DNA of 64,000 nucleotides from NCBI GenBank assembly GCA_947502975.1, contig CANNBV010000001.1:1-64000 (forward strand), in the 5' to 3' direction. The stretch is from an uncultured Flavobacteriaceae bacterium (GTDB lineage: Bacteria; Bacteroidota; Bacteroidia; Flavobacteriales; Flavobacteriaceae). This document shows positions 1 through 64,000 of this stretch, piece by piece (position 1 is the stretch's first letter; each line of letters opens with the position of its first letter). A program made the position numbers and the translations under genes. Under the pieces are notes generated by a model. That model saw only the letters and a list, made by a program, of their open reading frames with translations. It did no database searches and was not told where the DNA came from.

Positions 1-1410
1 CCATCTAAATTATCTGTTGCTGTAGCCCCTTCCTCTATGTAAATATCGCCTACATTTAAGTTCACGACCGAAGCTCCGGTTAAAGTGATAATCGGTGCTA
101 TAGTGTCTTCTTCAACAGTTGATAAGTTAATGTCATCTATAGCAATATCTGCTTGCCAAGTACTACCAACAAACCTATTAAATCTTAGTTGAATACTTCC
201 TCCAGCGTATGAACTCAGGTCTAAATTAACGGTTAACCATGAATTTCCTTGGTTTCCAGATTGGTTCCAAATACTAACCCAAGATGCTCCATTATCGTTA
301 CTCAATTCTAAATCAATGGTTCCCATATCAGTGGCTCCAAACATATGGTATTGGAAAGAGAAATCTACTCCAGTAGCATTTGATAAATCAAAACAAGGTG
401 AGTTTATAATTGCTCTTTTATCTGGGTAGCCTGTTCCATTTACTGAAGCTTCAACATAAATATAACTACTACCTTCAACTGCTCCAGAAGGTCCTGTATT
501 GTTAGATGGTGTATTATTCGAAATTACCAACCAATCTAAATCATCAGCGGAAGATTGTGTCCAATCACCAATAGATCCTTCAAATCCTTCAGCATATGGA
601 AATGCTGTAATCCCTCCTGAACATCCAGGAACTGCTTCATTTACATTTACAGTTCTAGTAACTTGGGTGGCTGGATTTCCCGCTGCATCACTAACGTCAT
701 AGGTAACAATATAGCTACCTAAAGTGTTAGTATCAACAGTATCTCCACCAATAACTATGTTACTTGTAATATCGCCGTCTACATTATCTGTAGCAGTAGC
801 TCCTTGCTCAGTATATGTATTACCCAAAGTAACGTTTACTGGTGATACACCATTTAATGTAATAACTGGCGGTGTGGAATCAACACCATCAAATACAGTT
901 ACATTGATGTCATCTATAGCTATATCTGCTTGCCAAGTGCTTCCTACAAACCTGTTAAATCGTAATTGAACACTACTTCCAACATAAGCATCCAAATTAA
1001 CATCAACTGGTAGCCATGTATTACCTTGATTTCCAGATTGACTCCAAATACTAGTCCAGTTTGCACCATTGTCATTACTGATTTCTAAATCTATAGTTCC
1101 CATATCGGCAGCACCAAACATATGGTATTGAAAACTAAATGTAGCTTGAAGCATTCCTGTTAAATCCAAACAAGGAGAACTTATTATAGCACGTTTATTC
1201 GGGAAACCTGTACCTTCAACCGAAGCTTCAACATAAATATAGCTATTGCCTTCAACTGCTCCCGAAGGTCCTGTACTATTAGATGGCGTAGTATTTGAAT
1301 TTACCAACCAATCCAAATCATCTGCTGCTGATTGCGTCCAATCTCCAATAGATCCTTCAAATCCTTCAGCATATGGAAACGTATTAATTGATATGCCTGT
1401 ACAAGCTATA
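1..1410 (-). repeat. Tandem 777-bp coding repeat (MAM + Ig-like unit, second copy cut by window edge)
   Basis: Within the M14 peptidase gene the MAM/DUF5011 unit occurs twice in a head-to-tail arrangement. The landmark encoding PYAEGFEGSIGDWTQS lies at about 555-600 and again at about 1332-1377, an offset of 777 bp or 259 codons. Most residues of the two MAM domains agree by eye, including blocks such as FNRFVGSTWQADIAIDDIN and GPSGAVEG, and the DNA is similar over long runs. This points to a fairly recent internal duplication. Further copies may lie beyond the window edge. Confidence 0.85.
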
Positions 1411-4025
1411 AAATCATTCGTTGTGAAATTGGTAGACGCACTATAGTTTGAGGTATTTGTTCCGCAAAGGCTTCTCACTTGAACTTCATAATTCGTACTT
1501 TGCGTTAATCCTGTTATAGCTGTTGTTGATGTGGTTAATCCATTAACATCAGTCCAAGTTGCATTACCAATATTACGATACCGCAAATCATACGTTGCTG
1601 ATGGTATATTATCCCAAGTAATCGTTGCTCCTGTTACAGTAATATTATTAGCAGTCACAGAAGTTGGCACTGATAATACACAAGGTATCTGTACACTTGT
1701 TATTCTAAAATCATCAAATGTAAATCCATCAAATGTAGTGGAATAACTATCTGCGTTATTAGTAGAATCTGTATTAAAACTAAATCGAAAAAACACTGTA
1801 GATTGATTATCAAAAGCAGAATTATTACTGGGATCAATAACAATCTCCTCCATAACCCACTTATCTTGACTATCTCCATCATATAAAGGCTCTCCATCTG
1901 GTTGGAAATTATTATTCGCAGTACTTTTACCTGAATATGTATTATTTGCATTTGGAGCCCCTGGCTTTGTGTAAGTGCCGCATAAAGGTATCCACGTTGT
2001 TCCATTTGTAGACGCCTCAATTTGCACATAATCAAAACTTCTCTCTAAATCCCATTTAGCGTAAAATTGAACAATAGTCTCCGATGAATTAATAGTGTTT
2101 ATAGATGTATTTAATTGAAGCGCTTTTGATTCATTATTACCATAGGCACCTGAAGGCGAATCTGTAATGGCCGTACTTCCGGAAAATGCATCTGTAGTCG
2201 TTCCCCAAGATCCAGATGCTGTCCAATTTGTTAAAGCATCTGTATCAGGATTGTCATTAATTAAAAGCGTTGGGTTGAAATACTTTTTAACATTAGCTTC
2301 ATACAGGATGCCATCATCATTACTCAAAGTAACCTTAAATTCTACTTCCTCGTTTGCATTAAGTGTTCCATCTAATGTGTAAGCTACAGCAACATTTCTT
2401 TGTTCTAATGTAGCCATACCTGTCTGAACTGGAGGATTTGTAACGGATAGAATAGTTGAAGAGATGGGTGTAACTGTTAAAGTGAAATCACTAGCCGTCT
2501 GCCCTAAAAATTCAATTCCAAAATCTAAATTCCCGTTTAATGAAGTTATGTTAGAAGGTGTTAGGTCGACTAATTTTGCATACTTACCACTGTAGTAAGC
2601 TGCTAAAAAATTAGATCTCATAGCTCGTTTAGCTATATCATCAATAAAAATTGGATTTGGCCAAAAGCCACTCCCCGTTGATCCCGCCTCAGATCCAGAT
2701 CCGTTTTCTGGTGTCCAAGCCATTGCATTTTTTCCAGCACCTGGTCCACCTGTTGAACCTGCAACTGCTGGTCCCATCATCCAATCATTTGTATTTCCAC
2801 TATTTAAAGCACTTATCTGCGTACTCGGTCCATAAGCATACCTATTAAAATGTGTCATGTCATGATTATACTTTGCAAACTCGTCTTCCCTTCGATCTAC
2901 ACCAGCCGCATCTAAAGTACTAGGATTCACGCCAGCATATCCATGCAACATTGCATTTTTAAAGGAATGATGATTAAGAACCAATTCAAAATCATGTTGT
3001 AAGAAAAAATCTCTTACAATTTGTGATTCTGGTTCGGAGAAAAAGGTTGGTCCTCTATAAGTTTCGTTACAAGTAGCTGTAGAAGATCCTCCATTTCCCC
3101 AATAGTATCCAAAGTTTCTATTTAAGTCTACACCTTCAGTATATGTTGAACATCCACCGTTATAAATATTTCTATTTTTACGTTGTAACCCTCCTCCATT
3201 TGGTGCTACCGATTCGTTGTATGCTAATCCATCAGAGTTTACTATTGGAATAAAATATAATGCCTGATTATCTACTAGACTTTTTATAGCTGGATCGGTA
3301 GAGTAGTTTTCCAATATATACCACATGTAATACATTAAATTCATCAAACTAGAGACTTCTCTAGAATGTGTCATTCCTGTATATAGCGTTTCTGGTTCAT
3401 TAGATTCATCTACATCTGGATTATCAGAAATCCTAACATAGTACGTTGTTCTACCTTCAACAGTTGTTTGGTTTGATGGAGAGGCATCTGTTTTTACAGA
3501 AATTAAATTAGGGTATAAGCTGCGCATTAAATCTAATTCTGCTAGCGTCTCAGAAACTGTCAAACAGCCGCCCATACTACCGAGTTTAAAATTATTTGGT
3601 ACAGCCCAATCAATCTCATCACATTCATTATACTGTCCTATATTATCAAATAACGCACTCACCTTACTGTTTTTTCCAAACTTTGCTGTTTTCGCATTCT
3701 GTGCTTTACTATTCCTTAGTTCTGAAATTGCTAAAGGAAGGTTAGCCATTGATCTATTCTCATAAAATAATTTTAAATCATCAATTAGCACTTTATATGG
3801 TATTCTTTCGTTGTCAATACTATTTAACTCATCTTCTGAAAGTTCTAATTGAAGTGTGTTGTCTTTAAAAATTGCACCACATTGAAGATCAATACCTATG
3901 TCTGCAAGTTTTTTAATGGAAAATGAATCTGGGTTGGTAATTGTAATTCTTTTGTATGTTTCTTGTTGAGAAAATAGTAATGTTATATTCAATAACATTA
4001 GCATGAATAAAGTAATTTTTTTCAT
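1..4025 (-). CDS. Secreted M14-family zinc carboxypeptidase with tandem MAM/Ig-like domains (partial, C-terminus off window)
   Basis: The reading frame is open from an ATG at 4025 to the window edge, about 1,341 codons, and the C-terminus is missing. A signal peptide (MKKITLFMLMLLNITLLFSQ) leads into a prodomain-like region and then an M14 metallopeptidase domain. Visible M14 features are the HSRE zinc motif (H220, E223), a third zinc histidine in NHHS (about residue 352) and a catalytic-glutamate motif WTPENG (about residue 440). Downstream are an InhA/MAM-like beta-sandwich (about residues 590-770), a fibronectin III domain (about 780-860), then two consecutive units each of a MAM domain plus a DUF5011-type Ig-like domain. 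The two units are 777 bp apart. In Flavobacteriaceae such proteins usually end in a type IX secretion sorting domain, so extracellular peptide degradation is likely, but that end is not in view. Confidence 0.9.
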   Translation of the reverse strand, partial: MKKITLFMLMLLNITLLFSQQETYKRITITNPDSFSIKKLADIGIDLQCGAIFKDNTLQLELSEDELNSIDNERIPYKVLIDDLKLFYENRSMANLPLAISELRNSKAQNAKTAKFGKNSKVSALFDNIGQYNECDEIDWAVPNNFKLGSMGGCLTVSETLAELDLMRSLYPNLISVKTDASPSNQTTVEGRTTYYVRISDNPDVDESNEPETLYTGMTHSREVSSLMNLMYYMWYILENYSTDPAIKSLVDNQALYFIPIVNSDGLAYNESVAPNGGGLQRKNRNIYNGGCSTYTEGVDLNRNFGYYWGNGGSSTATCNETYRGPTFFSEPESQIVRDFFLQHDFELVLNHHSFKNAMLHGYAGVNPSTLDAAGVDRREDEFAKYNHDMTHFNRYAYGPSTQISALNSGNTNDWMMGPAVAGSTGGPGAGKNAMAWTPENGSGSEAGSTGSGFWPNPIFIDDIAKRAMRSNFLAAYYSGKYAKLVDLTPSNITSLNGNLDFGIEFLGQTASDFTLTVTPISSTILSVTNPPVQTGMATLEQRNVAVAYTLDGTLNANEEVEFKVTLSNDDGILYEANVKKYFNPTLLINDNPDTDALTNWTASGSWGTTTDAFSGSTAITDSPSGAYGNNESKALQLNTSINTINSSETIVQFYAKWDLERSFDYVQIEASTNGTTWIPLCGTYTKPGAPNANNTYSGKSTANNNFQPDGEPLYDGDSQDKWVMEEIVIDPSNNSAFDNQSTVFFRFSFNTDSTNNADSYSTTFDGFTFDDFRITSVQIPCVLSVPTSVTANNITVTGATITWDNIPSATYDLRYRNIGNATWTDVNGLTTSTTAITGLTQSTNYEVQVRSLCGTNTSNYSASTNFTTNDFIACTGISINTFPYAEGFEGSIGDWTQSAADDLDWLVNSNTTPSNSTGPSGAVEGNSYIYVEASVEGTGFPNKRAIISSPCLDLTGMLQATFSFQYHMFGAADMGTIDLEISNDNGANWTSIWSQSGNQGNTWLPVDVNLDAYVGSSVQLRFNRFVGSTWQADIAIDDINVTVFDGVDSTPPVITLNGVSPVNVTLGNTYTEQGATATDNVDGDITSNIVIGGDTVDTNTLGSYIVTYDVSDAAGNPATQVTRTVNVNEAVPGCSGGITAFPYAEGFEGSIGDWTQSSADDLDWLVISNNTPSNNTGPSGAVEGSSYIYVEASVNGTGYPDKRAIINSPCFDLSNATGVDFSFQYHMFGATDMGTIDLELSNDNGASWVSIWNQSGNQGNSWLTVNLDLSSYAGGSIQLRFNRFVGSTWQADIAIDDINLSTVEEDTIAPIITLTGASVVNLNVGDIYIEEGATATDNLD

Positions 4026-4212
4026 GAGAGTGGTTGGTTAATGAGATTAATAAACTTTCTGAATGTAATATTTTTTATTCAGAAAACCCTCACTTTTTAG
4101 GCGCTTTTTTTAGATGAGTATAGAATTTATGGGTTATCCTTATTTTTTTTGAAGAAAAAACTTACGCATGTGTGTATTTTATTCAAAATTATATTATGAT
4201 ATTACTATTAGG

Positions 4213-4220
4213 TATCTTTG
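4213..4220 (+). promoter_or_regulatory. Candidate -7 promoter box (TATCTTTG) for the ABC ATPase
   Basis: TATCTTTG matches the Bacteroidota -7 consensus TAnnTTTG and sits 30 bp before the ATG at 4251. No clear -33 TTG is present at the usual distance, so this rests on the -7 box alone. Confidence 0.45.
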
Positions 4221-4250
4221 AAATTACATTATTTATTGTTTTATTTCTAA

Positions 4251-5924
4251 ATGCGACCTATTTTATCCGTAAAGAATCTTTCTATAGCTTTTAATGAAAA
4301 TGAAGTTATTCATGACATTTCTTATCACCTCAACGAAAATGAGATCTTAGGAATTGTAGGCGAATCCGGTTCTGGAAAATCAGTGTCATCCCTAGCAATT
4401 CTTGGATTACTGCCTAAGGGAGTTTCTAAAATTACGTCTGGGACAATTTCTTATGATGATATGGATTTAACACAAATATCGAATAAGACATTTCAAAGTA
4501 TAAGAGGCAATAAAATCGCTATGATTTTTCAAGAGCCTATGAGTTCTTTAAATCCGTCGATGACTTGCGGTAAACAAGTACAGGAAATACTTTTACAGCA
4601 TACAGATTTATCGAAAGCTGAAACAAAAACAGAAACGCTGTCTCTATTTGAAAAAGTACGGCTTCCTAATATAAAACGTGTTTTTGAGTCTTATCCTCAT
4701 GAAATTTCTGGGGGTCAAAAACAGCGGGCTATGATTGCTATGGCTATAGCTTGTAAGCCTAATATTTTAATTGCTGATGAGCCCACAACCGCTTTAGATG
4801 TTACGGTCCAAAAGGAAATAATACATCTCCTGAAAGAACTCCAAGTAGAGACCAAAATGAGTATAATTTTTATAACTCACGATTTGGCACTAATTTCTGA
4901 AATTGCTAATAGAGCTTTAGTAATGTATAAAGGCCAAATAGTAGAACAGGGAACTATTGATGACATTTTTAAAAATCCAACAAGCGATTATACTAAAGCA
5001 CTTATTAATTCTCGCCCTTCATTAGATGAGCGGCTAAAAGTGTTACCAACCATTCAAGATTTTTTAGATGGTAATCCAAAGTCAGTAGTAATAACTTCAG
5101 AACAAAGACAGAAGTCTCATGAGCTCTTATACAGTAAATCACCTTTATTAGAAGTTATTGATGTTGAAAAAGAGTATATATCTAAATCGGGATGGTTATC
5201 CAAACCACAAACTTTCAAGGCGGTTAATGGTGTAAGTTTTAAATTGTATGAAGGTGAAACATTAGGTTTAGTTGGTGAATCTGGATGTGGTAAATCTACT
5301 TTGGGCAACGCAATTCTTCAGTTAGATAAGGCTACTGCTGGTTCAATAATATATAACGGCACAGACATCACTAGGCTTACCAAATCAGAAATTCGAAAAT
5401 TAAGGAAAGACATTCAAATTATTTTTCAAGACCCATTTGCTTCTTTAAACCCTAGAATTCCTGTTGGAAATGCTATTATGGAACCTATGAAAGTACATCG
5501 TATCTTCAATTCTGATGAAGAACGTAAAGAAAAGGTATTGGAAATTTTAAAACGTGTTGGTTTATCCGAAGACTATTATAATAGATATCCACATGAGTTT
5601 TCTGGTGGTCAAAGACAGCGCATTGGCATCGCTAGAACTATTGCATTGCAACCAAAATTAATTGTTTGTGATGAGTCGGTATCTGCACTAGACATTTCTG
5701 TACAAGCACAAGTTCTAAACCTTCTGAATGAGTTAAAACAAGATTTTGGCTTTACCTATATTTTTATCTCACATGATTTGGCTGTGGTAAAATATATGGC
5801 AGACCAATTGTTGGTTATGAATAAAGGTAAGATTGAAGAACTAGGAGATGCTGATGCTATTTACGAAAAGCCACAAAAAACATACACTAAAAAACTCATC
5901 AACGCTATTCCAAAAGGATTATAA
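4251..5924 (+). CDS. Double ABC transporter ATP-binding protein, peptide/nickel (Dpp/Opp/YejF) type
   Basis: This 557-residue protein fuses two ATPase domains, like YejF or a DppD-DppF fusion, which energise uptake of oligopeptides or similar solutes at the inner membrane. The first half has Walker A GESGSGKS (37-44), signature SGGQKQ (153-158) and Walker B LIADEP (about 173-178). The second half has GESGCGKS (342-349), SGGQRQR (451-457) and VCDES (472-476). Both halves also carry an oligopeptide-transporter C-terminal extension. No permease or substrate-binding gene is adjacent, so its partners must be encoded elsewhere. The substrate cannot be stated. Confidence 0.93.
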   Translation: MRPILSVKNLSIAFNENEVIHDISYHLNENEILGIVGESGSGKSVSSLAILGLLPKGVSKITSGTISYDDMDLTQISNKTFQSIRGNKIAMIFQEPMSSLNPSMTCGKQVQEILLQHTDLSKAETKTETLSLFEKVRLPNIKRVFESYPHEISGGQKQRAMIAMAIACKPNILIADEPTTALDVTVQKEIIHLLKELQVETKMSIIFITHDLALISEIANRALVMYKGQIVEQGTIDDIFKNPTSDYTKALINSRPSLDERLKVLPTIQDFLDGNPKSVVITSEQRQKSHELLYSKSPLLEVIDVEKEYISKSGWLSKPQTFKAVNGVSFKLYEGETLGLVGESGCGKSTLGNAILQLDKATAGSIIYNGTDITRLTKSEIRKLRKDIQIIFQDPFASLNPRIPVGNAIMEPMKVHRIFNSDEERKEKVLEILKRVGLSEDYYNRYPHEFSGGQRQRIGIARTIALQPKLIVCDESVSALDISVQAQVLNLLNELKQDFGFTYIFISHDLAVVKYMADQLLVMNKGKIEELGDADAIYEKPQKTYTKKLINAIPKGL

Positions 5925-5928
5925 AAGA

Positions 5929-5980
5929 AAATCCTGCCTAAAGTCTGATATTACTATCAGATACTTAAGCAGGATTTTAT
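5929..5980 (+). terminator. Nested-stem terminator after the ABC ATPase gene
   Basis: AAATCCTGC (5929-5937) pairs with GCAGGATTT (5969-5977), and inside it TCTGATA pairs with TATCAGA around a TTAC loop. The structure begins 5 bp after the stop codon and ends in a short T-rich tail, so it most likely terminates the gene. Confidence 0.7.
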
Positions 5981-6008
5981 ATAAAATATTCAGCTTATCC
6001 CTCTTAGA

Positions 6009-6131
6009 TTAAAGCATGAATATTTTTTTTGTGAGATAAATGAAGCTTTTAATAAAACGTACTTGCTCGTTCAAAGTTTCCTTAAATTTACTATCTCTTT
6101 TCGTAGGTTGTTCAGGTAGATTTGTTGCCAT
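6009..6131 (-). CDS. Possible small protein of 40 residues, unknown function
   Basis: An ATG at 6131 opens a frame beginning MATNLPEQPTKRDSKF and ending FIYLTKKIFML. The N-terminal half is polar and charged and the C-terminal third is hydrophobic with lysines, so a small membrane-associated peptide is conceivable. It is not part of a neighbouring gene and has no recognised family. At this length the frame could occur by chance. Conservation in related genomes would decide. Confidence 0.3.
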   Translation of the reverse strand: MATNLPEQPTKRDSKFKETLNEQVRFIKSFIYLTKKIFML

Positions 6132-6340
6132 ATCTATAAGTTTTTAAGTTTATGATAGATTGGGGAATCTATATATTTGGTTGATTTGGGATAGCTAATA
6201 TCTAAATTAATTTTCGATAAACACGACAAGAAACATAATTAATCGACGAAGTGTAATTTATTTTAACATTTTATCGACGAATCAGATGTTTCTATTTTAA
6301 AGACTTCCAAAATTTAAAGATATATAGCATACATAATCTT

Positions 6341-6348
6341 TATCTTTG
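6341..6348 (+). promoter_or_regulatory. Candidate -7 promoter box (TATCTTTG) for acetoacetyl-CoA synthetase
   Basis: TATCTTTG fits the Bacteroidota TAnnTTTG box and ends 25 bp before the ATG at 6374. A convincing -33 TTG is not seen. Confidence 0.5.
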
Positions 6349-6373
6349 AGGAAGGAAATGAATATTTATTCGA

Positions 6374-8332
6374 ATGAAAAAACTTTGGGAAGGTTCTAAT
6401 CAGTTCAAAACAGAAAGTCATTTAAATGCCTATATAGAATGGCTTAAAGAAAATCATGGTTTAACATTTGAAAATTATCATGAGTTATGGGAATGGTCTG
6501 TTAACCATATTGAAGATTTCTGGGAAAGCATTTGGCACTATTTCAAAATAAAATCTCATTCGCCTTATACCAAAGTATTATCGTCATTTGACATGCCGAA
6601 TTGTAATTGGTTTGAAGGCGCTACTTTAAATTATGCTGAACATATTTTTAGAACATTTAAACCACATAAAACTGCTATTTTTTTTAGTAATGAAAGTGGT
6701 ATACATCAAGAAATATCATGGCAAGAATTAAAATCTAAAGTCACGTCTATGGTGACGTATTTAAAAACTTTAGGGGTTAGCAAAGGAGATAGAGTTGTAG
6801 CTTTTTTACCTAATGTTCCTGAAGCGACCATAGGTTTTCTTGCAACTAATGCTTTAGGGGCAATATGGTCTAGTACGTCTCCAGATTTTGGGACAGAAAG
6901 TGTGGTGAATCGCTTCGCACAAATCAAGCCTAAAATCCTAATTGCTGTTGATGGGTATAGCTATAATGGTAAACCCTACGACAAAACTGATATAGTAAAG
7001 GAAATCGTTTCGGAACTTCCAACCTTAAATAAGGTAATACTGTTACCTTATCTTGATGAAAATGCTTTGAATAATTTTTCAGATGAATACATCGATATAA
7101 ATTCAATCTTTAAAAATGATGGCGATACATTAGAATTTGTACCTGTTGATTTTAATCATCCTATGTGGGTATTGTATTCTTCTGGCACTACTGGACTACC
7201 AAAAGCTATTGTACATTCTCATGGTGGTATATTACTTGAACACCTAAAATACATGGCATTTCATAACGATGTTCAAGATGGTGAACGTTTCTTTTGGTTC
7301 ACTACAACCGGCTGGATGATGTGGAATTTTTTACAGTCGGCATTGCTTATGGGAGCTTCTATAGTCTTGTATGACGGTTCACCAACATATCCAAAATTTG
7401 ATGCGCTTTGGAGTTTTTCAGATGCGTTAAAAGTAAACCACTTTGGCACTAGTGCTCCTTATTTGGTTGCTAATATGAAAAAGCAAATCAACCCAAAATC
7501 AGAACATCATCTGTTATCAATACGTTCTATTAGTTCCACTGGTGCACCCTTACCTTCAGAAGCGTTTGATTATGTTTATGAGTCTATAAAAACTGATGTC
7601 TGGCTCTGCTCTATGGCTGGTGGCACCGATGTTTGTACTGCCTTTGTTGGTGGTTCTCCCATATATGCTGTATATTCTGGGGAAATACAATGTAGAGCTT
7701 TGGGCGTATCGCTATTTGCTTTAAATGATAAAGGAAATCCCATAGAAAATGAACTTGGTGAAATGGTGATTGACAAGCCTATGCCTTCAATGCCAATTTA
7801 CTTTTGGAATGATGAAAACAATGTGAGATATAAAGCATCGTATTTTGAAGACTATCCAGGAAAATGGCGTCATGGGGATTTTATAAAAATCAACTCAAAA
7901 ACCAAAGGACTCATTATTTATGGACGTTCTGACGCCACATTAAACAGACATGGTATAAGGATTGGTACAAGTGAAATTTACAGTGCCGTTAATAAAGTTG
8001 AAGGTATCGATGATGCCTTGATTATTAATTTAGAATTAGATGAAGGACAACATTATATGCCCTTATTTGTAAAACTTAAGCCAGGTTTTAAACTATCGGA
8101 AGATTTAAAATCAAACATTAACCAACAACTTAAAGCAGATTATTCACCGCGGCATGTCCCAGATAACATTATTGAAGTTACTGATATTCCTTACACAATC
8201 AGTGGTAAAAAAATGGAAGCGCCAATCAAAAAAATATTGTTAAAAATGCCTATTGAAACATCTATAAATATGGATGCGATGCGCAATCCAGAGTCAGTAC
8301 AGTTTTTTATTGATTTTGCAAAACAGATGTAA
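6374..8332 (+). CDS. Acetoacetyl-CoA synthetase (acetoacetate-CoA ligase)
   Basis: A 652-residue member of the ANL adenylating superfamily that activates acetoacetate to acetoacetyl-CoA at the cost of ATP, feeding ketone bodies into acetyl-CoA or lipid metabolism. The N-terminus (KLWEGS...HLNAYIEWL) and the overall length match acetoacetyl-CoA synthetases better than acetyl-CoA synthetases. The phosphate-binding loop SSGTTGLPKAIVHSHGG is present, as is a GRSDATLNRHGIRIG segment typical of the hinge and C-terminal domain. It appears to be a single-gene unit. Its stop codon directly abuts that of the convergent PBP1A gene with no terminator between them. Acetyl-CoA synthetase is a less likely alternative. 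Confidence 0.92.
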   Translation: MKKLWEGSNQFKTESHLNAYIEWLKENHGLTFENYHELWEWSVNHIEDFWESIWHYFKIKSHSPYTKVLSSFDMPNCNWFEGATLNYAEHIFRTFKPHKTAIFFSNESGIHQEISWQELKSKVTSMVTYLKTLGVSKGDRVVAFLPNVPEATIGFLATNALGAIWSSTSPDFGTESVVNRFAQIKPKILIAVDGYSYNGKPYDKTDIVKEIVSELPTLNKVILLPYLDENALNNFSDEYIDINSIFKNDGDTLEFVPVDFNHPMWVLYSSGTTGLPKAIVHSHGGILLEHLKYMAFHNDVQDGERFFWFTTTGWMMWNFLQSALLMGASIVLYDGSPTYPKFDALWSFSDALKVNHFGTSAPYLVANMKKQINPKSEHHLLSIRSISSTGAPLPSEAFDYVYESIKTDVWLCSMAGGTDVCTAFVGGSPIYAVYSGEIQCRALGVSLFALNDKGNPIENELGEMVIDKPMPSMPIYFWNDENNVRYKASYFEDYPGKWRHGDFIKINSKTKGLIIYGRSDATLNRHGIRIGTSEIYSAVNKVEGIDDALIINLELDEGQHYMPLFVKLKPGFKLSEDLKSNINQQLKADYSPRHVPDNIIEVTDIPYTISGKKMEAPIKKILLKMPIETSINMDAMRNPESVQFFIDFAKQM

Positions 8333-10696
8333 TTAAAACTCTAAATCTTCAGGAACTTCATCACCTTCTAAATCATCATCATCAATAACAGTTTTACCTG
8401 TAGCTTTTGAACAATCTACAACTATTGAAAGACTTTTGGGTTCTTCAAACGCTTCCTTAGAAATATTTAACGTTTCATCGGCATAACAACTTTTCATGTA
8501 TATCCCCCAAATAGGTAAGGCCATTGCAGCGCCTTGTCCGTATGTTATACTTCTAAAATGTACAGAACGTTCTTCTCCACCAACCCAAACTCCAGTGACT
8601 AAGTTAGGTACCATACCCATAAACCAACCGTCACTTTGATTTTGCGTTGTTCCAGTCTTTCCCGCAATAGGATTTGTAAATTCATAAGGATAACCAGTTA
8701 CAACCTCTCTATAATCAGCTCTATATGAATCAGCTCCTTTTGTTCTTAACCTAGCACCAGAACCAGATTGCGTCACACCTTCCATAAGTTTTGTAGCCAC
8801 ATAAGCAGTTTCTTCACTTAAAACATCACGAGTTTCTGGTTTAAACTGATATAAAATAGTCCCATTTTTATCCTCAATACTAGTCACCATTACAGGTTTG
8901 GTGTATACGCCTTTATTTGCGAAAGTAGAATAGGCACCTACCATTTCATAAACACTAATATCTGGGGTACCTAAAGCAATCGAAGGTACAGGAGGCACTT
9001 CAGATTCTATTCCTAATTTAACAGCCAAATCTGCTACGGTTTGTGGCCCAACTTTATCAATAAGACGAGCTGTAATGGTATTTACAGAATTTGCTAACGC
9101 ATCTTTTAAACTACGATTACCTCCATAATCATTATTAGAATTTTTAGGACACCATTCTTCGGGGTTCCCAAACTTATTAGCTTCTATACAAAAAGGTGTG
9201 TCTGGAAATTCGTCACAAGGTGAAAAATGTAATTGGTCAATAGCAGCAGTATAGACTAATGGTTTAAACGTAGATCCGATTTGTCGCTTCCCCTGCTTTA
9301 CCATATCATATTGAAAATGTTTATAATCCATGCCGCCAACCCAAGCTTTAACATGTCCTGTACGTGGATCCATAGACATCATTCCTGTTCTTAAAAATGA
9401 CTTGTAATAGCGCATAGAATCCATGGGTTTCATAATGGTATCTATCTCACTAGGCTGTCCATCTTTCCATGCAAACACCGACATGGATACTGGTTTTTGA
9501 AACGAAGCAATAATCTCTTCGTTTGATTTTTTCAAATCGTATTTCATATGTCTCCAACGTTCTGATTGTTTCATAGAACGGTTTAGCAAATCTTTAATTT
9601 CTTCTTTATCTAACTCCAAAAACGGTGCAGTTGGGTTTCGTTTTGGTGTATTCTGAACAAAAAATTCAGCTTGTAATCTAGGCATGTGTTGTTGCACTGC
9701 ATCTTCGGCATACTTTTGCATACGTGAATCAATGGTGGTATATACCTTTAATCCATCACTATTAATATTATATTTTGTACCGTCAGGCTTTCTATTGCCT
9801 TCTTGTTTTGTCCAATCCTTCATGAAAGCTCGTAAATATTCTCTAAAATATGTTGCTATTCCATGACGGTGAGATTGTGGTGTATATTTTAAATCGAGTT
9901 CTGTTTTTTGTAAAGAATCTTTTGTTTTTTCATCTATGTAATCATATTTATACATTTGTGCTAAAACTACGTTACGCCTGTTTCTTGTACCAACTGGATT
10001 TTTATGAGGTCTTGGATTATAAAGCGAAGAATTTTTAAACATACCCACCAACATTGCAGACTCTTTTATATTCAACTCCATTGGTTCTTTATCAAAATAA
10101 ATCGCCGCAGCACTTCTTATTCCATCTGCATTATTATTGAAATCATAAATATTAAAATATTGCGCTATAATTTCTTCTTTGGTATATTGACGTTCTAATC
10201 TAGTAGCTAAAATCCATTCTTTTACTTTTTGTAAAATTGCATTAGTTGTACTTTCTTTATCTCTAACACCAATAAATAGTTGTCTTGCCAATTGTTGAGA
10301 AATAGTACTAGCTCCTCCTCTCTTGCCGAGAAAGAAGAATGCTCTCAATGTTCCTATGTCATCTATCCCAGCATGATCATGGAAACGTGCATCTTCAGTA
10401 GCTATTAACGCATCTATTAAATGCTTAGGTAATTCATCGTAACCGATAGGTGTTCTATTATCATCAAAGTAAAATTTACCTAATGTTTGTCCATCCGAAG
10501 AAATAATTTCAGTAGCCAAATTTGTTTTGGGATTCTCTAAAACAGTATGATCTGGCATCTCTCCAAACACATTCCATGATGCCAATAAAAACACTAAGGT
10601 TATTGCTAAAATTCCTCCAAGAAACACCATCCAAAACCATCGGATGTATTTTGAAAATCCCTGAATTGCTGTAGTTTCTTTTTTTGCTTTTGCCAT
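8333..10696 (-). CDS. Bifunctional penicillin-binding protein 1A (transglycosylase/transpeptidase)
   Basis: A 787-residue class A PBP that polymerises and cross-links peptidoglycan at the outer face of the inner membrane. One N-terminal TM helix (about 20-42) precedes the GT51 domain with catalytic E101 in TEDARFHDHAG and the GGASTISQQLARQLF motif (about 127-141). The transpeptidase domain shows the SxxK motif in GSTFKP, an SVN triad and KTGTT. The C-terminal tail is acidic (DDDDLEGDEVPEDLEF). The gene follows gldH after a short gap and is probably co-transcribed with ricT-gldH, an arrangement I recall as common in Flavobacteriaceae. Confidence 0.96.
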   Translation of the reverse strand: MAKAKKETTAIQGFSKYIRWFWMVFLGGILAITLVFLLASWNVFGEMPDHTVLENPKTNLATEIISSDGQTLGKFYFDDNRTPIGYDELPKHLIDALIATEDARFHDHAGIDDIGTLRAFFFLGKRGGASTISQQLARQLFIGVRDKESTTNAILQKVKEWILATRLERQYTKEEIIAQYFNIYDFNNNADGIRSAAAIYFDKEPMELNIKESAMLVGMFKNSSLYNPRPHKNPVGTRNRRNVVLAQMYKYDYIDEKTKDSLQKTELDLKYTPQSHRHGIATYFREYLRAFMKDWTKQEGNRKPDGTKYNINSDGLKVYTTIDSRMQKYAEDAVQQHMPRLQAEFFVQNTPKRNPTAPFLELDKEEIKDLLNRSMKQSERWRHMKYDLKKSNEEIIASFQKPVSMSVFAWKDGQPSEIDTIMKPMDSMRYYKSFLRTGMMSMDPRTGHVKAWVGGMDYKHFQYDMVKQGKRQIGSTFKPLVYTAAIDQLHFSPCDEFPDTPFCIEANKFGNPEEWCPKNSNNDYGGNRSLKDALANSVNTITARLIDKVGPQTVADLAVKLGIESEVPPVPSIALGTPDISVYEMVGAYSTFANKGVYTKPVMVTSIEDKNGTILYQFKPETRDVLSEETAYVATKLMEGVTQSGSGARLRTKGADSYRADYREVVTGYPYEFTNPIAGKTGTTQNQSDGWFMGMVPNLVTGVWVGGEERSVHFRSITYGQGAAMALPIWGIYMKSCYADETLNISKEAFEEPKSLSIVVDCSKATGKTVIDDDDLEGDEVPEDLEF

Positions 10697-10741
10697 ATTA
10701 ATACGTGCCTAAAGTCTATTAAGTTACAAGTACTTAAAATT

Positions 10742-11242
10742 TTAATTGTTACTAATCGGTTTTTCTACTCTAAAACCAACATCTGTAATACCTTCTAAAT
10801 TATCAACACCATTTACTTTTCCGCTTTCGCGCATAGCGTGTTGAATATGAACAATATATTCGCCAGATTCATCAAAAACTACGCGGTCTTTATACCACAA
10901 TTTATTCTCTTTTATATCAGTAATCCCAGTTCCTAAAAGCTTCCCTGAAGGTTCTGCCATACGATATTCTAAAGTGTCTTTAATGATTTTCCCATTAGGA
11001 AAATTCATCTCTACAATTAAAAATAAGTTGTTGTATTTATAAGCGTTGGTGTTTCTAAGGTTTACAAATAAATTATATGGGTTAATCGTATCTGGTGGGT
11101 TAATTTTAAAACTTATAATTGAATCTTTATGCCATGCATTTGGCACGGCCTTGTATTGATCAAACACATGATGTTCATCACAAGAAATAAAACAAAAAAA
11201 CAGTACAAATACCAATACACTATTTCTGGTTATTCTTAGCAT
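10742..11242 (-). CDS. gldH: Gliding motility lipoprotein GldH
   Basis: The likely start is the ATG at 11242, giving 166 residues beginning MLRITRNSVLVFVLFF and a lipobox FISC with the lipidated cysteine at about position 21. The longer in-frame extension upstream would lie inside ricT and destroy the signal peptide. The body (HVFDQYKAVPNAWHKDSI, then beta-rich sequence with GTGITDIKENKLWYKD) matches GldH, a lipoprotein needed for gliding and type IX secretion in Flavobacterium johnsoniae. It overlaps the end of ricT by 23 bp and is followed by the PBP1A gene, consistent with translation-coupled operon expression. Confidence 0.9.
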   Translation of the reverse strand: MLRITRNSVLVFVLFFCFISCDEHHVFDQYKAVPNAWHKDSIISFKINPPDTINPYNLFVNLRNTNAYKYNNLFLIVEMNFPNGKIIKDTLEYRMAEPSGKLLGTGITDIKENKLWYKDRVVFDESGEYIVHIQHAMRESGKVNGVDNLEGITDVGFRVEKPISNN

Positions 11243-12452
11243 TTTGAGGTTTTCTTTTTTTATTTCTTCTCTTTTTATTTTGATTTGAATTGGTATTTCC
11301 TGAAGGTTTATTATCGCCTTGGTTACCTCGTCTTCTATTATTTCTACGTTTTTTATTTCGTTTTGGACTATCAAAACGTGTTAAACTGTCTTGACCAACA
11401 ACGTTTTCAAACTCTACTTTAGTATCTTCAGCAAGGTCTAAAGCATATTCTTCAAGACTTGTAACTGTTTTATTTTGTTTGTTTAACTCTATAATTTCAT
11501 TGGCTTGTTGTGTTGTTATTTTATGCCAATTCATCCATTCACCTTCATATGCATACCACATATGTCCTTTAAAAATATCCGTTTTTTGACAAACTGCAGT
11601 TCCTTTATCGGTTTTAAGTTTTATGTCTGTTTTTGGAAATTCTTTTAAAGCATCTAAATAGGTGTCTAATTCGTAATTCAAACAACATTTTAGCTTACCA
11701 CATTGACCCGCTAATTTTTGAGGGTTTAGTGATAATTGCTGATAACGCGCTGCTGATGTGCTTACCGAACGAAAATCTGTTAACCACGTAGAACAGCACA
11801 ACTCACGTCCGCAAGACCCAATACCTCCAAGTCTTGATGCTTCTTGACGAAAGCCAACTTGTTTCATTTCTATACGCGTTCTAAATTCTCGAGCAAATAC
11901 TTTTATAAGTTCTCTAAAATCTACACGTTCCTCTGCTGTGTAATAAAATGTGGCTTTACTGGCATCACCTTGAAACTCAATATCAGAGATTTTCATCTGC
12001 AATTTTAAATCAATGGCGAACTGACGCGCTTTAACTTTCATTGACTCTTCTCTATCTCTTGCTTTTTGCCAAACATCAATATCTTTTTGAGACGCTTTTC
12101 GGTATATTTTTAAAATATCCTCGCCTTCTGGGGCAATATTTTTACGTTTCATCTGCACACGCACCAACTCACCAGTAAGAGTAACCATACCAATATCATG
12201 ACCAGCTTGAGCCTGTGTTGCCACAACATCGCCAATACTTAACGTTAAATTTTCTGTGTTTTTGTAGTAGTGTTTTCTACCATTTTTATAGCGTACTTCA
12301 ACCCAATCAAAAGGAGTTTCGCCATTTGGAAGAGACATATTTGCTAACCAATCAAAAACCGTTAGTTTATTACAACTGTCTGTCCCACAAGTACCATTAT
12401 TTTTGCAACCCTTAGGAGAGCCGTCTTTAGTTGAGCAACTTGCACAAGCCAT
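11220..12452 (-). CDS. ricT: RicT/YaaT-like PSP1-domain protein with a basic C-terminal tail
   Basis: This 410-residue protein has the PSP1 C-terminal domain of RicT (YaaT), a subunit of the Fe-S Ric complex that modulates RNase Y activity in Bacillus. The family cysteines are clear (GSCGRELCCSTWL and QCGKLKCCLNYE). An N-terminal cysteine cluster (CASCST, GCKNNGTCGTDSC) may bind metal. The last 45-50 residues are a tail rich in Lys, Arg and Asn (for example NKKRRNNRRRGNQ), which resembles an RNA-binding disordered region. The role of RicT in Bacteroidota is not established. A near-perfect palindrome lies 15 bp upstream. Confidence 0.88.
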   Translation of the reverse strand: MACASCSTKDGSPKGCKNNGTCGTDSCNKLTVFDWLANMSLPNGETPFDWVEVRYKNGRKHYYKNTENLTLSIGDVVATQAQAGHDIGMVTLTGELVRVQMKRKNIAPEGEDILKIYRKASQKDIDVWQKARDREESMKVKARQFAIDLKLQMKISDIEFQGDASKATFYYTAEERVDFRELIKVFAREFRTRIEMKQVGFRQEASRLGGIGSCGRELCCSTWLTDFRSVSTSAARYQQLSLNPQKLAGQCGKLKCCLNYELDTYLDALKEFPKTDIKLKTDKGTAVCQKTDIFKGHMWYAYEGEWMNWHKITTQQANEIIELNKQNKTVTSLEEYALDLAEDTKVEFENVVGQDSLTRFDSPKRNKKRRNNRRRGNQGDNKPSGNTNSNQNKKRRNKKRKPQNAKNNQK

Positions 12453-12466
12453 ATGTTATATATTGA

Positions 12467-12495
12467 TTCCGACTAAAACTTAAGTTTTATCGGAA
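12467..12495. promoter_or_regulatory. 29-bp near-perfect palindrome upstream of ricT
   Basis: TTCCGA-c-TAAAACTT is followed directly by AAGTTTTA-TCGGAA, giving 14 complementary pairs with one bulged C and no loop. It lies 15-43 bp before the ricT start, in the leader or promoter region. It has no T-tract on either side, so it is not an ordinary terminator. A dimeric regulator site or a leader-RNA hairpin is more likely. Confidence 0.5.
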
Positions 12496-12660
12496 GAAGA
12501 TTCATACCTGATTCTATATAAAGCTAACAAAAGCTTTAAGATGTAAATATATGATTATCTCAGTACTTAAAAAAGAGTATTAACAATCTAAAGCATTGTT
12601 TTTCTACAACCAACTAGGTAAAATATAATCGTAATACAGTTAATGCTATGTAAAAGCTAA

Positions 12661-13740
12661 TTAAGCATTGGGTTTATCCTTCTTCAATGTTTCAAAAATA
12701 TTCCTCAAATCCTTCTTATACGGTAAATGATTGGCTCTCCCTTTTTTAAAGATATCATTACTATTGCCTTGTCCTTTTCTCAATGCTTTTTGCTCTTCAA
12801 AAGGTAATGCATGTATCTCTTTACAAGCATTAGAACAGCAATTATCCATTTCTTCTTTGCAAGCATCGCACTGAATAAACAATAAGTGGCATGCATCATT
12901 AGCACAATTGGTATGAATATCGGCTGGCTTTCCACATTGGTGGCAACATGCAATCACATCATCACTAATTTTTTCAGCGCGACGCTCATCAAACACAAAG
13001 TTTTTGCCAATAAATTTATTCTCTAAATTCTGTTCTTTCACCTGTCTGGTATACTCAATAATACCACCTTCCAACTGAAACACATTTTTAAACCCCTTAT
13101 GTTTAAAGTACGCGCTGGCTTTTTCACATCGAATGCCTCCAGTACAATACATCACCAAATTTTTATCTTCTTTGTGTGTTTTCAAATCATCTTCAATAAT
13201 ATCTAAAGATTCTCTAAACGTATCTACATCTGGGGTCACTGCATTCTTAAAATGCCCAATCTCACTCTCATAATGGTTTCGCATATCTACCAAAACCGTA
13301 TTTTCATCTTCAATAAGTGCATTAAATTTATCTGCACCAACATGCACACCTTTATTGGTAACATCAAATGTATCGTCATTTAAGCCATCCGCTACAATTT
13401 TATGACGCACTTTCACCTTTAATTTTAAAAACGACATATTATCTTGCTCCACAGCAATATTCAATCTAATATCTTTTAAAAAATCAATGGTATCTAAATG
13501 CGTTTTAAAGGCTTCAAAACGATCTGCAGGAAGCGATAATTGTCCATTAATCCCTTCAGTCGCTACATAAATACGACCCAAAACATCCAGTTGGTTCCAA
13601 ACTATAAAAAGCTGATCTCTAAATTCTTGAGGATTCTTAATTTTGGCATATTGGTAAAAAGAAAGTGTTAATCGTTCCTTGCCTGCGGCCTCGATTAATT
13701 CTGCTCTTTCTTTTGCGCTTAATGTATTGTACAGTTGCAT
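12661..13740 (-). CDS. trhO: tRNA uridine(34) hydroxylase TrhO (rhodanese family, YceA-like)
   Basis: A 359-residue protein with the N-terminal UPF0176/YceA domain (residues 1-120, containing TEGINGQLS) and a rhodanese domain with the active-site loop CTGGIRCEK (catalytic Cys199). The C-terminal region carries several Cys-pair motifs (CCHQCGKP, CDACKEEMDNCC) that probably bind zinc. TrhO hydroxylates U34 of tRNA to form ho5U. The length and domain order match the longer Bacteroidota and eukaryote-like forms. It is transcribed alone, divergently from recA, with a TACTTTTG -7 box at 13780-13787. Confidence 0.92.
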   Translation of the reverse strand: MQLYNTLSAKERAELIEAAGKERLTLSFYQYAKIKNPQEFRDQLFIVWNQLDVLGRIYVATEGINGQLSLPADRFEAFKTHLDTIDFLKDIRLNIAVEQDNMSFLKLKVKVRHKIVADGLNDDTFDVTNKGVHVGADKFNALIEDENTVLVDMRNHYESEIGHFKNAVTPDVDTFRESLDIIEDDLKTHKEDKNLVMYCTGGIRCEKASAYFKHKGFKNVFQLEGGIIEYTRQVKEQNLENKFIGKNFVFDERRAEKISDDVIACCHQCGKPADIHTNCANDACHLLFIQCDACKEEMDNCCSNACKEIHALPFEEQKALRKGQGNSNDIFKKGRANHLPYKKDLRNIFETLKKDKPNA

Positions 13741-13779
13741 GCTATACTAATTTTTAAGGTTAAGAAATATTTTAAGCCA

Positions 13780-13787
13780 CAAAAGTA
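13780..13787 (-). promoter_or_regulatory. Candidate -7 box (TACTTTTG) for trhO
   Basis: Read on the minus strand, TACTTTTG matches TAnnTTTG and ends about 40 bp upstream of the trhO ATG at 13740. Confidence 0.4.
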
Positions 13788-13827
13788 CAATTAATTGGCA
13801 ATTATGCTAATTTCATTATAATAATTT

Positions 13828-13913
13828 GGGCGCTACCCCGCTTAAGAGCGTGGTCGGGCTATCCGTTACAAGTCCTCGCTGCGCTGTGGGCTTTCCACTA
13901 CTATCCCTAGCGC
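13828..13913 (+). repeat. Family-1 dispersed intergenic repeat, copy A (ends GCGCTA/TAGCGC)
   Basis: The element runs from GGGCGCTACCCC to ATCCCTAGCGC with an internal GGTCGGGCTATCC block. It is far more GC-rich than its surroundings. Three other copies lie in this window (27421-27540 minus, 31028-31158, 45356-45443). The ends are complementary. In this copy both ends differ from the others at the paired position (GCGCTA/TAGCGC against GCGTTA/TAACGC). No credible coding capacity is seen. Confidence 0.75.
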
Positions 13914-13974
13914 ACATGTCCGCCAAAGTCAATTCTAAAATCAAACAAAAAAATACTTGGAAATGTAATGGTAT

Positions 13975-14012
13975 AAAAAAAGCACTTCTATTAGGAGCGA
14001 AGTGCTTTTTTT
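13975..14012. terminator. Symmetrical (bidirectional) terminator between divergent trhO and recA
   Basis: AAAAAAAGCACTTC (13975-13988) and GAAGTGCTTTTTTT (13999-14012) form a perfect stem with A/T tracts on both sides and a 10-nt loop. It looks like an intrinsic terminator working in both directions, although neither annotated flanking gene ends here. Confidence 0.7.
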
Positions 14013-14519
14013 GAGTAACTCGTCATTAAAAATTTTTCTTTTTCACATTAAGTTTAACAAGAGTTAACTGCAATGGGCTTAACAATTTTCTATAATAAAA
14101 TATACAACGATTGAAACGCCTAATGCTTTATATAAATGGGATTTAGAGTCAAAATTCATTCTTTTTCATAGCAAAATTTTGCCCACTTTATTAAGTAGAT
14201 GCAAAAAGAACAAAAAGGTTGCGTCGCAATTAAAAATTTATTTTTCAGAGTCAAAAAAACACCCATCAAAATTCTTTAATTTATGTTGAAAACTATTATT
14301 GTAACATCTAGAAAGATATAGTATTTTAGCATGAATAATTTTAGAAGCAATTCGGGTTTTTTGCATTTAAGCGAAAATTAGAAATTTTTGGAATATTTGA
14401 TGGTTTTTTGCATTTCATAGCAGCGCTACGTAATTCATAAAAAACGAAGAATAGGCAAAAAAGGTCAATTTTTTAGCAAATGGAAAAAGCCCGAATAGCT
14501 TCTTCTAGAAAACGATACA
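14013..14519. other. Long AT-rich region upstream of recA with repeated GGTTTTTTGCATTT motif
   Basis: No protein-coding frame is supported. GGTTTTTTGCATTT occurs at 14355-14368 and again at 14402-14415, 47 bp apart. AAATGGAAAAAGCCCGAAT (14478-14496) is an imperfect inverted copy of the first with its flank (ATTCGGG plus the motif). Together they frame about 140 bp immediately before recA and could form a leader structure, a small RNA or regulator sites. Confidence 0.45.
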
Positions 14520-15521
14520 ATGAGCAGCGAAAAAGACGCAAAATTAAAAGCACTAAAACTTACTTTAGATAAACTAGACAAAGCCTACGGAAAAGGTACC
14601 GTAATGAAAATGAGTGATGCCGCAGTGGTAGATGTAGATGCCATACCATCAGGATCATTAGGATTAGATATCGCATTAGGTGTTGGTGGTTATCCTCGCG
14701 GACGAGTTATTGAAATATATGGCCCAGAATCATCAGGTAAAACCACCTTAACATTACATGCTATAGCAGAAGCACAAAAAGCAGGTGGTATCGCTGCATT
14801 TATTGATGCAGAACATGCTTTCGATAGATTTTATGCCGAAAAATTAGGTGTAGATATAGATAACCTTATTATTTCTCAACCTGATAATGGAGAACAAGCA
14901 TTAGAAATTACCGATAATTTAATTCGCTCTGGTGCTATTGATATTGTGGTAGTAGATTCTGTTGCAGCCTTAACGCCAAAAAGTGAAATTGAAGGTGAAA
15001 TGGGAGATTCTAAAATGGGCTTGCATGCGCGTTTAATGTCTCAAGCATTAAGAAAATTAACCGCTTCTATTAGCAAAACAAATTGTACCGTGATTTTTAT
15101 TAATCAGTTACGTGAAAAAATTGGTGTAATGTTCGGTAACCCAGAAACAACAACTGGTGGTAATGCCTTAAAATTCTATGCATCTGTGAGGCTAGATATT
15201 CGTAGGTCTACACAAATTAAAAACAGCAATGGCGAGGTTTTAGGAAATAAAACTAGAGTTAAGGTTGTAAAAAACAAAGTAGCACCACCTTTTAGAATGT
15301 GTGAGTTTGATATTATGTATGGCGAAGGCGTATCAAAAGTAGGAGAGATATTAGATGTTGCTGTAGAACATGATATCATTAAGAAAAGTGGTTCTTGGTT
15401 TAGCTATAGCGACACTAAATTAGGGCAAGGTAGAGATGCCGTAAAGGCTATAATAAAAGACAATCCCGAGCTCTTTGAGGAACTAGAGGAAAAAATAAAA
15501 ACCGCTATAAAAGGTGAGTAA
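14520..15521 (+). CDS. recA: Recombinase RecA
   Basis: A 333-residue RecA that forms nucleoprotein filaments on single-stranded DNA for homologous recombination and SOS signalling. The Walker A loop GPESSGKTT lies at 68-76. The [19 protein letters not shown] segment (L2 loop) and the C-terminal domain are present. The length is near the family norm. The ATG at 14520 directly follows a long AT-rich leader. A terminator lies 20 bp after the stop. Confidence 0.98.
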
Positions 15522-15541
15522 ATCTTAAATAAAAACTTAAA

Positions 15542-15566
15542 AAATCTCGTTAACGCGGGATTTTTT
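15542..15566 (+). terminator. Intrinsic terminator of recA
   Basis: AAATCTCG pairs with CGGGATTT (one G-T pair) around a TTAACG loop, followed by a T-run. It begins 20 bp after the recA stop codon. Confidence 0.75.
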
Positions 15567-15726
15567 ACTTTTACACGCAACCATTTAATTCATTTTGCAT
15601 CTACATATAAGAAGATTACGTAAACCCAAATTGAATTGTTATGAAATGGGCCATATAAATTATATCATAATCTAACCAATTATGTTGATGGCGCATTGCA
15701 TGTGACAATTATTAAAAAAATTACAG

Positions 15727-16137
15727 ATGAAAAAGTTTTTTGTTTTAAGCTTTCTAGTAACCTTGTTGTTTTCATGTAGTGTTGATGATAATGGAGTGGA
15801 TTTTAGTTTTGAAATATTACCTATAGAAAGTGTTGATATTCCTGACGAATTTACTCTAGGAGCAATTTATCCAATTACTGTCACTTACGAAAGACCCACA
15901 AGCTGTCATCTCTTTAGAGACTTTTATTATTTAAAAGAAAATAATGAAAGAACTGTTGCTGTTGTTAACACAGTATTTGAAGAAAATGATTGTGAAGATT
16001 TAACAGACGAAATGCTGACAGCAACCTTTGATTTTCAAGTTACAAGTAATGGCTCATATATATTTAAGTTTTGGCAAGGTAAAGATGACAGTGATGAAGA
16101 TATATTTTTAGAAATAGAAGTGCCAGTAACCAATTAA
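15727..16137 (+). CDS. Small secreted lipoprotein, unknown function
   Basis: This 136-residue protein has a lipoprotein signal peptide (MKKFFVLSFLVTLLFSC, lipobox LFSC, Cys17) followed by a mature part predicted to be beta-rich. Two internal cysteines (TSCHLF, NDCED) could form a disulfide. I do not recognise a named family. It precedes the sigma factor gene by about 30 bp in the same direction and might be part of that operon. Confidence 0.75.
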   Translation: MKKFFVLSFLVTLLFSCSVDDNGVDFSFEILPIESVDIPDEFTLGAIYPITVTYERPTSCHLFRDFYYLKENNERTVAVVNTVFEENDCEDLTDEMLTATFDFQVTSNGSYIFKFWQGKDDSDEDIFLEIEVPVTN

Positions 16138-16171
16138 AACGAATTGTAAACTAAACTAATCTTTGTGTCAT

Positions 16172-16714
16172 TTGAGTTTAAACCAACTCATAGAAAAATG
16201 TAAAGCCAATGATACCAAAGCACAGGGGGAATTATATAAGCTCTTTTCGGGCAAGTTATTTTCTACATGCTTGAAGTATTCACGCAATTATGTTGAGGCT
16301 CAAGATAATTTACAAGACTCGTTTTTAACGATTTTTAATAAAATTGAACAATATAAACATAAAGGCTCTTTTGAAGGCTGGTTAAAACGTATAACAGTTA
16401 ATACTGTATTACAACGTTACCGCAACGAAAAAGTTTTTGATATTATAAATGAAAATATAACCGAAGATGTAGAAATAGAAGTTGATGAAGAGCAAATCTC
16501 CATTGATTATCTTCTACATATTATACAAGAATTACCTGATAGATACAGATTGGTATTTAACCTTTATGCACTTGATGGATATTCTCACAAAGACATAGCA
16601 GAAATGCTAAAGATTTCTGTAGGTACTTCAAAATCAAATTTGGCTAGAGCAAGACAAATTTTGAAGTTAACTATAGAGCAACATAACGAAAAGCAAAACC
16701 TACAATCCTTATAA
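16172..16714 (+). CDS. ECF-type RNA polymerase sigma factor
   Basis: This sigma-70 family protein has region 2 (LYKLFSGKLFSTCLKYS ... AQDNLQDSFLTIF) and region 4 with a helix-turn-helix (YSHKDIAEMLKISVGTSKSNLARA). No in-frame ATG precedes the conserved N-terminus. The best start is TTG at 16172 (reading MSLNQLIEKC), with an alternative TTG at 16163. Its stop overlaps the ATG of the next gene by one base (TAATG), so the downstream TM/beta-barrel protein is translation-coupled and is the likely cognate regulator. Confidence 0.9.
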   Translation: MSLNQLIEKCKANDTKAQGELYKLFSGKLFSTCLKYSRNYVEAQDNLQDSFLTIFNKIEQYKHKGSFEGWLKRITVNTVLQRYRNEKVFDIINENITEDVEIEVDEEQISIDYLLHIIQELPDRYRLVFNLYALDGYSHKDIAEMLKISVGTSKSNLARARQILKLTIEQHNEKQNLQSL

Positions 16715-18294
16715 TGGGAGATAAGAAACATATAGATAGATTATTTCAGGAACGCTTCAAAGATTTTGAAGTTCAACCTGATGATGCTGTTTGGGATAAC
16801 ATAGAAGCGAAACTTAACGAGAAAAAGAAGAAGCGACGCGTGATACCTATTTGGTGGCGTTATGCTGGTGTAGCGGCACTTTTATTACTAACATTCACTA
16901 TTGGTTCATCTTTATTCAATGATAATCCATCAGAAGGCACCACACCGCAGCAAATAGCAATAGAACAGACAGAAAAAGAAAACACTTCTGATAAAAATCT
17001 TCAGAAAAAAAGTGAGGATATTATTAGTAATGACAATACTTCTGTTATTTCTAATGCTAAAGATGTGAACAATGAATCTATTACGCCTTCATCAAATAAT
17101 CAAAAACAAAAAGAGACTATTGATGACAAATTGAATTTAAAGCAGCGAGCAACTACTGTTGCTAATGCTGACAATTCAAAAAACAACAAGGTTAAGGTTA
17201 AAACAACAGCAGAGTCCTCTAAAAATTTGAATAAATCAAAAGCTCTATTTAAAAATGATGCTTCTAAGGTTGTTGCTGATAATACAATCAACAAAAACAA
17301 CACTAAAATAAAAGACAATTCAGATGTAAAAGATAAATCTAAGATTATTAAAGAGGAACCAAACCCTCAACAAAATGCCACTGTAATAGCTTCAGACAAT
17401 TCAAATATAAAACCAAATACATCCATAACTACTGGTGATGTTGAAAACAATGTCGCTGAAAACAAGTCTGAAAACGAAGAACAGTCCATAGAAGATGCTA
17501 TAAAACAGAACAAATCGCTTTTGGAAGAGGAAAAAACGGAAGTAGCCGCTTTAAATAGATGGAGTATCGCACCAAATGCTGCGCCCGTGTATTTTGCCAG
17601 CCTAGGTAAAGGCTCTTCTATTGATGCTCAGTTTAATGAAAACTCCAAAAGCGGAGAAGTAAATATGAGTTATGGTCTTAATGCTAGTTATGCCATAAAC
17701 AAAAGGCTTACTGTACGTTCTGGAGTTAACCGCGTTAATCTAGGATATAATACTAATGACGTTGTAGTATTTAGCTCTGTAAACGCTAGTGCTAGTGCAA
17801 GAACTTTACATACAATAAGTAGTAATGTTACTGACAATACAGCCGGGACACCATCCATAAGCGCAGGTGAAAATGTATCTATTATGAGTGCAGCAACCTT
17901 TAAATCTAGCAGTATTGCTGCTTTTGAAACTACTAATACATCTATAAATCAGTCTTTTGGTTTTATTGAAGTGCCTTTAGAATTACAATATGCAATATCT
18001 ACTAAGCGTTTAGGAGTAAATGTTATTGGTGGTTTTAGTTCATTATTTTTAAATAACTACGAATCTGTTTCTGTTATAAATGGACAAAACACACGTTTAC
18101 AAGAGGCTGATAACATTAATAATACAAGTTATAGTGCCAACTTTGGTTTGGGCTTAAATTATAAAGTATCAGAAAAAATTAATTTGAATTTAGAGCCTAT
18201 GTTTAAATATCAAATTAATACGTTTAAAAATACATCTGGTGATTTTCAACCCTTCTTTATTGGGGTGTACACCGGGTTCGGAATTAAATTTTAG
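16714..18294 (+). CDS. Sigma-coupled protein: single TM segment, long disordered linker and C-terminal outer-membrane beta-barrel-like domain
   Basis: The 526 residues form three parts. A cytoplasmic-like N-terminus (1-45, FEVQPDDAVWDNIEAKL) precedes one TM helix (about 47-68, WWRYAGVAALLLLTFTIG). A low-complexity Asn/Lys/Ser/Glu linker covers about 70-280. A Gly/Asn/aromatic C-terminal domain with alternating strands ends in GFGIKF, an aromatic end typical of outer-membrane barrels. The N-terminal part and coupling to the sigma gene suggest an anti-sigma role. The C-terminal part resembles the PorT-like OMP_b-brl fold. It may sense outer-membrane state, but this is inference. Confidence 0.75.
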   Translation: MGDKKHIDRLFQERFKDFEVQPDDAVWDNIEAKLNEKKKKRRVIPIWWRYAGVAALLLLTFTIGSSLFNDNPSEGTTPQQIAIEQTEKENTSDKNLQKKSEDIISNDNTSVISNAKDVNNESITPSSNNQKQKETIDDKLNLKQRATTVANADNSKNNKVKVKTTAESSKNLNKSKALFKNDASKVVADNTINKNNTKIKDNSDVKDKSKIIKEEPNPQQNATVIASDNSNIKPNTSITTGDVENNVAENKSENEEQSIEDAIKQNKSLLEEEKTEVAALNRWSIAPNAAPVYFASLGKGSSIDAQFNENSKSGEVNMSYGLNASYAINKRLTVRSGVNRVNLGYNTNDVVVFSSVNASASARTLHTISSNVTDNTAGTPSISAGENVSIMSAATFKSSSIAAFETTNTSINQSFGFIEVPLELQYAISTKRLGVNVIGGFSSLFLNNYESVSVINGQNTRLQEADNINNTSYSANFGLGLNYKVSEKINLNLEPMFKYQINTFKNTSGDFQPFFIGVYTGFGIKF

Positions 18295-18347
18295 GTTTTT
18301 GGTTAGATTGATATTGGCTTTCATTAAGCTCGAAAGTTGATATCTAG

Positions 18348-18379
18348 AAAAAACTGCTCTTCCCCAAGAGCAGTTTTTT
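18348..18379. terminator. Bidirectional terminator between the sigma operon and plsC
   Basis: AAAAAACTGCTCTT and AAGAGCAGTTTTTT form a perfect stem around a CCCC loop, with T-runs in both directions. It overlaps the stop codon of plsC and serves both convergent units. Confidence 0.85.
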
Positions 18380-19115
18380 ATTTATTAAACGTTTCAAGCT
18401 GTTTCAATACTACCTTTCTTGAGTTCTCATTCAAATGTCTAGTATCATCAGCTGTTAAACCATCTGTTGGAATAAACTTATGAATCTTAGCACGCATCTT
18501 TCCGGGGCTTCCACTAAAAAAAGTATAAGAAAATCGTCTTTTATTATCAGCAAAAGTTAAAGGTACTATTGGTATTTGATGGTTTATAGCTAATCGGAAA
18601 GCGCCATCTTTAAATTCGTCTAAAACAATAGATTCATCTGGCACGCCACCTTCAGGAAAAATGCAAATACTCAAGCCTTGTTTTAGGCGTCTCTGCGCTC
18701 TTAAAAATACAGCTTGTCTACTTTTAGCAGAGCTTCTATCTACCAAAATGCAAGTGCGTTTATAGAAAAACCCAAAAAGGGGGATTTTAGCCAGTTCTTT
18801 TTTTCCCACAAACACAAATGGATTTTTAACAGCCACAAGCATCAGCATAATATCTGTCATTGAAGTATGGTTAGCTATAAACATATAACTTTTTTTGCGT
18901 TCTGGTACTTGCTCTTTTTCGATGCTATAACGAAATCCCATACCGATTAAAATAAACTTAGCCCAAAATCGAGCAAGTTTAAAAAAGAACGGATACCATG
19001 ATTCTTTAGAAATAGAAATCAATAGCATCGGAAACAATATTATAATTGGCACCGTTACTAGGATGTAAAACCAAATGCGGTAAATTGTCCAAAAAACATA
19101 TTTTAAAACTTTCAT
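18378..19115 (-). CDS. plsC: 1-acyl-sn-glycerol-3-phosphate acyltransferase (PlsC family)
   Basis: This membrane-bound acyltransferase makes phosphatidic acid from lysophosphatidic acid. The family motifs are NHTSMTDI (HX4D catalytic pair), a FPEGG block and a hydrophobic N-terminal segment (about 8-32). I chose the ATG at 19115 (MKVLKYVFWTIYRIW) over an upstream TTG at 19124. A TATTTTTG -7 box ends only 6 nt before this ATG, which would make the mRNA leaderless or nearly so. Other PlsC-fold acyltransferases such as ornithine-lipid enzymes cannot be excluded. Confidence 0.88.
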   Translation of the reverse strand: MKVLKYVFWTIYRIWFYILVTVPIIILFPMLLISISKESWYPFFFKLARFWAKFILIGMGFRYSIEKEQVPERKKSYMFIANHTSMTDIMLMLVAVKNPFVFVGKKELAKIPLFGFFYKRTCILVDRSSAKSRQAVFLRAQRRLKQGLSICIFPEGGVPDESIVLDEFKDGAFRLAINHQIPIVPLTFADNKRRFSYTFFSGSPGKMRAKIHKFIPTDGLTADDTRHLNENSRKVVLKQLETFNK

Positions 19116-19121
19116 GCTAAT

Positions 19122-19129
19122 CAAAAATA
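19122..19129 (-). promoter_or_regulatory. Candidate -7 box (TATTTTTG) immediately before plsC
   Basis: The minus strand reads TATTTTTG then six nucleotides and the plsC ATG. With a typical start point 5-7 nt after the box, transcription would begin at or next to the start codon. Confidence 0.45.
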
Positions 19130-19180
19130 CTATTAAAATTTAATTATCTTTAAACATATTAACTTTAAAAACTATTAATT

Positions 19181-19423
19181 ATGGGATTACTTTATTCTTT
19201 GTTAATTGGAGCAATTGCTGGCTGGTTAGCTAGTAAGTTAATGAAAGGGGGAGGCTTTGGACTTTTATTAAATATTGTAATAGGTATTATTGGAGGTATT
19301 GTTGGAAATTGGCTTTTCGCTACTTTGGGTATTAAATTTTTAGAAGGTATCATTGGTGATATTTTAACAGGAGCCATCGGTGCATCTGTTATTTTATTTG
19401 TGGCAGGTTTATTTAAAAAATAG
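19181..19423 (+). CDS. GlsB/YeaQ/YmgE-family small membrane protein
   Basis: An 80-residue, three-helix hydrophobic protein with the glycine-rich family pattern (LIGAIAGWLASKLMKGGGFGLLLNI, then GIIGGIVGNWLF). The family (transglycosylase-associated protein) is linked to general stress and envelope responses, but its molecular function is unknown. It is a single-gene unit with its own terminator. Confidence 0.9.
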   Translation: MGLLYSLLIGAIAGWLASKLMKGGGFGLLLNIVIGIIGGIVGNWLFATLGIKFLEGIIGDILTGAIGASVILFVAGLFKK

Positions 19424-19446
19424 ATCTTATTTTTATTCAGTTATAC

Positions 19447-19471
19447 AAAAGTGGCTTGCGCCACTTTTTTT
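19447..19471 (+). terminator. Intrinsic terminator after the GlsB-family gene
   Basis: GTGGC pairs with GCCAC around a TTGC loop, extended by A/T pairing, and is followed by seven T residues. Confidence 0.85.
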
Positions 19472-19487
19472 ATGCGTAAGTTATCTT

Positions 19488-19495
19488 TAAATTTG
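19488..19495 (+). promoter_or_regulatory. Candidate -7 box (TAAATTTG) for trpS
   Basis: TAAATTTG matches the Bacteroidota -7 consensus and ends 19 bp before the trpS ATG. The preceding gene's terminator lies just upstream, so a new promoter is needed here. Confidence 0.5.
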
Positions 19496-19514
19496 CGCTT
19501 CAGAAAACGCAACT

Positions 19515-20483
19515 ATGGCAAGAATACTTACAGGTATACAAAGTACAGGAACACCACATTTAGGAAATATTTTAGGTGCTATTATGCCAGCTATTAAAAT
19601 GGCTGAAGATCCTAAGAACGACTCTTATTTGTTTATTGCAAATTTGCATACACTTACGCAAATTAAAGACGCTGCACTGCTACGTGAAAACACATATTCT
19701 ACAGCTGCTACATGGTTAGCTTTTGGTTTAGATATTGAAAAAACAGTGTTTTATAGACAAAGTGACATTCCTCAAGTCACCGAATTATCTTGGTATTTAA
19801 GTTGTTTTTTTCCATATCAACGTTTAACGCTTGCTCATAGTTTTAAGGATAAAGCAGACAGATTAGAAGATGTAAATTCAGGGTTATTTACCTACCCAAT
19901 GTTAATGGCTGCAGACATTTTGCTGTATGATTCTAATATTATTCCCGTTGGTAAAGACCAATTACAACATATTGAAATGACACGTGATGTTGCCTCCCGC
20001 TTTCATGCACAAGTAGGAGAAACCTTTGTACTACCTGAAGGAAAAATACAAGAACACACTATGCTTGTTCCTGGTACTGATGGTAAAAAAATGAGTAAGA
20101 GTAGAAACAATACTATCAATATTTTTCTAGCGGATAAAAAACTGCGTAAGCAAATCATGTCTATTAAAACCGATAGTACACCTCTTGAAGATCCTAAAGA
20201 TTGGAATACATGTAATTGTTTTGCGATTTATAGTTTGTTGGCTAATGATAATCAAATAGCCGACATGAAAGCCAATTACGAAAAAGGTGGATATGGTTAT
20301 GGTCATGCAAAACAAGCATTATTCGAATTGATTATTGATGCATTTGCTGAGCCTCGTGAACGCTATAACTACTACATGGACAACATAGAAGAGATTGATA
20401 AAGCCCTTTTAGTTGGTGCTGAAAAAGCTAGAAAAGTTGCTGATGGTGTTTTAGCTAGAGTTCGTGAGAAAGTTGGATATTAA
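19515..20483 (+). CDS. trpS: Tryptophanyl-tRNA synthetase
   Basis: A 322-residue class I aminoacyl-tRNA synthetase charging tRNA-Trp. The HIGH-type signature appears as TPHLGN near the N-terminus (GIQSTGTPHLGNILGA) and the KMSKS loop as KKMSKS. The length is typical of bacterial TrpS. The 3' end overlaps the convergent dprA gene by 4 bp, leaving no room for a separate terminator. Confidence 0.97.
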   Translation: MARILTGIQSTGTPHLGNILGAIMPAIKMAEDPKNDSYLFIANLHTLTQIKDAALLRENTYSTAATWLAFGLDIEKTVFYRQSDIPQVTELSWYLSCFFPYQRLTLAHSFKDKADRLEDVNSGLFTYPMLMAADILLYDSNIIPVGKDQLQHIEMTRDVASRFHAQVGETFVLPEGKIQEHTMLVPGTDGKKMSKSRNNTINIFLADKKLRKQIMSIKTDSTPLEDPKDWNTCNCFAIYSLLANDNQIADMKANYEKGGYGYGHAKQALFELIIDAFAEPRERYNYYMDNIEEIDKALLVGAEKARKVADGVLARVREKVGY

Positions 20484-21583
20484 ACGATCTCAAATAACTT
20501 TCCAGGTAAAGGTCTTACTACTCCTTTTAATTCCATATTCAATAAAATGCTGGCGGTTTTAAAAATTGGCAAATAACACCCTAAAGCAATCATATCTAGT
20601 TCTGCTTTTTCGTTGTCTTTTAAATAATTATATATCAACTTCTCAGTATCGTCAAGCTCCACAAATAGCTGTTTCTGCACAACAGGTTTTTCATGATCTT
20701 TAAGTTGCCAATTTAAGATATAAGGCACATCTAAAGGCGTGGTCATCATATGCGCCTTTTGGAATTTAATAAGGTTATTACAACCTATACTAAACTGATC
20801 TGTGGTGCGACCAGGAACTGCAAAAACATCACGATTATAAGAATGTGCAATATCAGCAGTTACCAAGCTTCCTCCCTTTTCAGCAGATTCAATAACAATT
20901 GTAGCTTGACTCAACCCTGCAATAATTCGGTTTCGCCTTAAAAAATTAGTTTTATCAAATTTGCTTGTGCTCCAAAAATCTGAGAAAAAGCCACCATTTT
21001 TTTCAACATCAACCATATACTTTTTATGTACTTTGGGGTAAATCTGATTCAACCCATGAGCTAAACATCCAATGGTTTGTAAATTGTGTTTTATGGCTAA
21101 CTTATGTGCCATAATATCAGTTCCGTAGGCAAATCCTGATACAATTATTGGGTTGTATGGTGTTAAAGCTTCAATAAGTCTTTCGCAAAATGCAATCCCA
21201 TTTGTTGTAATTTTTCTAGTACCTACTATACTGATAACATGTTGTTGGTTTAAATCAATATTCCCGGTTTGAAATAGTAAAATAGGGCCATCGATACAAT
21301 GTTTTAAACGCTCAGGATAGTGGGCTTCTTCAAAATACGATGCTTTTATGTCATTCTTATTAATGAATTCTATTTCCTTTTCAGCTTCAACTAAATGGTT
21401 CTTATCATATAATTGATGTATTGCATATTCACCAATGCCGTCAATTTTAAGTAAACGTTCTTTCTTTTCATTAAACACGGCTTCTGCTGACCCACAGTGG
21501 GCAATTAGCCGTTTTGCTAGAATGTCTCCAACATTAGGTACATGCTGTAGTGCCAAGGTATAAAGTAGGTTGTTTTCCGTCAT
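20480..21583 (-). CDS. dprA: DNA-processing protein DprA
   Basis: A 367-residue DprA/Smf protein that loads RecA onto incoming single-stranded DNA during natural transformation. An N-terminal helix-hairpin-helix region (residues 1-70, with LLKIDGIGEYAIHQL) is followed by the Rossmann-like DprA core (SIVGTRKITTNGI, SGFAYGTDIMAHKLAI, FAVPGR) and a C-terminal winged-helix segment (TEKLIYNYLKDNEKAELDMIA). It appears monocistronic. Confidence 0.96.
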   Translation of the reverse strand: MTENNLLYTLALQHVPNVGDILAKRLIAHCGSAEAVFNEKKERLLKIDGIGEYAIHQLYDKNHLVEAEKEIEFINKNDIKASYFEEAHYPERLKHCIDGPILLFQTGNIDLNQQHVISIVGTRKITTNGIAFCERLIEALTPYNPIIVSGFAYGTDIMAHKLAIKHNLQTIGCLAHGLNQIYPKVHKKYMVDVEKNGGFFSDFWSTSKFDKTNFLRRNRIIAGLSQATIVIESAEKGGSLVTADIAHSYNRDVFAVPGRTTDQFSIGCNNLIKFQKAHMMTTPLDVPYILNWQLKDHEKPVVQKQLFVELDDTEKLIYNYLKDNEKAELDMIALGCYLPIFKTASILLNMELKGVVRPLPGKLFEIV

Positions 21584-21673
21584 TTCAACATCAAAAATTT
21601 CTATTACAAGAAAAGGATTTTTCTATTGTTAATAAATAGTTAGGTCAAAAATTTAATAGAAACCATATTTTTT

Positions 21674-21681
21674 TAAATTTG
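21674..21681 (+). promoter_or_regulatory. Candidate -7 box (TAAATTTG) four bases before the HU/SPOR gene
   Basis: TAAATTTG ends at 21681 and the ATG is at 21686, so initiation at the usual distance would give a leaderless transcript. Confidence 0.45.
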
Positions 21682-21685
21682 CTTT

Positions 21686-22621
21686 ATGCAACTAGAAACC
21701 TTCATTAGCGATTTACTATACAGATACGAATGTGTGATTGTACCTGACTTTGGTGCGTTTTTAACTGAGCGCCAATCAGCTACAGTAAATGAAACAAATC
21801 ATTCGTTTTATCCGCCAAGAAAAATCATTGCTTTTAATGAACAAATCCAGAATAATGATGGGCTGTTGGCACGCTATATTGCTGATGTAGAAAAAATACC
21901 TTTTGAAGTTGCAGTAAAAAAAATAAAAAAGCACGTAAAAACTTTAAAGTCATATCTAACTCAAGGTGAAACCATTACATTTAATGATATAGGTGAAATT
22001 ATTTTTAACTCTGAGGGTAAAATTGTTTTTGAACCTTCTTATAATTTAAATTACCTAACAGATGCTTTTGGTTTATCGCAATTTGAATCACAGGTGGTTA
22101 ATAGAGAAGTCTATAAAGAAACTGCAGAAGCTATTGAAGAGGCTATTCCTATTACGTTTACTCCTGAAAAGCGTAAAAATAAAGGCTATTTAAAATATGC
22201 TGCAGTGGCTTTAATAGCACTTACACTTGGCGGTGTGATGGCTTCAAAATATTATGTAAACCAAATTGAAACACATAATATGGTTGCTCAAGAAGATGCG
22301 AAACAACAATTGGATACTAAAATTCAAGAAGCTACTTTTAGTTTGAATCCACTTCCAGCGATTACTTTAAGTGTTACCAAACAAACAGGTAATTATCATA
22401 TTGTTGCTGGAGCGTTTAGAATTGAAGAGAATTGCGACAAAAAAGTAGCCCAACTAAAAGCTGAAGGCTTTAGCGCAAGAAAAATTGGCGCCAATCGCTA
22501 TGGCTTGCACCAAGTAGCATATGCTAGCTATGAGGGTAGGCTAGATGCCCTTAAAGCACTACGCAACATAAAAAAAACGCACAACAAAGATGCGTGGTTA
22601 CTAGTTCAGAAATTGGACTAA
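21686..22621 (+). CDS. HU-CCDC81-like and SPOR domain membrane protein
   Basis: The 311 residues contain two consecutive CCDC81-type prokaryotic HU domains (about 1-58 and 60-130, with VPDFGAFL and FNDIGEI), one TM helix (about 167-187, YAAVALIALTLGGVMASKYYV) and a C-terminal SPOR domain (about 228-310, NYHIVAGAFR ... DAWLLVQKL). SPOR domains bind denuded peptidoglycan at division sites, so the protein may link a cytosolic HU-like platform to the septal wall. This architecture is a Bacteroidota speciality. Its precise role is unknown. Confidence 0.9.
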   Translation: MQLETFISDLLYRYECVIVPDFGAFLTERQSATVNETNHSFYPPRKIIAFNEQIQNNDGLLARYIADVEKIPFEVAVKKIKKHVKTLKSYLTQGETITFNDIGEIIFNSEGKIVFEPSYNLNYLTDAFGLSQFESQVVNREVYKETAEAIEEAIPITFTPEKRKNKGYLKYAAVALIALTLGGVMASKYYVNQIETHNMVAQEDAKQQLDTKIQEATFSLNPLPAITLSVTKQTGNYHIVAGAFRIEENCDKKVAQLKAEGFSARKIGANRYGLHQVAYASYEGRLDALKALRNIKKTHNKDAWLLVQKLD

Positions 22622-22865
22622 TAATCCTTATAAGCACAATTCAACTTCAACCTCAATTCTAAATAATTAGAACTTACAGAGTACTAATTTCTTATTTCTG
22701 AAAAAACGATATCGACAATATACACAGATGTATGTTTTAACTCTCATGACCATATGATATGTTCTTTGGTTTGTAAGTAATCAAAAATTCTTACAGAAAA
22801 AAGTAATTTCATTGTATAATATATTAGGTAAACAATTATTGTTTATCGACATAATTTTTAAACAA
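22622..22865. other. Intergenic region, no recognised feature
   Basis: This is AT-rich sequence before the exported sortilin-like gene. No terminator or clear promoter box was identified. An in-frame upstream ATG-like start at 22812 would add residues before the signal peptide and is not favoured. Confidence 0.4.
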
Positions 22866-25800
22866 ATGAAATTTCAATATTTTATAAAATTCATACTATT
22901 AGTTTGCTTTCCATGTATACTATTTGCTCAATTAGATAATGCTTATTTTAATAAACTAAAAACAGAGAGAGTAGCCTCTGAGGACGATATTTCTTGGAAG
23001 CAATTTGGCCCAGGTAACGCTGGATTTTCAAATGTATTGAGGTATCACCCGACTAATCCTGATGTCGTTGTAATGGTGCCTGATCTGTGGGTAGTTTGGC
23101 AGTCTGAAAATAACGGAACATCGTGGTTTAATATTAAAGATAAAGACAATAATGGAGAATTTGAACGTCTAAATGATTTATATTTTTCTATAAGTAACCC
23201 TAATGTTGGTGTAGCTCTTGAGAGGTCACAAGTTTGGAAAACCGATGACATGGGGCATAATTGGTCTATTGTACAAAACTGTCCTTGGTATACCTTTTCT
23301 GCTGATGGTTCTGATGGAGATGGTTGGCGTTCTAAAACATCGGCATTGGCAATAGACCCAACTGATGAAAATATATGGTATGTTGGTGCGGGAACTTTTC
23401 CAAGAGGGTTCTATGCATTTTCTGCAATAGCAGGAAAAACGACTGAAGCAAACCCTTTAGGTAATGATGGTTATTTAATGGGTAAAATTTGGAAAACCAC
23501 GAATGCAGGTGTAAGTTGGACTGAAATTTCTACAGGTGTAGATACTAAAGCACAGTTTTCTAGAATTATTGTAAACCCAATCAATAATCAACAAATTTTT
23601 GCAGCTTCTAACTATGGTTTTTACCGTTCTAATAATGGTGGTTCAACTTGGGAAAATATTGGAGAAACGCGACTTACCAATAATATGATCTTAGACATGG
23701 ATTATTATTATGACGCAGGTACTAATGATTTTACACTTTACGTTATAGACCAAGTACGTTATCAACCTAGCGGGAGTAGCACAACAACCACAGGTGGTAT
23801 TTTTAAGACTACCGATGGAGGAGATACTTTTGAAGATATTACAGGAGACTTATACATAGATATCAATCAACTTACCGGAGGTGTTTCAGATAATTATTAT
23901 AAATATATTGCCAAATGGTTTGGTATTACAGAGGCTTTGGCAAAATCAACATATCCAGTAAAACCAACTCAGGCCTTACAATATTTTAACTCAGTAAATG
24001 TAGATCCAAGTAGGCCTGACGCATTGTATGTTGGCTTTAACGATGCACAAATCCAGCTTTCTATAACACCAGGGCGCTTATGGCAAACTACAGATGGAGG
24101 CAGTCATTGGGTAAATATCGCAAGAGACTATGCTCCTGCATGGGAAAATGATAAAGCATATTGGGAATCTAGGAATAATCCATTTAATGATAATATGGAA
24201 ATGGGACATGAGCCATTTTTTCAGCAATGGGGGCAAAATTATCCTTTACGATCACTTAGAGCATGTGCTGTAAATAATAGAGGTGATGTAATGATTATTG
24301 CAGCCCATAACACCCTATTAAGTACAGATAAAGGTGTAACTTTTAGACAAGTAGATGAAGATTACACTAATGCTGGCAATATCATGGGACGAGGTAATAG
24401 TAACTTACCTGGAGAAAGTATATATCAAGATAAGCGTTTAGGTCCAGACAGACCTTTCTTAGGTTCTGGTGAGCACCGGCTTTGGATACCTACAGATGAC
24501 GGCACTAACGACAGGCAAGCCGCTAAACAACTTGAAAATTCGGTTGAAACTATAAGCAGTATAGCAACACATCCTCTTGATGAAAACATCATTTTTACAA
24601 CATCTTATCGTCAGCATAGAAAAGAAAAGATAATGCGTTCCATTGATGGCGGTGAAACCTTTGAAGAATGGGGAGACGCAACTCCAGCCGTATGGCAAAT
24701 GCGTACACATGGACTAACTGTCGACCCTAAAAACCCTGATATCATGTATTTAGGTATAAGTGATAAAAATGGTGACGACTTCAATAAAACTGGTGGTTTT
24801 TATCTTTCTACTGATGGTGGAAGAACCTTTGCGCCTAGAAATAGCGGCTTACCAACAAATGTAAGGGTTACAGATATTAAAATAGACCCTAGAGACTTAA
24901 CCAATAGATCATTATTTATAGCTGCTCAAAGACAACAATTTAATAACGGTTCTCCACAAACACTTGGCGGTTTATATCATACAACAAATCTAGGTGAAAG
25001 CTGGACACAAATAAATGTAGATCCAAAAGTAACTGGAGTAAACCGACTAAAATTTGACTCTACAGATAGGCTATACATCACAAGCGGGCACCGAAACAAC
25101 CCCAATGATGATGGTGGTATTTGGTATTCAGATGATTTTGGAACAACGTGGACTAGAGTATTTGATAATGCCCGAACCGAACTTTTTGATGTATCGCCTT
25201 TTGATAACAATATTTTAATAGCTACAGTAGGTCATCTCCAGCTAAATTGTGGTATTTATTTAAGTGAAGACCGCGGACTCACATGGCAAAAAAATAATAT
25301 TGATGGGCTAAATACACAAATTAAAGGTGTAGAGTTTGATCTTTTTGATCCAACTAAACTATGGTCTGTTTCTATGGGTAACGGGTTTAATTTAGGTAGT
25401 TATCCCAATGGGACAAACGCACAGGCTTTAAGATTAACGCCATACACGGCTGGAATTAGACCAGAAAGCGTAATTAGGCTAACTCCCGAGATTTTAAACA
25501 CAACATATTCTGTAGCCGATATCGTTTGGAAAAGCAGTAATACATCGATAGCTACAGTTGATCAAAATGGTTTTGTAACTGGTGTTTCAGATGGTAAAGC
25601 TATCATTACTGCACTAATAGACGGTAGATATAGTGACAGTTCTGTAATTGTTGTTAATCAAAATTTACCCGCAGAGCCTGTTGATCCTAATAACTTACCT
25701 CAAGATAATTATGCCATTCAAACCATTGGGCTTACTTGCCCAAATGTTGATAACGGAAAAATAATAATAACCCCTAAAGTGGTGGCAACCTATCAATTAC

Positions 25801-26408
25801 ATCTAGTAGGCGATGGGCTAAATGAAAATTACGATTTTACCGAAAATTTAGAGGTGGCAAACTTAAAACCTGGCACTTATACAGCCACTATAACAATAAA
25901 AGGAAATACATCCTATAGCATTCAATTTGAATTAGTTATTGGTGATGTTGAGGAACTAAGCGTCACATCAAAAATATTATCCAATTCTAAACAAGTTGCT
26001 TTATCACTATCAGGTGGTGATATATATAGTATTCATCTTAATGATGAAATTTTAAAAACGTCGGATGATTATATCGTATTGGATTTAAAATCAGGAAGTA
26101 ATTCTTTATTGGTTAAAACAGATAAAGATTGCCAAGGCGAATTTAATAAACAATTCAATTTAACGTCTACAGTTGTGATAAGCCCCAATCCTGTTAAGAC
26201 AATTTTAGATATCAATGCTCTTGTAGAAGATAATACCAATACAACTGTTTACTTGTTTGATAGTCTTGGTAAAATAATTAAAACAGAAACCATTGTTTTT
26301 AAAGGCAATAAAGCAGTGCTTGACGTTTCTAATCTTTCTAAAGGGTTTTACTTTATAAAAATTAGAACGAAATTATTTGATGAAACCTTAAAGCTTATAA
26401 AAAACTAA
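22866..26408 (+). CDS. T9SS-exported sortilin/VPS10-like repeat protein with Big_2 and C-terminal sorting domain
   Basis: The likely start is the ATG at 22866, giving 1,180 residues with a signal peptide (MKFQYFIKFILLVCF...LFAQ). Most of the protein is BNR/VPS10-type beta-propeller repeats marked by recurring WKTTNAGVSWTEI- and TTDGGDTF-like blocks. A Big_2 Ig-like domain follows (NTSIATVDQNGFVTGVSDGKA). The last 75 residues are a type A T9SS sorting domain (ISPNPVKTILDI ... LSKGFYFIKI). It should be secreted across the outer membrane and anchored or released. It resembles glycosidase-like and adhesion proteins of marine flavobacteria. No catalytic residues can be assigned. Confidence 0.9.
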   Translation: MKFQYFIKFILLVCFPCILFAQLDNAYFNKLKTERVASEDDISWKQFGPGNAGFSNVLRYHPTNPDVVVMVPDLWVVWQSENNGTSWFNIKDKDNNGEFERLNDLYFSISNPNVGVALERSQVWKTDDMGHNWSIVQNCPWYTFSADGSDGDGWRSKTSALAIDPTDENIWYVGAGTFPRGFYAFSAIAGKTTEANPLGNDGYLMGKIWKTTNAGVSWTEISTGVDTKAQFSRIIVNPINNQQIFAASNYGFYRSNNGGSTWENIGETRLTNNMILDMDYYYDAGTNDFTLYVIDQVRYQPSGSSTTTTGGIFKTTDGGDTFEDITGDLYIDINQLTGGVSDNYYKYIAKWFGITEALAKSTYPVKPTQALQYFNSVNVDPSRPDALYVGFNDAQIQLSITPGRLWQTTDGGSHWVNIARDYAPAWENDKAYWESRNNPFNDNMEMGHEPFFQQWGQNYPLRSLRACAVNNRGDVMIIAAHNTLLSTDKGVTFRQVDEDYTNAGNIMGRGNSNLPGESIYQDKRLGPDRPFLGSGEHRLWIPTDDGTNDRQAAKQLENSVETISSIATHPLDENIIFTTSYRQHRKEKIMRSIDGGETFEEWGDATPAVWQMRTHGLTVDPKNPDIMYLGISDKNGDDFNKTGGFYLSTDGGRTFAPRNSGLPTNVRVTDIKIDPRDLTNRSLFIAAQRQQFNNGSPQTLGGLYHTTNLGESWTQINVDPKVTGVNRLKFDSTDRLYITSGHRNNPNDDGGIWYSDDFGTTWTRVFDNARTELFDVSPFDNNILIATVGHLQLNCGIYLSEDRGLTWQKNNIDGLNTQIKGVEFDLFDPTKLWSVSMGNGFNLGSYPNGTNAQALRLTPYTAGIRPESVIRLTPEILNTTYSVADIVWKSSNTSIATVDQNGFVTGVSDGKAIITALIDGRYSDSSVIVVNQNLPAEPVDPNNLPQDNYAIQTIGLTCPNVDNGKIIITPKVVATYQLHLVGDGLNENYDFTENLEVANLKPGTYTATITIKGNTSYSIQFELVIGDVEELSVTSKILSNSKQVALSLSGGDIYSIHLNDEILKTSDDYIVLDLKSGSNSLLVKTDKDCQGEFNKQFNLTSTVVISPNPVKTILDINALVEDNTNTTVYLFDSLGKIIKTETIVFKGNKAVLDVSNLSKGFYFIKIRTKLFDETLKLIKN

Positions 26409-26454
26409 GAATACTGTAGAAGAAGTTTTCGTCCATAATTAGTGCTTTAATACG

Positions 26455-26462
26455 TAACTTTG
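26455..26462 (+). promoter_or_regulatory. Candidate -7 box (TAACTTTG) for the thioesterase gene
   Basis: TAACTTTG fits TAnnTTTG and ends 18 bp before the ATG at 26481. This supports the ATG rather than the TTG at 26460 that lies inside the box. Confidence 0.55.
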
Positions 26463-26480
26463 CAGCATCAAAAATTAAAG

Positions 26481-26990
26481 ATGAAAGCAAAGACTCCCGA
26501 ACAATCGAAAACTACAATGACTGATATGGTTTTACCAAGTGAAACCAATCCGTTAAACAATTTATTTGGTGGTGAACTTTTAGCACGTATGGATCGTGCG
26601 GCTAGTATTTCGGCAAGACGCCATAGTCGTCGTATTGTGGTAACGGCTTCTGTAAATCATGTAGCGTTTAATCGCGCTGTACCACTAGGAAGCGTTGTTA
26701 CTGTTGAGGCGAAAGTATCAAGAGCATTTAATACGTCTATGGAAATTTATATTGATGTTTGGATGGAAGATAGAGAGTCTGGCGCGCGTACAAAAGCCAA
26801 TGAAGCTATTTATACATTTGTAGCTGTTGATGAAACAGGACGCCCTGTAGCTGTACCAGAAGTAACTCCTGAAAGTGATTTAGAAAAAGAACGTTTTGAT
26901 GCGGCTTTGCGACGTAAACAATTAAGTTTATTATTAGCTGGGAAAATAAAACCTAGTGATGCTACGGAGTTAAAGGCACTGTTTGATTAA
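26481..26990 (+). CDS. Acyl-CoA thioesterase (hotdog fold, YciA/BACH type)
   Basis: A 169-residue single hotdog-domain protein that hydrolyses acyl-CoA thioesters. The family pattern NPLNNLFGGELLARMDRAAS and the HVAFNRAVPLG segment are clear. The first contains the helix-start Asn/Gly block typical of YciA and cytosolic acyl-CoA hydrolases. The start was moved from TTG 26460 to ATG 26481 because the promoter box overlaps the former. It is transcribed alone. Chain-length preference cannot be told. Confidence 0.92.
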   Translation: MKAKTPEQSKTTMTDMVLPSETNPLNNLFGGELLARMDRAASISARRHSRRIVVTASVNHVAFNRAVPLGSVVTVEAKVSRAFNTSMEIYIDVWMEDRESGARTKANEAIYTFVAVDETGRPVAVPEVTPESDLEKERFDAALRRKQLSLLLAGKIKPSDATELKALFD

Positions 26991-27011
26991 AAAACATTCT
27001 CTATTTTTTTG

Positions 27012-27038
27012 TCATGCTGAATTCGTTTTAGCATCTTT
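27012..27038. repeat. Family-3 short hairpin repeat, copy 1 (GTCATGCTGAA...TTTTAGCATCT)
   Basis: ATGCTGAA and TTTTAGCAT pair around a TTCG-type loop. The sequence matches the inverse of the element at 62819-62846 (GATCCTGAA...TTCAGGATGAC), with a compensatory change in the stem. It lies just downstream of the thioesterase stop and could assist 3'-end formation. Confidence 0.6.
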
Positions 27039-27147
27039 TTATACTTCAGCATCTGAGACAAGTCAAGATTGACAAATCGTGGATGAATTAAACCTTTTTA
27101 TTTTAAAAAAGTCTTATAAGCATTAAAGAACCCAAAATCTTAATGCT

Positions 27148-27360
27148 ATGAGAACTTTTGTTATTTTATTTTCAGCGATTTGTATGATGAGTTTATCGTC
27201 GTGTGCTACTAGAGTAGTAACTAGACCAGCTTCTGTAACTGTTGTTAAAACACCTCCAAGACACTACAAAATAGTTAAAGTTAAAGGAAAACGTTACTAT
27301 TTCTGGAACGGCAATCATTACAGAAAAACAAGACGTGGCTATGTGATTACTAGAGTTTAA
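27148..27360 (+). CDS. Small basic lipoprotein of 70 residues
   Basis: A lipoprotein signal (MRTFVILFSAICMMSLSSC, lipobox LSSC) is followed by a short, strongly basic and tyrosine-rich mature part (KIVKVKGKRYYFWNGNHYRK). The YYFWNGNHY pattern resembles small YXWxGxxY-type envelope proteins in Bacteroidota. The function is unknown. Confidence 0.7.
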   Translation: MRTFVILFSAICMMSLSSCATRVVTRPASVTVVKTPPRHYKIVKVKGKRYYFWNGNHYRKTRRGYVITRV

Positions 27361-27420
27361 TCTAATTAAAACACGTATTTTACAAGGTTTTGATGAGATG
27401 TAAATTTTAGACGGATTTCT

Positions 27421-27540
27421 GCGTTAAGGATTGAACGGCATATTTGAAATCCCCGACGAAGGAGGGATTGAGTAGTGAAAGCCTGACCCGAGCGAGCTTG
27501 TTTCTTGAAATGGTTGTATGTAACATCGAGGGTAACGCCC
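27421..27540 (-). repeat. Family-1 dispersed intergenic repeat, copy B
   Basis: On the minus strand the element reads GGGCGTTACCC ... GGGTCAGGCTTTC ... TCAATCCTTAACGC, matching copies A, C and D at both ends and in the middle block. It lies between the convergent small lipoprotein and EnvC-like genes. A family-2 repeat (27544-27588) abuts it directly. Confidence 0.75.
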
Positions 27541-27543
27541 AAC

Positions 27544-27588
27544 TTCTCGATACGATTCCTCATGCTTCGAAATCACTCGAAGTGACTG
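27544..27588. repeat. Family-2 repeat, copy 1 (TTCTCGATAC...CATGCTTC...CACTCGAA)
   Basis: TTCTCGATACGATTCCTCAT is followed by GCTTCG, AAA and CACTCGAAGTGACTG. A closely similar sequence is found inside family-1 copy C at 31082-31128. It adjoins family-1 copy B with three bases between. Confidence 0.6.
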
Positions 27589-27621
27589 TTAATAATTATT
27601 CGATTTTTCTAATGACAAATG

Positions 27622-28848
27622 TTACATCTTATAAATCCAACTTGCAGGATTCTGTGTTGTGGCGTCTTTAAAAATGGAAAAACTGAGAATGGTGTCTCCT
27701 TCAAGATTGGTAGACACCTCTCCAATAACGTCCTTAGTTTTTAATTTATCGCCTTCCTTAACGTAAACTTTTGAGAGGTTTTTGTATACAGTTATATAAT
27801 TACCATGCTTAATCATTACCATTGGGTTGGAGTTTCGAATGGCGGTAACTTTTATCACTGTTCCATTAAAAATAACGCGTGCTTTAGCTTTTTTTTCAGT
27901 AGTAATTAAAACGCCATTGCGCTGAACGGTTAATGACCTATCTATCAACGAAGGCTGTTTGCCGTAACGCGCCCGCACAAAACCTTTCTCTACAGGCCAA
28001 GGCAACTTGCCTTTGTTAGACACAAAATTACTTGCCAATACCTTTTCCTCGGCAGTTAAGGCAAAGCTAGAGTTGCTGCTAGACGTGTTTGTTTTTTTAT
28101 TAGATTTTGCTATTTCTGCTCTAACAATACGCTCAATTTCTCGATCTATCCTAGCCGCTTCTCGTTGTTTAGATTTTATTTGAGATGTGTATTTGCTTAA
28201 GTCCTTCTGGATAGAAGCCATAACAGAACGGTGTTGCGCTCGTTCCTTTTGAAGTGTGTTTTGTGTTTTTTTGTTTTCGGCAATAAGCTTTTGTTTTTCT
28301 TCCTTTTGAACTAATAAATTCTTATTTATTTGCTGCAATCTAGTGGTTTTGTCCTTTATAGTTTCACCCTGTTCTTTTTGATGGTTTGTATATTGCTTCA
28401 TATACTGCAAGCGCTTATACGCCTGTTTGAAATCATTAGATGAGAGTAAAAACATGATTCGGCTTTGTTGGTTTCTACTCTTATAAGACTTCACAATCAT
28501 AGCCGCATAGTCTTCTTTAAGTAGCTTTAACTCGTCACGAAGATTACTAATTTGCTTCTGATTATTATTAATTTCTCGTGTTAGCAAATTAGCTTGTTGG
28601 TTGGTAACTTTAATAAGATTATTTAAAACACTTATCTTATAGTTAAAGTCCTCAATGAGTGATAGCTGAGACTTCTCTTTGGTTTTATTTTCTGTGCGTA
28701 AGGCATTTATCTTTTGAATTTCTCTGCGTAGTTCCTGTCTGCGTGTTTCTAGTTGTTTTTGCTTATTACTTTGGGCAAAAAGATTATGACTTCCAACAAA
28801 AATGAAGAGTATAAAAAGGCCTCTAAAAATGTGGGGAATACTGCGCAT
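27622..28848 (-). CDS. EnvC-like murein hydrolase activator with degenerate LytM domain
   Basis: A 408-residue exported protein with a signal peptide (ending at LFAQ), two long coiled coils (about 25-255, Lys/Glu/Gln-rich) and a C-terminal LytM/M23 domain (about 285-408). Zinc-ligand positions appear lost: the usual HxHxE strand reads ILSFSIF and the first His motif region reads NGVLITT. This is the pattern of EnvC-type activators, which lack hydrolase activity and switch on amidases during cell separation. The start overlaps the stop of the upstream DUF4292 gene by one base (TAATG). Confidence 0.92.
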   Translation of the reverse strand: MRSIPHIFRGLFILFIFVGSHNLFAQSNKQKQLETRRQELRREIQKINALRTENKTKEKSQLSLIEDFNYKISVLNNLIKVTNQQANLLTREINNNQKQISNLRDELKLLKEDYAAMIVKSYKSRNQQSRIMFLLSSNDFKQAYKRLQYMKQYTNHQKEQGETIKDKTTRLQQINKNLLVQKEEKQKLIAENKKTQNTLQKERAQHRSVMASIQKDLSKYTSQIKSKQREAARIDREIERIVRAEIAKSNKKTNTSSSNSSFALTAEEKVLASNFVSNKGKLPWPVEKGFVRARYGKQPSLIDRSLTVQRNGVLITTEKKAKARVIFNGTVIKVTAIRNSNPMVMIKHGNYITVYKNLSKVYVKEGDKLKTKDVIGEVSTNLEGDTILSFSIFKDATTQNPASWIYKM

Positions 28849-29636
28849 TAAAGTTCTATCTTCTTAAAACCAGATGGTATCTTAAATGGAAATCTTAAAT
28901 CTTCGTCTAATGATACAGATTTAAATTCTAGTTCTGCAATCATTTCTTCGGTACCTTCAACTGCAATTACTTTTACATGCTCTGGTAATACTTGGCTATC
29001 CACTTCTTGATGTGCCAAATAATCAATCTGTAAATGTCGTTGTTCAGACATTTGAGATAATTGCTGTGATGTTACTTTAAACAGCGATGGGTTTACAAGA
29101 AAGAATATCTCAAACAACTCGCGTTGTTGCTTTGGCTGCAGTAAATAATTACCTTCATGTAACGAAACATTATAGTTCTCATCTTTTAGATTGAATAATG
29201 CTTCACCTAAAATGATATTTTGCACTTTTTCAAAATCTAAGTCCGTACCAAGCAACTGGCTGAAATATTGGAAATCGCCTTCAAAATAAGTGTTATCTAA
29301 CTTATTATAAAAAGCAACACTTTCGGGAGTAATCTTGGCTCTAATAACCCCAAATGTAGCACTCATCCAGAGTACTTTATCTTTTTCCATACGATAACTC
29401 ACTGTATGTGATTGTTTATTATCACCTTCAGAATATGTGATTTTTAATTTAGATTGAAGCGTTTTAAAGTCTGGTGCTTTCTTTTGGTTTTCCTTAATTA
29501 ATTGCCTTGCAGAAAGCTTTAAATTACTATCACCACTTGTAATGGTTTTTGCAGACTTACAATCTGTAAATACTAAAAACACCAGTAACAGTGCTACAAA
29601 TGTTAAATGATTATTTTTCAATATTCGAAGTTTCAT
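28848..29636 (-). CDS. DUF4292 lipoprotein
   Basis: A 262-residue protein with a lipoprotein signal (lipobox FTDC at about residues 23-26) and a DUF4292 body resembling LolA/LolB-like half-barrels (for example KVLWMSATFGVIRAKITPESVAF). In Bacteroidota this family sits between a TPR protein and an EnvC-like activator, as here. A role in lipoprotein or lipid handling is suggested by the fold but unproven. It is spaced 10 bp from the TPR gene and overlaps the next gene by one base. Confidence 0.88.
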   Translation of the reverse strand: MKLRILKNNHLTFVALLLVFLVFTDCKSAKTITSGDSNLKLSARQLIKENQKKAPDFKTLQSKLKITYSEGDNKQSHTVSYRMEKDKVLWMSATFGVIRAKITPESVAFYNKLDNTYFEGDFQYFSQLLGTDLDFEKVQNIILGEALFNLKDENYNVSLHEGNYLLQPKQQRELFEIFFLVNPSLFKVTSQQLSQMSEQRHLQIDYLAHQEVDSQVLPEHVKVIAVEGTEEMIAELEFKSVSLDEDLRFPFKIPSGFKKIEL

Positions 29637-29646
29637 TTTCTTTCAA

Positions 29647-31002
29647 TTAAGATTTGAGGGCATTTGCCTTATCCATAAACGATTTAGCTTTAGTAGTATT
29701 GTTCAACAACTCATATGCCTTGGCTAATTCTCCGTAGAAATTGGCTTCCATATTGGTGTCATCAACAATCCAATCTAAACCAGATTCCAATGTTTCTATT
29801 GCGCCTTTGGGTTGTTGCAATGCATTTAAAGCAACACCATTTACTAAATAAGCTAATGGTTGTGCTGGATATTTTTGAATAGCTAGTTCGCTCTTTGCTT
29901 TAGCCACATCATACTGCTTTAAATCGATATGAAGCATGAGTACATTTTTTAGGATACTAAAGTTATTACTATCTAATTTTAATGCCTCTTGAAAATTCTT
30001 CAACGCGTTTTCTTTATCACCTTTATTTAAATAGTAGAGCCCTAAATCGGTTAATGTTTTAGCATCTGCTGTACCATCAAGCAGGGCAGTAGCTTCAACC
30101 AAATCTTTCTCATATTGCGGATTTAGCTTTACAAAATTTACAAAATCGGACAGTACTTTTATCTTCGCTTGAGGTTTAATCTCATTACTTCGCACCACAG
30201 TTTTCATGGAACTTATGGCTTTCTCTGTATTATTTTTATCTAAATAAAACTTATAAAGCGCCAAGTGCACTACTTGAGAATTTGGTTTTATTTTGAGCAG
30301 TTCTTGAGCTGTTTCAAAAGCTTTCTCCGTTTCTCCTTGTTCACTGTAACGGTATATTAATGCTAAATAATTCGCTTCATTCTTGGGGTTTTTATCTACT
30401 CTAGATTCTAAGTTTTCTATCTGTTCCTTTGCCCTGCCAGTAGCTTTATAGATTCTATTTCTTAGTATATCTCTTGCTGCAGACACTCCAAAAGAAGCAT
30501 CCAACTCGTCCAGAATCTCTAAAGCATCATCATACTTTTCCATCTTAACATATAACGTAGCTAGATCTTCCTTATAATCAGGATGGTATTGCACAAGTTG
30601 TTTTACAGTTTTTAGCGCTTTATTTAATTCATTTTGCGATACATAATATCCATAAAGCTCATCTAAATACCACTCATTGTCTGGTGCTTTATCCACTGCT
30701 TTTTTCAGGGCATCTTCAGCAGCTCCAAAATTTTTAAGTTGTATATAGTTTTTACCAAGCTCAAAATACAATACAGCCGGTTTCTTATCTATTTCTATAC
30801 ATTTTTTCAGGGCTTCTACAGCTCTATCATAGTTTTCAACACCTTTTTGCTTTAATGCTTCAAAAAACAACTCTTGAAATTTGTCTTCTACAATACCCAA
30901 ATCATCATCGGGTGTTTTGTTGAAATCCACTTGTGCATTAGCTACCTTAGGAACAAGCAACATTCCTAGAAAAATAAACAATATGTAAAATTTGTATGTC
31001 AT
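29647..31002 (-). CDS. Exported tetratricopeptide-repeat protein
   Basis: The 451-residue protein has a signal peptide (ending PKVANAQ) and at least nine TPR motifs across the mature chain (for example AVLYFELGKNYIQLKNFGAAEDALKKA). It is probably a periplasmic scaffold for an envelope complex. It is the first gene of a tight trio with the DUF4292 lipoprotein and EnvC-like protein. A family-1 repeat separates it from the upstream nucleotidyltransferase. Confidence 0.88.
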   Translation of the reverse strand: MTYKFYILFIFLGMLLVPKVANAQVDFNKTPDDDLGIVEDKFQELFFEALKQKGVENYDRAVEALKKCIEIDKKPAVLYFELGKNYIQLKNFGAAEDALKKAVDKAPDNEWYLDELYGYYVSQNELNKALKTVKQLVQYHPDYKEDLATLYVKMEKYDDALEILDELDASFGVSAARDILRNRIYKATGRAKEQIENLESRVDKNPKNEANYLALIYRYSEQGETEKAFETAQELLKIKPNSQVVHLALYKFYLDKNNTEKAISSMKTVVRSNEIKPQAKIKVLSDFVNFVKLNPQYEKDLVEATALLDGTADAKTLTDLGLYYLNKGDKENALKNFQEALKLDSNNFSILKNVLMLHIDLKQYDVAKAKSELAIQKYPAQPLAYLVNGVALNALQQPKGAIETLESGLDWIVDDTNMEANFYGELAKAYELLNNTTKAKSFMDKANALKS

Positions 31003-31027
31003 TTTTTAACTAATACTTCAATATTCT

Positions 31028-31158
31028 GGGCGTTACCCTCCTTAGGTCGGGTCGGGCTTTCCACTATATCTTTTTTATGTGTTCTCGATACATTTTGTTC
31101 ATGCTTCACAAAACACTCGAACAGACATAAAAAAGGATGCCGCTGCAATCCCTAACGC
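31028..31158 (+). repeat. Family-1 dispersed intergenic repeat, copy C, carrying a family-2 repeat inside
   Basis: It runs from GGGCGTTACCC (31028-31038) through GGTCGGGCTTTCC to CTGCAATCCCTAACGC (31143-31158). The interior contains an additional stem, ATCTTTTTTATGT against ACATAAAAAAGGAT. This encloses a family-2 repeat (31082-31128) very like 27544-27588, so the element is composite. Confidence 0.75.
31082..31128. repeat. Family-2 repeat, copy 2, nested in family-1 copy C
   Basis: TTCTCGATACATT, TTCATGCTTC, AAAACACTCGAA and CAGACAT follow in the same order as in the copy at 27544-27588, with a few insertions and substitutions. Confidence 0.55.
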
Positions 31159-31212
31159 AGTCCTTGCTATATTCAAAAATAGCTATTCATTTTAAAAAAT
31201 AGCAACTTTGGT

Positions 31213-32232
31213 TTATACTAAAACCGAATAATCTCCAATGCTTATGCTTGTAAATTCGCCATTATAGGTTACATTGTTTCCAATCATAGCATTGTTTAAT
31301 TTAGCGTTTTTAATTTCTGTATTGGTTTGAATTAAACTGTTTTCGATAGTGGAGTTTTCAATAACTGTACCATTTCCAACGGAAACAAAAGGACCTATTG
31401 TCGTATTTTTCAAAACAACATTTTCACCAACAAAACAAGGCTCAATAATAGTTGCGTTTTCTAATCTGGCTGAGTCTGCTACCAATTGTTCCTCTCCATC
31501 AGCTTTTAAAAATCCTAGCATACGTTGGTTGGTTTCAATGGTTATAGCCTTATTGCCACAATCCATCCACTCATCTACTGTTCCTGTTTTAAAAATCTTA
31601 CCATCTGCCATCATACGTTTAATACCATCATTAATCTGGTATTCGCCTCCATTCATAACGTTTTCATCTAATATTTCTTGTAGTTTACTCTTTAAAACCG
31701 CTACATCCTTAAAATAATAGATACCAATTACAGCTTGGTCGCTTACAAAGGCTTCTGGTTTTTCTACTAACTCCACAATTTCGTCATTAGCATTAAGTTT
31801 TACAACACCATAAGCCTCAGGATTGTCAACCTGTTTTGTCCAAATAACACTATCAGCTTCTGGATCTAAATCAAACTCTGCTCTAATTAACGTATCCGCA
31901 TACGCAATTACTGCTGGCCCAGAAAGTGATGGTTTTGCACACATAATTGCATGCCCTGTACCTAAAGGCTTATCTTGTCTATAAATAGAGGCTTTTGCAC
32001 CTAGACTTTTAGCCAAATCTTCTAAGCTAGACACTACATCATCACCAAACCAGGCTGGATCACCTAGTACAAAAGCGATTTCTTCAATAGGTTGCTTTAA
32101 AACTTTGGCGATGTCTTTTACCAACCTGTGAACTATCGGTTGACCTGCAACGGGAATTAATGGTTTTGGTACTGTTAAACTGTGTGGGCGTAATCGAGAA
32201 CCTCGACCTGCCATTGGGACTATTATTTTCAT
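31213..32232 (-). CDS. Sugar-phosphate nucleotidyltransferase with C-terminal left-handed beta-helix
   Basis: A 339-residue protein of the RmlA/GlmU-like nucleotidyltransferase fold. The N-terminal nucleotide-binding signature is PMAGRGSRLRPHSLTVPKPL, followed by a sugar-binding region (GYQ-like GGEYQINDGI). Hexapeptide-type repeats follow at about 245-330 (SARLENATIIEPCFVGENVVLKNTTIGPF). It makes an NDP-sugar for envelope glycans. The exact sugar (glucose, mannose or an amino sugar) cannot be told. It lies in a line with dut and a flippase, suggesting a surface-polysaccharide context. Confidence 0.9.
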   Translation of the reverse strand: MKIIVPMAGRGSRLRPHSLTVPKPLIPVAGQPIVHRLVKDIAKVLKQPIEEIAFVLGDPAWFGDDVVSSLEDLAKSLGAKASIYRQDKPLGTGHAIMCAKPSLSGPAVIAYADTLIRAEFDLDPEADSVIWTKQVDNPEAYGVVKLNANDEIVELVEKPEAFVSDQAVIGIYYFKDVAVLKSKLQEILDENVMNGGEYQINDGIKRMMADGKIFKTGTVDEWMDCGNKAITIETNQRMLGFLKADGEEQLVADSARLENATIIEPCFVGENVVLKNTTIGPFVSVGNGTVIENSTIENSLIQTNTEIKNAKLNNAMIGNNVTYNGEFTSISIGDYSVLV

Positions 32233-32348
32233 TACTAAAAGTTGATTCGTTTATATGTTTAATTGTTGATTCGTTTTATCACAAATTCACAAATATTATT
32301 TCTATTCCATTATTCTGAAATCAAAAATCGTTAATCGTAATTCGTCAA

Positions 32349-32783
32349 TTATTTGGTTCCTGTGCTACCAAAACCTCCTTCACCTCTATCAGTTGATGAT
32401 AATTCTTCAACCTCTGCCCATTCCGCACGTTCGTGTTTAGCAATTACCAATTGTGCTATGCGTTCACCATTATTTATGGTAAAATCTTCATTTGAAAGAT
32501 TTACTAAAATTACACCTATTTCACCTCTATAATCGGCGTCAATAGTTCCTGGAGCATTTAATACTGTTATGCCTTTTTTAGCTGCTAATCCACTTCTTGG
32601 ACGCACTTGAGCTTCCAATCCTACTGGAAGTTCTATAAAAAGACCTGTACCAACAATACTGCGTTCTAATGGCCTTAAAACTCTTGATTCGGATATATTG
32701 GCACGTAAATCCATACCAGCCGAAGCCATCGTTTCATAATGTGGTAAATCGTGATTGGATTTGTTTATTATTTTTATTTCCAT
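32349..32783 (-). CDS. dut: dUTP diphosphatase
   Basis: A 144-residue trimeric dUTPase that removes dUTP and supplies dUMP. All five family motifs are visible: [38 protein letters not shown] and the C-terminal [10 protein letters not shown] arm. The length is standard. It sits between the flippase and nucleotidyltransferase genes, with a family-4 hairpin repeat just upstream. Confidence 0.97.
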
Positions 32784-32798
32784 GTATTTAATATTAAA

Positions 32799-32829
32799 GA
32801 TGCTTCGATTGCGCGCTCAGCATGAGATC
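32799..32829. repeat. Family-4 short hairpin repeat, copy 1 (GATGCTTCGA...GCTCAGCATGA)
   Basis: ATGCT pairs with AGCAT around TCGATTGCGCGCTC. The arrangement matches 37278-37304 (ACTCT...AGAGT around TCGACTTCGCTC). The loop is shared while the stems differ in a compensating way. It fills the gap between the flippase stop and dut start. Confidence 0.6.
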
Positions 32830-32832
32830 AAT

Positions 32833-34287
32833 TTATTTTTTTAATAACTGCTTTAGTTCGTCTTTCTCTGAAAAATAAACGATTCCCAAAAATACAATTA
32901 ACATCGTTATTCCAACAAAATAATTTGCTCTAAACTCATAAAAATATACTAACGAAAACACTATCGACATCGTTAAATACATACCTATCTTCTTCAAATT
33001 ATAAGGAATAGGATAGTATTTCCTTCCAAAGTAATACGACAATGCTACCATAGTAGCATACGCTGCTAGGGTAGCAATCGCTGACCCTTTATAACTTATA
33101 ATTGGAATTAACCATATATTTAAAACAAGAGTAATTATCGCGCCAACTACAGAAATATAAGCTCCAAATTTTGTGCGATCAGTGATTTTATACCAAACAG
33201 AGAGATTATGATAAATACCTAAACAAAAACTAGCAATAAGAATAATTGGAACAATCCACATGGCTTCCCAGAAATCTTCATCACGTATAATAATTATCTT
33301 TAAAAGATCTGAAAAGACCACAACTATTAATAAAATAACTGAGCCAAAAACCACAAAGTATTCTAAAATTCTAGCATAATTTTTTTGAGGATTTTTACTT
33401 TTCGCATGACTGAAAAAATAGGGTTCTATTCCCAAACGGAATGCAGTGGCAAACAAGGTCATAAATAATGCTAATTTATAACAGGCCGAAAACATACCAA
33501 CTACATCCTCTGGATTTTCAGCAGTTGATAAACTACTATCTAATAAAATGCGATTAAAGGTTTCTATTGTGGTGTATGCTAAACCAGCAATAAGCACAGG
33601 AAATGCATAACGCAACATGTGTTGCCATATCTTTGAGTCGAATGTATATTTAATTTTTCCGTAAAACGACAGCATTAATACTAGTGTAATGGCACTTGCA
33701 ACTACATTAGCAATAAGTACATAGCTTATTTCAAAATTGGGTTTATAAATTGTTTTAAAGAATTCGCCTTGTTCTGCTAAATCACTTAACAATAAGAAGA
33801 AAAACAAATTAAGTCCAATATTGATGGCAACATTTGTGATTTTAATTATAGCGTATTTAACAGGTTTAGCATTTGCTCTCAACCATGCAAATGGAATAAT
33901 TACCAATGCATCTAGTAGTAAAATCCATAACACATAATTGACATATTCTACTTTAATATCTGTAAAGTCAGCTATTTGATTTTTGAGTAAAAAGGCTAAA
34001 ACAAATATAATAAATGAAGTAAAAATGATAGATAATGTAGCTGTTCCTATTACCTTATTCTTATCATCTTCTTTATTAAAAAAGCGAAAAAACGCTGTTT
34101 CCATACCATAAGCTAATATCACATTGAAAATGGCAAACCAGGAAAATATGATGGACACCTTTCCATAAATGCCTACCGCCATAACTTTTGTGTAAAGTGG
34201 TGTAAGCAAAAAGGATAACATTCTTGGTAGCACAGTTGCTAAACCGTAAATGAATGTTTGTTTAAAAAGTGATTTGAATGCGCTCAA
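32833..34287 (-). CDS. Oligosaccharide flippase / polysaccharide biosynthesis membrane protein (Wzx-like)
   Basis: A 484-residue polytopic protein with 12-14 predicted TM helices. Its start, FKSLFKQTFIYGLATVLPRMLSFLLTPLY, is typical of the MOP/Wzx flippase superfamily, which moves lipid-linked sugars across the inner membrane. It heads a run with dut and the nucleotidyltransferase. A perfect 10-bp inverted repeat lies 19-40 bp upstream of the ATG. Confidence 0.92.
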   Translation of the reverse strand: MSAFKSLFKQTFIYGLATVLPRMLSFLLTPLYTKVMAVGIYGKVSIIFSWFAIFNVILAYGMETAFFRFFNKEDDKNKVIGTATLSIIFTSFIIFVLAFLLKNQIADFTDIKVEYVNYVLWILLLDALVIIPFAWLRANAKPVKYAIIKITNVAINIGLNLFFFLLLSDLAEQGEFFKTIYKPNFEISYVLIANVVASAITLVLMLSFYGKIKYTFDSKIWQHMLRYAFPVLIAGLAYTTIETFNRILLDSSLSTAENPEDVVGMFSACYKLALFMTLFATAFRLGIEPYFFSHAKSKNPQKNYARILEYFVVFGSVILLIVVVFSDLLKIIIIRDEDFWEAMWIVPIILIASFCLGIYHNLSVWYKITDRTKFGAYISVVGAIITLVLNIWLIPIISYKGSAIATLAAYATMVALSYYFGRKYYPIPYNLKKIGMYLTMSIVFSLVYFYEFRANYFVGITMLIVFLGIVYFSEKDELKQLLKK

Positions 34288-34305
34288 TTATGCTTTCTTT
34301 TAATC

Positions 34306-34327
34306 TGCTAAAAATACATTTTTAGCA
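34306..34327. promoter_or_regulatory. Perfect 10-bp inverted repeat upstream of the flippase gene
   Basis: TGCTAAAAAT-AC-ATTTTTAGCA lies 19 bp before the flippase ATG. The two-base spacer makes it more like a dimeric protein-binding site than an RNA hairpin. Confidence 0.45.
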
Positions 34328-34400
34328 ATATGGAACCAAAGATACTAAAGCATGATGTTATTACTAGTTAAGGTAAAACTAAATATATTTTTTTGAGCTA

Positions 34401-34964
34401 CTATTCCTTTAAATCTCTAAGAATCATGAGTTCTTTTAATATTTGTTTTCTAATGAATAGAATTAAAACTGATAAAACAATCATTCCAGATACAACGATG
34501 TAAATGTAAAAGCCATAAGAAAGATCTTGTTTAAAAAAGGGTAATAACATTACAAACCCAGAACAATAACATAAAATAAGTATTGGTGTTATTATATAAT
34601 GTGTTCGTATTCTATTATTGTAATATGTAAAAATTTTCTCTTTAAACTTAGCAGAGCTATCGGTTATATTTATCTGTTTAAGTGTTTTAATACTAAAACG
34701 CTCAATAATAACTCTTGTAATCAAAGAGACTATCATTAATATTAGGGCAAATGCTGCCATAGCTTTCATATATACACCAACATATATGAAAAACCCAACT
34801 AATATTGCAATAGTTGTTAATAGAACCATATTACCTATTTGCTGCTTCTTTTTAAGAAAATCCACTTTTTCAACTATTAATTTTGCTCCTTCAACAGGCA
34901 TTTCTTGCTCTGGCTGATTTTGCCACTGTGATTTTAAATCTTCAAAATTTATCATGTTTAACAC
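34401..34964 (-). CDS. Four-TM membrane protein, putative anti-sigma partner
   Basis: The 187 residues begin with a soluble stretch (INFEDLKSQWQNQPEQ) followed by TM helices in two pairs (about 43-88 and 123-178). The gene overlaps the end of an ECF sigma gene by about 20 bp, so an anti-sigma function is likely from context. Similar short N-terminal LKxxWxxQ segments are seen in Bacteroidota sigma-associated membrane proteins. No classical zinc anti-sigma motif (HxxxCxxC) is present. The alternative start is ATG 34955. Confidence 0.75.
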   Translation of the reverse strand: MLNMINFEDLKSQWQNQPEQEMPVEGAKLIVEKVDFLKKKQQIGNMVLLTTIAILVGFFIYVGVYMKAMAAFALILMIVSLITRVIIERFSIKTLKQINITDSSAKFKEKIFTYYNNRIRTHYIITPILILCYCSGFVMLLPFFKQDLSYGFYIYIVVSGMIVLSVLILFIRKQILKELMILRDLKE

Positions 34965-35436
34965 ATTTAGTTAATTTATTTTTAATTCTGTGAACTCTTA
35001 CCCTTACTGCTTCATGGGTTATCCCTAAAACCTGAGCAATTTCTTTTTGGGGTAAGCCTTCTAATTCCAAGAGAATAATACTTTTATTATCTTTATTTAA
35101 CTTATCTATACAATGGTAAAGTTGCCTAAGCTTTTTTTCACTCTCATTAACAGACATATTACTTTCATCATAGATGTTTTTTATTTCTCCTGAAATTTTT
35201 AATTTCTTCTTCTTTCTCAGGCTTAGCAAACAGGTATTTACTGTAATTCTATAAATCCATGTAGAGATACTAGATTGTTTTCTAAACGTATTTATATTCT
35301 CCCATACTTTGATAAATACTTCTTGCGTAAGATCGTCAGATAAAGCATCATCTCCATTAGTATACCCCATGGTGAGTCGTTTCACCTTTGAGTAGTTTGC
35401 TTTGTACATTTCTTCAAACTTAAATTCTAAGTTCAT
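34942..35436 (-). CDS. ECF-type RNA polymerase sigma factor
   Basis: A 164-residue sigma-70 family protein with region 2 (ALSDDLTQEVFIKVWENI) and region 4 (LPQKEIAQVLGITHEAVRVRVHRIK). It follows an alpha/beta hydrolase by only 4 bp and overlaps a membrane protein downstream, so the three form an operon. The target promoters are unknown. Confidence 0.93.
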   Translation of the reverse strand: MNLEFKFEEMYKANYSKVKRLTMGYTNGDDALSDDLTQEVFIKVWENINTFRKQSSISTWIYRITVNTCLLSLRKKKKLKISGEIKNIYDESNMSVNESEKKLRQLYHCIDKLNKDNKSIILLELEGLPQKEIAQVLGITHEAVRVRVHRIKNKLTKCVKHDKF

Positions 35437-35440
35437 ATTA

Positions 35441-36286
35441 CTATTTTATTTCTTTGACTACAGCTTTTATGAACCATTCTGGTTGATCAAACATTACGAA
35501 ATGTGCTGCATCTTTAGCATATTGAATTGAATAATTACTAAGGTTTTTGTATTGAGTGGTATAAGTGTTTTTTACTGTTAACTCTCCATAGGGATGAGTT
35601 CCAGCTAAAATTGATACTGGTACTTCAATTTTGCTAATATCTTCCCTTAAATCTAGCTTTAATAAATCGGTATAGCCATAAACATAAGTTTCCTTGTCTG
35701 TTTTTAAAATCCAATCTTTGATTGTAGTTTGTTTCTCTTTGTTTAGAGTCATCTGAAAAGCCATTTGAGTTGCCATCTTTTCAAAATCTTCTCTACTCAT
35801 TTCTAATAATTGCTTATTGTATGGATTATCATATACAACATTCTCGCTTTTAAAATTTGGCATCATTAACGCTCCTACAGATGGTAAGGCATCAACAACA
35901 ATTATTTTTCTAAAGTTATTACTTTCAGTAGCTAACCATAAGCCTAATGCCCCTCCAAGACTATGACCTATTATAGTGGGGGTTATTAATTTATTATTTA
36001 AAATATAATTTGTTACCTCTTCTTTGATTTTTGGCAGCCAAGGTGTTTCAATAGCTGGTACATCTCCAAAACCTGCAAAAGTAAAGATGTGGCACTCGTT
36101 GGTTTTTGAAAGTTCTTCTACGGTATCATCCCAAACTTCTCCTGTACACGTAAAACCTGGAAATAGTAGTATGGGCGCTCCACTCCCAATCACCTTAACT
36201 TCAAAAGCCCGTTGTGCCTTTAAGTTAAAGGTTAAAAAAATAATGCCTATAAATAATACATTTTTAATTGTTTTCATGATATCCAT
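35441..36286 (-). CDS. Exported alpha/beta hydrolase
   Basis: A 281-residue protein with a signal peptide (ending NLKAQ). It has the alpha/beta hydrolase features oxyanion-loop PGFTCTGEVWDD, nucleophile elbow GHSLGGALG and a late catalytic His in DAAHFVMFDQP. It probably acts on an ester or amide in the periplasm. It is the first gene of an operon with an ECF sigma factor and a membrane protein, suggesting that it is part of a signal-sensing or self-regulating unit. The substrate is unknown. A second ATG at 36277 is also possible. Confidence 0.88.
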   Translation of the reverse strand: MDIMKTIKNVLFIGIIFLTFNLKAQRAFEVKVIGSGAPILLFPGFTCTGEVWDDTVEELSKTNECHIFTFAGFGDVPAIETPWLPKIKEEVTNYILNNKLITPTIIGHSLGGALGLWLATESNNFRKIIVVDALPSVGALMMPNFKSENVVYDNPYNKQLLEMSREDFEKMATQMAFQMTLNKEKQTTIKDWILKTDKETYVYGYTDLLKLDLREDISKIEVPVSILAGTHPYGELTVKNTYTTQYKNLSNYSIQYAKDAAHFVMFDQPEWFIKAVVKEIK

Positions 36287-36353
36287 TTTTAAATTGATTT
36301 TCCCTTTAGATTCAAAACAAAAAAAATGTTACATAAAAATTTCAAAAAATAAA

Positions 36354-36379
36354 AAAGCCTTACTTTTCAGCAAGGCTTT
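36354..36379 (-). terminator. Terminator of the ATP synthase operon
   Basis: Read on the minus strand, AAAGCCTT and AAGGCTTT pair around a loop and are followed by a T-rich run. It lies 22 bp after the atpG stop. Confidence 0.8.
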
Positions 36380-36401
36380 ACATTTATATTCAGACGTCTT
36401 T

Positions 36402-37262
36402 TTAGTTATTCAAAGCTTCTGCTCCACCAACAATTTCTAAGATTTCGTTAGTAATTGCTGCTTGTCTTGCTTTGTTATAAGTTAATTTCAACTGATCTCT
36501 TAACTCAGTTGCGTTATCTGTTGCTTTGTGCATTGCTGTCATACGCGCACCATGTTCAGAAGCAAAAGAATCTCTCAAGCCTTTGAATAATTGTGTTTTT
36601 AAAGACTTTGGAATTAATTGCTCTACAATCTGTACTTTTCCTGGTTCAAAAATATAATCAGATGTTACATTTGCCTCTCCTTCAACAGGAACAATTGGTA
36701 AAAATTGTTCTGTCATTACAATTTGGGTTGCTGCGTTTTTGAATTTGTTATAAACAATTTCAATTTTATCAAACTCACCTTCAACAAATCTATCCATCAA
36801 ATCTTGAGCAATAGCTGCAACATTTTCAAACGTTAAATCATCAAAAACTTCACTATGATTCGCAATAACTTTACTCGTTTTCTTAAAAGCGTCGTTAGCT
36901 TTCTTACCTATTGCAACATAAGATACTTCTTGATTTGCATAAGTTTCTGAAGTTAATCTGTTAACTTCTTTAATAATGTTTGAGTTAAAAGCACCTGCCA
37001 AACCTCTATTTGAAGTAATTGCAACGATAAGCACTTTATTAACTTCGCGTTGTGCAGAAAATTTACTTCCAGAATCAGCATCTAAAGTTGCACTTAAACT
37101 CTGTAAAAGTTCAGTTAACTTATCTGCATAAGGGCGCATTGCTGTAATAGCATCCTGTGCCTTCTTTAACTTTGCGGCCGATACCATTTTCATGGCACTG
37201 GTAATCTGCATCGTTGAAGATACTGATGATATTCTGTTACGTATTTCTTTTAAGTTTGCCAT
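36402..37262 (-). CDS. atpG: ATP synthase F1 subunit gamma
   Basis: The 286-residue central-stalk subunit. It has the N-terminal coiled coil KEIRNRISSVSSTMQITSAMKMVSAAKLK and the C-terminal helix ATELRDQLKLTYNKARQAAITNEILEIVGGAEAL, both characteristic. It is the last gene of the atp cluster and is separated from atpA by a 52-bp gap containing a family-4 repeat. Confidence 0.98.
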   Translation of the reverse strand: MANLKEIRNRISSVSSTMQITSAMKMVSAAKLKKAQDAITAMRPYADKLTELLQSLSATLDADSGSKFSAQREVNKVLIVAITSNRGLAGAFNSNIIKEVNRLTSETYANQEVSYVAIGKKANDAFKKTSKVIANHSEVFDDLTFENVAAIAQDLMDRFVEGEFDKIEIVYNKFKNAATQIVMTEQFLPIVPVEGEANVTSDYIFEPGKVQIVEQLIPKSLKTQLFKGLRDSFASEHGARMTAMHKATDNATELRDQLKLTYNKARQAAITNEILEIVGGAEALNN

Positions 37263-37277
37263 TCTTTAATTTATAAA

Positions 37278-37304
37278 GACTCTTCGACTTCGCTCAGAGT
37301 GACA
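37278..37304. repeat. Family-4 short hairpin repeat, copy 2, between atpA and atpG
   Basis: GACTCTTCGACTTCGCTCAG followed by AGTGACA forms a short hairpin with ACTCT/AGAGT ends. The loop matches the repeat at 32799-32829, but the stem differs with compensation. Confidence 0.6.
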
Positions 37305-37314
37305 TTAGTTAACC

Positions 37315-38889
37315 TTAATATTTACCTGATAAATCCTTAGCTACAGCAGTTAATGTATCTGTAACTTCATCAGTTAATTTCCCAGACTTTAAAGTGTCTA
37401 AAACATCTCTATGTTTTGCATTTAAGAACTCAATGAAATCTCTTTCGAATTCTTTTACTCTATCAACAGGCACATCTTTTAAAAGGTTCTTAGAACCTGC
37501 GTAAATAATTGCAATTTGATTTTCAACAGTAAATGGATCGTTTTGAGCTTGCTTTAAGATCTCAACATTACGCTTACCTTTTTCAATTACATTTAATGTA
37601 ACAGCATCTAAATCTGAACCAAACTTAGCAAAGGCTTCCAATTCACGGAATTGTGCTTGATCTAGTTTTAATGTACCAGATACTTTCTTCATTGATTTAA
37701 TCTGTGCATTACCACCCACACGAGATACTGAGATACCTACGTTAATAGCTGGACGTACACCAGAGTTAAATAAATCACCATCTAAGAATATCTGTCCATC
37801 AGTAATCGAAATTACGTTAGTTGGAATATATGCTGATACGTCACCTGCTTGTGTTTCAATGATTGGTAGAGCTGTTAAAGAACCGCCACCTTTTACTAAT
37901 GGTTTTAATGAATCTGGTAAATCGTTCATGTCTTTAGCAATAGAATCATCGTTGATTACTTTTGCAGAACGCTCTAATAAACGCGAGTGTAAGTAGAAAA
38001 CGTCACCTGGATAAGCTTCACGTCCCGGTGGTCTTCTTAATAATAAAGATACCTCACGGTAAGCAACCGCTTGTTTAGATAAATCATCATAAATGATTAA
38101 TGCTGGACGACCGGTATCTCTAAAATACTCACCAATTGCAGCACCTGCCATAGGAGCATATACTTGCATTGGAGCAGGGTCAGATGCGTTTGCCGCTACG
38201 ATAGTAGTATAAGCTAAAGCACCTCTATCTTCTAATGTTTTTGCAATGTTTGCTACCGTAGATGCTTTTTGACCTACAGCCACATATATACAATATACAG
38301 GTTCACCTGCATCATAAAATTCTTTTTGATTTAAGATGGTATCAATACAAACTGTTGTTTTACCAGTTTGACGGTCACCAATTACCAACTCACGTTGCCC
38401 ACGACCTACAGGGATCATTGCATCAATAGACTTAATACCTGTTTGTAATGGCTCAGTTACTGGCTCACGGAAAATAACACCTGGGGCTTTACGCTCTAAT
38501 GGCATTTCGTAAGTATCTCCAGAAATTGGTCCTTTACCATCAATAGGGTTTCCTAAAGTATCAACTACACGACCAACAATACCTTCTCCAACATTAATAG
38601 AAGCGATACGCCCTGTACGTTTTACCGTAGAACCTTCTCTAACACCTATTGAAGCACCTAATAATACAATACCAACGTTATCTTCTTCAAGGTTAAGTAC
38701 AATTCCTTCTAATCCACCGTCAAATTCAACTAACTCACCATATTGCGCGTTAGATAATCCATAAGCACGAACAATACCATCACCTACAGTAAGTACCGTT
38801 CCTACTTCATTTAGCGAAGCTGAGGCTTCAAAACCTTTCAGTTGTTGTTTTAAGATTGCTGATACTTCAGCTGGTTTTACTTCTGCCAT
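37315..38889 (-). CDS. atpA: ATP synthase F1 subunit alpha
   Basis: A 524-residue regulatory/catalytic-ring subunit with the P-loop GDRQTGKT and the segment [14 protein letters not shown] typical of the alpha family. Length and start ([21 protein letters not shown]) are standard. It is 6 bp from atpH. Confidence 0.98.
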
Positions 38890-38895
38890 CTTATT

Positions 38896-39432
38896 TTAAT
38901 TTAATGTAAATTCTCTTTTTAATTTGTTCAATTTGTTAGAAATACTAGCATCAAACTGCTTGTCTCCAACTCTTAAGATGAAACCACCAAGAATGCTTTC
39001 ATCAACAATACTTTCTAATTCTACAGTCTTATTAGTAAGCTGTTTAACTTTAGCTAAAACTTTATTTTCTAAGTCTTTTGTTAATGGAACTGCAGTAGTT
39101 ACTTGTGCGGTTTCTTTACCGTTATGCGCATCAAACAATACACTATACTTCTCAGCAACATCGTGTAAAATATCAATTCTTTTATTTGAAATTAAAAGAT
39201 CGAATAACCCGCTTGTTAATTTATTTAGCTTTGGGAATATGGCTAATAGTGATGCTTTTTTAACCTCTGTTTTTATCACAGAATTACTTAACACATTAGC
39301 CAATTCCCCATTGTTAGAGATAGTATTGGCAATGAGTTTCATATCATCGTTTACCTTATCTGCCTTTTTTTCAGAAAGCGCTAAACTTAATAGTGCTTTA
39401 GCATAGCGAATTGCTGCTCTTGTTCCTTCCAT
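38896..39432 (-). CDS. atpH: ATP synthase F1 subunit delta
   Basis: The 178-residue peripheral-stalk connector (OSCP-like). It begins GTRAAIRYAKALLSLA and ends ILGGFILRVGDKQFDASISNKL. Both ends match AtpH. It lies between atpF and atpA with gaps under 10 bp. Confidence 0.95.
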   Translation of the reverse strand: MEGTRAAIRYAKALLSLALSEKKADKVNDDMKLIANTISNNGELANVLSNSVIKTEVKKASLLAIFPKLNKLTSGLFDLLISNKRIDILHDVAEKYSVLFDAHNGKETAQVTTAVPLTKDLENKVLAKVKQLTNKTVELESIVDESILGGFILRVGDKQFDASISNKLNKLKREFTLN

Positions 39433-39441
39433 AACAATATA

Positions 39442-39942
39442 TTAGTTTAAAGTTGCATCGCCTAATAAAGACTCTACAAGCTTTTCTTGCTTTCCTTTAT
39501 TGGAAAGTTCTCCTTGAACTACTTTTTCTGCAATATCAATAGACAAATTAGCTACTTGGGATTTTAAATCGGCAATAGCTGCTTTTTTCTCACTCTCAAT
39601 ACTAGCTTGAGCTTGAGCAACTAATTTAGCCGCTTCCGCTTGTGCTTCTCCCTTGGCGTCTTCAATCATTTTGTTCTTCAAGTCTCTTGCCTCTTTTAGC
39701 ATTGCTTCGCGCTCTGCTCTAGCTTCTTTTAACAATTTGTTATTGTCTGCTTGAAGGTTTTCCATTTCTAATTTTGCTTTTTCAGCAGAATCTAATGCAT
39801 CTTTAATGCCTTCTTCTCGATCGTTTAATGCATTAAGAATTGGCTTCCATGCAAATTTCACCAAAAGGAAAATAAGTACAAGAAATAAAATAGTTTGCTT
39901 TACAAATAAATCAAGCGAAAAATTATCTAATAACTGATCCAT
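39442..39942 (-). CDS. atpF: ATP synthase F0 subunit b
   Basis: The 166-residue peripheral-stalk subunit, with one N-terminal TM helix (about 10-30, LFVKQTILFLVLIFLLVKFAW) and a long coiled coil (35-140). It is separated from atpE by 81 bp that contain a strong terminator-like hairpin. Confidence 0.96.
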   Translation of the reverse strand: MDQLLDNFSLDLFVKQTILFLVLIFLLVKFAWKPILNALNDREEGIKDALDSAEKAKLEMENLQADNNKLLKEARAEREAMLKEARDLKNKMIEDAKGEAQAEAAKLVAQAQASIESEKKAAIADLKSQVANLSIDIAEKVVQGELSNKGKQEKLVESLLGDATLN

Positions 39943-39972
39943 AATAACTTATAAGTTCTTTTTAACTGTTTT

Positions 39973-40014
39973 AAAAAAAACCATTTCCTGCAACCAACCG
40001 TTGCAGGAAATGGT
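39973..40014 (-). terminator. Strong hairpin plus T-run inside the atp operon, after atpE
   Basis: ACCATTTCCTGCAAC (39980-39994) and GTTGCAGGAAATGGT (40000-40014) form a perfect 15-bp stem with a five-base loop. On the transcribed (minus) strand it is followed by a run of eight T, the layout of an intrinsic terminator. Since atpF-H-A-G follow in the same direction, partial termination or transcript stabilisation is likelier than a true operon end. Confidence 0.8.
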
Positions 40015-40023
40015 GGTGTTCAT

Positions 40024-40254
<231 letters not shown>

Positions 40255-40286
40255 TTAAATATATATAGTTAAAAAATAAATTCAAT

Positions 40287-41405
40287 TTAATGATGCTCAG
40301 GCTCTTCTACCGCCATTCCGATAAATAAAGCTGAAAGCATTGTAAATATGTACGCTTGTAAAAATGCAACTAACACTTCTATAAGCGTAATAAATAATGA
40401 TAATACAAATGATAATAACGTCGAACCTACGGCTGTCATCTGCTCTTGCATTGTAATTCCGATAGCAATAAGACTCATTACTACAATGTGTCCTGCTGTA
40501 ATGTTTGCAAACAAACGTACCATTAATGAGAACGGTTTGATAATAAGGGTTCCCGCAAGTTCAATTATAGCTAATAGCGGACGCAAAAAATAAGGTACAC
40601 CTGGCATCCATAATTGATGACTCCAAAAATGACCGTTACTACTAAATAAATAAACAACTAAAGTAATTAGTGCTAATGCTGCGGTAACCGCAAGCTGCCC
40701 TGTTACGTTAAATCCAAATGGTGTTAATCCCATTAAGTTTAATATCCAAATAAAGAAAAATACTGTCATTAAATACCCTGTAAACTTTCTGTATTTAGGG
40801 CCAATGTTTGGTTTAGCAATTTCATCACGCACATATAATACAAGTGGTTCTAATACTCTACCAAAACCTGTTGGCACTTTTTTGGTTTTATATTGTTTTG
40901 CTAATCCTCCGAACCAAAGTAACATTAACAACCCTATTAATAGAATCCCAAAAACACTTTTTGTTATGGATAAATCAAATGGTGTTGATGCATTTACTGG
41001 ATGATGATGTTCATCAAAATTAACTTCAGTAGCTCCAGCATTCAATTCATAAATCTTTCCATGTAATTTCACGAACTTACTATCTCCTTTTTCTACAACC
41101 TCTTTTCCATTATCATCATGATGAAATGCAGAAGACATAAATGCAGACAATCCGTTCTCTCCCCAAAGAATTACAGGCAGCGGAAAACCAACATGATGTT
41201 CTTCGCCATCAGAAAAATAAGAAAACATATGGAAATCGTGGGAGTCTCTAACGTGATGTTGTATGTATTCGTTAATTTCTTCAGGTGTGTTTACAGGATC
41301 TCCGTGAGTGCTTTGACTTTCTTTTTTATCTCCTGTAGCAAATGCAGAAAGCGAGATAAATAGAATGAGACTTATAGATGTAATTGCTTTTGATAATACC
41401 TTCAT
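40287..41405 (-). CDS. atpB: ATP synthase F0 subunit a, with signal peptide and His-rich N-terminal extension
   Basis: The 372-residue subunit begins with a signal peptide (ending ALSAFAT-like, SLSAFATG), then a periplasmic stretch of about 115 residues rich in histidine and acidic residues (HHVRDSHDFHMF, EEHHVGFPLP, DEHHHPVN). The standard a-subunit membrane domain follows with the essential arginine region (ELAGTLIIKPFSLMVRLFANITAGH). The extension is known in Bacteroidota. Its histidines could bind metal or buffer protons. Confidence 0.96.
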   Translation of the reverse strand: MKVLSKAITSISLILFISLSAFATGDKKESQSTHGDPVNTPEEINEYIQHHVRDSHDFHMFSYFSDGEEHHVGFPLPVILWGENGLSAFMSSAFHHDDNGKEVVEKGDSKFVKLHGKIYELNAGATEVNFDEHHHPVNASTPFDLSITKSVFGILLIGLLMLLWFGGLAKQYKTKKVPTGFGRVLEPLVLYVRDEIAKPNIGPKYRKFTGYLMTVFFFIWILNLMGLTPFGFNVTGQLAVTAALALITLVVYLFSSNGHFWSHQLWMPGVPYFLRPLLAIIELAGTLIIKPFSLMVRLFANITAGHIVVMSLIAIGITMQEQMTAVGSTLLSFVLSLFITLIEVLVAFLQAYIFTMLSALFIGMAVEEPEHH

Positions 41406-41487
41406 CCTTTAAAATTCCTTTTTGGTCTGAATATCGAGCTCTAAAATTCGGCGCAAAGATAGGTATTATTTTTAGACTAAAAACACC

Positions 41488-41895
41488 TTATTTATCATTT
41501 TTTAAAGCGGGTTTATTATTTAATATCTTGCTAATTACAACTACTTCAAAAATTAAGAATAAAATTATGGGAATCAATAAGTTAAAGATTTCAATATTTG
41601 TGAAATCATCCGACTTAAATATAGGTTTATAAAATAATAAGAAGAAAAATATAACTTTTAAAACAACACTTCCAAGATACAAAAAGCCTATTTGATCTGC
41701 GTATTTCTCAGTCTTTGATAACACTATAGCAGTTACACATAGGAATACGGTAAATACCGTATTGAATATATACACTTGAATTAATGAAATAGGCGAATGG
41801 CTTGCTAAATTGGATAAACCAATGGTGTGCAGAAAATATACAACTAAGGAAACTAGAACGAAGAAAATAATTTTTAAACTTATTCTTTTTATCAT
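41488..41895 (-). CDS. Four-TM membrane protein (DUF6168-like) of the atp cluster
   Basis: The 135-residue protein has four predicted TM helices and no soluble domain. It lies between the AtpZ gene (4-bp ATGA overlap) and atpB, the place where atpI or an equivalent small membrane protein usually sits, so a role in F0 assembly or ion supply is plausible. The family is of unknown function. The DUF6168 assignment is from memory and tentative. Confidence 0.7.
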   Translation of the reverse strand: MIKRISLKIIFFVLVSLVVYFLHTIGLSNLASHSPISLIQVYIFNTVFTVFLCVTAIVLSKTEKYADQIGFLYLGSVVLKVIFFFLLFYKPIFKSDDFTNIEIFNLLIPIILFLIFEVVVISKILNNKPALKNDK

Positions 41896-42122
41896 TCTTT
41901 GTTCAATCTATTTACACGATAAATAACAAGAAACATTGAAGAAAATATTGCTACAAGAGTAATTGTTGTTTCTAAAAAAGTAGTTTCAAATTTTTCATCT
42001 AACCAAATACCGAGCCTATTGCCTAAGAAAATGGTAAGTCCCATTTGCAAACCAATTCCTGAGAAGGTAGCCCAATTATTAAGCTGTTTTTTCGGCTTCT
42101 GGTTTTTTTCTTGCTGGCTCAC
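41892..42122 (-). CDS. AtpZ/AtpI-family small membrane protein
   Basis: The 76 residues have a basic N-terminus (QEKNQKPKKQLNNW), then two TM helices (ATFSGIGLQMGLTIFLGNRLGIWLDEKF and the following strand) as in AtpZ/AtpI-type assembly factors or magnesium-linked proteins. It overlaps the bactofilin gene by 44 bp at its start and the next gene by 4 bp at its end, so the genes are tightly coupled. Confidence 0.85.
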   Translation of the reverse strand: MSQQEKNQKPKKQLNNWATFSGIGLQMGLTIFLGNRLGIWLDEKFETTFLETTITLVAIFSSMFLVIYRVNRLNKE

Positions 42123-42501
42123 CGTTGGTCATTGGTTTTACAGTGCCTTTCATAGCACATGTTACATTAAATGTTGCTCCTGGCTCAACAGCTAATTTGC
42201 CAACTACAACTTCACCCTCAATAAATGCAGAAGACTTTAAGGTTAAGGTTCCTGATAAAGATAGCTTTCCTGAAAACTTACCTTCAAAGTATGCGTCTGT
42301 ACCTTGAATAGTACCTTTAACAAAACCATCTTTGCCAACAAAAACCTTTCCTGCGGTTTTAATATTACCTTCTATAATACCATCAATCCTAAAATCGCCT
42401 TCACTATTAAAGTCTCCAACAATTTTGGTGCCTTGTGCAATACTGTTTTTGCCTGATGTATTATCCATATCGTGTTTATCTTTTTTATTATCTGAGAACA
42501 T
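42079..42501 (-). CDS. Bactofilin (polymer-forming cytoskeletal protein)
   Basis: A 140-residue protein with the right-handed beta-helix repeat of bactofilins in the middle (GDFRIDGIIEGNIKTAGKVFVGKDGFVKG). It self-assembles into filaments that organise the cell envelope. The flexible termini (KDKHDMDNTSGKN, ARKKPEAEKTA) are usual. It lies 11 bp after sprE, as in other gliding flavobacteria to my knowledge, so an envelope or motility link is plausible. Confidence 0.93.
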   Translation of the reverse strand: MFSDNKKDKHDMDNTSGKNSIAQGTKIVGDFNSEGDFRIDGIIEGNIKTAGKVFVGKDGFVKGTIQGTDAYFEGKFSGKLSLSGTLTLKSSAFIEGEVVVGKLAVEPGATFNVTCAMKGTVKPMTNGEPARKKPEAEKTA

Positions 42502-42512
42502 AACATTTGGGT

Positions 42513-45074
42513 TTACTGATTATTTAAGTTTAAGTAGGTCTCTAAATTTTTATGTATTTGAAGTATTTGATAATTTGCAGAAGACACCGCAAAAAATGGT
42601 TCTTTTATTTTCTTTACATCTTTATCTAATAATATCTGACGGAATGTTTTTGCTACTTGTCCATTTCGCAATCCGTGCACCACTACAAAGGTAGTATTTG
42701 TATCGTAAATATCAACAGAACTCTTTAATTTATAATACCTTACATTCTCTAAAACCTCATCTAAAGTCGTTTTAAAGGTGTCTATCTTATCTGTTTTAGT
42801 TCTATCAAACTGAAATACAACTTTAAATTTATCTGAAATACTATCACTAACAAATTCGCTACTCTCTAACTTTGGTAACATTTCATTTGCCATACGCTGT
42901 GCTTGTTGTCCTTCGGGAGTATTAGCATATGTAACAGCAATATAATTAATAGCTTTCTTGTAAGCTTCAAATCCATGTAATCGACCTGATGCTGTAGCTT
43001 TTAATAATTCAAACTTTGGTACAATAGGCTCTCCATCAAACGTTTGGATATATTCTTCGCTTTTGTCTATAACGTCTTCATAATTCTGAGCAACATGAGT
43101 CTCGTATAAATTTTCATAAAGCACTAAAGGACTGTTTTCATCTTTCTCAGAAACTGAATCAGGATTAGTTAAAATAGCAGCATACCTGCTTTCAGGGTAA
43201 CTAGAAACTATCTCGTTTTTAGCAATGGTAGCTTCATCGTTTTCACCTAATAATTCATAAATTTTATACAAATTATATTTTGAAGGTAGAATTAATCGCT
43301 CATCTGGATTACTTTTTAATAGCTCTTGAAATTTATCCTTTGCTAAATTGTATTCTTTAAATTTCTCTTTATATATGAGTCCTAATTGATAATAAGCATA
43401 ATTGCGCTCTTTAGAAATGCTATCAACTACTTTTTCTTCAGAAGGAATTTTTGATATATAAAATTGAGGATCAAACTTTTCATCCTCAGATGCATTAGCT
43501 ACAATTGCATCTGTAGAACCAATGTTTCCACCAGCAGAAAATGCTTTGTTAGACCATCGCCAATTATCTTCCAAAGGTCTATCTCCCCAAACTTTCAAAA
43601 ATTCATTTTTTCCAAACGCTACTGTCGTAGGATTGTAAAAATAAAAACCGTCTCCTTGACTAGAAGCTCCAGATGTACCACCAACATTACTTCTATTTCC
43701 AATTTGATTATTTACCGTAGCTAAACCATTATTTCGCTTTAAAGCTTCTTGCTTTTTTTCTTCAGCTTCAGCTTTTTCCTTTAAATCGGTTACAAAGGTT
43801 TCAAAATAGGTGAGTTTTTCAGCATCTGATAGGTTTACCAAGTGCAAAATACTATCATCTACTTTTGCAACACCTTCATAATAAATTACATCTTCTAAAT
43901 TATCACGCTTGCGTTTTATGGTACGATACGGTTTAGAATTCAACTTAAGATTAGCCAAAGTACTATCATAATAAGCTCCAGCATCAGCATACAACCTCTT
44001 GTCAAAAGTCATATCGCCTAAAATCTCATAATTTCTAGCCTTTAATTTTTGATCTCTTGTATCTGTGCGCAATGATTTATTAAAATAGCGTGATGCTAGT
44101 TCAACCGAACCATTTTTTAAATGATGCGAACCAATTACGTGGTAAATTTTATCTAAAAATGGACGATTCTCTCTATTTGTTTCTAATTCTTCCAATAATT
44201 CTTCCAAAACCAGCGTATCGCCATTCTCATAATCAAAGTTTTTGATTTTCTCAAGATGCGCACTAATCATATAAATACGAGGTGTTCTTCTATTGAGGTC
44301 AATTACGGCATCAAAAACAATATTTGCACTGTCCTTGTAGCCTAAGCTATTATAAAGCTGCCCTTGAATAAAACGGTAACGTCCGCGCTCGTCGTTACTT
44401 TTCGTAGTATTAGATGCAATTTCCAACTGCGTCACAGCACTATCAATAGATTTTGTGTTAATGTAAGCCTGTGCTAACATAGAAGTCGCATCAGCTAAAT
44501 CTTGCCCTTCAATATCCTCCTGTTTTAAAAGGCGCTTTAAGTTTTTAATAGCAAGATCATCGTTATCCAAACGAATATTAGTTTTCTCACGCCAAACTTT
44601 AGCTTGATTTATTTTATCACTCGCCGGATATTTATATAAAATATAATTGAAAGCCTCTAAAGCTGGCACAAAACGCTGATCAAAATACCGCGCCTTCCCT
44701 AAAAGCAAATACGCTTCATCCATTTGCGGATTATATTCCTTGCTATCAATGTTTATGCTATGCTTTTGTATCGCTTTTGCAGCCTTTTCTTCTGCTCTAG
44801 TAAAACTTTCGTTTTTAGACTGCCCAGGCAAAATAACATCCTCATCAATTTGCATACGCTCAACAGGCAAAATGGCCCAATAATCGTCCTCATAACCTTC
44901 ATTAAGCGAAGTTCTACCTTGCTCTAAAGCATTATAGCCATTGTACAATGCATTATACTCCGCAGTAACTGCATGAACATTTCTACTTAAAAACGTGTTT
45001 TTTTTGCGCGAACAAGCTGTTATAGCAAGGATGCTTATAACGAGTAACGCTGTAGGTTTAAAAAGTGTTTTCAA
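42513..45074 (-). CDS. sprE: Gliding motility/T9SS lipoprotein SprE (PorW)
   Basis: An 853-residue lipoprotein (lipobox ITAC) made of TPR-like repeats with a family-specific start (SRKKNTFLSRNVHAVTAEYNALYNGYNAL). SprE/PorW is required for type IX secretion and gliding, acting at the outer membrane or periplasm with the PorK/PorN ring and the translocon. The C-terminal region (about 700-853) is the conserved non-TPR part. It heads a run with bactofilin and the ATP synthase cluster. Confidence 0.9.
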   Translation of the reverse strand: MKTLFKPTALLVISILAITACSRKKNTFLSRNVHAVTAEYNALYNGYNALEQGRTSLNEGYEDDYWAILPVERMQIDEDVILPGQSKNESFTRAEEKAAKAIQKHSINIDSKEYNPQMDEAYLLLGKARYFDQRFVPALEAFNYILYKYPASDKINQAKVWREKTNIRLDNDDLAIKNLKRLLKQEDIEGQDLADATSMLAQAYINTKSIDSAVTQLEIASNTTKSNDERGRYRFIQGQLYNSLGYKDSANIVFDAVIDLNRRTPRIYMISAHLEKIKNFDYENGDTLVLEELLEELETNRENRPFLDKIYHVIGSHHLKNGSVELASRYFNKSLRTDTRDQKLKARNYEILGDMTFDKRLYADAGAYYDSTLANLKLNSKPYRTIKRKRDNLEDVIYYEGVAKVDDSILHLVNLSDAEKLTYFETFVTDLKEKAEAEEKKQEALKRNNGLATVNNQIGNRSNVGGTSGASSQGDGFYFYNPTTVAFGKNEFLKVWGDRPLEDNWRWSNKAFSAGGNIGSTDAIVANASEDEKFDPQFYISKIPSEEKVVDSISKERNYAYYQLGLIYKEKFKEYNLAKDKFQELLKSNPDERLILPSKYNLYKIYELLGENDEATIAKNEIVSSYPESRYAAILTNPDSVSEKDENSPLVLYENLYETHVAQNYEDVIDKSEEYIQTFDGEPIVPKFELLKATASGRLHGFEAYKKAINYIAVTYANTPEGQQAQRMANEMLPKLESSEFVSDSISDKFKVVFQFDRTKTDKIDTFKTTLDEVLENVRYYKLKSSVDIYDTNTTFVVVHGLRNGQVAKTFRQILLDKDVKKIKEPFFAVSSANYQILQIHKNLETYLNLNNQ

Positions 45075-45355
45075 TACCTCTTGGTTTGGTGTAATAGATA
45101 ACTACAAACTCTCACAAATAGTATATAACACCACTTCTAATTTGAAATTACCTTAATAAAACGTTCTTTTTCCCTTTCTATTTCAGAATAAAATGAAACC
45201 GTAGCTAAACCTATGCTTAAATTTTCTTCTTCATATAAAGAAAAAAATCATCATTTTATTTTACAATAATTTCAAACAAGAACTGGTATAAGTGGGTAAA
45301 AATAAACATCTTTTTCGATTAAGCTATAAAATCACTGCATTTTTGAAGTGTTTTT
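45075..45355. other. AT-rich intergenic region upstream of sprE
   Basis: Probably contains the sprE promoter, but no full TAnnTTTG box was found (TACTATTTG near 45121 has one extra base). No ORF or repeat is seen before the family-1 element at 45356. Confidence 0.4.
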
Positions 45356-45443
45356 GGGCGTTACCCTAAAGGGTCGGGCTTTCCGTTAATAGTTTTGGCT
45401 CGATGCGCGCCTCGCCAAAAGCTGCCACTGCAATCCCTAACGC
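45356..45443 (+). repeat. Family-1 dispersed intergenic repeat, copy D
   Basis: GGGCGTTACCC ... GGGTCGGGCTTTCC ... CTGCAATCCCTAACGC. The interior holds AGTTTTGGC and GCCAAAAGCT, which pair around a GC-rich loop. It separates sprE from the unknown membrane protein gene. Confidence 0.75.
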
Positions 45444-45490
45444 GGGATACTTTGCTGGCTTTTTAGCTAATACAATAGGATTAGTACATG

Positions 45491-46144
45491 CTAGTTGTCT
45501 TTTTTTCTAAATATCATTCTTAAGTCAGTCACAAGGTAAAAGCTTACAAAACCTAAAGTACCAATTGCCAAAACATATTTCCCGTTTGGAATAGCCAAGA
45601 ATATACTCAGACCAATTAAAAAAAGGCAAAACGGATAAGTAAATAATCGAATTAAGATTCTTTTGAACGACCATTCCTTTTCTGGTTTCTTATCCTCGAC
45701 TTCGATATCTAAAAATTCAAATATTTCATCTAGTTGATTTTGTCTTTCAAATCTATAAATCATTCGCCAGAATAGAGTGAAAATCATACCAAAAACTGAT
45801 ATAACAGCAATTATTGGCCAATTTCCAATAAAATCAAATTCAGATGGATTCTCAGGGGAAATAGCATATATAAATCCAATAACGAAAATTCCAATTAACA
45901 ATTTTCCAATCGGATTCAGTTTACTAGTAATATTTATAAGATGCATACTAGTATTTAATTCAAATGTGAAAACAGGATAAAAAGTTTTATTCCACATGTT
46001 TTGTTTCCATACCTTAATTTCTCTCCTGCCAATTTCTCCCTTTGGTCTAAAATCACCAGAAAAAACGTTCCATAAATGGTTAAAAAAAGTGTCTTCTTTT
46101 CTCAACTCAATTAATTTTTCAATGTCGTCTTTTGTGATTTCCAA
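45491..46144 (-). CDS. Membrane protein of unknown function (217 residues)
   Basis: An N-terminal soluble part of about 80 residues (MEITKDDIEKLIELRKEDTFF ... ELNTSMHLINITSK) is followed by two pairs of TM helices (about 80-125 and 170-210) separated by an acidic linker. I do not recognise the family. It is 40 bp downstream of the ABC ATPase gene and could be a last member of that operon. Confidence 0.75.
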   Translation of the reverse strand: MEITKDDIEKLIELRKEDTFFNHLWNVFSGDFRPKGEIGRREIKVWKQNMWNKTFYPVFTFELNTSMHLINITSKLNPIGKLLIGIFVIGFIYAISPENPSEFDFIGNWPIIAVISVFGMIFTLFWRMIYRFERQNQLDEIFEFLDIEVEDKKPEKEWSFKRILIRLFTYPFCLFLIGLSIFLAIPNGKYVLAIGTLGFVSFYLVTDLRMIFRKKDN

Positions 46145-46184
46145 TATTTTTCAAAAGAATTAATAATCGAATAATAGCTATAGC

Positions 46185-46880
46185 TTAATTCGCAAAATGC
46201 GCCTCCAATTCCTTCAACGTAGCTGCATTAGTTACTAAATCTTTTACAACTTCACCTTTTTCAAGAACCACAATACGCTCGCAAACATCAGTAACATGCA
46301 TCAAATCATGGCTCGAAATTAAAACAGTAACGCCTTTAGTTTCGGCTAAATCCTTTACAATACCTTTAAGTCTAATTTGTGTTGTTGGATCTAAATTTGC
46401 AAAAGGTTCATCTAAAATAACCACTTCTGGGTTCCCAATAAGTGCAGCGACAATCCCTGCTTTTTTCTGATTTCCTTTACTTAAATCGCGCAAATATTTC
46501 TTTTTACCCAAAATTTCGCCGTGGAAAAAGTCTTCAAACTGACCAACAAAAGCATCAACATCTGCTTTGTTTTCTCCACGTAAGTCTCCAACAAAATAAA
46601 AATATTCTTCTGGTGTTAAGTAACCAATTAAAAAGCTTTCATCTATAAATGCCGATGTAAATGGTTTCCAATCTTCACTCTTATTCACTTGAATATTATT
46701 CGATTTAATTTTTCCTGTAGTAGGTTGAATTAAATCAAGTAATAAACTAAAGTAAGTCGTTTTTCCAGCACCATTATTGCCTACCAAACCAAAACTTTGT
46801 CCTTTTGGGATATCTAAGTTTTCTATATGTAACACTTGATTTCCACTATATTTCTTTGATAAATTTGATGTTGTTATCAT
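46185..46880 (-). CDS. ABC transporter ATP-binding protein
   Basis: A 231-residue ATPase with Walker A GNNGAGKTT, signature region LSKGNQKKAG and Walker B VVILDEPFANLD. The atypical signature and length match exporter-type ATPases that work with DUF5687 permeases. It is 9 bp after the permease gene. Confidence 0.95.
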   Translation of the reverse strand: MITTSNLSKKYSGNQVLHIENLDIPKGQSFGLVGNNGAGKTTYFSLLLDLIQPTTGKIKSNNIQVNKSEDWKPFTSAFIDESFLIGYLTPEEYFYFVGDLRGENKADVDAFVGQFEDFFHGEILGKKKYLRDLSKGNQKKAGIVAALIGNPEVVILDEPFANLDPTTQIRLKGIVKDLAETKGVTVLISSHDLMHVTDVCERIVVLEKGEVVKDLVTNAATLKELEAHFAN

Positions 46881-46889
46881 GGCTTTATT

Positions 46890-48368
46890 TTAATTTTCTT
46901 GATCGAATGCATCAATCATTTTATATTTTGATTCTAAATATTTCTCTGTTATAAATCGCATGAGTTTTTGATGAAAAACAATACCCAAAACCCCCATTAC
47001 AATTAATACAATACATGCAATTTCAAAACTTACTAACCAATTGAGAATGGCGAAAAGTATCATTGGCAACAACAGCAACGGAATACCTATGAGCCACTGA
47101 ACTGCACCTGTACCTTGATAGTTAAATGCTGCTTTCTGACTTAAATCTATTTTTTTTCTGTTGAATGAACCACCCCACAAAATCACATGTGTATTAACTC
47201 CAATATTGTAAATAGCTGCAGCAAAATGTGCGAATAAAATTTTCCATCCAAAGTATACATACGGTATTCCTAAAACAAAAAGGATAACAACACTTAGAGC
47301 CATAAGCGTGAATTTTGATTTTAAATACTGCTCGTACTTAATGTTTTGACTCATCAGTAATTTATAATATCCACTATCCCAGGCTGGTACAAACTGTCCG
47401 AAGTTTATTAAAAAAATACCTGTTGAAAATATACCAATGAAAATGAAGAAAAACGTTTTGTCTTGGTATACTGGTTGAGGGTAAAAAAACAACCCATAAA
47501 GCAACCCTAAACCAAGCATCCATACCGAAGATTTAGTGCGTTTGTTGCGCCAAATTAACCTTAAGTCTAATTGCATAAATGGTGCAATATCTCCAAAACT
47601 CTTTGTCCACTCTAAATTAGATGCTTTTACTTCTTTTACTTCAGTTTTTAATCCACTATCTAAAAAGAGTTTCTTATGTAGTAATTTATAGTTAAAAATA
47701 TAAAGAACTCCCAATATAAGCACAAGACCGAGAATAAGTATTGGTGATTCATAGATTGCTGTATAGGCACTACTTACAAGGCTATTAAAGGAAATAATAT
47801 TAAAATAATCTAAAGCAAATAGTCCTCCAGTGATTAGAATCACTGGTAAAAATGACAACTCTGTTTGCGCTGAAAAACTTTCAATAATAAAGTTTAAAAA
47901 ATTGATAATAAGTGTTGTTACTATAAGTGCCAATATCAGTATTAATACAGAACTGCTTGGATAATCTTTAAAAAACAGTTTTATGCCAAATGGAATAATT
48001 GCAAAAAGCGGCAAAAAGTTAAAAAATGACAGTGCGGATTTACCTAATACATAATGTACTATTTTGCTTCTGTTAACCGGAAGCGTTAATAATGGTTTAA
48101 CACTCATTACAGGCAATTTTTGAAAAAAGAAGCGAAATAATAAATCACCCAAAATCCAAAAAAAGATTAGGCCAGTAAAAGCCGTAATCAAATCTATTTT
48201 AGGATATATTTTCTCTAAAATTTTATCAAGAAAAAAACCCCCAACTAAAAAGAATCCCATGAAATAAAGTGCCATAAAGCCCATAAAAATCTTTATTCCT
48301 AGACTTTTACCAAAACTGGCGGACCTAAAAAACGCTTTCCATTCTAGATTTAAGAAATGCTTAATCAT
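46890..48368 (-). CDS. DUF5687-family ABC permease
   Basis: This 492-residue protein has about 12 predicted TM helices and an N-terminus typical of the DUF5687 family (HFLNLEWKAFFRSASFGKSLGIKIF). It should form the transmembrane part of the transporter with the following ATPase. The substrate is unknown. The operon (DUF2059 protein, permease, ATPase) lies downstream of a PadR regulator. Confidence 0.88.
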   Translation of the reverse strand: MIKHFLNLEWKAFFRSASFGKSLGIKIFMGFMALYFMGFFLVGGFFLDKILEKIYPKIDLITAFTGLIFFWILGDLLFRFFFQKLPVMSVKPLLTLPVNRSKIVHYVLGKSALSFFNFLPLFAIIPFGIKLFFKDYPSSSVLILILALIVTTLIINFLNFIIESFSAQTELSFLPVILITGGLFALDYFNIISFNSLVSSAYTAIYESPILILGLVLILGVLYIFNYKLLHKKLFLDSGLKTEVKEVKASNLEWTKSFGDIAPFMQLDLRLIWRNKRTKSSVWMLGLGLLYGLFFYPQPVYQDKTFFFIFIGIFSTGIFLINFGQFVPAWDSGYYKLLMSQNIKYEQYLKSKFTLMALSVVILFVLGIPYVYFGWKILFAHFAAAIYNIGVNTHVILWGGSFNRKKIDLSQKAAFNYQGTGAVQWLIGIPLLLLPMILFAILNWLVSFEIACIVLIVMGVLGIVFHQKLMRFITEKYLESKYKMIDAFDQEN

Positions 48369-48382
48369 ATCTATGGCGTATT

Positions 48383-48784
48383 TTAGTTATATTTCTGGGC
48401 AATTCCCTGTACCTTCATACCCCAAGATTGTCCCATCATCATACCCTTTTGAGCTAATGAAATTTGCTTTGTTGCTAATTTCTTTCCTATATCAGATTTA
48501 TAAAAACTAACTAACTCTTTTATTTCATCTCGAGTGAATTCACCCATGTAAAGTGTTGCCATCTCATCATAAAGTGCATCTAAAGTAGCCTCAGCTTCCT
48601 TTTTGTAAGCAGCCTTGTTTTCTTGAGACACCATGTTTCCTATTTGGTCGATAGCATCATCAAAAGCCTTGGTAGCTCCTGTTATTTTAATAAACTCTAT
48701 GGTTTCAGATTTAAATTCTGCATCCTCTTGGGCAGTCATAGAAATAGTGAATACTAAAACAAATACTAGTATTAGTTTTTTCAT
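48383..48784 (-). CDS. DUF2059-domain exported protein
   Basis: A 133-residue protein with a signal peptide (MKKLILVFVLVFTISMTAQ) and the DUF2059 helical domain (EFTRDEIKELVSFYKSDIGKKLATK). These proteins are periplasmic and of unknown function. It is 14 bp upstream of the permease gene and probably first in the operon. Confidence 0.88.
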   Translation of the reverse strand: MKKLILVFVLVFTISMTAQEDAEFKSETIEFIKITGATKAFDDAIDQIGNMVSQENKAAYKKEAEATLDALYDEMATLYMGEFTRDEIKELVSFYKSDIGKKLATKQISLAQKGMMMGQSWGMKVQGIAQKYN

Positions 48785-48916
48785 TTGTGAATGTTTTGGT
48801 TAATGTGAATTTTTGATATAGGTATAAAAATAGTAAGTATTGTTACAATATTTTTAGATTAAGTATAATTAAAGGCTATGTTGAAATCAACTTTTATTGT
48901 TTGCAAAGTAATTAAG

Positions 48917-48958
48917 GTTATATATGTTTAAGTTTATGTTATATATGTTTAAGTTTAT
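48917..48958. repeat. Exact 21-bp tandem direct repeat at the padR 3' end
   Basis: The unit at 48917-48937 (GTTATATATG then TTTAAGTTTAT) is repeated without change at 48938-48958. The second copy contains the padR stop codon. A period of two helical turns, upstream of the DUF2059 operon, suits an operator for a dimeric regulator. Confidence 0.65.
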
Positions 48959-49293
48959 AATGTCCTAAACTTTGGATTAACCAAAGCACGCATTGTTCTA
49001 ATATAGTCTTCCAGTTCTGCTAATTTATTTACGGTTTCTTGTGTACCTAATTCTGTAAGCTTATAATACTTTCTCATTCTATTTTGCACTTTAGTAAATT
49101 CAACATCAAGCAAACCTTCTGCTTCTAATTTATGCAAGGAGGGATAAAGGGCACCTTCTGTAATATTAAGTTCCCCATTAGTAATTTCCTTTACTTTTTG
49201 TGTAATTTGATACCCATACATTTTATCATTCTCATTTAAGAGTTTTAAAATAATGGTCGTTAGACTTCCTTTATATAAATTGTTGTTTTTCAT
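48955..49293 (-). CDS. PadR-family transcriptional regulator
   Basis: The 112-residue winged-helix protein has the PadR signature (NDKMYGYQITQKVKEITNGELNITEGALYPSLHKLEAEGLL). I start it at ATG 49293 (MKNNNLYKGS) rather than a TTG three codons upstream. In Firmicutes and Bacteroidota PadR repressors often control ABC or membrane-protein operons next door. The downstream DUF2059-permease-ATPase genes fit. The inducer is unknown. Confidence 0.92.
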   Translation of the reverse strand: MKNNNLYKGSLTTIILKLLNENDKMYGYQITQKVKEITNGELNITEGALYPSLHKLEAEGLLDVEFTKVQNRMRKYYKLTELGTQETVNKLAELEDYIRTMRALVNPKFRTL

Positions 49294-49383
49294 GATATTC
49301 AAATATATATAATTTTCTTATGCATAGAACTCTTATATATTATTTTTTCGACTAAAAACAACGATAAAACGTTAAGGCTTCAT

Positions 49384-49391
49384 TATTTTTG
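49384..49391 (+). promoter_or_regulatory. Candidate -7 box (TATTTTTG) for the PaaE-like reductase
   Basis: TATTTTTG ends 15 bp before the preferred ATG at 49407, and overlaps the upstream TTG that would otherwise extend the frame. Confidence 0.55.
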
Positions 49392-49406
49392 AAGAAAAAA
49401 TATTTC

Positions 49407-50468
49407 ATGTCTGGATTTCACAAACTTTCCGTTAAAACTATAAATAGAGAAACTGATACATCGGTAAGTATTAGCTTTAACGTTACTGATAATTTAAAAA
49501 ATGAGTTTTCGTTTAAAGCGGGGCAGTACATTACTTTAAAAACAACCATTAATAGTAATGAAGTTAGGCGTGATTATTCATTATGCGTCTCTCCAAAGAG
49601 CGGGGATTTAAAAGTAGCTGTTAAAGAAGTGAAAGACGGCACTTTTTCTGCTTATGCAAATAACAATTTAAAAGTTGGAGACACACTAGAAGTTGCTCCA
49701 CCAAAAGGACGCTTTATTTTCGAGCCTAATGATAAGAAAACCAAAAACATAGCCCTGTTTGCTGCAGGTAGTGGTATAACTCCAATTATGAGTATTATTA
49801 AATGTGCTTTAGAAGAAGAAGTATATAGCAAGGTTATACTTGTTTACGGGAATAAGTCTACTAAAGACACTATGTTTCTAAACGAACTTTTAGAATTACA
49901 ACATCAATATAACGATCGTTTTTCGATACAGTTTGTATTCAGTCAAACCGATGAAGACAATGCAATTTTTGGTCGTATTGAAAAAAGCACGGTAAACTAC
50001 ATAATGAAAAATAAGCATAAACACATTGAGGTTGATGCCTTTTATTTATGCGGGCCAGAAGGTATGATTCATACTGTAAAAGACGTGCTATCTGAACATG
50101 CTATAAATGAAAATCGCATACATTTTGAATTGTTTAAAGCGGCAAAGTCATCAGAAATTGCGGAAGAAAATGTTCCATCTCAATCTGGTAAAACTAAAAT
50201 TACAGTAATTGTAGATGATGAAGAAACAACGTTTGATATGTCTACAAAGCAAACTATTCTAGAAGCGGCACTTGATGAAGATTTAGATGCACCATATTCT
50301 TGTCAAGGTGGAATTTGTAGTAGTTGTCTTGGGAAAATTAAAGAAGGGGCTGCTACTATGGTTCAAAATAGTATTTTAACGGAAAGCGAGGTTGCAGATG
50401 GTTTAATTTTAACATGCCAAGCACATCCAACTACTCCAACAATAGTTGTGGACTACGACGATGTATAA
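49407..50468 (+). CDS. Flavin/2Fe-2S oxidoreductase (PaaE-like ferredoxin-NAD(P) reductase)
   Basis: A 353-residue protein with an FAD-binding ferredoxin-reductase domain (RRDYSLCVSP motif), an NAD(P)-binding domain (GSGITPIMSII, FYLCGPEGMI) and a C-terminal plant-type 2Fe-2S domain (CQGGICSSC, then a fourth Cys in LILTCQ). This order matches PaaE and related reductases that deliver electrons to an oxygenase. The rest of a phenylacetate pathway is not in the window, so the partner is unknown. The start was moved to ATG 49407. Confidence 0.9.
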   Translation: MSGFHKLSVKTINRETDTSVSISFNVTDNLKNEFSFKAGQYITLKTTINSNEVRRDYSLCVSPKSGDLKVAVKEVKDGTFSAYANNNLKVGDTLEVAPPKGRFIFEPNDKKTKNIALFAAGSGITPIMSIIKCALEEEVYSKVILVYGNKSTKDTMFLNELLELQHQYNDRFSIQFVFSQTDEDNAIFGRIEKSTVNYIMKNKHKHIEVDAFYLCGPEGMIHTVKDVLSEHAINENRIHFELFKAAKSSEIAEENVPSQSGKTKITVIVDDEETTFDMSTKQTILEAALDEDLDAPYSCQGGICSSCLGKIKEGAATMVQNSILTESEVADGLILTCQAHPTTPTIVVDYDDV

Positions 50469-50664
50469 TTATTAAAAATAAAAATCTCTATAAACACCGT
50501 ACTTTACTGAGTATTTCACAAAATACAGCCTTAAAACCTCATTTTTTGCAATTTTTCTTTGCAATTAATAGTATTTTTATATTTTTGAGTTAACCAAGAT
50601 TAGTGAAAGCACATATATACTCTTTTAGATTTTCTGATTACAGTACATCTCTTAGCTTTTAAAC

Positions 50665-50672
50665 TAATTTTG
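50665..50672 (+). promoter_or_regulatory. Candidate -7 box (TAATTTTG) for the FecI-like sigma gene
   Basis: TAATTTTG ends 11 bp before the TTG at 50684, which is the only start near the conserved sigma N-terminus. Confidence 0.45.
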
Positions 50673-50683
50673 CCAACTAAGCT

Positions 50684-51253
50684 TTGAAACGAACTAAAAC
50701 AACTAAATTCCAGTACAATTTGTACAAGCAGTCTTTTGACACCTTGTACCCATCTCTCTGTGTTTTTGCTAATAAGTATGTAGACGATATAGAAATAGCA
50801 AAAGATTTGGTTCAGGAAGTTTTTATTAAAATATGGAATAAAAATTTATACTTCGAAAATGAATTTTATATAAAATCCTATTTATATACTGCTGTAAAAA
50901 ATAAATCTTTAGATTTATTAAAAAGTAGTGAATATAAAAAGAAAACAAAGATTGATGTTGAAACTCTCAAGTTAATATCTTCTACTTCTTACTTTGAAAA
51001 ACAAATTTTTATTGAGGAGACATCAAGACTAGTAAATGAAGCCATAAACACGTTGCCTTACAAATGCAAGCACATTATTAAATTAAGTTTAAAAGGCTTA
51101 GAGAATAAACAAATCTCTGAAGAGCTTTCCGTTTCTCTTAATACGGTTAAAACACAAAAACGTATTGCTTATCAAAAACTAAGACCACTTCTTAAAGGTG
51201 TTTATAAAATGCTTTTTAGCCTTTCTCTTATTGCATTATTTATATTACCATAA
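50684..51253 (+). CDS. FecI-like ECF sigma factor (SusCD regulator)
   Basis: A 189-residue sigma-70 protein with region 2 (YPSLCVFANKYVDDIEIAKDLVQEVFIKIW) and region 4 (ENKQISEELSVSLNTVKTQKRIAY). No ATG is available before the conserved part, so the start is TTG 50684. A hydrophobic C-terminus (YKMLFSLSLIALFILP) is typical of the Bacteroidota type. It precedes a FecR gene and a SusC with an STN domain, the usual cell-surface signalling trio. Confidence 0.92.
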   Translation: MKRTKTTKFQYNLYKQSFDTLYPSLCVFANKYVDDIEIAKDLVQEVFIKIWNKNLYFENEFYIKSYLYTAVKNKSLDLLKSSEYKKKTKIDVETLKLISSTSYFEKQIFIEETSRLVNEAINTLPYKCKHIIKLSLKGLENKQISEELSVSLNTVKTQKRIAYQKLRPLLKGVYKMLFSLSLIALFILP

Positions 51254-51364
51254 TTTTATCATGTCTTTTTTATTGATTTTTTAAAATATTCTGCTTTTTT
51301 TTCACCCATATGTATTTTATTGTCGTTATAGTAATGTTATCTATGGTATAACTCAACTAAACCA

Positions 51365-52546
51365 ATGGAACGTTTAAGACATATTTTCTATAAATCTAAG
51401 GTTACAGCAAAAGAAATTGTTAATGATAAACAATTAACAGAAGATCTTTTATCAGACAGTTTTTCAAAATCTCAAGCTAAAGATATTGTCTCAGAATTAG
51501 CGAACGAGTCAAAGCAAAAAGAACGTCTTAAACATGTCGAAACCATTGAAAAGTCAAAACAAAAAGACTGGGAAAGCATTAGAAGTAAGTCAGTCTACAA
51601 AACTTACTCCAAAAACTCCATGTATAAGGCAGCTGCCATTCTCATTGTCTTATTATCCATAAGTTATTTAACTTACCAAAATCAACGAACTGGAACTACA
51701 ACTACTAGTGAAAGCAATTTAATAGGTTTGCCATTAGATGAAATCACTCTGGATTTAGGAAATGGTATCACAAAAGTTTTATCCGATAAAAACAATTCTC
51801 AAGAAACATTTGACAATAATGTATTTTTAGTAAAACAAGGTGATAACTTACGATTAGATTATACTTCCGCAAAAAACAAAGGCATACCAAATACACTTAT
51901 TTACAATGAATTGAATGTGCCTTATGGAAGAAACTTTGAGGTTACGTTGTCAGATGGCACCAAAGTTCATCTCAACTCTGGAAGTAAGCTCAAATACCCT
52001 ATACAATTTATTAAGGGAGAAAAACGAAATGTTTTTCTTGAAGGAGAAGCTTATTTTGAAGTTACTAAAAACAAAGAACAGCCTTTCACAGTTAATGCAG
52101 ATAATATGTCTTTAGAAGTTTTAGGTACAGTTTTTAATATTATGGCTTATCCTGAAGATTCAAAAATCACCACAGTTTTGGTCGAAGGGTCAGTAGCTAT
52201 TAGTCATAGCTCAAAAATTAATGACTCAAAAACACTACTAAAACCAAATCAACAAGCTTTTTGGAATAAAAGCGATGGTAAAATTAATATTAAACCTGTA
52301 AAACCAAACATTTATACTGCTTGGACTGAAGGCAGAACGGTATTTGAGCATATGGCATTTAAAAATATCCTCAAAAAATTAGAAAGAAGGTATAATGTTA
52401 AAATCACAAACCATAATGAGCATCTGGCCAATGAAGAATTTACTGCTACTTTCGATTATGAATCTATTACTCAAGTATTAACTTCATTTAGCAAAAACTA
52501 TCCTTTTGATTTCAATATTGAAGATGATAAAATAATTATTAATTAA
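51365..52546 (+). CDS. FecR-family anti-sigma factor
   Basis: A 393-residue inner-membrane protein with an N-terminal cytoplasmic region, one TM helix (about 91-107, AAAILIVLLSISYLTY) and a periplasmic FecR domain (NVPYGRNFEVTLSDGTKVHLNSGSKLKYP; FLEGEAYFEV). It holds the sigma factor until the STN domain of the SusC transporter signals substrate. The C-terminal DUF4974-type part (FKNILKKLERRYNVKI) is present. Confidence 0.95.
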   Translation: MERLRHIFYKSKVTAKEIVNDKQLTEDLLSDSFSKSQAKDIVSELANESKQKERLKHVETIEKSKQKDWESIRSKSVYKTYSKNSMYKAAAILIVLLSISYLTYQNQRTGTTTTSESNLIGLPLDEITLDLGNGITKVLSDKNNSQETFDNNVFLVKQGDNLRLDYTSAKNKGIPNTLIYNELNVPYGRNFEVTLSDGTKVHLNSGSKLKYPIQFIKGEKRNVFLEGEAYFEVTKNKEQPFTVNADNMSLEVLGTVFNIMAYPEDSKITTVLVEGSVAISHSSKINDSKTLLKPNQQAFWNKSDGKINIKPVKPNIYTAWTEGRTVFEHMAFKNILKKLERRYNVKITNHNEHLANEEFTATFDYESITQVLTSFSKNYPFDFNIEDDKIIIN

Positions 52547-52566
52547 TCTAAAACTAAATTAAACAT

Positions 52567-52593
52567 ATGAAAAAAAAGAAATCCTGTAATTGA
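52567..52593 (+). other. Possible eight-residue leader peptide ORF between fecR and susC
   Basis: ATG AAA AAA AAG AAA TCC TGT AAT TGA reads MKKKKSCN and stop, 20 bp after the FecR stop. It is too short to claim as a gene. It sits upstream of a hairpin (52618-52642) in the untranslated stretch before susC. Confidence 0.25.
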
Positions 52594-52617
52594 AACGAAA
52601 TTCTATTTAAAAAAAAA

Positions 52618-52642
52618 CCGGAAAATGCTGCAACATTTCCCG
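52618..52642 (+). promoter_or_regulatory. Hairpin in the susC leader
   Basis: CGGAAAATG pairs with CATTTCCCG (one mismatch) around CTGCAA. It lacks a T-tract, so it is not a standard terminator. It could stabilise the abundant SusC transcript, expose a control site, or be a small-RNA target. Confidence 0.4.
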
Positions 52643-52695
52643 ATTTACAAATAGCAAATTAAAATTTATTTAATCAACTAAAACTAAACAAAAGT

Positions 52696-55600
52696 ATGAA
52701 ATTTCTAATGAAGTTAGGGGATAGTATTCCCTATTTAAAGCTTGATTTAAAAATGAAACTATCTATCTATTTATTTTTAATATCGCTTTTTCAAATACAT
52801 GCTAATTCTTATTCACAAAATGCAAAAATCACCCTAGAATTAAATAATGTTACTATTGAAAATGTGTTAAGATCCATTGAAGAAAAATCTGATTTTAAGT
52901 TTTTGTACAACGATAACGAATTAGACTACAAAAAAGTAGTATCTGTTAAGTTCAAGAAAACTAAAATCAATAGAATTTTAAGTAAACTTTTTATTAATAC
53001 TGAAATAGATTATGAAGTATTGGATAAACAGATTATTCTAATAGCTAACAAAATTAAAGAATCTCCTAAGGAAATCGAAATCCAGCAAACCATTAGTGGT
53101 ACTGTTGTAGACGAAGCTGGAGTGGGAATTCCAGGAGCAAATGTCCTAGTTAAGGGTACAACAAAAGGTGTAGTTACTGATTTTGATGGTAATTTCAGTA
53201 TTGAAGCTTCTGCTGGTGATGTACTAGAAATATCATTCTTAGGTTATGTAACACAGTCCATTACTGTTAGTGATCAAACATCAATAAGTATAACAATGGC
53301 TGAAGACACAGCCCAACTAGATGAGGTTGTGGTAATTGGTTATGGTACAGCAAAGAAGAGTGATTTAACAGGTGCTGTTTCACGAGTTACCTCTAAATCT
53401 TTTGAAAACCAGCCGTTAGTTAGAGTTGAAGATGCACTTCAAGGTAGAGCAGCTGGTGTAACCGTTGCAAGACAAAGTGGTGCTCCAGGTGGTGCAGTTA
53501 AAATTCGTGTACGTGGTACGAACTCAATTACTGGTAACAATGATCCTTTAGTAGTTATTGATGGTATTATTGGTGGAGATTTAGCAACACTTAACCCTAA
53601 CGATATTGCTACCTTAGATGTATTAAAAGATGCTTCTGCAACTGCTATCTACGGTTCGCGAGGTGCAAACGGTGTTATTTTAATTACAACAAAAAGAGGT
53701 AATGGGAAAGGAAAATTAGATGTAGACTTCTTTACATCATTTGAAACCATCCCTAACTTACTGCCAACATTACAAGGTGGTAGAGCAGGAGACTTTGCTA
53801 GAATTGAAAACCAACTAAGAGGTAATGAGTTTATTCCACAATCTGAAATAGATGTTTTAGACCAATTTGGTGGTGTGGATTATCAAGACGAACTATTTCA
53901 AACAGGAATTAGTAATAACCTTCAAATGTCCTATAGTGGTGGAAGTGAAAATGTAAATTACTTTGTTTCTGGAAACTATGTAAACCAAGAAGGTACAGTT
54001 ATTACAACAGGTTATGAGAGATATTCAATTAGAGCCAATGTTAGTGCTAACATAACTGATAAACTTAAAGTAGGTGTTAATCTTTTTGGTAGTAGAGCAA
54101 CTTCTGTAAACGATATTAACGCTTTCTCGCGTTTTCAAGGAAGTTTAGTAGCTCATGCTGTTACTTGGGATCCAACTACACCAATTAGAGATGCCAATGG
54201 TAATTTTAATGAAGGATCAACCCGTTCTTTAGCATCACTAAACTATAACCCTATTGCTAGATTAAATCAAAGTAATATTGATGATACTCAAGATCGCTTA
54301 AACGTTAACATTAATCTTAGTTATGATATCTTAGAAAATTTAAACTACACATTGGTAGCTGGTGCAAGTACTCTTAATAGAACTAGAGAAGCTTTAACTA
54401 GAGATTATGGACAAAGTGACGCAACTTATAATGGTAATTCCAACAGAAATCACCAAGTCAGTAACATTGTAACATATAGCAAGTCATTAGACAATCATAA
54501 TTTTAAAATTACTGGTGTATATGAATTCCAAGAAGCAGTTAATAAAGTATTAAACTTAAATGTAGACAACCTTACTGGACCTTTAAGTTATTATTTAGCT
54601 GAATTAAATTCTGGTTTCAATTTCAATAATAATAAAACTGAGAGCTCTATTGAATCATTAATGGGACGTTTAGAATATAATTTCAATGAGGAATTATTCT
54701 TAACTGGTACAGTTCGTCGCGATGGGTCTTCAAGATTCCAAGGCGATAACAAATGGGGTACATTTTTCTCTTTTGCTGGTTCGTATAACTTCTCTAATAT
54801 GGACTTTATAGCTGATAGTGATCTATTTAGTGCACTAAAGTTAAGAGCAGGTTGGGGTGAAGTTGGTAATCAAAATATTGGAATCTATAGTACCTTTGAT
54901 TCTATTAATTTAGGTACGCCATATGCATTTGATGGTTCAACTCGAGAAATTGGAGCCATTGTTGGTAGAATTGGAAACCCAGATACAGTTTGGGAAACTA
55001 CAACACAAACAAACGTAGGGGTAGATTTTGGTTTTTTAAGTGGTAGAATCAATTTTAGTGTTGATTGGTACAAGAAAAACACTACCGATTTATTACTTGC
55101 AGTAACAATCCCACCAACATTAGTTGGGCCTCAAACAGCACCTCAAATTCAAAACGTAGGTGAAACAGAAAACACAGGTATTGATTTATCACTTTCTGCA
55201 TCAATTATTAATAATGATAATTTTACATGGGATTCAAATTTTAATGTATCTTTCGTAAAGAACAAAATTCTTGACTTAGGTAATGATACTGCAGGAAACC
55301 CAATAGATGAAATTCAAGGGCAGTTTGGAAGTATCGATGGACAAGGTAGAATTTGGAATGTATTCCAAGTAGGAGAACCTTTAGGACAAATTCAAGGTTC
55401 AACATTCTTAGGTACATGGAAAACATCTGAAGCAGCAGAAGCTGCTACTTTTGGTCGTGTTCCTGGAGATGCTAAATACTTAAGAGACGAAAATGGAGAT
55501 CGTGTTATTGGCGTAATAGGTAATGGTACTCCAACTACACTTTGGGGATGGAACAACACATTAGCATATAAAAACTGGGATTTAAACTTCTTTTTTCAAG

Positions 55601-56025
55601 GATCTCATGGCAACGAAATGCTAAATGCGTTTAGAGGAACAATTGTTGGTGCTACAGGTAACCAAAGAAGTTTTGGTTCTCCAGTACAATTAAACCAATG
55701 GACGCCAACCAACGAAACAGAAATTCCATCTGGTGGAGAAAACGATTATGGTTCTACTAGATATATAGAAAACGGTGGTTTTGTGAGATTAAGTAACCTT
55801 AACATTGGATATACGTTCAAAAACGTTAAAGGTTTTGAAACCATTAAAGTATATGCGGGTGGTCAGAACTTATTTTTAATTACAGATTATTCAGGATATG
55901 ATCCAGAATTAACTTCTAGACCAGCTAATAATAATGGAAATGTGGATGCTGCACCGGGTATTGATATAGGTGCCTATCCAAACCCTAGAGTTTATAACGT
56001 AGGAGTAAAATTTAGATTAAAATAA
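52696..56025 (+). CDS. SusC/RagA-family TonB-dependent outer-membrane transporter with STN domain
   Basis: This 1,109-residue protein has a signal peptide (ending ANSYSQ), a secretin/TonB N-terminal (STN) domain (about 45-110), a carboxypeptidase-regulatory-like domain (about 129-207, GTVVDEAGVGIPGANV), a plug (DEVVVIGYGTAKKSDLTGAVSRV) and a 22-strand barrel. The STN domain contacts FecR, giving substrate-responsive control. With the following SusD it imports a large or complex solute across the outer membrane. No glycoside hydrolase gene is next to it, so the substrate is open. Confidence 0.97.
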   Translation: MKFLMKLGDSIPYLKLDLKMKLSIYLFLISLFQIHANSYSQNAKITLELNNVTIENVLRSIEEKSDFKFLYNDNELDYKKVVSVKFKKTKINRILSKLFINTEIDYEVLDKQIILIANKIKESPKEIEIQQTISGTVVDEAGVGIPGANVLVKGTTKGVVTDFDGNFSIEASAGDVLEISFLGYVTQSITVSDQTSISITMAEDTAQLDEVVVIGYGTAKKSDLTGAVSRVTSKSFENQPLVRVEDALQGRAAGVTVARQSGAPGGAVKIRVRGTNSITGNNDPLVVIDGIIGGDLATLNPNDIATLDVLKDASATAIYGSRGANGVILITTKRGNGKGKLDVDFFTSFETIPNLLPTLQGGRAGDFARIENQLRGNEFIPQSEIDVLDQFGGVDYQDELFQTGISNNLQMSYSGGSENVNYFVSGNYVNQEGTVITTGYERYSIRANVSANITDKLKVGVNLFGSRATSVNDINAFSRFQGSLVAHAVTWDPTTPIRDANGNFNEGSTRSLASLNYNPIARLNQSNIDDTQDRLNVNINLSYDILENLNYTLVAGASTLNRTREALTRDYGQSDATYNGNSNRNHQVSNIVTYSKSLDNHNFKITGVYEFQEAVNKVLNLNVDNLTGPLSYYLAELNSGFNFNNNKTESSIESLMGRLEYNFNEELFLTGTVRRDGSSRFQGDNKWGTFFSFAGSYNFSNMDFIADSDLFSALKLRAGWGEVGNQNIGIYSTFDSINLGTPYAFDGSTREIGAIVGRIGNPDTVWETTTQTNVGVDFGFLSGRINFSVDWYKKNTTDLLLAVTIPPTLVGPQTAPQIQNVGETENTGIDLSLSASIINNDNFTWDSNFNVSFVKNKILDLGNDTAGNPIDEIQGQFGSIDGQGRIWNVFQVGEPLGQIQGSTFLGTWKTSEAAEAATFGRVPGDAKYLRDENGDRVIGVIGNGTPTTLWGWNNTLAYKNWDLNFFFQGSHGNEMLNAFRGTIVGATGNQRSFGSPVQLNQWTPTNETEIPSGGENDYGSTRYIENGGFVRLSNLNIGYTFKNVKGFETIKVYAGGQNLFLITDYSGYDPELTSRPANNNGNVDAAPGIDIGAYPNPRVYNVGVKFRLK

Positions 56026-56037
56026 AAAAGAAAGATT

Positions 56038-57630
56038 ATGAAAAACAACAGAACATTTAAAAGCCTTTTTACAGCATTTACTGCTGTATTGGTTTTGGCA
56101 TTAGGCTTTCAAGCCTGTGTGCCTTTAGAAGAGAATCCTGGAGAGGTACAATTAGCTCCAGGAGCGTATACTGATATTTCGGAGTTAAGCTTAGGAGTAA
56201 CAGGTATTTATGCAAGTTTAAGGAATGCTTCTCAATGGTCTACATTTTATGTAAACGGATGGAGTGGTGACGATATCACAACGCACAAGGCTAGTAATAA
56301 AGCTGACTTTAGAGAGCATGACCAAAGAGCCATTACTAATGAAAATAGTAGAACATTAAGTAACTGGAGAAACATTTATGGGATGATTTTTAATGCCAAT
56401 ACGGTACTTAAAAATATTGGTGACACGAAATTTACAGGACAAGAAGATGAACAAAACCGACTTTTAGGTGAAATTTATTTCTTAAGAGGAGCTATGTTTT
56501 TTCACTTAGCGCGTGTTCACGGAAGAATTGCAATCCCTACAACTCCAGATATTGATTTTGATATTCAATTAGCATCTCAAGAGGAAGTTTATGCACAAAT
56601 CGAATCTGATTTTATGCAAGCAGCTAATTTATTACCAGACATTTATCCTGGAGTAAATGACGGTGCTCCAAGACCCAATTCTGGTTCTGCTAAAGCTATG
56701 TTAGCTAGACTATATTTGGACTGGGCTGGTTTCCCTTTAAGAGACAATTCTAAATATGCCTTAGCTGCAAGCACTGCTCAAGATGTAATAAACAATGCAT
56801 CATCTCATGGTTTTGAATTAGATGAAAACCCCGGAGATATGTGGAGTATCGCTAATAAATTTACCAAAGAATCTGTATGGACACTTGTTTACTGTGTGTC
56901 TTGTGGAACACGTAATGGTAAATTTGCCAGATTAGGATGGCCATCTGATAATAGAGGATGGGGAGAGACTTTTGCTGAAATACGATATTTTGAAGATTTC
57001 CCTGAAGGCGCAAGAAAAAATGCTACCTACAGAATGGATGCCGATTGGATTAACTTTAGTGATCAGGTTACACCCGTATTTAGAAAAATTGTGGGACCTG
57101 TTGAAGAAGATGATTATGCTGTAGGAAGACACTTTTCTGACAGAAGTGATTATTACATGAGATATGCTGAAGTTCTTTTAATTTATGCTGAAGCTTCTGC
57201 TCGTGCAGGAAATGCTAATGCAGCTTCTTGGGAAGCTCTAAATAAGGTAAGAAGAAGAGCTGCAGGTTTAGATTTTAATGCTACTTACGCTTCTGCCGTT
57301 CCTCAACGCGTTAGAAATGCAGATAATACAGCTTGGGAAGATCATCCCACTTTAACTTATCAAGATGTTTCTGGAGGTGACTTAGCTGACTTGACAGTTA
57401 CAGAACGTAAATGGGAATTGGCTGGTGAATGGATTCGCTGGAACGATTTAGTTCGTCTTGAACTTGTAGCAGATGCTTTTGCTAATAGAAACCCTCAAGT
57501 AACACCAGACGTTGTTAATGGAGGAATCATCTCTGTACAAAATGAAGTAATTGGTTCTACAGGTACTGATAATTATTTTGCACCTATACCAATTAGAGAA
57601 ATTGAACTACTGCCTGGTTTAGGGAATTAA
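56038..57630 (+). CDS. SusD/RagB-family surface lipoprotein
   Basis: A 530-residue surface lipoprotein (lipobox FQAC, Cys27) with the helical SusD/RagB N-terminal domain (TPR-like helices from about 45) and the C-terminal region ending in FAPIPIREIELLPGL, a strong family marker. It forms the lid of the SusC transporter and binds substrate. It is 12 bp after susC and followed by a strong terminator. Confidence 0.96.
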   Translation: MKNNRTFKSLFTAFTAVLVLALGFQACVPLEENPGEVQLAPGAYTDISELSLGVTGIYASLRNASQWSTFYVNGWSGDDITTHKASNKADFREHDQRAITNENSRTLSNWRNIYGMIFNANTVLKNIGDTKFTGQEDEQNRLLGEIYFLRGAMFFHLARVHGRIAIPTTPDIDFDIQLASQEEVYAQIESDFMQAANLLPDIYPGVNDGAPRPNSGSAKAMLARLYLDWAGFPLRDNSKYALAASTAQDVINNASSHGFELDENPGDMWSIANKFTKESVWTLVYCVSCGTRNGKFARLGWPSDNRGWGETFAEIRYFEDFPEGARKNATYRMDADWINFSDQVTPVFRKIVGPVEEDDYAVGRHFSDRSDYYMRYAEVLLIYAEASARAGNANAASWEALNKVRRRAAGLDFNATYASAVPQRVRNADNTAWEDHPTLTYQDVSGGDLADLTVTERKWELAGEWIRWNDLVRLELVADAFANRNPQVTPDVVNGGIISVQNEVIGSTGTDNYFAPIPIREIELLPGLGN

Positions 57631-57655
57631 CCTAATAGCTAGTTTATAAAATTCT

Positions 57656-57688
57656 AACGGCAAGGATATTAAACCTTGCCGTTTTTTT
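57656..57688 (+). terminator. Strong terminator of the susCD operon
   Basis: AACGGCAAGG and CCTTGCCGTT pair perfectly around an 8-nt loop, followed by T7. It ends the susCD transcript before the VCBS gene. Confidence 0.9.
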
Positions 57689-57710
57689 AATTCCATTTTA
57701 ATACTTTAAA

Positions 57711-57742
57711 TTGTACTTCAACTACTCGTTTTTGTAAATTTG
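57711..57742 (+). promoter_or_regulatory. Bacteroidota-type promoter (TTG -33 and TAAATTTG -7) for the VCBS lipoprotein gene
   Basis: TTG at 57711-57713 is separated by 21 bp from TAAATTTG at 57735-57742. Both boxes and their spacing fit the flavobacterial consensus (TTG, 17-23 bp, TAnnTTTG). The ATG follows at 57777. Confidence 0.65.
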
Positions 57743-57776
57743 TTTGCTTAGGTTTTGCTACTATAAACTAATATTT

Positions 57777-60700
57777 ATGCGTTTTTTATTTCATTTTTAT
57801 AGACCTCTATTAAACATTAAAGGCTTGTTTCTAAGTGTTTTATTATGTTTTAGCTCTTGCAGTAAAGACGCAAAAGTAAAAGTTCAAAATGAAGATCAAA
57901 AAGAGCAAAGTATTCAATTATTTACAACACTTTCAGCTTCAAATACTGGGATAAATTTTATAAACGTTTTAGAAGAGACTTTAGAATCTAATTATTACCA
58001 ATACTTATATACTTACATAGGCGGAGGTGTTGCTGTAAGTGATATAAACAACGATGGTTTACAAGATTTATATTTTACCTCAAATCAATCTGATGACAAG
58101 CTCTACTTAAACAAAGGGAATTTTAAATTTGAAGATATTACCGAAACTGCTGGCATTAAACAATTAGAAGGTTTTAATACAGGTGTAACGATGGTAGATG
58201 TTAACAGTGACGGATGGATGGATATTTATATTTCTAGAGGTGGGTGGAAAGACGACAATAATAAATTTGCAAACTTACTTTATATCAACAATGGAGATAA
58301 TACCTTCACCGAAAAAGCAAAAGCATTAGGCTTAGACGATAGTAACAGAACAATACATGCTACTTTTTTTGATTATGATAATGATAATGATTTAGATGTA
58401 TATATCTCAAATACTCCAGATATAACTGGTAAAAGCAATATTAATGACATAAACTTAACAGACAAAAACCAAAAAAACTTAAAACTCAAAGGCTGCGATA
58501 GATTGTACAATAACGACGGTACTGGAAAATTTACCGATGTTTCAAAAACAGCAAATTTAAAGTACGATTTAGGGTTTGGTCTAAATCCACAAGTATGCGA
58601 TTTAAATAATGATGGATGGTTAGATCTTTATGTTTGTAACGATTTTGAGTATCCAGATTTGGTATATATCAATAACCAAGATGGAACATTTACTGAATCT
58701 AGAGACAACTATTTTAAACATATTTCATACAACAGTATGGGAAGTGATGTGGCAGACATAAATAACGATGGTTTGTTTGACTTGACAACTTTAGATATGA
58801 ATCCTGAAGATTATGTACGTTCTAAAACAACCATGTCTATGACTCCAGTAAACAAATTTGAAGCGATGGTGGATAATGGTTATCATTATCAGTATATGCA
58901 CAATATGCTTCAGCTAAATAACGGAAACAATACATATAGTGAAATCGGAAAAATGACTGGGATAGCTAATACAGATTGGAGCTGGTCTGTGTTGTCTGCT
59001 GATTTTGATTTAGATGGAAATAATGATTTCTTTATAACTAACGGTATTTTTAGAGACGTTAATGAAGTAGATAAGCTAAATGAGGCTCGGCAAATTTTAA
59101 GAGAGAATGTTAGAAAGCCAACAAAACAAGACCTTTTAAACTTTACCAAGTTGTTTTCTCAACAAAAATTAGATAACTATTTTTTTAAAAATAATGGTGA
59201 CTTAACTTTTGAAAACACAAGCAAAACTTGGTCTGATGAACCTGCAACATTTTCTAATGGTGCTGTATATGCTGATTTAGATAATGATGGTGATCTAGAT
59301 ATTGTTGTAAATAATATAAATGATAAAGCTTCTATATTAAAAAACAATGCTATTGATGCAAACACAGGCAACTACTTAAAAATTACATTTAATGGGCCAG
59401 AGAAAAATCCTTTTGGTCTAGGAACAATTGCAGTAGTAGATTTAAGCAATGGTACTACTTTAAAACGTCAATTAATTAACACAAGGGGATTTTTATCATC
59501 GGTTTCAAATACACTTCATTTTGGCATTCCTAAAAACACTGAAATAGAACAGTTAACTATTATATGGTTAGATGGAAAACAAGAGGTAATTAATAAAGTC
59601 TCTAGCAATCAAACCTTAGCTATTAACTACAATAATGCTAGTTTAAGGGAAAAAATAACAAAAACTGATCAACATACATTATTAACCAAACTAGACTTTA
59701 GTTTAAAACATATAGATCCTTATTTTAATGATTTTGATATTCAAATTCTTTTACCACATAAATTATCACAAACGGGGCCAGCATTGGCAAAAGGAGATGT
59801 AGATAATGATGGTTTAGAAGATATTTTTGTAGGTGGTGCAAATGGACACTCAGGGCAAATACTCCTAAATAAATTAGGAACTTTAAAAACTACAGAAAAT
59901 AAAGCCTTTATAGAAGATAAAAAATTTGAAGATGTTGGTGCAGTATTTTTTGATGCTGATGGTGATGGTGATCAAGATTTATACGTTGTTAATGGAAGTT
60001 ATGAGTTTTATGGTTACCCAAAATCTCTTCAAGACAGACTCTATTTAAACGATGGTACTGGATCTTTTTCAAAAGCTGAAGGCAGGTTGCCAGAAATTAA
60101 ATCGGCTGGCTCAAAGGTCGTTCCGTTTGATTATGATAATGACGGCGACATAGATTTATTTGTTGGCGGTAGAGTTATTCCAGGCAAATATCCTTTTTCT
60201 CCAGATAGTTACTTACTTCAAAATAACAATGGTGTTTTTACTAATGTCACTAAATCACTCGCTCCTGAACTTGAAAAAATAGGAATGGTTACAGACGCAG
60301 TATGGGTAGATATTAATGAAGATAGTCATACCGATCTTATTGTTACCGGAGAATGGATGGGTATTCAGGTATTTTTAAATAAATCTAACGCTCTTGTAAA
60401 AAGTAACGATTACAAAACACTTTCTGAAGCTTCCGGTTGGTGGAATACATTATATATAACTGATATTGATAACGATGGTGATAAGGATATAATTGGTGGA
60501 AATTTAGGATTGAATTATAAATTTCATGCATCAAAAGAAAAACCATTCAAAGTATATACAACAGACTTTAATTTTGATGGTACGCAAGATATAATTCTCG
60601 CCAAGAAATATAACGGGAAAGAAGTCCCAGTAAGAGGTAAAACCTGTATGACTCAGCAAATACCACAACTGGCAGAAAAAATACCGGATTATGAGGATTT

Positions 60701-61139
60701 TGCCAATAGAAATTTAGAAGGTATTTTAGGTAAGCGCTTGGATAATGCTTTAACGTATAAGGCCGTAGAATTTAGATCTGGTATCTTCATAAATAACGGT
60801 TCTGGTGGATTTGATTTTAAACCTTTTAAAAACCAAATACAACGTTCACCTGTTAACAGCATTCTTTTTAATGACATTGATGGAGATGGAAATAAAGACC
60901 TTATTTTAGCTGGAAATAACTACCAGTCTGAAGTAGAAACCACTAGAGCTGATGCTGGTATTGGATCGGTTTTGTTAGGTAACGGCAAGGGAAATTTTCA
61001 CTATTTACCCCATCAAGAATCTGGATTCTTTGTTGATAAAAATGTAAGAGCCATGGTATTTTTAAATGGAATATCGAATAACTACATTTTTGTAGCTAAT
61101 AATAATGACGTTCATGACTTTTTTGAGCTTTCAGATTAA
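57777..61139 (+). CDS. VCBS (FG-GAP) repeat surface lipoprotein with ASPIC/UnbV domain
   Basis: The preferred start is the ATG at 57777, giving 1,120 residues with a lipobox FSSC. Repeated calcium-binding FG-GAP/VCBS units with DINNDGLQDLYF-like blocks run through the protein in two groups (about 70-530 and 665-1090). They are separated by an ASPIC/UnbV segment (about 545-610, IIWLDGKQEVINKV). Such lipoproteins often lie next to SusCD pairs in marine Bacteroidota and are thought to bind or recruit substrate at the surface. The exact role is unproven. A separate promoter and upstream terminator let it be expressed apart from susCD. Confidence 0.9.
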   Translation: MRFLFHFYRPLLNIKGLFLSVLLCFSSCSKDAKVKVQNEDQKEQSIQLFTTLSASNTGINFINVLEETLESNYYQYLYTYIGGGVAVSDINNDGLQDLYFTSNQSDDKLYLNKGNFKFEDITETAGIKQLEGFNTGVTMVDVNSDGWMDIYISRGGWKDDNNKFANLLYINNGDNTFTEKAKALGLDDSNRTIHATFFDYDNDNDLDVYISNTPDITGKSNINDINLTDKNQKNLKLKGCDRLYNNDGTGKFTDVSKTANLKYDLGFGLNPQVCDLNNDGWLDLYVCNDFEYPDLVYINNQDGTFTESRDNYFKHISYNSMGSDVADINNDGLFDLTTLDMNPEDYVRSKTTMSMTPVNKFEAMVDNGYHYQYMHNMLQLNNGNNTYSEIGKMTGIANTDWSWSVLSADFDLDGNNDFFITNGIFRDVNEVDKLNEARQILRENVRKPTKQDLLNFTKLFSQQKLDNYFFKNNGDLTFENTSKTWSDEPATFSNGAVYADLDNDGDLDIVVNNINDKASILKNNAIDANTGNYLKITFNGPEKNPFGLGTIAVVDLSNGTTLKRQLINTRGFLSSVSNTLHFGIPKNTEIEQLTIIWLDGKQEVINKVSSNQTLAINYNNASLREKITKTDQHTLLTKLDFSLKHIDPYFNDFDIQILLPHKLSQTGPALAKGDVDNDGLEDIFVGGANGHSGQILLNKLGTLKTTENKAFIEDKKFEDVGAVFFDADGDGDQDLYVVNGSYEFYGYPKSLQDRLYLNDGTGSFSKAEGRLPEIKSAGSKVVPFDYDNDGDIDLFVGGRVIPGKYPFSPDSYLLQNNNGVFTNVTKSLAPELEKIGMVTDAVWVDINEDSHTDLIVTGEWMGIQVFLNKSNALVKSNDYKTLSEASGWWNTLYITDIDNDGDKDIIGGNLGLNYKFHASKEKPFKVYTTDFNFDGTQDIILAKKYNGKEVPVRGKTCMTQQIPQLAEKIPDYEDFANRNLEGILGKRLDNALTYKAVEFRSGIFINNGSGGFDFKPFKNQIQRSPVNSILFNDIDGDGNKDLILAGNNYQSEVETTRADAGIGSVLLGNGKGNFHYLPHQESGFFVDKNVRAMVFLNGISNNYIFVANNNDVHDFFELSD

Positions 61140-61170
61140 AAATTAATCCATTTATACAAACAGAGAGTGT

Positions 61171-61755
61171 TTAATGACTGCCTAGAGGCCCTTTTTGAGG
61201 AAGGCTTACCAAACTAGGTTTTTTCATTAATCTAATTATATCTTTTAATTCTTTATCGTTAAGACTCTGAAGCGGTTTTGTGAAATAAAATTGAGATATC
61301 CTATTTACTCCTTTGAAATCAACAGTAAATTGATAGTTATGTAAAGCCCAATTTAGGCACTCCTTTTGAGACATTTTCTCCTCAAGTTTCCAAGCTAATA
61401 TGTACGCTTTTTTTCTAGAAATACGAGTGCTATCACCTTCAACTCTACTAAACTTTGAAATAGTAGAAGCTAAAATACTTGGGCTTTTAATGTAGTTTTC
61501 TGAAAAAACACCTTTAACTAATTGCTTGTTTAAACTAGTGGATAAAGCATCAGGATAAGCTTCTTCATATAATTCATAAAATCGTTCTGGCAATTTATCG
61601 GCGAATTCTACCCTTGCTATGAACTCTTCTAACTCATCATCAGATATAAAATCATCAGAAGTAGTTTTCAAATAATGATATCCTAAAAAAACAGTAAAAA
61701 CACAAAATATAATTATTACTGCAACAAATTTTAATGATTTCTTTATAAGCTTCAT
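61171..61755 (-). CDS. Degenerate GT51-like (transglycosylase-domain) membrane protein
   Basis: A 194-residue protein with one N-terminal TM helix (about 8-28). The rest shows a clear, diverged likeness to the GT51 peptidoglycan glycosyltransferase core. The segment KKAYILAWKLEEKMSQKECLN resembles the rKxxExxxAxxLExxxsKxeIL motif, and GVNRISQFYFTKPLQSLNDKEL resembles the GIxxAAxxYFxKxxxxLxxxE motif. The EDxxFxxHxG catalytic signature is not preserved (LYEEAYPDA at that place) and no transpeptidase domain follows. It is probably catalytically inactive. It is the last gene of a GT9-DUF4254 operon. Confidence 0.65.
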   Translation of the reverse strand: MKLIKKSLKFVAVIIIFCVFTVFLGYHYLKTTSDDFISDDELEEFIARVEFADKLPERFYELYEEAYPDALSTSLNKQLVKGVFSENYIKSPSILASTISKFSRVEGDSTRISRKKAYILAWKLEEKMSQKECLNWALHNYQFTVDFKGVNRISQFYFTKPLQSLNDKELKDIIRLMKKPSLVSLPQKGPLGSH

Positions 61756-61776
61756 TATTTAATGATTTTATAATCT

Positions 61777-62799
61777 TTATATTACTTCTTTAACCTTGTT
61801 TACAATAATTTTTAAATCAATACTTTTGGCCGCTTTTTGATACGCTTCAGGATACTTATTTCCATATGTAGAAGTTGGTATCAAAGGGAATTGTTCTCTA
61901 TCGGAAAGCAATGCATAATCTTCTGGTTGATTGAATGGGGCAAATCCTGCATAAGGATGTGTTACACCCCAAATGGTAACTGTTTTAACACCTAACATGG
62001 CAGCAATGTGAGCATTCCCTGAATCCATGGAAAGCATCATATCTAGGTTCGAAATGATATCTAACTCTTCATCTAAAGACAACTTGCCTGCAACATTTAC
62101 AGTATTTTTATGAAATTTCTCCCAACGGCTTAAAATACCTTCTTCGTTTTTACCTCCACCAAACAAAACCACCTTATAATCTTTTGAAAGTTGATCTACT
62201 ACTTGTTCCATCAAATTCAAGGGATACATTTTCCCATCATGTGCTGCAAAAGGTGCAATTCCGATAAAGCCATTTTTCCTGTCTCCTAACAGTTCTATTA
62301 CTTCTCGATTTAAGTCTACTTTATCTGGAAAAAATGGGTTGGTTAAATCAACAGGATATCCTAGAACATCAAAAACATCGGCATAACGTTGATGCGTTGT
62401 TTTTAATTGCTTGAATATTTTTCCAGATGTCAATTGTTTTTTATCCCTGCGCCCTTTATTAATAGAGACAAACCGATTACATCTTATAAATTGTTTTAAA
62501 ACCTTACTTCTTAATACATTATGTAAATCGGCAATGGCATAAAATTTATAGTCTTTGTTGAGTGTTCTTGCTAGTTTATAGAGTCCAAATACACTCTTAT
62601 GTTTTCCTTTAACATCAACACAAATCACCTCAACGTTCATTAAATCTCTAAAAAACGGCTTAAAAAATGGTTTAGTTAAAATCGTAACTTTTAAGTCTGG
62701 ATATTGCTTAATAAGAGCTCTAAGTACAGGGATAGTCATAGCAACGTCTCCCATTGCTGAGAGACGTATGACTAGAATATGTTTTTCGGAATGAGACAT
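61777..62799 (-). CDS. Glycosyltransferase family 9 (heptosyltransferase-like)
   Basis: A 340-residue GT-B glycosyltransferase resembling LPS heptosyltransferases. It starts ILVIRLSAMGDVAMTIPVLRAL and has the donor-site DSGNAHIAAMLGVKTVTIWG. It adds a sugar to the LPS core or a related glycan at the cytoplasmic face. It lies between the DUF4254 and GT51-like genes, in one direction, with short gaps. Confidence 0.92.
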   Translation of the reverse strand: MSHSEKHILVIRLSAMGDVAMTIPVLRALIKQYPDLKVTILTKPFFKPFFRDLMNVEVICVDVKGKHKSVFGLYKLARTLNKDYKFYAIADLHNVLRSKVLKQFIRCNRFVSINKGRRDKKQLTSGKIFKQLKTTHQRYADVFDVLGYPVDLTNPFFPDKVDLNREVIELLGDRKNGFIGIAPFAAHDGKMYPLNLMEQVVDQLSKDYKVVLFGGGKNEEGILSRWEKFHKNTVNVAGKLSLDEELDIISNLDMMLSMDSGNAHIAAMLGVKTVTIWGVTHPYAGFAPFNQPEDYALLSDREQFPLIPTSTYGNKYPEAYQKAAKSIDLKIIVNKVKEVI

Positions 62800-62818
62800 C
62801 TCAACTTATATGTTGGAT

Positions 62819-62846
62819 GAGATCCTGAAACAAGTTCAGGATGACA
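62819..62846. repeat. Family-3 short hairpin repeat, copy 2 (GATCCTGAAACAAGTTCAGGATGAC)
   Basis: ATCCTGAA and TTCAGGAT form an 8-bp perfect stem with the loop ACAAG, between the GT9 and DUF4254 genes. It is the same family as 27012-27038. The widely seen form in Bacteroidota is known to me only as a frequent intergenic hairpin. Confidence 0.65.
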
Positions 62847-62852
62847 AACGAA

Positions 62853-63458
62853 TTATTTTTGGGAACGTAAAACAGGATTTAACTCATCATCATTATACAT
62901 CTTCATTTGCTTGTATACCTTCATGTATTTATCACCATTTTCGATATCACTCAAAAGAGTATCGATTGCAGTTGACAAATCTACACGTTGTTCTAACAAA
63001 ATATCTAATTTTGTTTGACAGGCCGCTCTATGCACATCAGAAGCATCTGTTCTTGTAGCTTCTTCGTTCATATGATATACTTTAAGTGCTAAAATTGACA
63101 ACCTATCAATGCCCCAAGCTGGGCTTTCAGTATTAATAGTAGCATCGTCTTTAACATTTACATCTTTATATTTTTCAAGGAAAAAACTATCAACATACTC
63201 TACCATATCGGTTCTATCTTGGTTAGAAGCATCTATTTGACGTTTCAATGTTAATGCTGCAACAGGATCAATTTGAGGGTCGCGAATAATATCTTCATAA
63301 TGCCATTGTACAGTATCTATCCAACACTTTCTATATAGTAAATGCTCTATTAAATCACTTTTTGGATATGGGTTCTCAAAAGGTTGATCTACAGTATTAA
63401 TAACGTGGTATTTCTCAATAACGTCTTGAAATATTTTATTGGCTTTATCGGTAAACAT
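62853..63458 (-). CDS. DUF4254-family protein
   Basis: A 201-residue, largely helical soluble protein (DKANKIFQDVIEKYHV ... ILALKVYHMNEEATRTDAS) matching DUF4254. In Bacteroidota the family is often adjacent to GT9 glycosyltransferases, as here. A role in LPS or glycan assembly is suggested by context only. It heads the operon and has a TATATTTG promoter box upstream. Confidence 0.85.
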   Translation of the reverse strand: MFTDKANKIFQDVIEKYHVINTVDQPFENPYPKSDLIEHLLYRKCWIDTVQWHYEDIIRDPQIDPVAALTLKRQIDASNQDRTDMVEYVDSFFLEKYKDVNVKDDATINTESPAWGIDRLSILALKVYHMNEEATRTDASDVHRAACQTKLDILLEQRVDLSTAIDTLLSDIENGDKYMKVYKQMKMYNDDELNPVLRSQK

Positions 63459-63477
63459 AGGTGTTAATTTTAGACCA

Positions 63478-63512
63478 CAAATATACTTATATTAGTTAAC
63501 TTTAGCATTCAA
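63478..63512 (-). promoter_or_regulatory. Candidate promoter for the DUF4254-GT9 operon
   Basis: The minus strand has TATATTTG (63478-63485) as -7 box and TTG at 63510-63512 as -33, with a 24-bp spacer, slightly longer than the usual 17-23 bp. It lies about 20 bp before the start at 63458. Confidence 0.45.
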
Positions 63513-63528
63513 AATAAAGCGTTAAAAG

Positions 63529-64000
63529 ATGTATATCCATAACCTCTCAAAACAAAACTCTGTATTAAATAGATTTATTTCTGAAATACGAGATACAAAT
63601 GTCCAGCAAGACAATATGCGATTTAGAAGAAACATAGAACGTATAGGCGAGATTTTGGGTTACGAATTAAGTAAAACATTTGGTTTTGTATCAAAACATG
63701 TTACTACGCCATTGGGCATTTGTGAGACAACAGATTTTAATAATGACATAGTGCTTTGTTCAATTTTAAGAGCTGGTGTTCCTTTGCATAATGGGCTTTT
63801 AAATTATTTTGACACTGCTGAAAATGCATTTATTTCTGCATATAGACACCATAAAGACAACCCTGAAAGTTTTGAAATTGTAGTAGAATATTTGGCTTGT
63901 CCAGACTTAAGTAACAAAACATTAATTCTGGCAGACCCAATGTTGGCAACAGGACAATCTATGTTAGCTACTTTTAAAGCGCTTCAACCTTTTGGAAACC
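63529..64000 (+). CDS. upp: Uracil phosphoribosyltransferase (partial, 3' end off window)
   Basis: The open frame from ATG 63529 covers about 157 codons and runs off the window. It matches UPRTase, which salvages uracil to UMP using PRPP. The substrate and PRPP-site segments are visible: CSILRAGVPLHNGLL and the PRPP loop LILADPMLATGQSM. The start (MYIHNLSKQNSVLNRF) resembles other Bacteroidota UPRTases, in which the N-terminus differs from that of E. coli. It is divergent from the DUF4254 operon with 70 bp between. Confidence 0.92.
   Translation, partial: MYIHNLSKQNSVLNRFISEIRDTNVQQDNMRFRRNIERIGEILGYELSKTFGFVSKHVTTPLGICETTDFNNDIVLCSILRAGVPLHNGLLNYFDTAENAFISAYRHHKDNPESFEIVVEYLACPDLSNKTLILADPMLATGQSMLATFKALQPFGN

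Follow-up and report, generated by a model that had tools for sequence, protein, structure and literature searches.

Several families of repeats and sites offer a comparison with the element described here. The ERIC, BOX and Correia-type repeats are dispersed intergenic imperfect palindromes of other lineages, some of them modular or with inserted segments, and an in-place change of arm class is not known to us from any of them. With REP and REPIN sequences the element has in common that it is short, palindromic, intergenic, found in both orientations and present in high copy number, and other palindromes lie inside some of its arms; it differs in being a three-way junction with a covarying frame and in occurring in genomes where Y1_Tnp was not found (see below). 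The attC sites of integrons, which we take to combine one folded strand, conserved unpaired bases and variable end structures, resemble it in all three respects, but the fold of the present element is branched, with two arms, and an integron integrase over the cut-off was found in none of four genomes searched.

The nearest catalogued relative is Flavo-1 RNA (Rfam RF01705, given the Rfam type 'Gene; sRNA'), which was included in 2010 among the candidate structured RNAs of Bacteroidetes (PMC2864571). No function is given for it in the passages of PMC2864571, PMC9723704 and PMC9029176 that name it. For F. psychrophilum, a passage of PMC9723704 records that several 5' transcribed regions coincide with Flavo-1 matches, that the matches lie indistinctly in sense and antisense and that many are outside transcribed regions.

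An earlier note, made from the letters of a 64-kb stretch of flavobacterial DNA (the whole stretch analysed, here called the window), had proposed four dispersed copies of an intergenic element, and all four were found to be real (Table 1). As the note had it, each lies between ORFs (of at least 80 aa) and each is richer in GC than its surroundings (62, 48, 45 and 57% in the order of the table, vs 33% for the window). The shared ends and block that it described are present, with the corrections that the block reads GGTCGGGCTATCC in copy 1 and GGTCAGGCTTTCA in copy 2 and that the right end of copy 2 reads ATCCTTAACGC. The paired change of both ends of copy 1 to GCGCTA/TAGCGC was confirmed, and two other paired changes had been missed, TT/AA to TA/TA in copy 1 and GGG/CCC to AGG/CCT in the H2 arm of copy 2.

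Table 1. Positions of the element copies, their parts and neighbouring features in the window.
Feature	Position	Strand	Remarks
Copy 1	13828-13913	+	
Copy 1, closing stem	13828-13835 with 13908-13913	+	GGGCGCTA with TAGCGC
Copy 1, H1	13836-13853	+	
Copy 1, linker	13854-13855	+	TC
Copy 1, H2	13856-13907	+	AAGTCC class
Copy 2	27421-27540	-	
Copy 2, closing stem	27533-27540 with 27421-27426	-	
Copy 2, H1	27487-27532	-	long loop
Copy 2, linker	27485-27486	-	
Copy 2, H2	27427-27484	-	CACTACTC class
Copy 3	31028-31158	+	
Copy 3, closing stem	31028-31035 with 31153-31158	+	
Copy 3, H1	31036-31051	+	
Copy 3, linker	31052-31053	+	
Copy 3, H2	31054-31152	+	TATATC class
RF01705 match	31046-31172	-	55 bits, at copy 3
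Repeat left of copy 4	45124-45289		about 165 bp
Copy 4	45356-45443	+	
Copy 4, closing stem	45356-45363 with 45438-45443	+	
Copy 4, H1	45364-45373	+	
Copy 4, linker	45374-45375	+	
Copy 4, H2	45376-45437	+	TTTTGG class
Copy 4, right flank	45444-45458	+	GGGatactTTGCTGG, example of the TNTCTGCYAA-like motif

Two features beside copy 4 deserve mention in their own right. The TNTCTGCYAA-like motif of its right flank, replaced in some copies by CCGTCTA, was seen by eye approximately 7-10 nt past TAACGC in many copies. Of 9 relatives, 8 lack the repeat on its left at the orthologous place and G001 has part of it; the repeat occurs 16 times among the matches listed in G004, a genome with only 1 strict copy of the element; it is a separate small mobile element.

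A search of the 4.5-Mb genome with an exact-end pattern returned 39 copies, and the reversed control returned none. The earlier note had suggested building a covariance model from the copies, and a model built from 32 of them, the four of the window included, gave at least 143 genome matches at E <=0.01, possibly a lower bound as 150 of 1064 first-look candidates were scored; at least 125 matches reached 45 bits, and the genome thus holds well over a hundred copies. Matches of the model in the window were exactly the four copies; since all of them belonged to its training set, their scores cannot serve as independent proof. When only the 11-mer ends were searched for, allowing up to 2 mismatches, the evidence was weak (7 matches vs 3.2 expected and 18 vs 7.4). 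Strict copy number ranged from 0 to 53 across 99 relatives and from 1 to 48 within the genus, indicating that the family spreads or is lost easily. Four copies (L004, L007, L010 and L017) continue rightward into a second repeat of approximately 200 bp which ends near ATTATACACGGTGTTGT. This repeat was considered as a candidate extension of the element, and an end pattern made for it has 9 occurrences in the genome. Five IMG/VR contigs (L258-L262) hold the left half of the element.

On the strand on which the element was first read (the reading strand), the order of parts is GG-GCGTTA, H1 (CCC...GGG), TC and H2 (GGG-C-TT ... AA-T-CCC), followed by TAACGC. The layout is that of a three-way junction, in which a closing stem GCGTTA/TAACGC is followed by arm H1, a TC linker and arm H2 with a conserved C/T mismatch; the mismatch is present in 94 of 94 aligned copies. 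In this set of 94 copies (91 distinct) 97.7% of frame cells were paired, 29 of 1,272 were unpaired and none showed a one-sided change to another standard pair. Helix 1, the terminal inverted repeats GCGTTA/TAACGC, had 97.8% of its cells paired, and helix 3, the H2 base (GGG.TT / AA.CCC with the mismatch, on the minus strand of the copy as first read), had 98.9% over the 94 copies. Double changes were observed in 9 of the 14 frame pairs and amounted to 32 cells vs 2.5 in shuffles, none of 500 reaching 32, and when the pairing was slid by 1-3 columns at most 3 double-change cells were obtained. They include the transversions TA to AT and GC to CG, for which there is no wobble route. The alignment of 94 copies was fitted to the covariance model, which favours its own structure; a first MAFFT alignment of 32 copies, which was not model-fitted, gave a result of the same sign (3 pairs, 6 cells, 0/500 shuffles). 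The larger set is the better test because the copies of the first alignment came from a pattern that fixes most end letters. The earlier note had argued from complementary termini to selection for pairing and had named ends that vary independently across the genome as the outcome that would speak against it; the ends covary across the 94 copies, and its proposal is both real and stronger than first thought. At the level of sequence, these alignments demonstrate three-way-junction pairing with covariation.

We then considered which strand folds. Among 129 distinct copies from the host and related genomes, departures on the reading strand comprised 18 A.C and 4 G.T cells, which are not all independent as some mismatch cells share a site and the A.C cells of two genomes are at one orthologous site (c2); the same copies also had 43 double changes, and of 47 further mismatches 40 fell at junction pairs 6 and 9. 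All four G.T cells came from two degenerate rows (L109 and L111), and when rows under 45 bits were dropped 13 A.C and no G.T remained. Since A.C on the reading strand is G.T, or G.U, on its complement, the complementary strand is favoured as the folded one. By computed energies the complement was the more stable strand in 79 of 91 copies with RNA parameters and in 88 of 91 with DNA parameters. Arm tips of the form GA-(G.GNA.C or C.GNA.G)-GA were found on the complement in 49 of the host's 91 copies (shuffle mean 0.63) and on the reading strand in 0/91. GNA triloops closed by C-G are very stable DNA mini-hairpins. Against a sole folded strand, the H2 classes AAGTCC and TATATC were seen by eye to retain T.G on the reading strand. 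Taken together the sequences show that folding of a single strand is preferred, the complement of the copy as first read and the strand of the Rfam model too, with a signal that is not uniform; for copy 1 the folded strand would be the minus strand.

The earlier note knew no name for the family, which does overlap a catalogued one. RF01705, with a gathering threshold of 42 bits, gave one match over the cut-off in the window, at copy 3, while copy 1 reached 35.5 bits on the minus strand and fell below it. Of 20 further loci 4 passed, and these are exactly those with the TATATC class of H2; the other 16 failed. The element and Flavo-1 agree in strand and in an H2 arm as in the TATATC class, CCGCTATATC...GGATGCCGCT with the mismatch. 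They differ in that the Rfam model pairs H2, while the closing stem and H1 are, in its two printed alignments, either unpaired or beyond the model. Among the relatives RF01705 had matches in 53 of 99 genomes, 47 of them over the cut-off. Of the 30 best loci, 6 near contig ends were left out, and the 24 that were readable comprised, by eye, 20 with another frame (AGC-TATTT-CCYG...CRGG-GCT), 2 with the frame of the present element and 2 others, so that the same arm occurs in more than one frame. The full element is a larger relative of the Flavo-1 motif, and what the catalogued model takes in is a single arm from a single arm class.

To follow single copies between species, nine sites, copy 1 not among them, were compared through their flanking DNA in genomes of the same genus, and site c3 (copy 3) in named genomes as well. 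The element was present in at least one other genome at 7 of the 9 sites. At site b it was found in none of the relatives read, at site c it was absent from the sole relative compared (G003), and G007 was the only genome alignable on either side of site d. For c3 a protein scan yielded 80 loci, 4 of which had a model match, including those of Hyunsoonleella flava (counted once with G007) and Mariniflexile fucanivorans; within the genus 6 of 11 relatives carry the element there, and G002, G004, G005, G008 and G011 carry other DNA. At site f G003 has two opposed copies, which were treated as two groups, giving a total of 8 orthologous groups with 37 elements. A single orientation is kept inside each of the groups other than those of site f.

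The arms are another matter. At least two H2 classes, which were assigned from hand-made motifs, occur in 6 of the 8 groups while the frame stays. With the truncated G001 copy at site f excluded, the H2 class was common to 27 of 90 genome pairs vs 16.3 by permutation (P 0.006), genome pairs and copies not being independent, and when the degenerate c4 rows (G002 and G006) were also dropped 26 of 83 pairs shared a class. This excess, in a set where only 27 of 90 pairs agree, indicates that the arms have for the most part changed but retain a trace of ancestry. Ten genomes compared at c3 have the H2 classes d b e f e f b d f d, and in G001, G006 and an Algibacter MAG three H2 classes accompany what is by eye a single H1 type. 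Within the host genome the class of H1 was independent of that of H2 (permutation P 0.56), and an identical 58-nt H2 occurs with 5 different H1. Several copies, in G008, G009 and other genomes, hold nested palindromes such as TCCCGATAGCTATCGGGA or CTTCGACAAGCTCAG within their arms, and other palindromes are nested in the copies at c4 of G006 and G008. Sequence comparison thus demonstrates that sites are kept between species of the genus, that arm classes differ at the same site and that H1 and H2 classes combine at random. The change of arms could alternatively reflect the loss of one of two neighbouring copies, for which the two opposed copies of G003 at site f may be cited, or a fresh insertion at the same spot. 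No pair of filled and empty sites with a clear target-site duplication was seen by eye at the nine sites.

We tentatively regard the family as a non-coding dispersed folding DNA element, selected for its structure, whose arms are exchanged in place, most likely by way of folded single-stranded DNA; this is the reading to which we give the most weight, though we would not call it established. A fixed frame, made of the closing stem, the H1 base, the TC linker and the H2 base with its C/T mismatch, would carry two interchangeable hairpin arms. Selection would act on the single strand in its folded form, most likely as DNA that replication, repair or transfer exposes, and not on a transcript made at each locus. 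An arm would be replaced where it stands by a copy taken from another element by way of the short conserved segments of the frame, for which ectopic conversion, template switching and a structure-reading recombinase are candidate routes. The element may persist as a selfish or near-neutral cassette in intergenic places that tolerate it. A bolder form of the idea, which we consider unlikely as it stands, is a system of folded single-stranded DNA docking frames, previously undescribed in Flavobacteriaceae, in which a dedicated structure-reading enzyme or template switching at replication swaps the hairpin arms between loci, the Flavo-1 'RNA' being one type of arm.

The main rival is a functional structured RNA, either cis-regulatory or a small RNA, made off the minus strand of each copy. 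Strong covariation, the tolerance of G.U on that strand and the RF01705 match on the same strand would all be expected of it, as would the coincidence of several 5' transcribed regions with Flavo-1 matches in the F. psychrophilum passage (PMC9723704), although the same passage has these matches in either sense and often outside transcribed regions. A -7-like TAnnTTTG by itself was found before the start of the folded strand, within the right flank, in 11 of 94 copies vs 4.9 in shuffles (largest 13). However, the two-part TTG/TAnnTTTG promoter precedes the folded strand in only 2 of 94 (shuffles 0.4), and a promoter of its own for a free RNA was rejected on this count. Relative to their neighbours, on gene calls that are approximate, 29 of the 94 copies lie in tandem in the sense direction and 28 in antisense, with 22 between convergent and 15 between divergent genes, and an RNA made from one strand of the locus fits poorly because the tandem orientation is even. 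Orientation by replichore was also considered and rejected, as no long orientation runs were found along three large contigs (C1, C2 and C3; 81 copies). The change of arm class at the same site also speaks against a functional RNA, which we judge possible but somewhat improbable.

A second rival is a two-way transcription boundary between genes, a terminator or an mRNA-stabilising hairpin kept for its structure. Genes upstream in the same sense end within 11 bp of the left end of the element in 23 of 51 cases, and the 22 copies between convergent genes and the keeping of sites while arm sequence changes would also suit such a role. A run of at least four T within 12 nt past the element was nevertheless found in 0 of 94 copies on the reading strand (8 of 94 on its complement), for which a terminator reading was rejected; the 15 copies between divergent genes and a strict copy number of 1-48 in one genus, which makes the element look dispensable, count against a boundary as well, and we consider it distinctly improbable. 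An intrinsic terminator upstream of the element, as a general target, was not convincing either, as a T-run with an inverted repeat was found in 15 of 94 left flanks vs 7.3 when shuffled (largest 16).

The earlier note had compared the element to REP or MITE sequences, and the dispersal and intergenic position that this implied were borne out while the link to a REP-associated transposase was not. Mobilisation by such a Y1 transposase (RAYT) would suit high-copy intergenic palindromic repeats, and strict copy number over the 99 genomes does rise weakly with Y1_Tnp count (rho 0.26, P 0.009); Y1_Tnp is present in 15 of 23 genomes with copies vs 29 of 76 without (Fisher P 0.03). Inside the genus, however, the correlation is not significant and of opposite sign (rho -0.42, P 0.17, n=12), and Y1_Tnp is missing at E 0.001 from 8 of the 23 genomes with copies, among them G003, which has 25 strict copies. 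Looking for the transposase in the host, as the note had advised, brought up two Y1_Tnp genes, and their 3.2-kb loci contained no match to the element model even at E 10. Other palindromes, GCTAGTTTGTAACTAG-like and CACGAAAGGATTCGTG, were seen by eye at these loci (L031, 1020-1400 and 2000-2130; L032, 650-830 and 1200-1930) and are likely the REPs of these genes themselves. A RAYT-driven REP was rejected on the loci without the element and the copy-bearing genomes without Y1_Tnp; RAYT transposases seem not to be required, and we think their involvement very unlikely.

At site b the element lies at one end of a 1,364-bp insertion (L198 4124-5487) with a 311-aa ORF inside, transglutaminase-like by eye. 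Four relatives were aligned across both flanks: three of them (G001, G006 and G009) lack the insertion and have a junction of a few bases, and the fourth, G003, has other DNA. An attC-like site, recombined as a folded single strand by an integron-type or other tyrosine recombinase carrying gene cassettes, would suit this insertion, and the folding of one strand, the conserved mismatch and the variable ends of the arms resemble those of attC sites (PMC2727003), but it is the least probable reading of all, since no integrase over the TIGR02249 cut-off was found in any of the four copy-rich genomes searched, the host included (for which an attC with IntI was rejected), only one such insertion occurs among the 9 sites and the stretches that were read showed no array of cassettes. 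Weaker tyrosine-recombinase matches were present in all four of those genomes. An autonomous partner was not seen in the searches for Y1_Tnp and integron integrase.

To return to a folding DNA element with exchangeable arms, the genomic behaviour of the catalogued Flavo-1 motif is closer to that of a repeat than to that of an RNA gene. If this is right, annotation tools that rely on Rfam would call such arms small RNA genes across many genomes of flavobacteria. The process by which hairpins are swapped among dispersed loci would then still have to be found, and the more than 100 natural variants within one genome would provide material for testing structure-selected DNA or RNA.

Follow-up and report, generated by a model that had tools for sequence, protein, structure and literature searches.

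The window, that is, the whole stretch of 64,000 nucleotides analysed here (positions 1 to 64,000 of contig CANNBV010000001.1, assembly GCA_947502975.1, an uncultured Flavobacteriaceae bacterium designated G000), contains four copies of a short dispersed element, which were found at the places and on the strands given by the first-pass annotation and are numbered 1 to 4 (Table 1). Each of them reads about TTT-GGGCGTTACC, hairpin 1, TCGGGCTWTC, hairpin 2, CNATCCCTAACGC, and tail. The conserved frame can be written as TTTGGGCGTTACC - hairpin 1 - TCGGGCTWTC - hairpin 2 - CAATCCCTAACGC - tail, where the tail is about YTGCYAA in half of the copies, and the core of the element measures about 65–160 nt in G000. 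Shared blocks at both ends and in the centre had been described previously; three short blocks are indeed common to the four copies, but the central one is exact in copies 3 and 4 only and reads GGTCGGGCTATCC in copy 1 and GGTCAGGCTTTCA in copy 2. The left-end block GGGCGTTACCC is exact in three window copies, copy 1 having GGGCGCTACCC instead, and the right-end block is ATCCCTAACGC in copies 3 and 4, ATCCCTAGCGC in copy 1, and ATCCTTAACGC in copy 2. As had been claimed, all four copies sit between crude ORFs and are more GC-rich than their surroundings (0.62, 0.48, 0.45, and 0.57 for copies 1–4 against 0.29, 0.34, 0.29, and 0.28 in the 200-nt flanks), and the GC content of the element exceeded that of its own flanks in 111 of 112 copies of G000.

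Single blocks were sought in the window with two mismatches allowed, and the counts were compared with those in 100 shuffles. CGGGCTTTCC gave 25 matches (shuffle mean 18.8, reached by 11 shuffles), GGGCGTTACCC gave 7 (mean 3.2, reached by 5), and ATCCCTAACGC gave 18 (mean 7.4, reached by none). The over-representation of the blocks taken singly ranges from weak to clear, and their ordered combination is far from chance, as measured by the covariance model R1. This model was built from 15 genome copies including window copies 1 and 4, with copy 2 left out, and its E-values (Table 1) are rough.

Table 1. Element copies of the window, their parts, and model scores (hairpin 2 subtypes S2–S4 are labels of this analysis)
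Feature	Position	Strand	Remarks
Element copy 1	13828..13913	+	R1 85.7 bits, E 2.8e-21; RF01705 35.5 bits on - strand (cut-off 42)
Copy 1 left end GGGCGCTACC	13828-13837	+	
Copy 1 hairpin 1	about 13835-13854	+	
Copy 1 core 1 TCGGGCTATCC	13854-13864	+	
Copy 1 hairpin 2	about 13865-13900	+	subtype S3
Copy 1 core 2 CTATCCCTAGCGC	13901-13913	+	
Copy 1 3' tail ACATGTCCGCCAA	13914..13926	+	family tail motif
Element copy 2	27421..27540	-	long hairpin 1, hairpin 2 subtype S4; R1 44.1 bits, E 2.7e-9; no RF01705 match (up to E 10)
Palindromic stretch ending CGTATCGAGAAGTT	27541..27588	-	directly before copy 2 left end
Element copy 3	31028..31158	+	R1 85.9 bits, E 2.6e-21
Copy 3 left end	31028-31037	+	
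Copy 3 hairpin 1	about 31035-31052	+	
Copy 3 core 1	31052-31062	+	
Copy 3 hairpin 2	31063-31145	+	long, Flavo-1 subtype
Copy 3 core 2 CAATCCCTAACGC	31146-31158	+	
Rfam RF01705 Flavo-1 match over copy 3	31046..31172	-	55 bits, gathering score 42
Element copy 4	45356..45443	+	R1 95.6 bits, E 4e-24; RF01705 36.8 bits on - strand, below cut-off
Copy 4 left end	45356-45365	+	
Copy 4 hairpin 1 ACCCTAAAGGGT	45363-45374	+	
Copy 4 core 1	45374-45384	+	
Copy 4 hairpin 2	45385-45430	+	subtype S2
Copy 4 core 2	45431-45443	+	
Copy 4 3' tail GGGATACTTTGCTGG	45444..45458	+	

Several other sequences adjoin or interrupt the element. A sequence ending GTAT[CT]GAGAAGTT abuts the left end of six copies (copy 2 and those in L028, L096, L123, L124, and L148:1530), as if two repeats travelled or inserted together. 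The stretch just 5′ of copy 4 (45125-45294) occurs in many copies of 78–83% identity in the related genome G004 and singly in G003 and G007, and it is another repeat family, separate from the element. In G007 (L249 7685-7874), G002 (L227 288-469), and G000 (L148 11489-11684), core 1 and hairpin 2 are separated by an inserted module that starts with TTTACTCATTG, and an extra palindrome, about CTGCCTGCCGGCAGGCAG, lies within core 1 in G008 and G007 orthologues (L233 285-476 and L239 72-221).

The ends GCGTT/AACGC (P1) and the bases GGG/CCC (P2) pair with hairpin 1 between them, so that one strand can fold as a three-way junction with two hairpins. The complementarity of the ends noticed in the window holds generally, P1 being paired in 99.5% of cells (114 rows) over a length of only 5–6 bp. 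The double end change of copy 1 (GCGCTA/TAGCGC), from which selection for pairing had been suspected, was likewise borne out as part of a covariation running through the whole element, and the window holds a second compensation, since P2 of copy 2 consists of TCAGGC with ATCCTT. In a structure-free MAFFT alignment of 15 copies, 98.2% of cells were paired, a fraction that leans toward the structure because the latter was drawn from the same 15 sequences, and 45–57% when the arms were slid by 1–3 columns. The shuffles are the fairer measure: both-side changes were present at 13 of the 22 pairs, amounting to 29 cells compared with 6.6 (sd 2.0) in shuffled data, a number reached by none of 500 shuffles. 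The 114 distinct rows, whose alignment was fitted to the structure, contained 222 both-side cells versus 53.2 in shuffles.

R1 found at least 140 places in G000 when the best 150 of 1,644 candidates were scored; considering that limit and that window copy 2 is outside the 140, this number is a lower bound. Matches were present in 28 of 40 genomes, G000 included, and each of the other 11 members of the genus had 13 to 85 of them (best 88 candidates scored per genome). The first-pass annotation had proposed a search of the family with a covariance model, and R1 matched 108 of 149 family genomes at E ≤ 1e-8 (best 23 candidates scored per genome, stricter filters). At the level of the phylum, 26 of 198 genomes had a match at the same threshold (best 17 candidates per genome, stricter filters). 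Some contigs of relatives start at a copy (G007:C45 at its start, G003:C2:66-250, and G008:C18:55-175), thus the repeat may limit short-read assembly.

The family had been thought to be nameless, which proved incorrect: Rfam RF01705 (Flavo-1) covers one subtype of it, on the opposite strand. In the window, the RF01705 cut-off of 42 bits was reached at copy 3, copies 1 and 4 scored below it, and copy 2 gave no match (Table 1), while in G000 at least 56 places matched at E ≤ 0.001 and at least 35 exceeded the cut-off (best 150 of 901 candidates scored). When Rfam was run on the window, two RAYT loci, and 13 phage loci, Flavo-1 alone reached its cut-off; further hits in the window were due to chance. 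The RF01705 model has the same inner stem with symmetric internal loops as the repeat; however, its 76 positions lack the P1 stem, hairpin 1, and the tail, and it fits one hairpin 2 subtype. We infer that Flavo-1 is one hairpin 2 subtype of the repeat rather than a separate sRNA gene, as which RF01705 is filed in Rfam. In the table of Weinberg et al. (2010; PMC2864571) Flavo-1 is entered as RNA "y" and cis-reg "n", and it is listed there as a candidate RNA. The passages on Flavo-1 in a 2021 transcriptome study (Guerin et al., PMC9723704) describe it as widespread in Flavobacteriaceae, with hits in sense and antisense orientation to transcribed regions alike and many others elsewhere; several 5′ transcribed regions coincided with hits, and no clue to the function of Flavo-1 could be drawn in those passages. 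In the open-licence PMC literature, no paper describing hairpin exchange in the Flavo-1 repeat was found, and the papers carrying any of five motif strings of the repeat look unrelated by title among the matches listed.

The genomic context was examined in 112 distinct G000 copies from the fetched loci, 4 of the 116 matches having been dropped as duplicates or fragments. According to crude gene calls, 28 copies lay between convergent, 17 between divergent, and 56 between co-directional genes, while 11 overlapped an ORF of at least 80 aa (4 of the 112 when ORFs of at least 100 aa were considered). All gaps of at least 40 nt in the same loci (n = 219) comprised 40 convergent, 51 divergent, and 128 co-directional ones, thus convergent gaps are somewhat over-represented among the copies. 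Beside co-directional genes, 27 copies had the same strand as the genes and 29 the opposite one. Where the left end faced a gene end, the median distance was 27 nt (≤30 nt in 34 of 59 cases), compared with 91.5 nt for the right end (≤30 nt in 14 of 62). T occupied positions −5 to −3 of the left flank in 88–96% of the copies, the left foot before P1 being TTTGG in most of them. The motif YHGCYR was present in the right flank of 57 of the 112 copies, compared with 8.0 after mononucleotide shuffling and 1 for the left flank when mirrored, and in 46 of these 57 it started at the 7th or 9th base. The possibility that the element is an intrinsic terminator was rejected, as the hairpin is not directly followed by a T-run, G and A predominating at +1 to +3 of the 3′ flank; for the opposite strand, the flank reads about AAATAAA.

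If the RNA of one strand were under selection, G-U should be the prevailing one-sided state. In helices 1–4 of the 112 copies, 7 G-T and 15 A-C one-sided cells were counted on the strand on which copy 1 is read (+), both being rare beside the 116 both-side cells (114 rows). The excess of A-C corresponds to G-U on the Flavo-1 strand, which hints weakly at an RNA on that strand. No clear preference for either strand emerged and the orientations are even, which together weakly favour a DNA structure.

To follow single sites between species, three stretches of G000 holding 10 copies were used for orthologue search against 12 genomes of the genus, and R1 was run on 98 of the resulting loci, among which were eight from the first search and 33 further stretches. 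The 43 matches represented 34 distinct copies, two of which were unassignable to a site and left out, while the other 32 belonged to 8 of the 10 loci and to 8 relatives. These are 32 of 88 possible orthologous copies (11 relatives), the remainder being absent, decayed, or outside coverage; decayed remnants were visible by eye in relatives at the site of copy 4. The frame proved to be inherited: the 250-nt flanks ranked the G000 orthologue first among the 112 copies in 32 of 32 cases, and orientation, judged by eye, agreed in all of them. The hairpins behaved otherwise. Hairpin 2 ranked its own orthologue first in 1 of 32 cases, with a median identity of 0.55 to the orthologue versus 0.90 to the best of the 112 copies. 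Its median rank was 34 where chance would give 56, which means that hairpin 2 still preserves some descent. Hairpin 1 ranked its own orthologue first, ties included, in 10 of the 32.

Individual sites were compared by eye or after automatic splitting; as the splitting erred in several rows, only those of its rows that agree with the raw letters were used, and the argument rests on the hairpin and flank rankings. Among seven species, no two had the same hairpin pair at the site of copy 3 (by eye). At the site of copy 4, hairpin 1 (CTAAAG) was common to G000, G002, and G006, whereas hairpin 2 of G000 differed from that of G002 and G006, and at another site (C3:578272) six of seven species had the same hairpin 2 type with several hairpin 1 types. 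Thus, while the sites stay fixed, hairpins resembling those of other copies take the place of hairpin 2 and, in many cases, of hairpin 1, and the two change separately, which is beyond what the four window copies could reveal. Among the 112 G000 copies, the type of hairpin 1 was not detectably associated with that of hairpin 2, either with the first typing, in which 23 of the 112 hairpins 1 fell into "other" (mutual information 0.311 versus 0.251, sd 0.052, p 0.124), or with a second one (0.311 versus 0.267, p 0.194); the typing is crude, and the lack of a detected association is no proof that the hairpins are independent. Subtype S5 stood out, as six of its seven copies carry a hairpin 1 of the CACAAGG type. 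Hairpins were mixed as in G000 also in G084, a single-contig genome with 60 R1 matches (36 of them in the 35 loci examined, giving 35 distinct rows), where some stems had the base of one type and the distal part of another on both arms (by eye). A G003 copy (L281 1-213) has a hairpin 2 with an S4 base and a tip of the long Flavo-1 type, again on both arms (by eye).

Outside the family, a search with one 95-nt copy gave no match in plasmids and matched one phage record, OM869667.1, a 6,278-nt Microviridae genome, in which the full element lies in an unannotated stretch. Pattern scans of IMG/VR yielded 5, 7, 0, and 15 stretches, together 18 loci, which may represent fewer phages because L396 equals L399 and L407 equals L413 in element sequence. 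R1 matched at E ≤ 0.01 in all 18 loci and in the OM869667.1 stretch (20 matches, 19 sources), those in L407, L413, and the second place in L412 being marginal (0.002–0.004). Pfam typing, which covered three contigs, detected microvirus capsid and Rep in L400, a terminase in L407, and a portal in L413; of the phage contigs with full elements, two are microviruses. The GC content of the matches raised the idea that many of these phage contigs are GC-rich, which was rejected as contig GC was 0.34–0.61. When 84,980 species genomes were scanned with a pattern avoiding the common flavobacterial subtypes, 8 stretches were obtained, four from Selenomonas and four from Bacteroidota, all with an R1 match; an Algibacter locus scored 108 bits. 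Selenomonas ruminantium is placed in Bacillota, and two Selenomonas genomes had 2 and 3 matches. In the phage and Selenomonas elements the three blocks are nearly letter-identical, while the hairpins are different. These occurrences suggest that phages carry the element between hosts.

The first-pass annotation had likened the element to REP or MITE repeats and looked toward a REP-associated transposase (TnpA-REP). The likeness holds insofar as the repeat is dispersed, intergenic, GC-rich, and covarying, but a link to TnpA-REP was not supported. G000 has two Y1_Tnp genes that are RAYT-like by their motifs (NHVH and SHVH; YIHQNP and YIHNNP; by eye), at C4:33021 (L031 1000-2400) and C2:959682 (L032 1100-2000). 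They are flanked by palindromes of their own, different from the element (e.g., TGGCGCTAGT...ACTAGTGCCA), and neither Flavo-1 nor R1 matched in their loci. Of 64 listed Y1_Tnp matches, 30 loci were fetched, and none of these had a copy at a distance of up to about 1.5 kb; no recombinase or transposase tied to the repeat was found. Like REP, BIME, and REPIN sequences, the element is intergenic, palindromic, and of high copy number; in contrast to REPs, it lacks the GT[AG]G foot, has modular hairpins and cores of about 65–160 nt, and was not found beside the Y1_Tnp genes examined. The sections of PMC6006769 dealing with these repeats describe the REP foot as a GT[AG]G tetranucleotide, exempt RAYT subclass 2.6, and place this subclass in Bacteroidetes, with genes flanked by atypical structures that have copies elsewhere.

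With regard to MITEs, the tests were weak ones. The element shares several properties with them, being short, non-coding, and dispersed with complementary ends, but no target duplication was seen and no element of matching ends was found. MITEs are in general short, non-coding, dispersed sequences with complementary ends. Neither a clean empty site nor a target duplication was recovered at window sites 2–4 and at C3:564845, the flanks being too diverged; the C3:564845 copy had no orthologue in the loci scanned and no usable junction for the same reason. Inspection by eye likewise revealed no target duplication in the flanks of the copies. An autonomous partner with the same ends was sought in 366 kb of G000 sequence chosen around copies, where 69 left ends were paired and 2 were called solo, one of them a diverged intact copy, leaving no convincing solo end. 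Integron attC sites have the boxes RYYYAAC ... GTTRRRY. The element is like them in one respect, that is, conserved paired ends and variable terminal structures folded from one strand, but its ends GCGTTACC ... ATCCCTAACGC do not fit these boxes (by eye), and an attC origin was rejected.

Taken together, we favour, with some reserve, the reading that the element is a dispersed hairpin-forming DNA repeat, whose frame stays fixed while copies exchange their hairpins with one another, ectopic gene conversion being the probable way. An extruded hairpin would stall or be cut during replication and would be re-copied from another of the 100+ copies via the short conserved blocks (by ectopic gene conversion or template switching); as the whole hairpin would be copied at once, the arms would stay paired. 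The paired form would act mainly as DNA, either as a cruciform or as a single strand, the element would spread as a REP-like mobile repeat, also through phages, and as a structure close to gene ends it may be either tolerated or of slight benefit. No conversion tracts were seen among the copies; against conversion speak the conserved blocks of about 11–13 bases, which are short for RecA, and a model of pure hairpin conversion does not need the conserved left TTT and the tail. More speculatively, and at rather long odds, the element may be a mobile DNA frame crossing phyla, with its junction as the target of a putative enzyme, nuclease or recombinase, by which entire hairpins pass from copy to copy and also between chromosomes and phages, those with ssDNA genomes among them. 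If such a dedicated exchange existed, hairpins would be cassettes whose spread does not depend on the sites in which they reside.

The strongest competitor of the conversion reading, which we regard as possible but distinctly less probable than it, is a structured RNA, that is, Flavo-1 as catalogued, acting as a stable sRNA or as a 3′-UTR structure that protects or processes mRNAs and has free hairpin tips. The sRNA entry in Rfam, the tabulation by Weinberg et al., the proximity of the left end to gene ends, and the covariation are in its favour, but it is opposed by the even orientation beside co-directional genes, by G-U not exceeding A-C on the strand on which copy 1 is read (the reverse excess being small), by the indifference to sense and antisense and the many hits outside transcribed regions described in the Flavo-1 passages of Guerin et al., and by the at least 140 copies in G000. 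A non-autonomous transposon of REP/REPIN or MITE type, moved for instance by TnpA-REP with the same enzyme exchanging the hairpins, seems unlikely, slightly more so than the dedicated exchange above. High copy number, complementary ends, the left TTT with the tail motif, and the presence in ssDNA phages would suit it, as would G017, which has the most Y1_Tnp matches (14) together with 34 elements. Yet G003, G011, G014, G016, and G025 have 20–77 element matches and no Y1_Tnp hit (two of these genomes are 80 and 90% complete), G004 and G005 have strong Y1_Tnp hits and just 13 elements each, and the Y1_Tnp loci, the different palindromes beside the RAYT-like genes of G000, and the near lack of solo ends around copies point the same way.

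Two further readings would do away with exchange altogether. Certain hot spots could repeatedly receive whole new elements in an unchanged orientation, with the conserved TTT and tail as the target sequence; this is improbable in view of the site of copy 4 and of C3:578272, where one hairpin is common to several species and the other is not, and of the orientation agreeing in every orthologous pair. It is hardly credible that the mosaics are assembly chimeras of short-read drafts. The 36 contigs of G000, and those contigs of relatives that start with a copy, would suit such chimeras, but the same kind of mosaic, judged by eye, is seen in G084, one contig of 3.3 Mb, which argues against them.

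Part of this very common bacterial repeat has already been catalogued as Flavo-1 (RF01705), and what is unusual is that the frame stays while the hairpins get replaced. If Flavo-1 is one among the hairpins of a modular DNA repeat, it becomes understandable that its hits are both sense and antisense. Fast hairpin replacement at fixed sites implies that covariation may spread by exchange between copies, which bears on the calling of structured RNAs from genomes. Its occurrence in microviruses and in two phyla indicates how the element may spread, and the modular view makes laboratory hairpin swapping, RecA dependence, and the need for transcription of either strand accessible to experiments.
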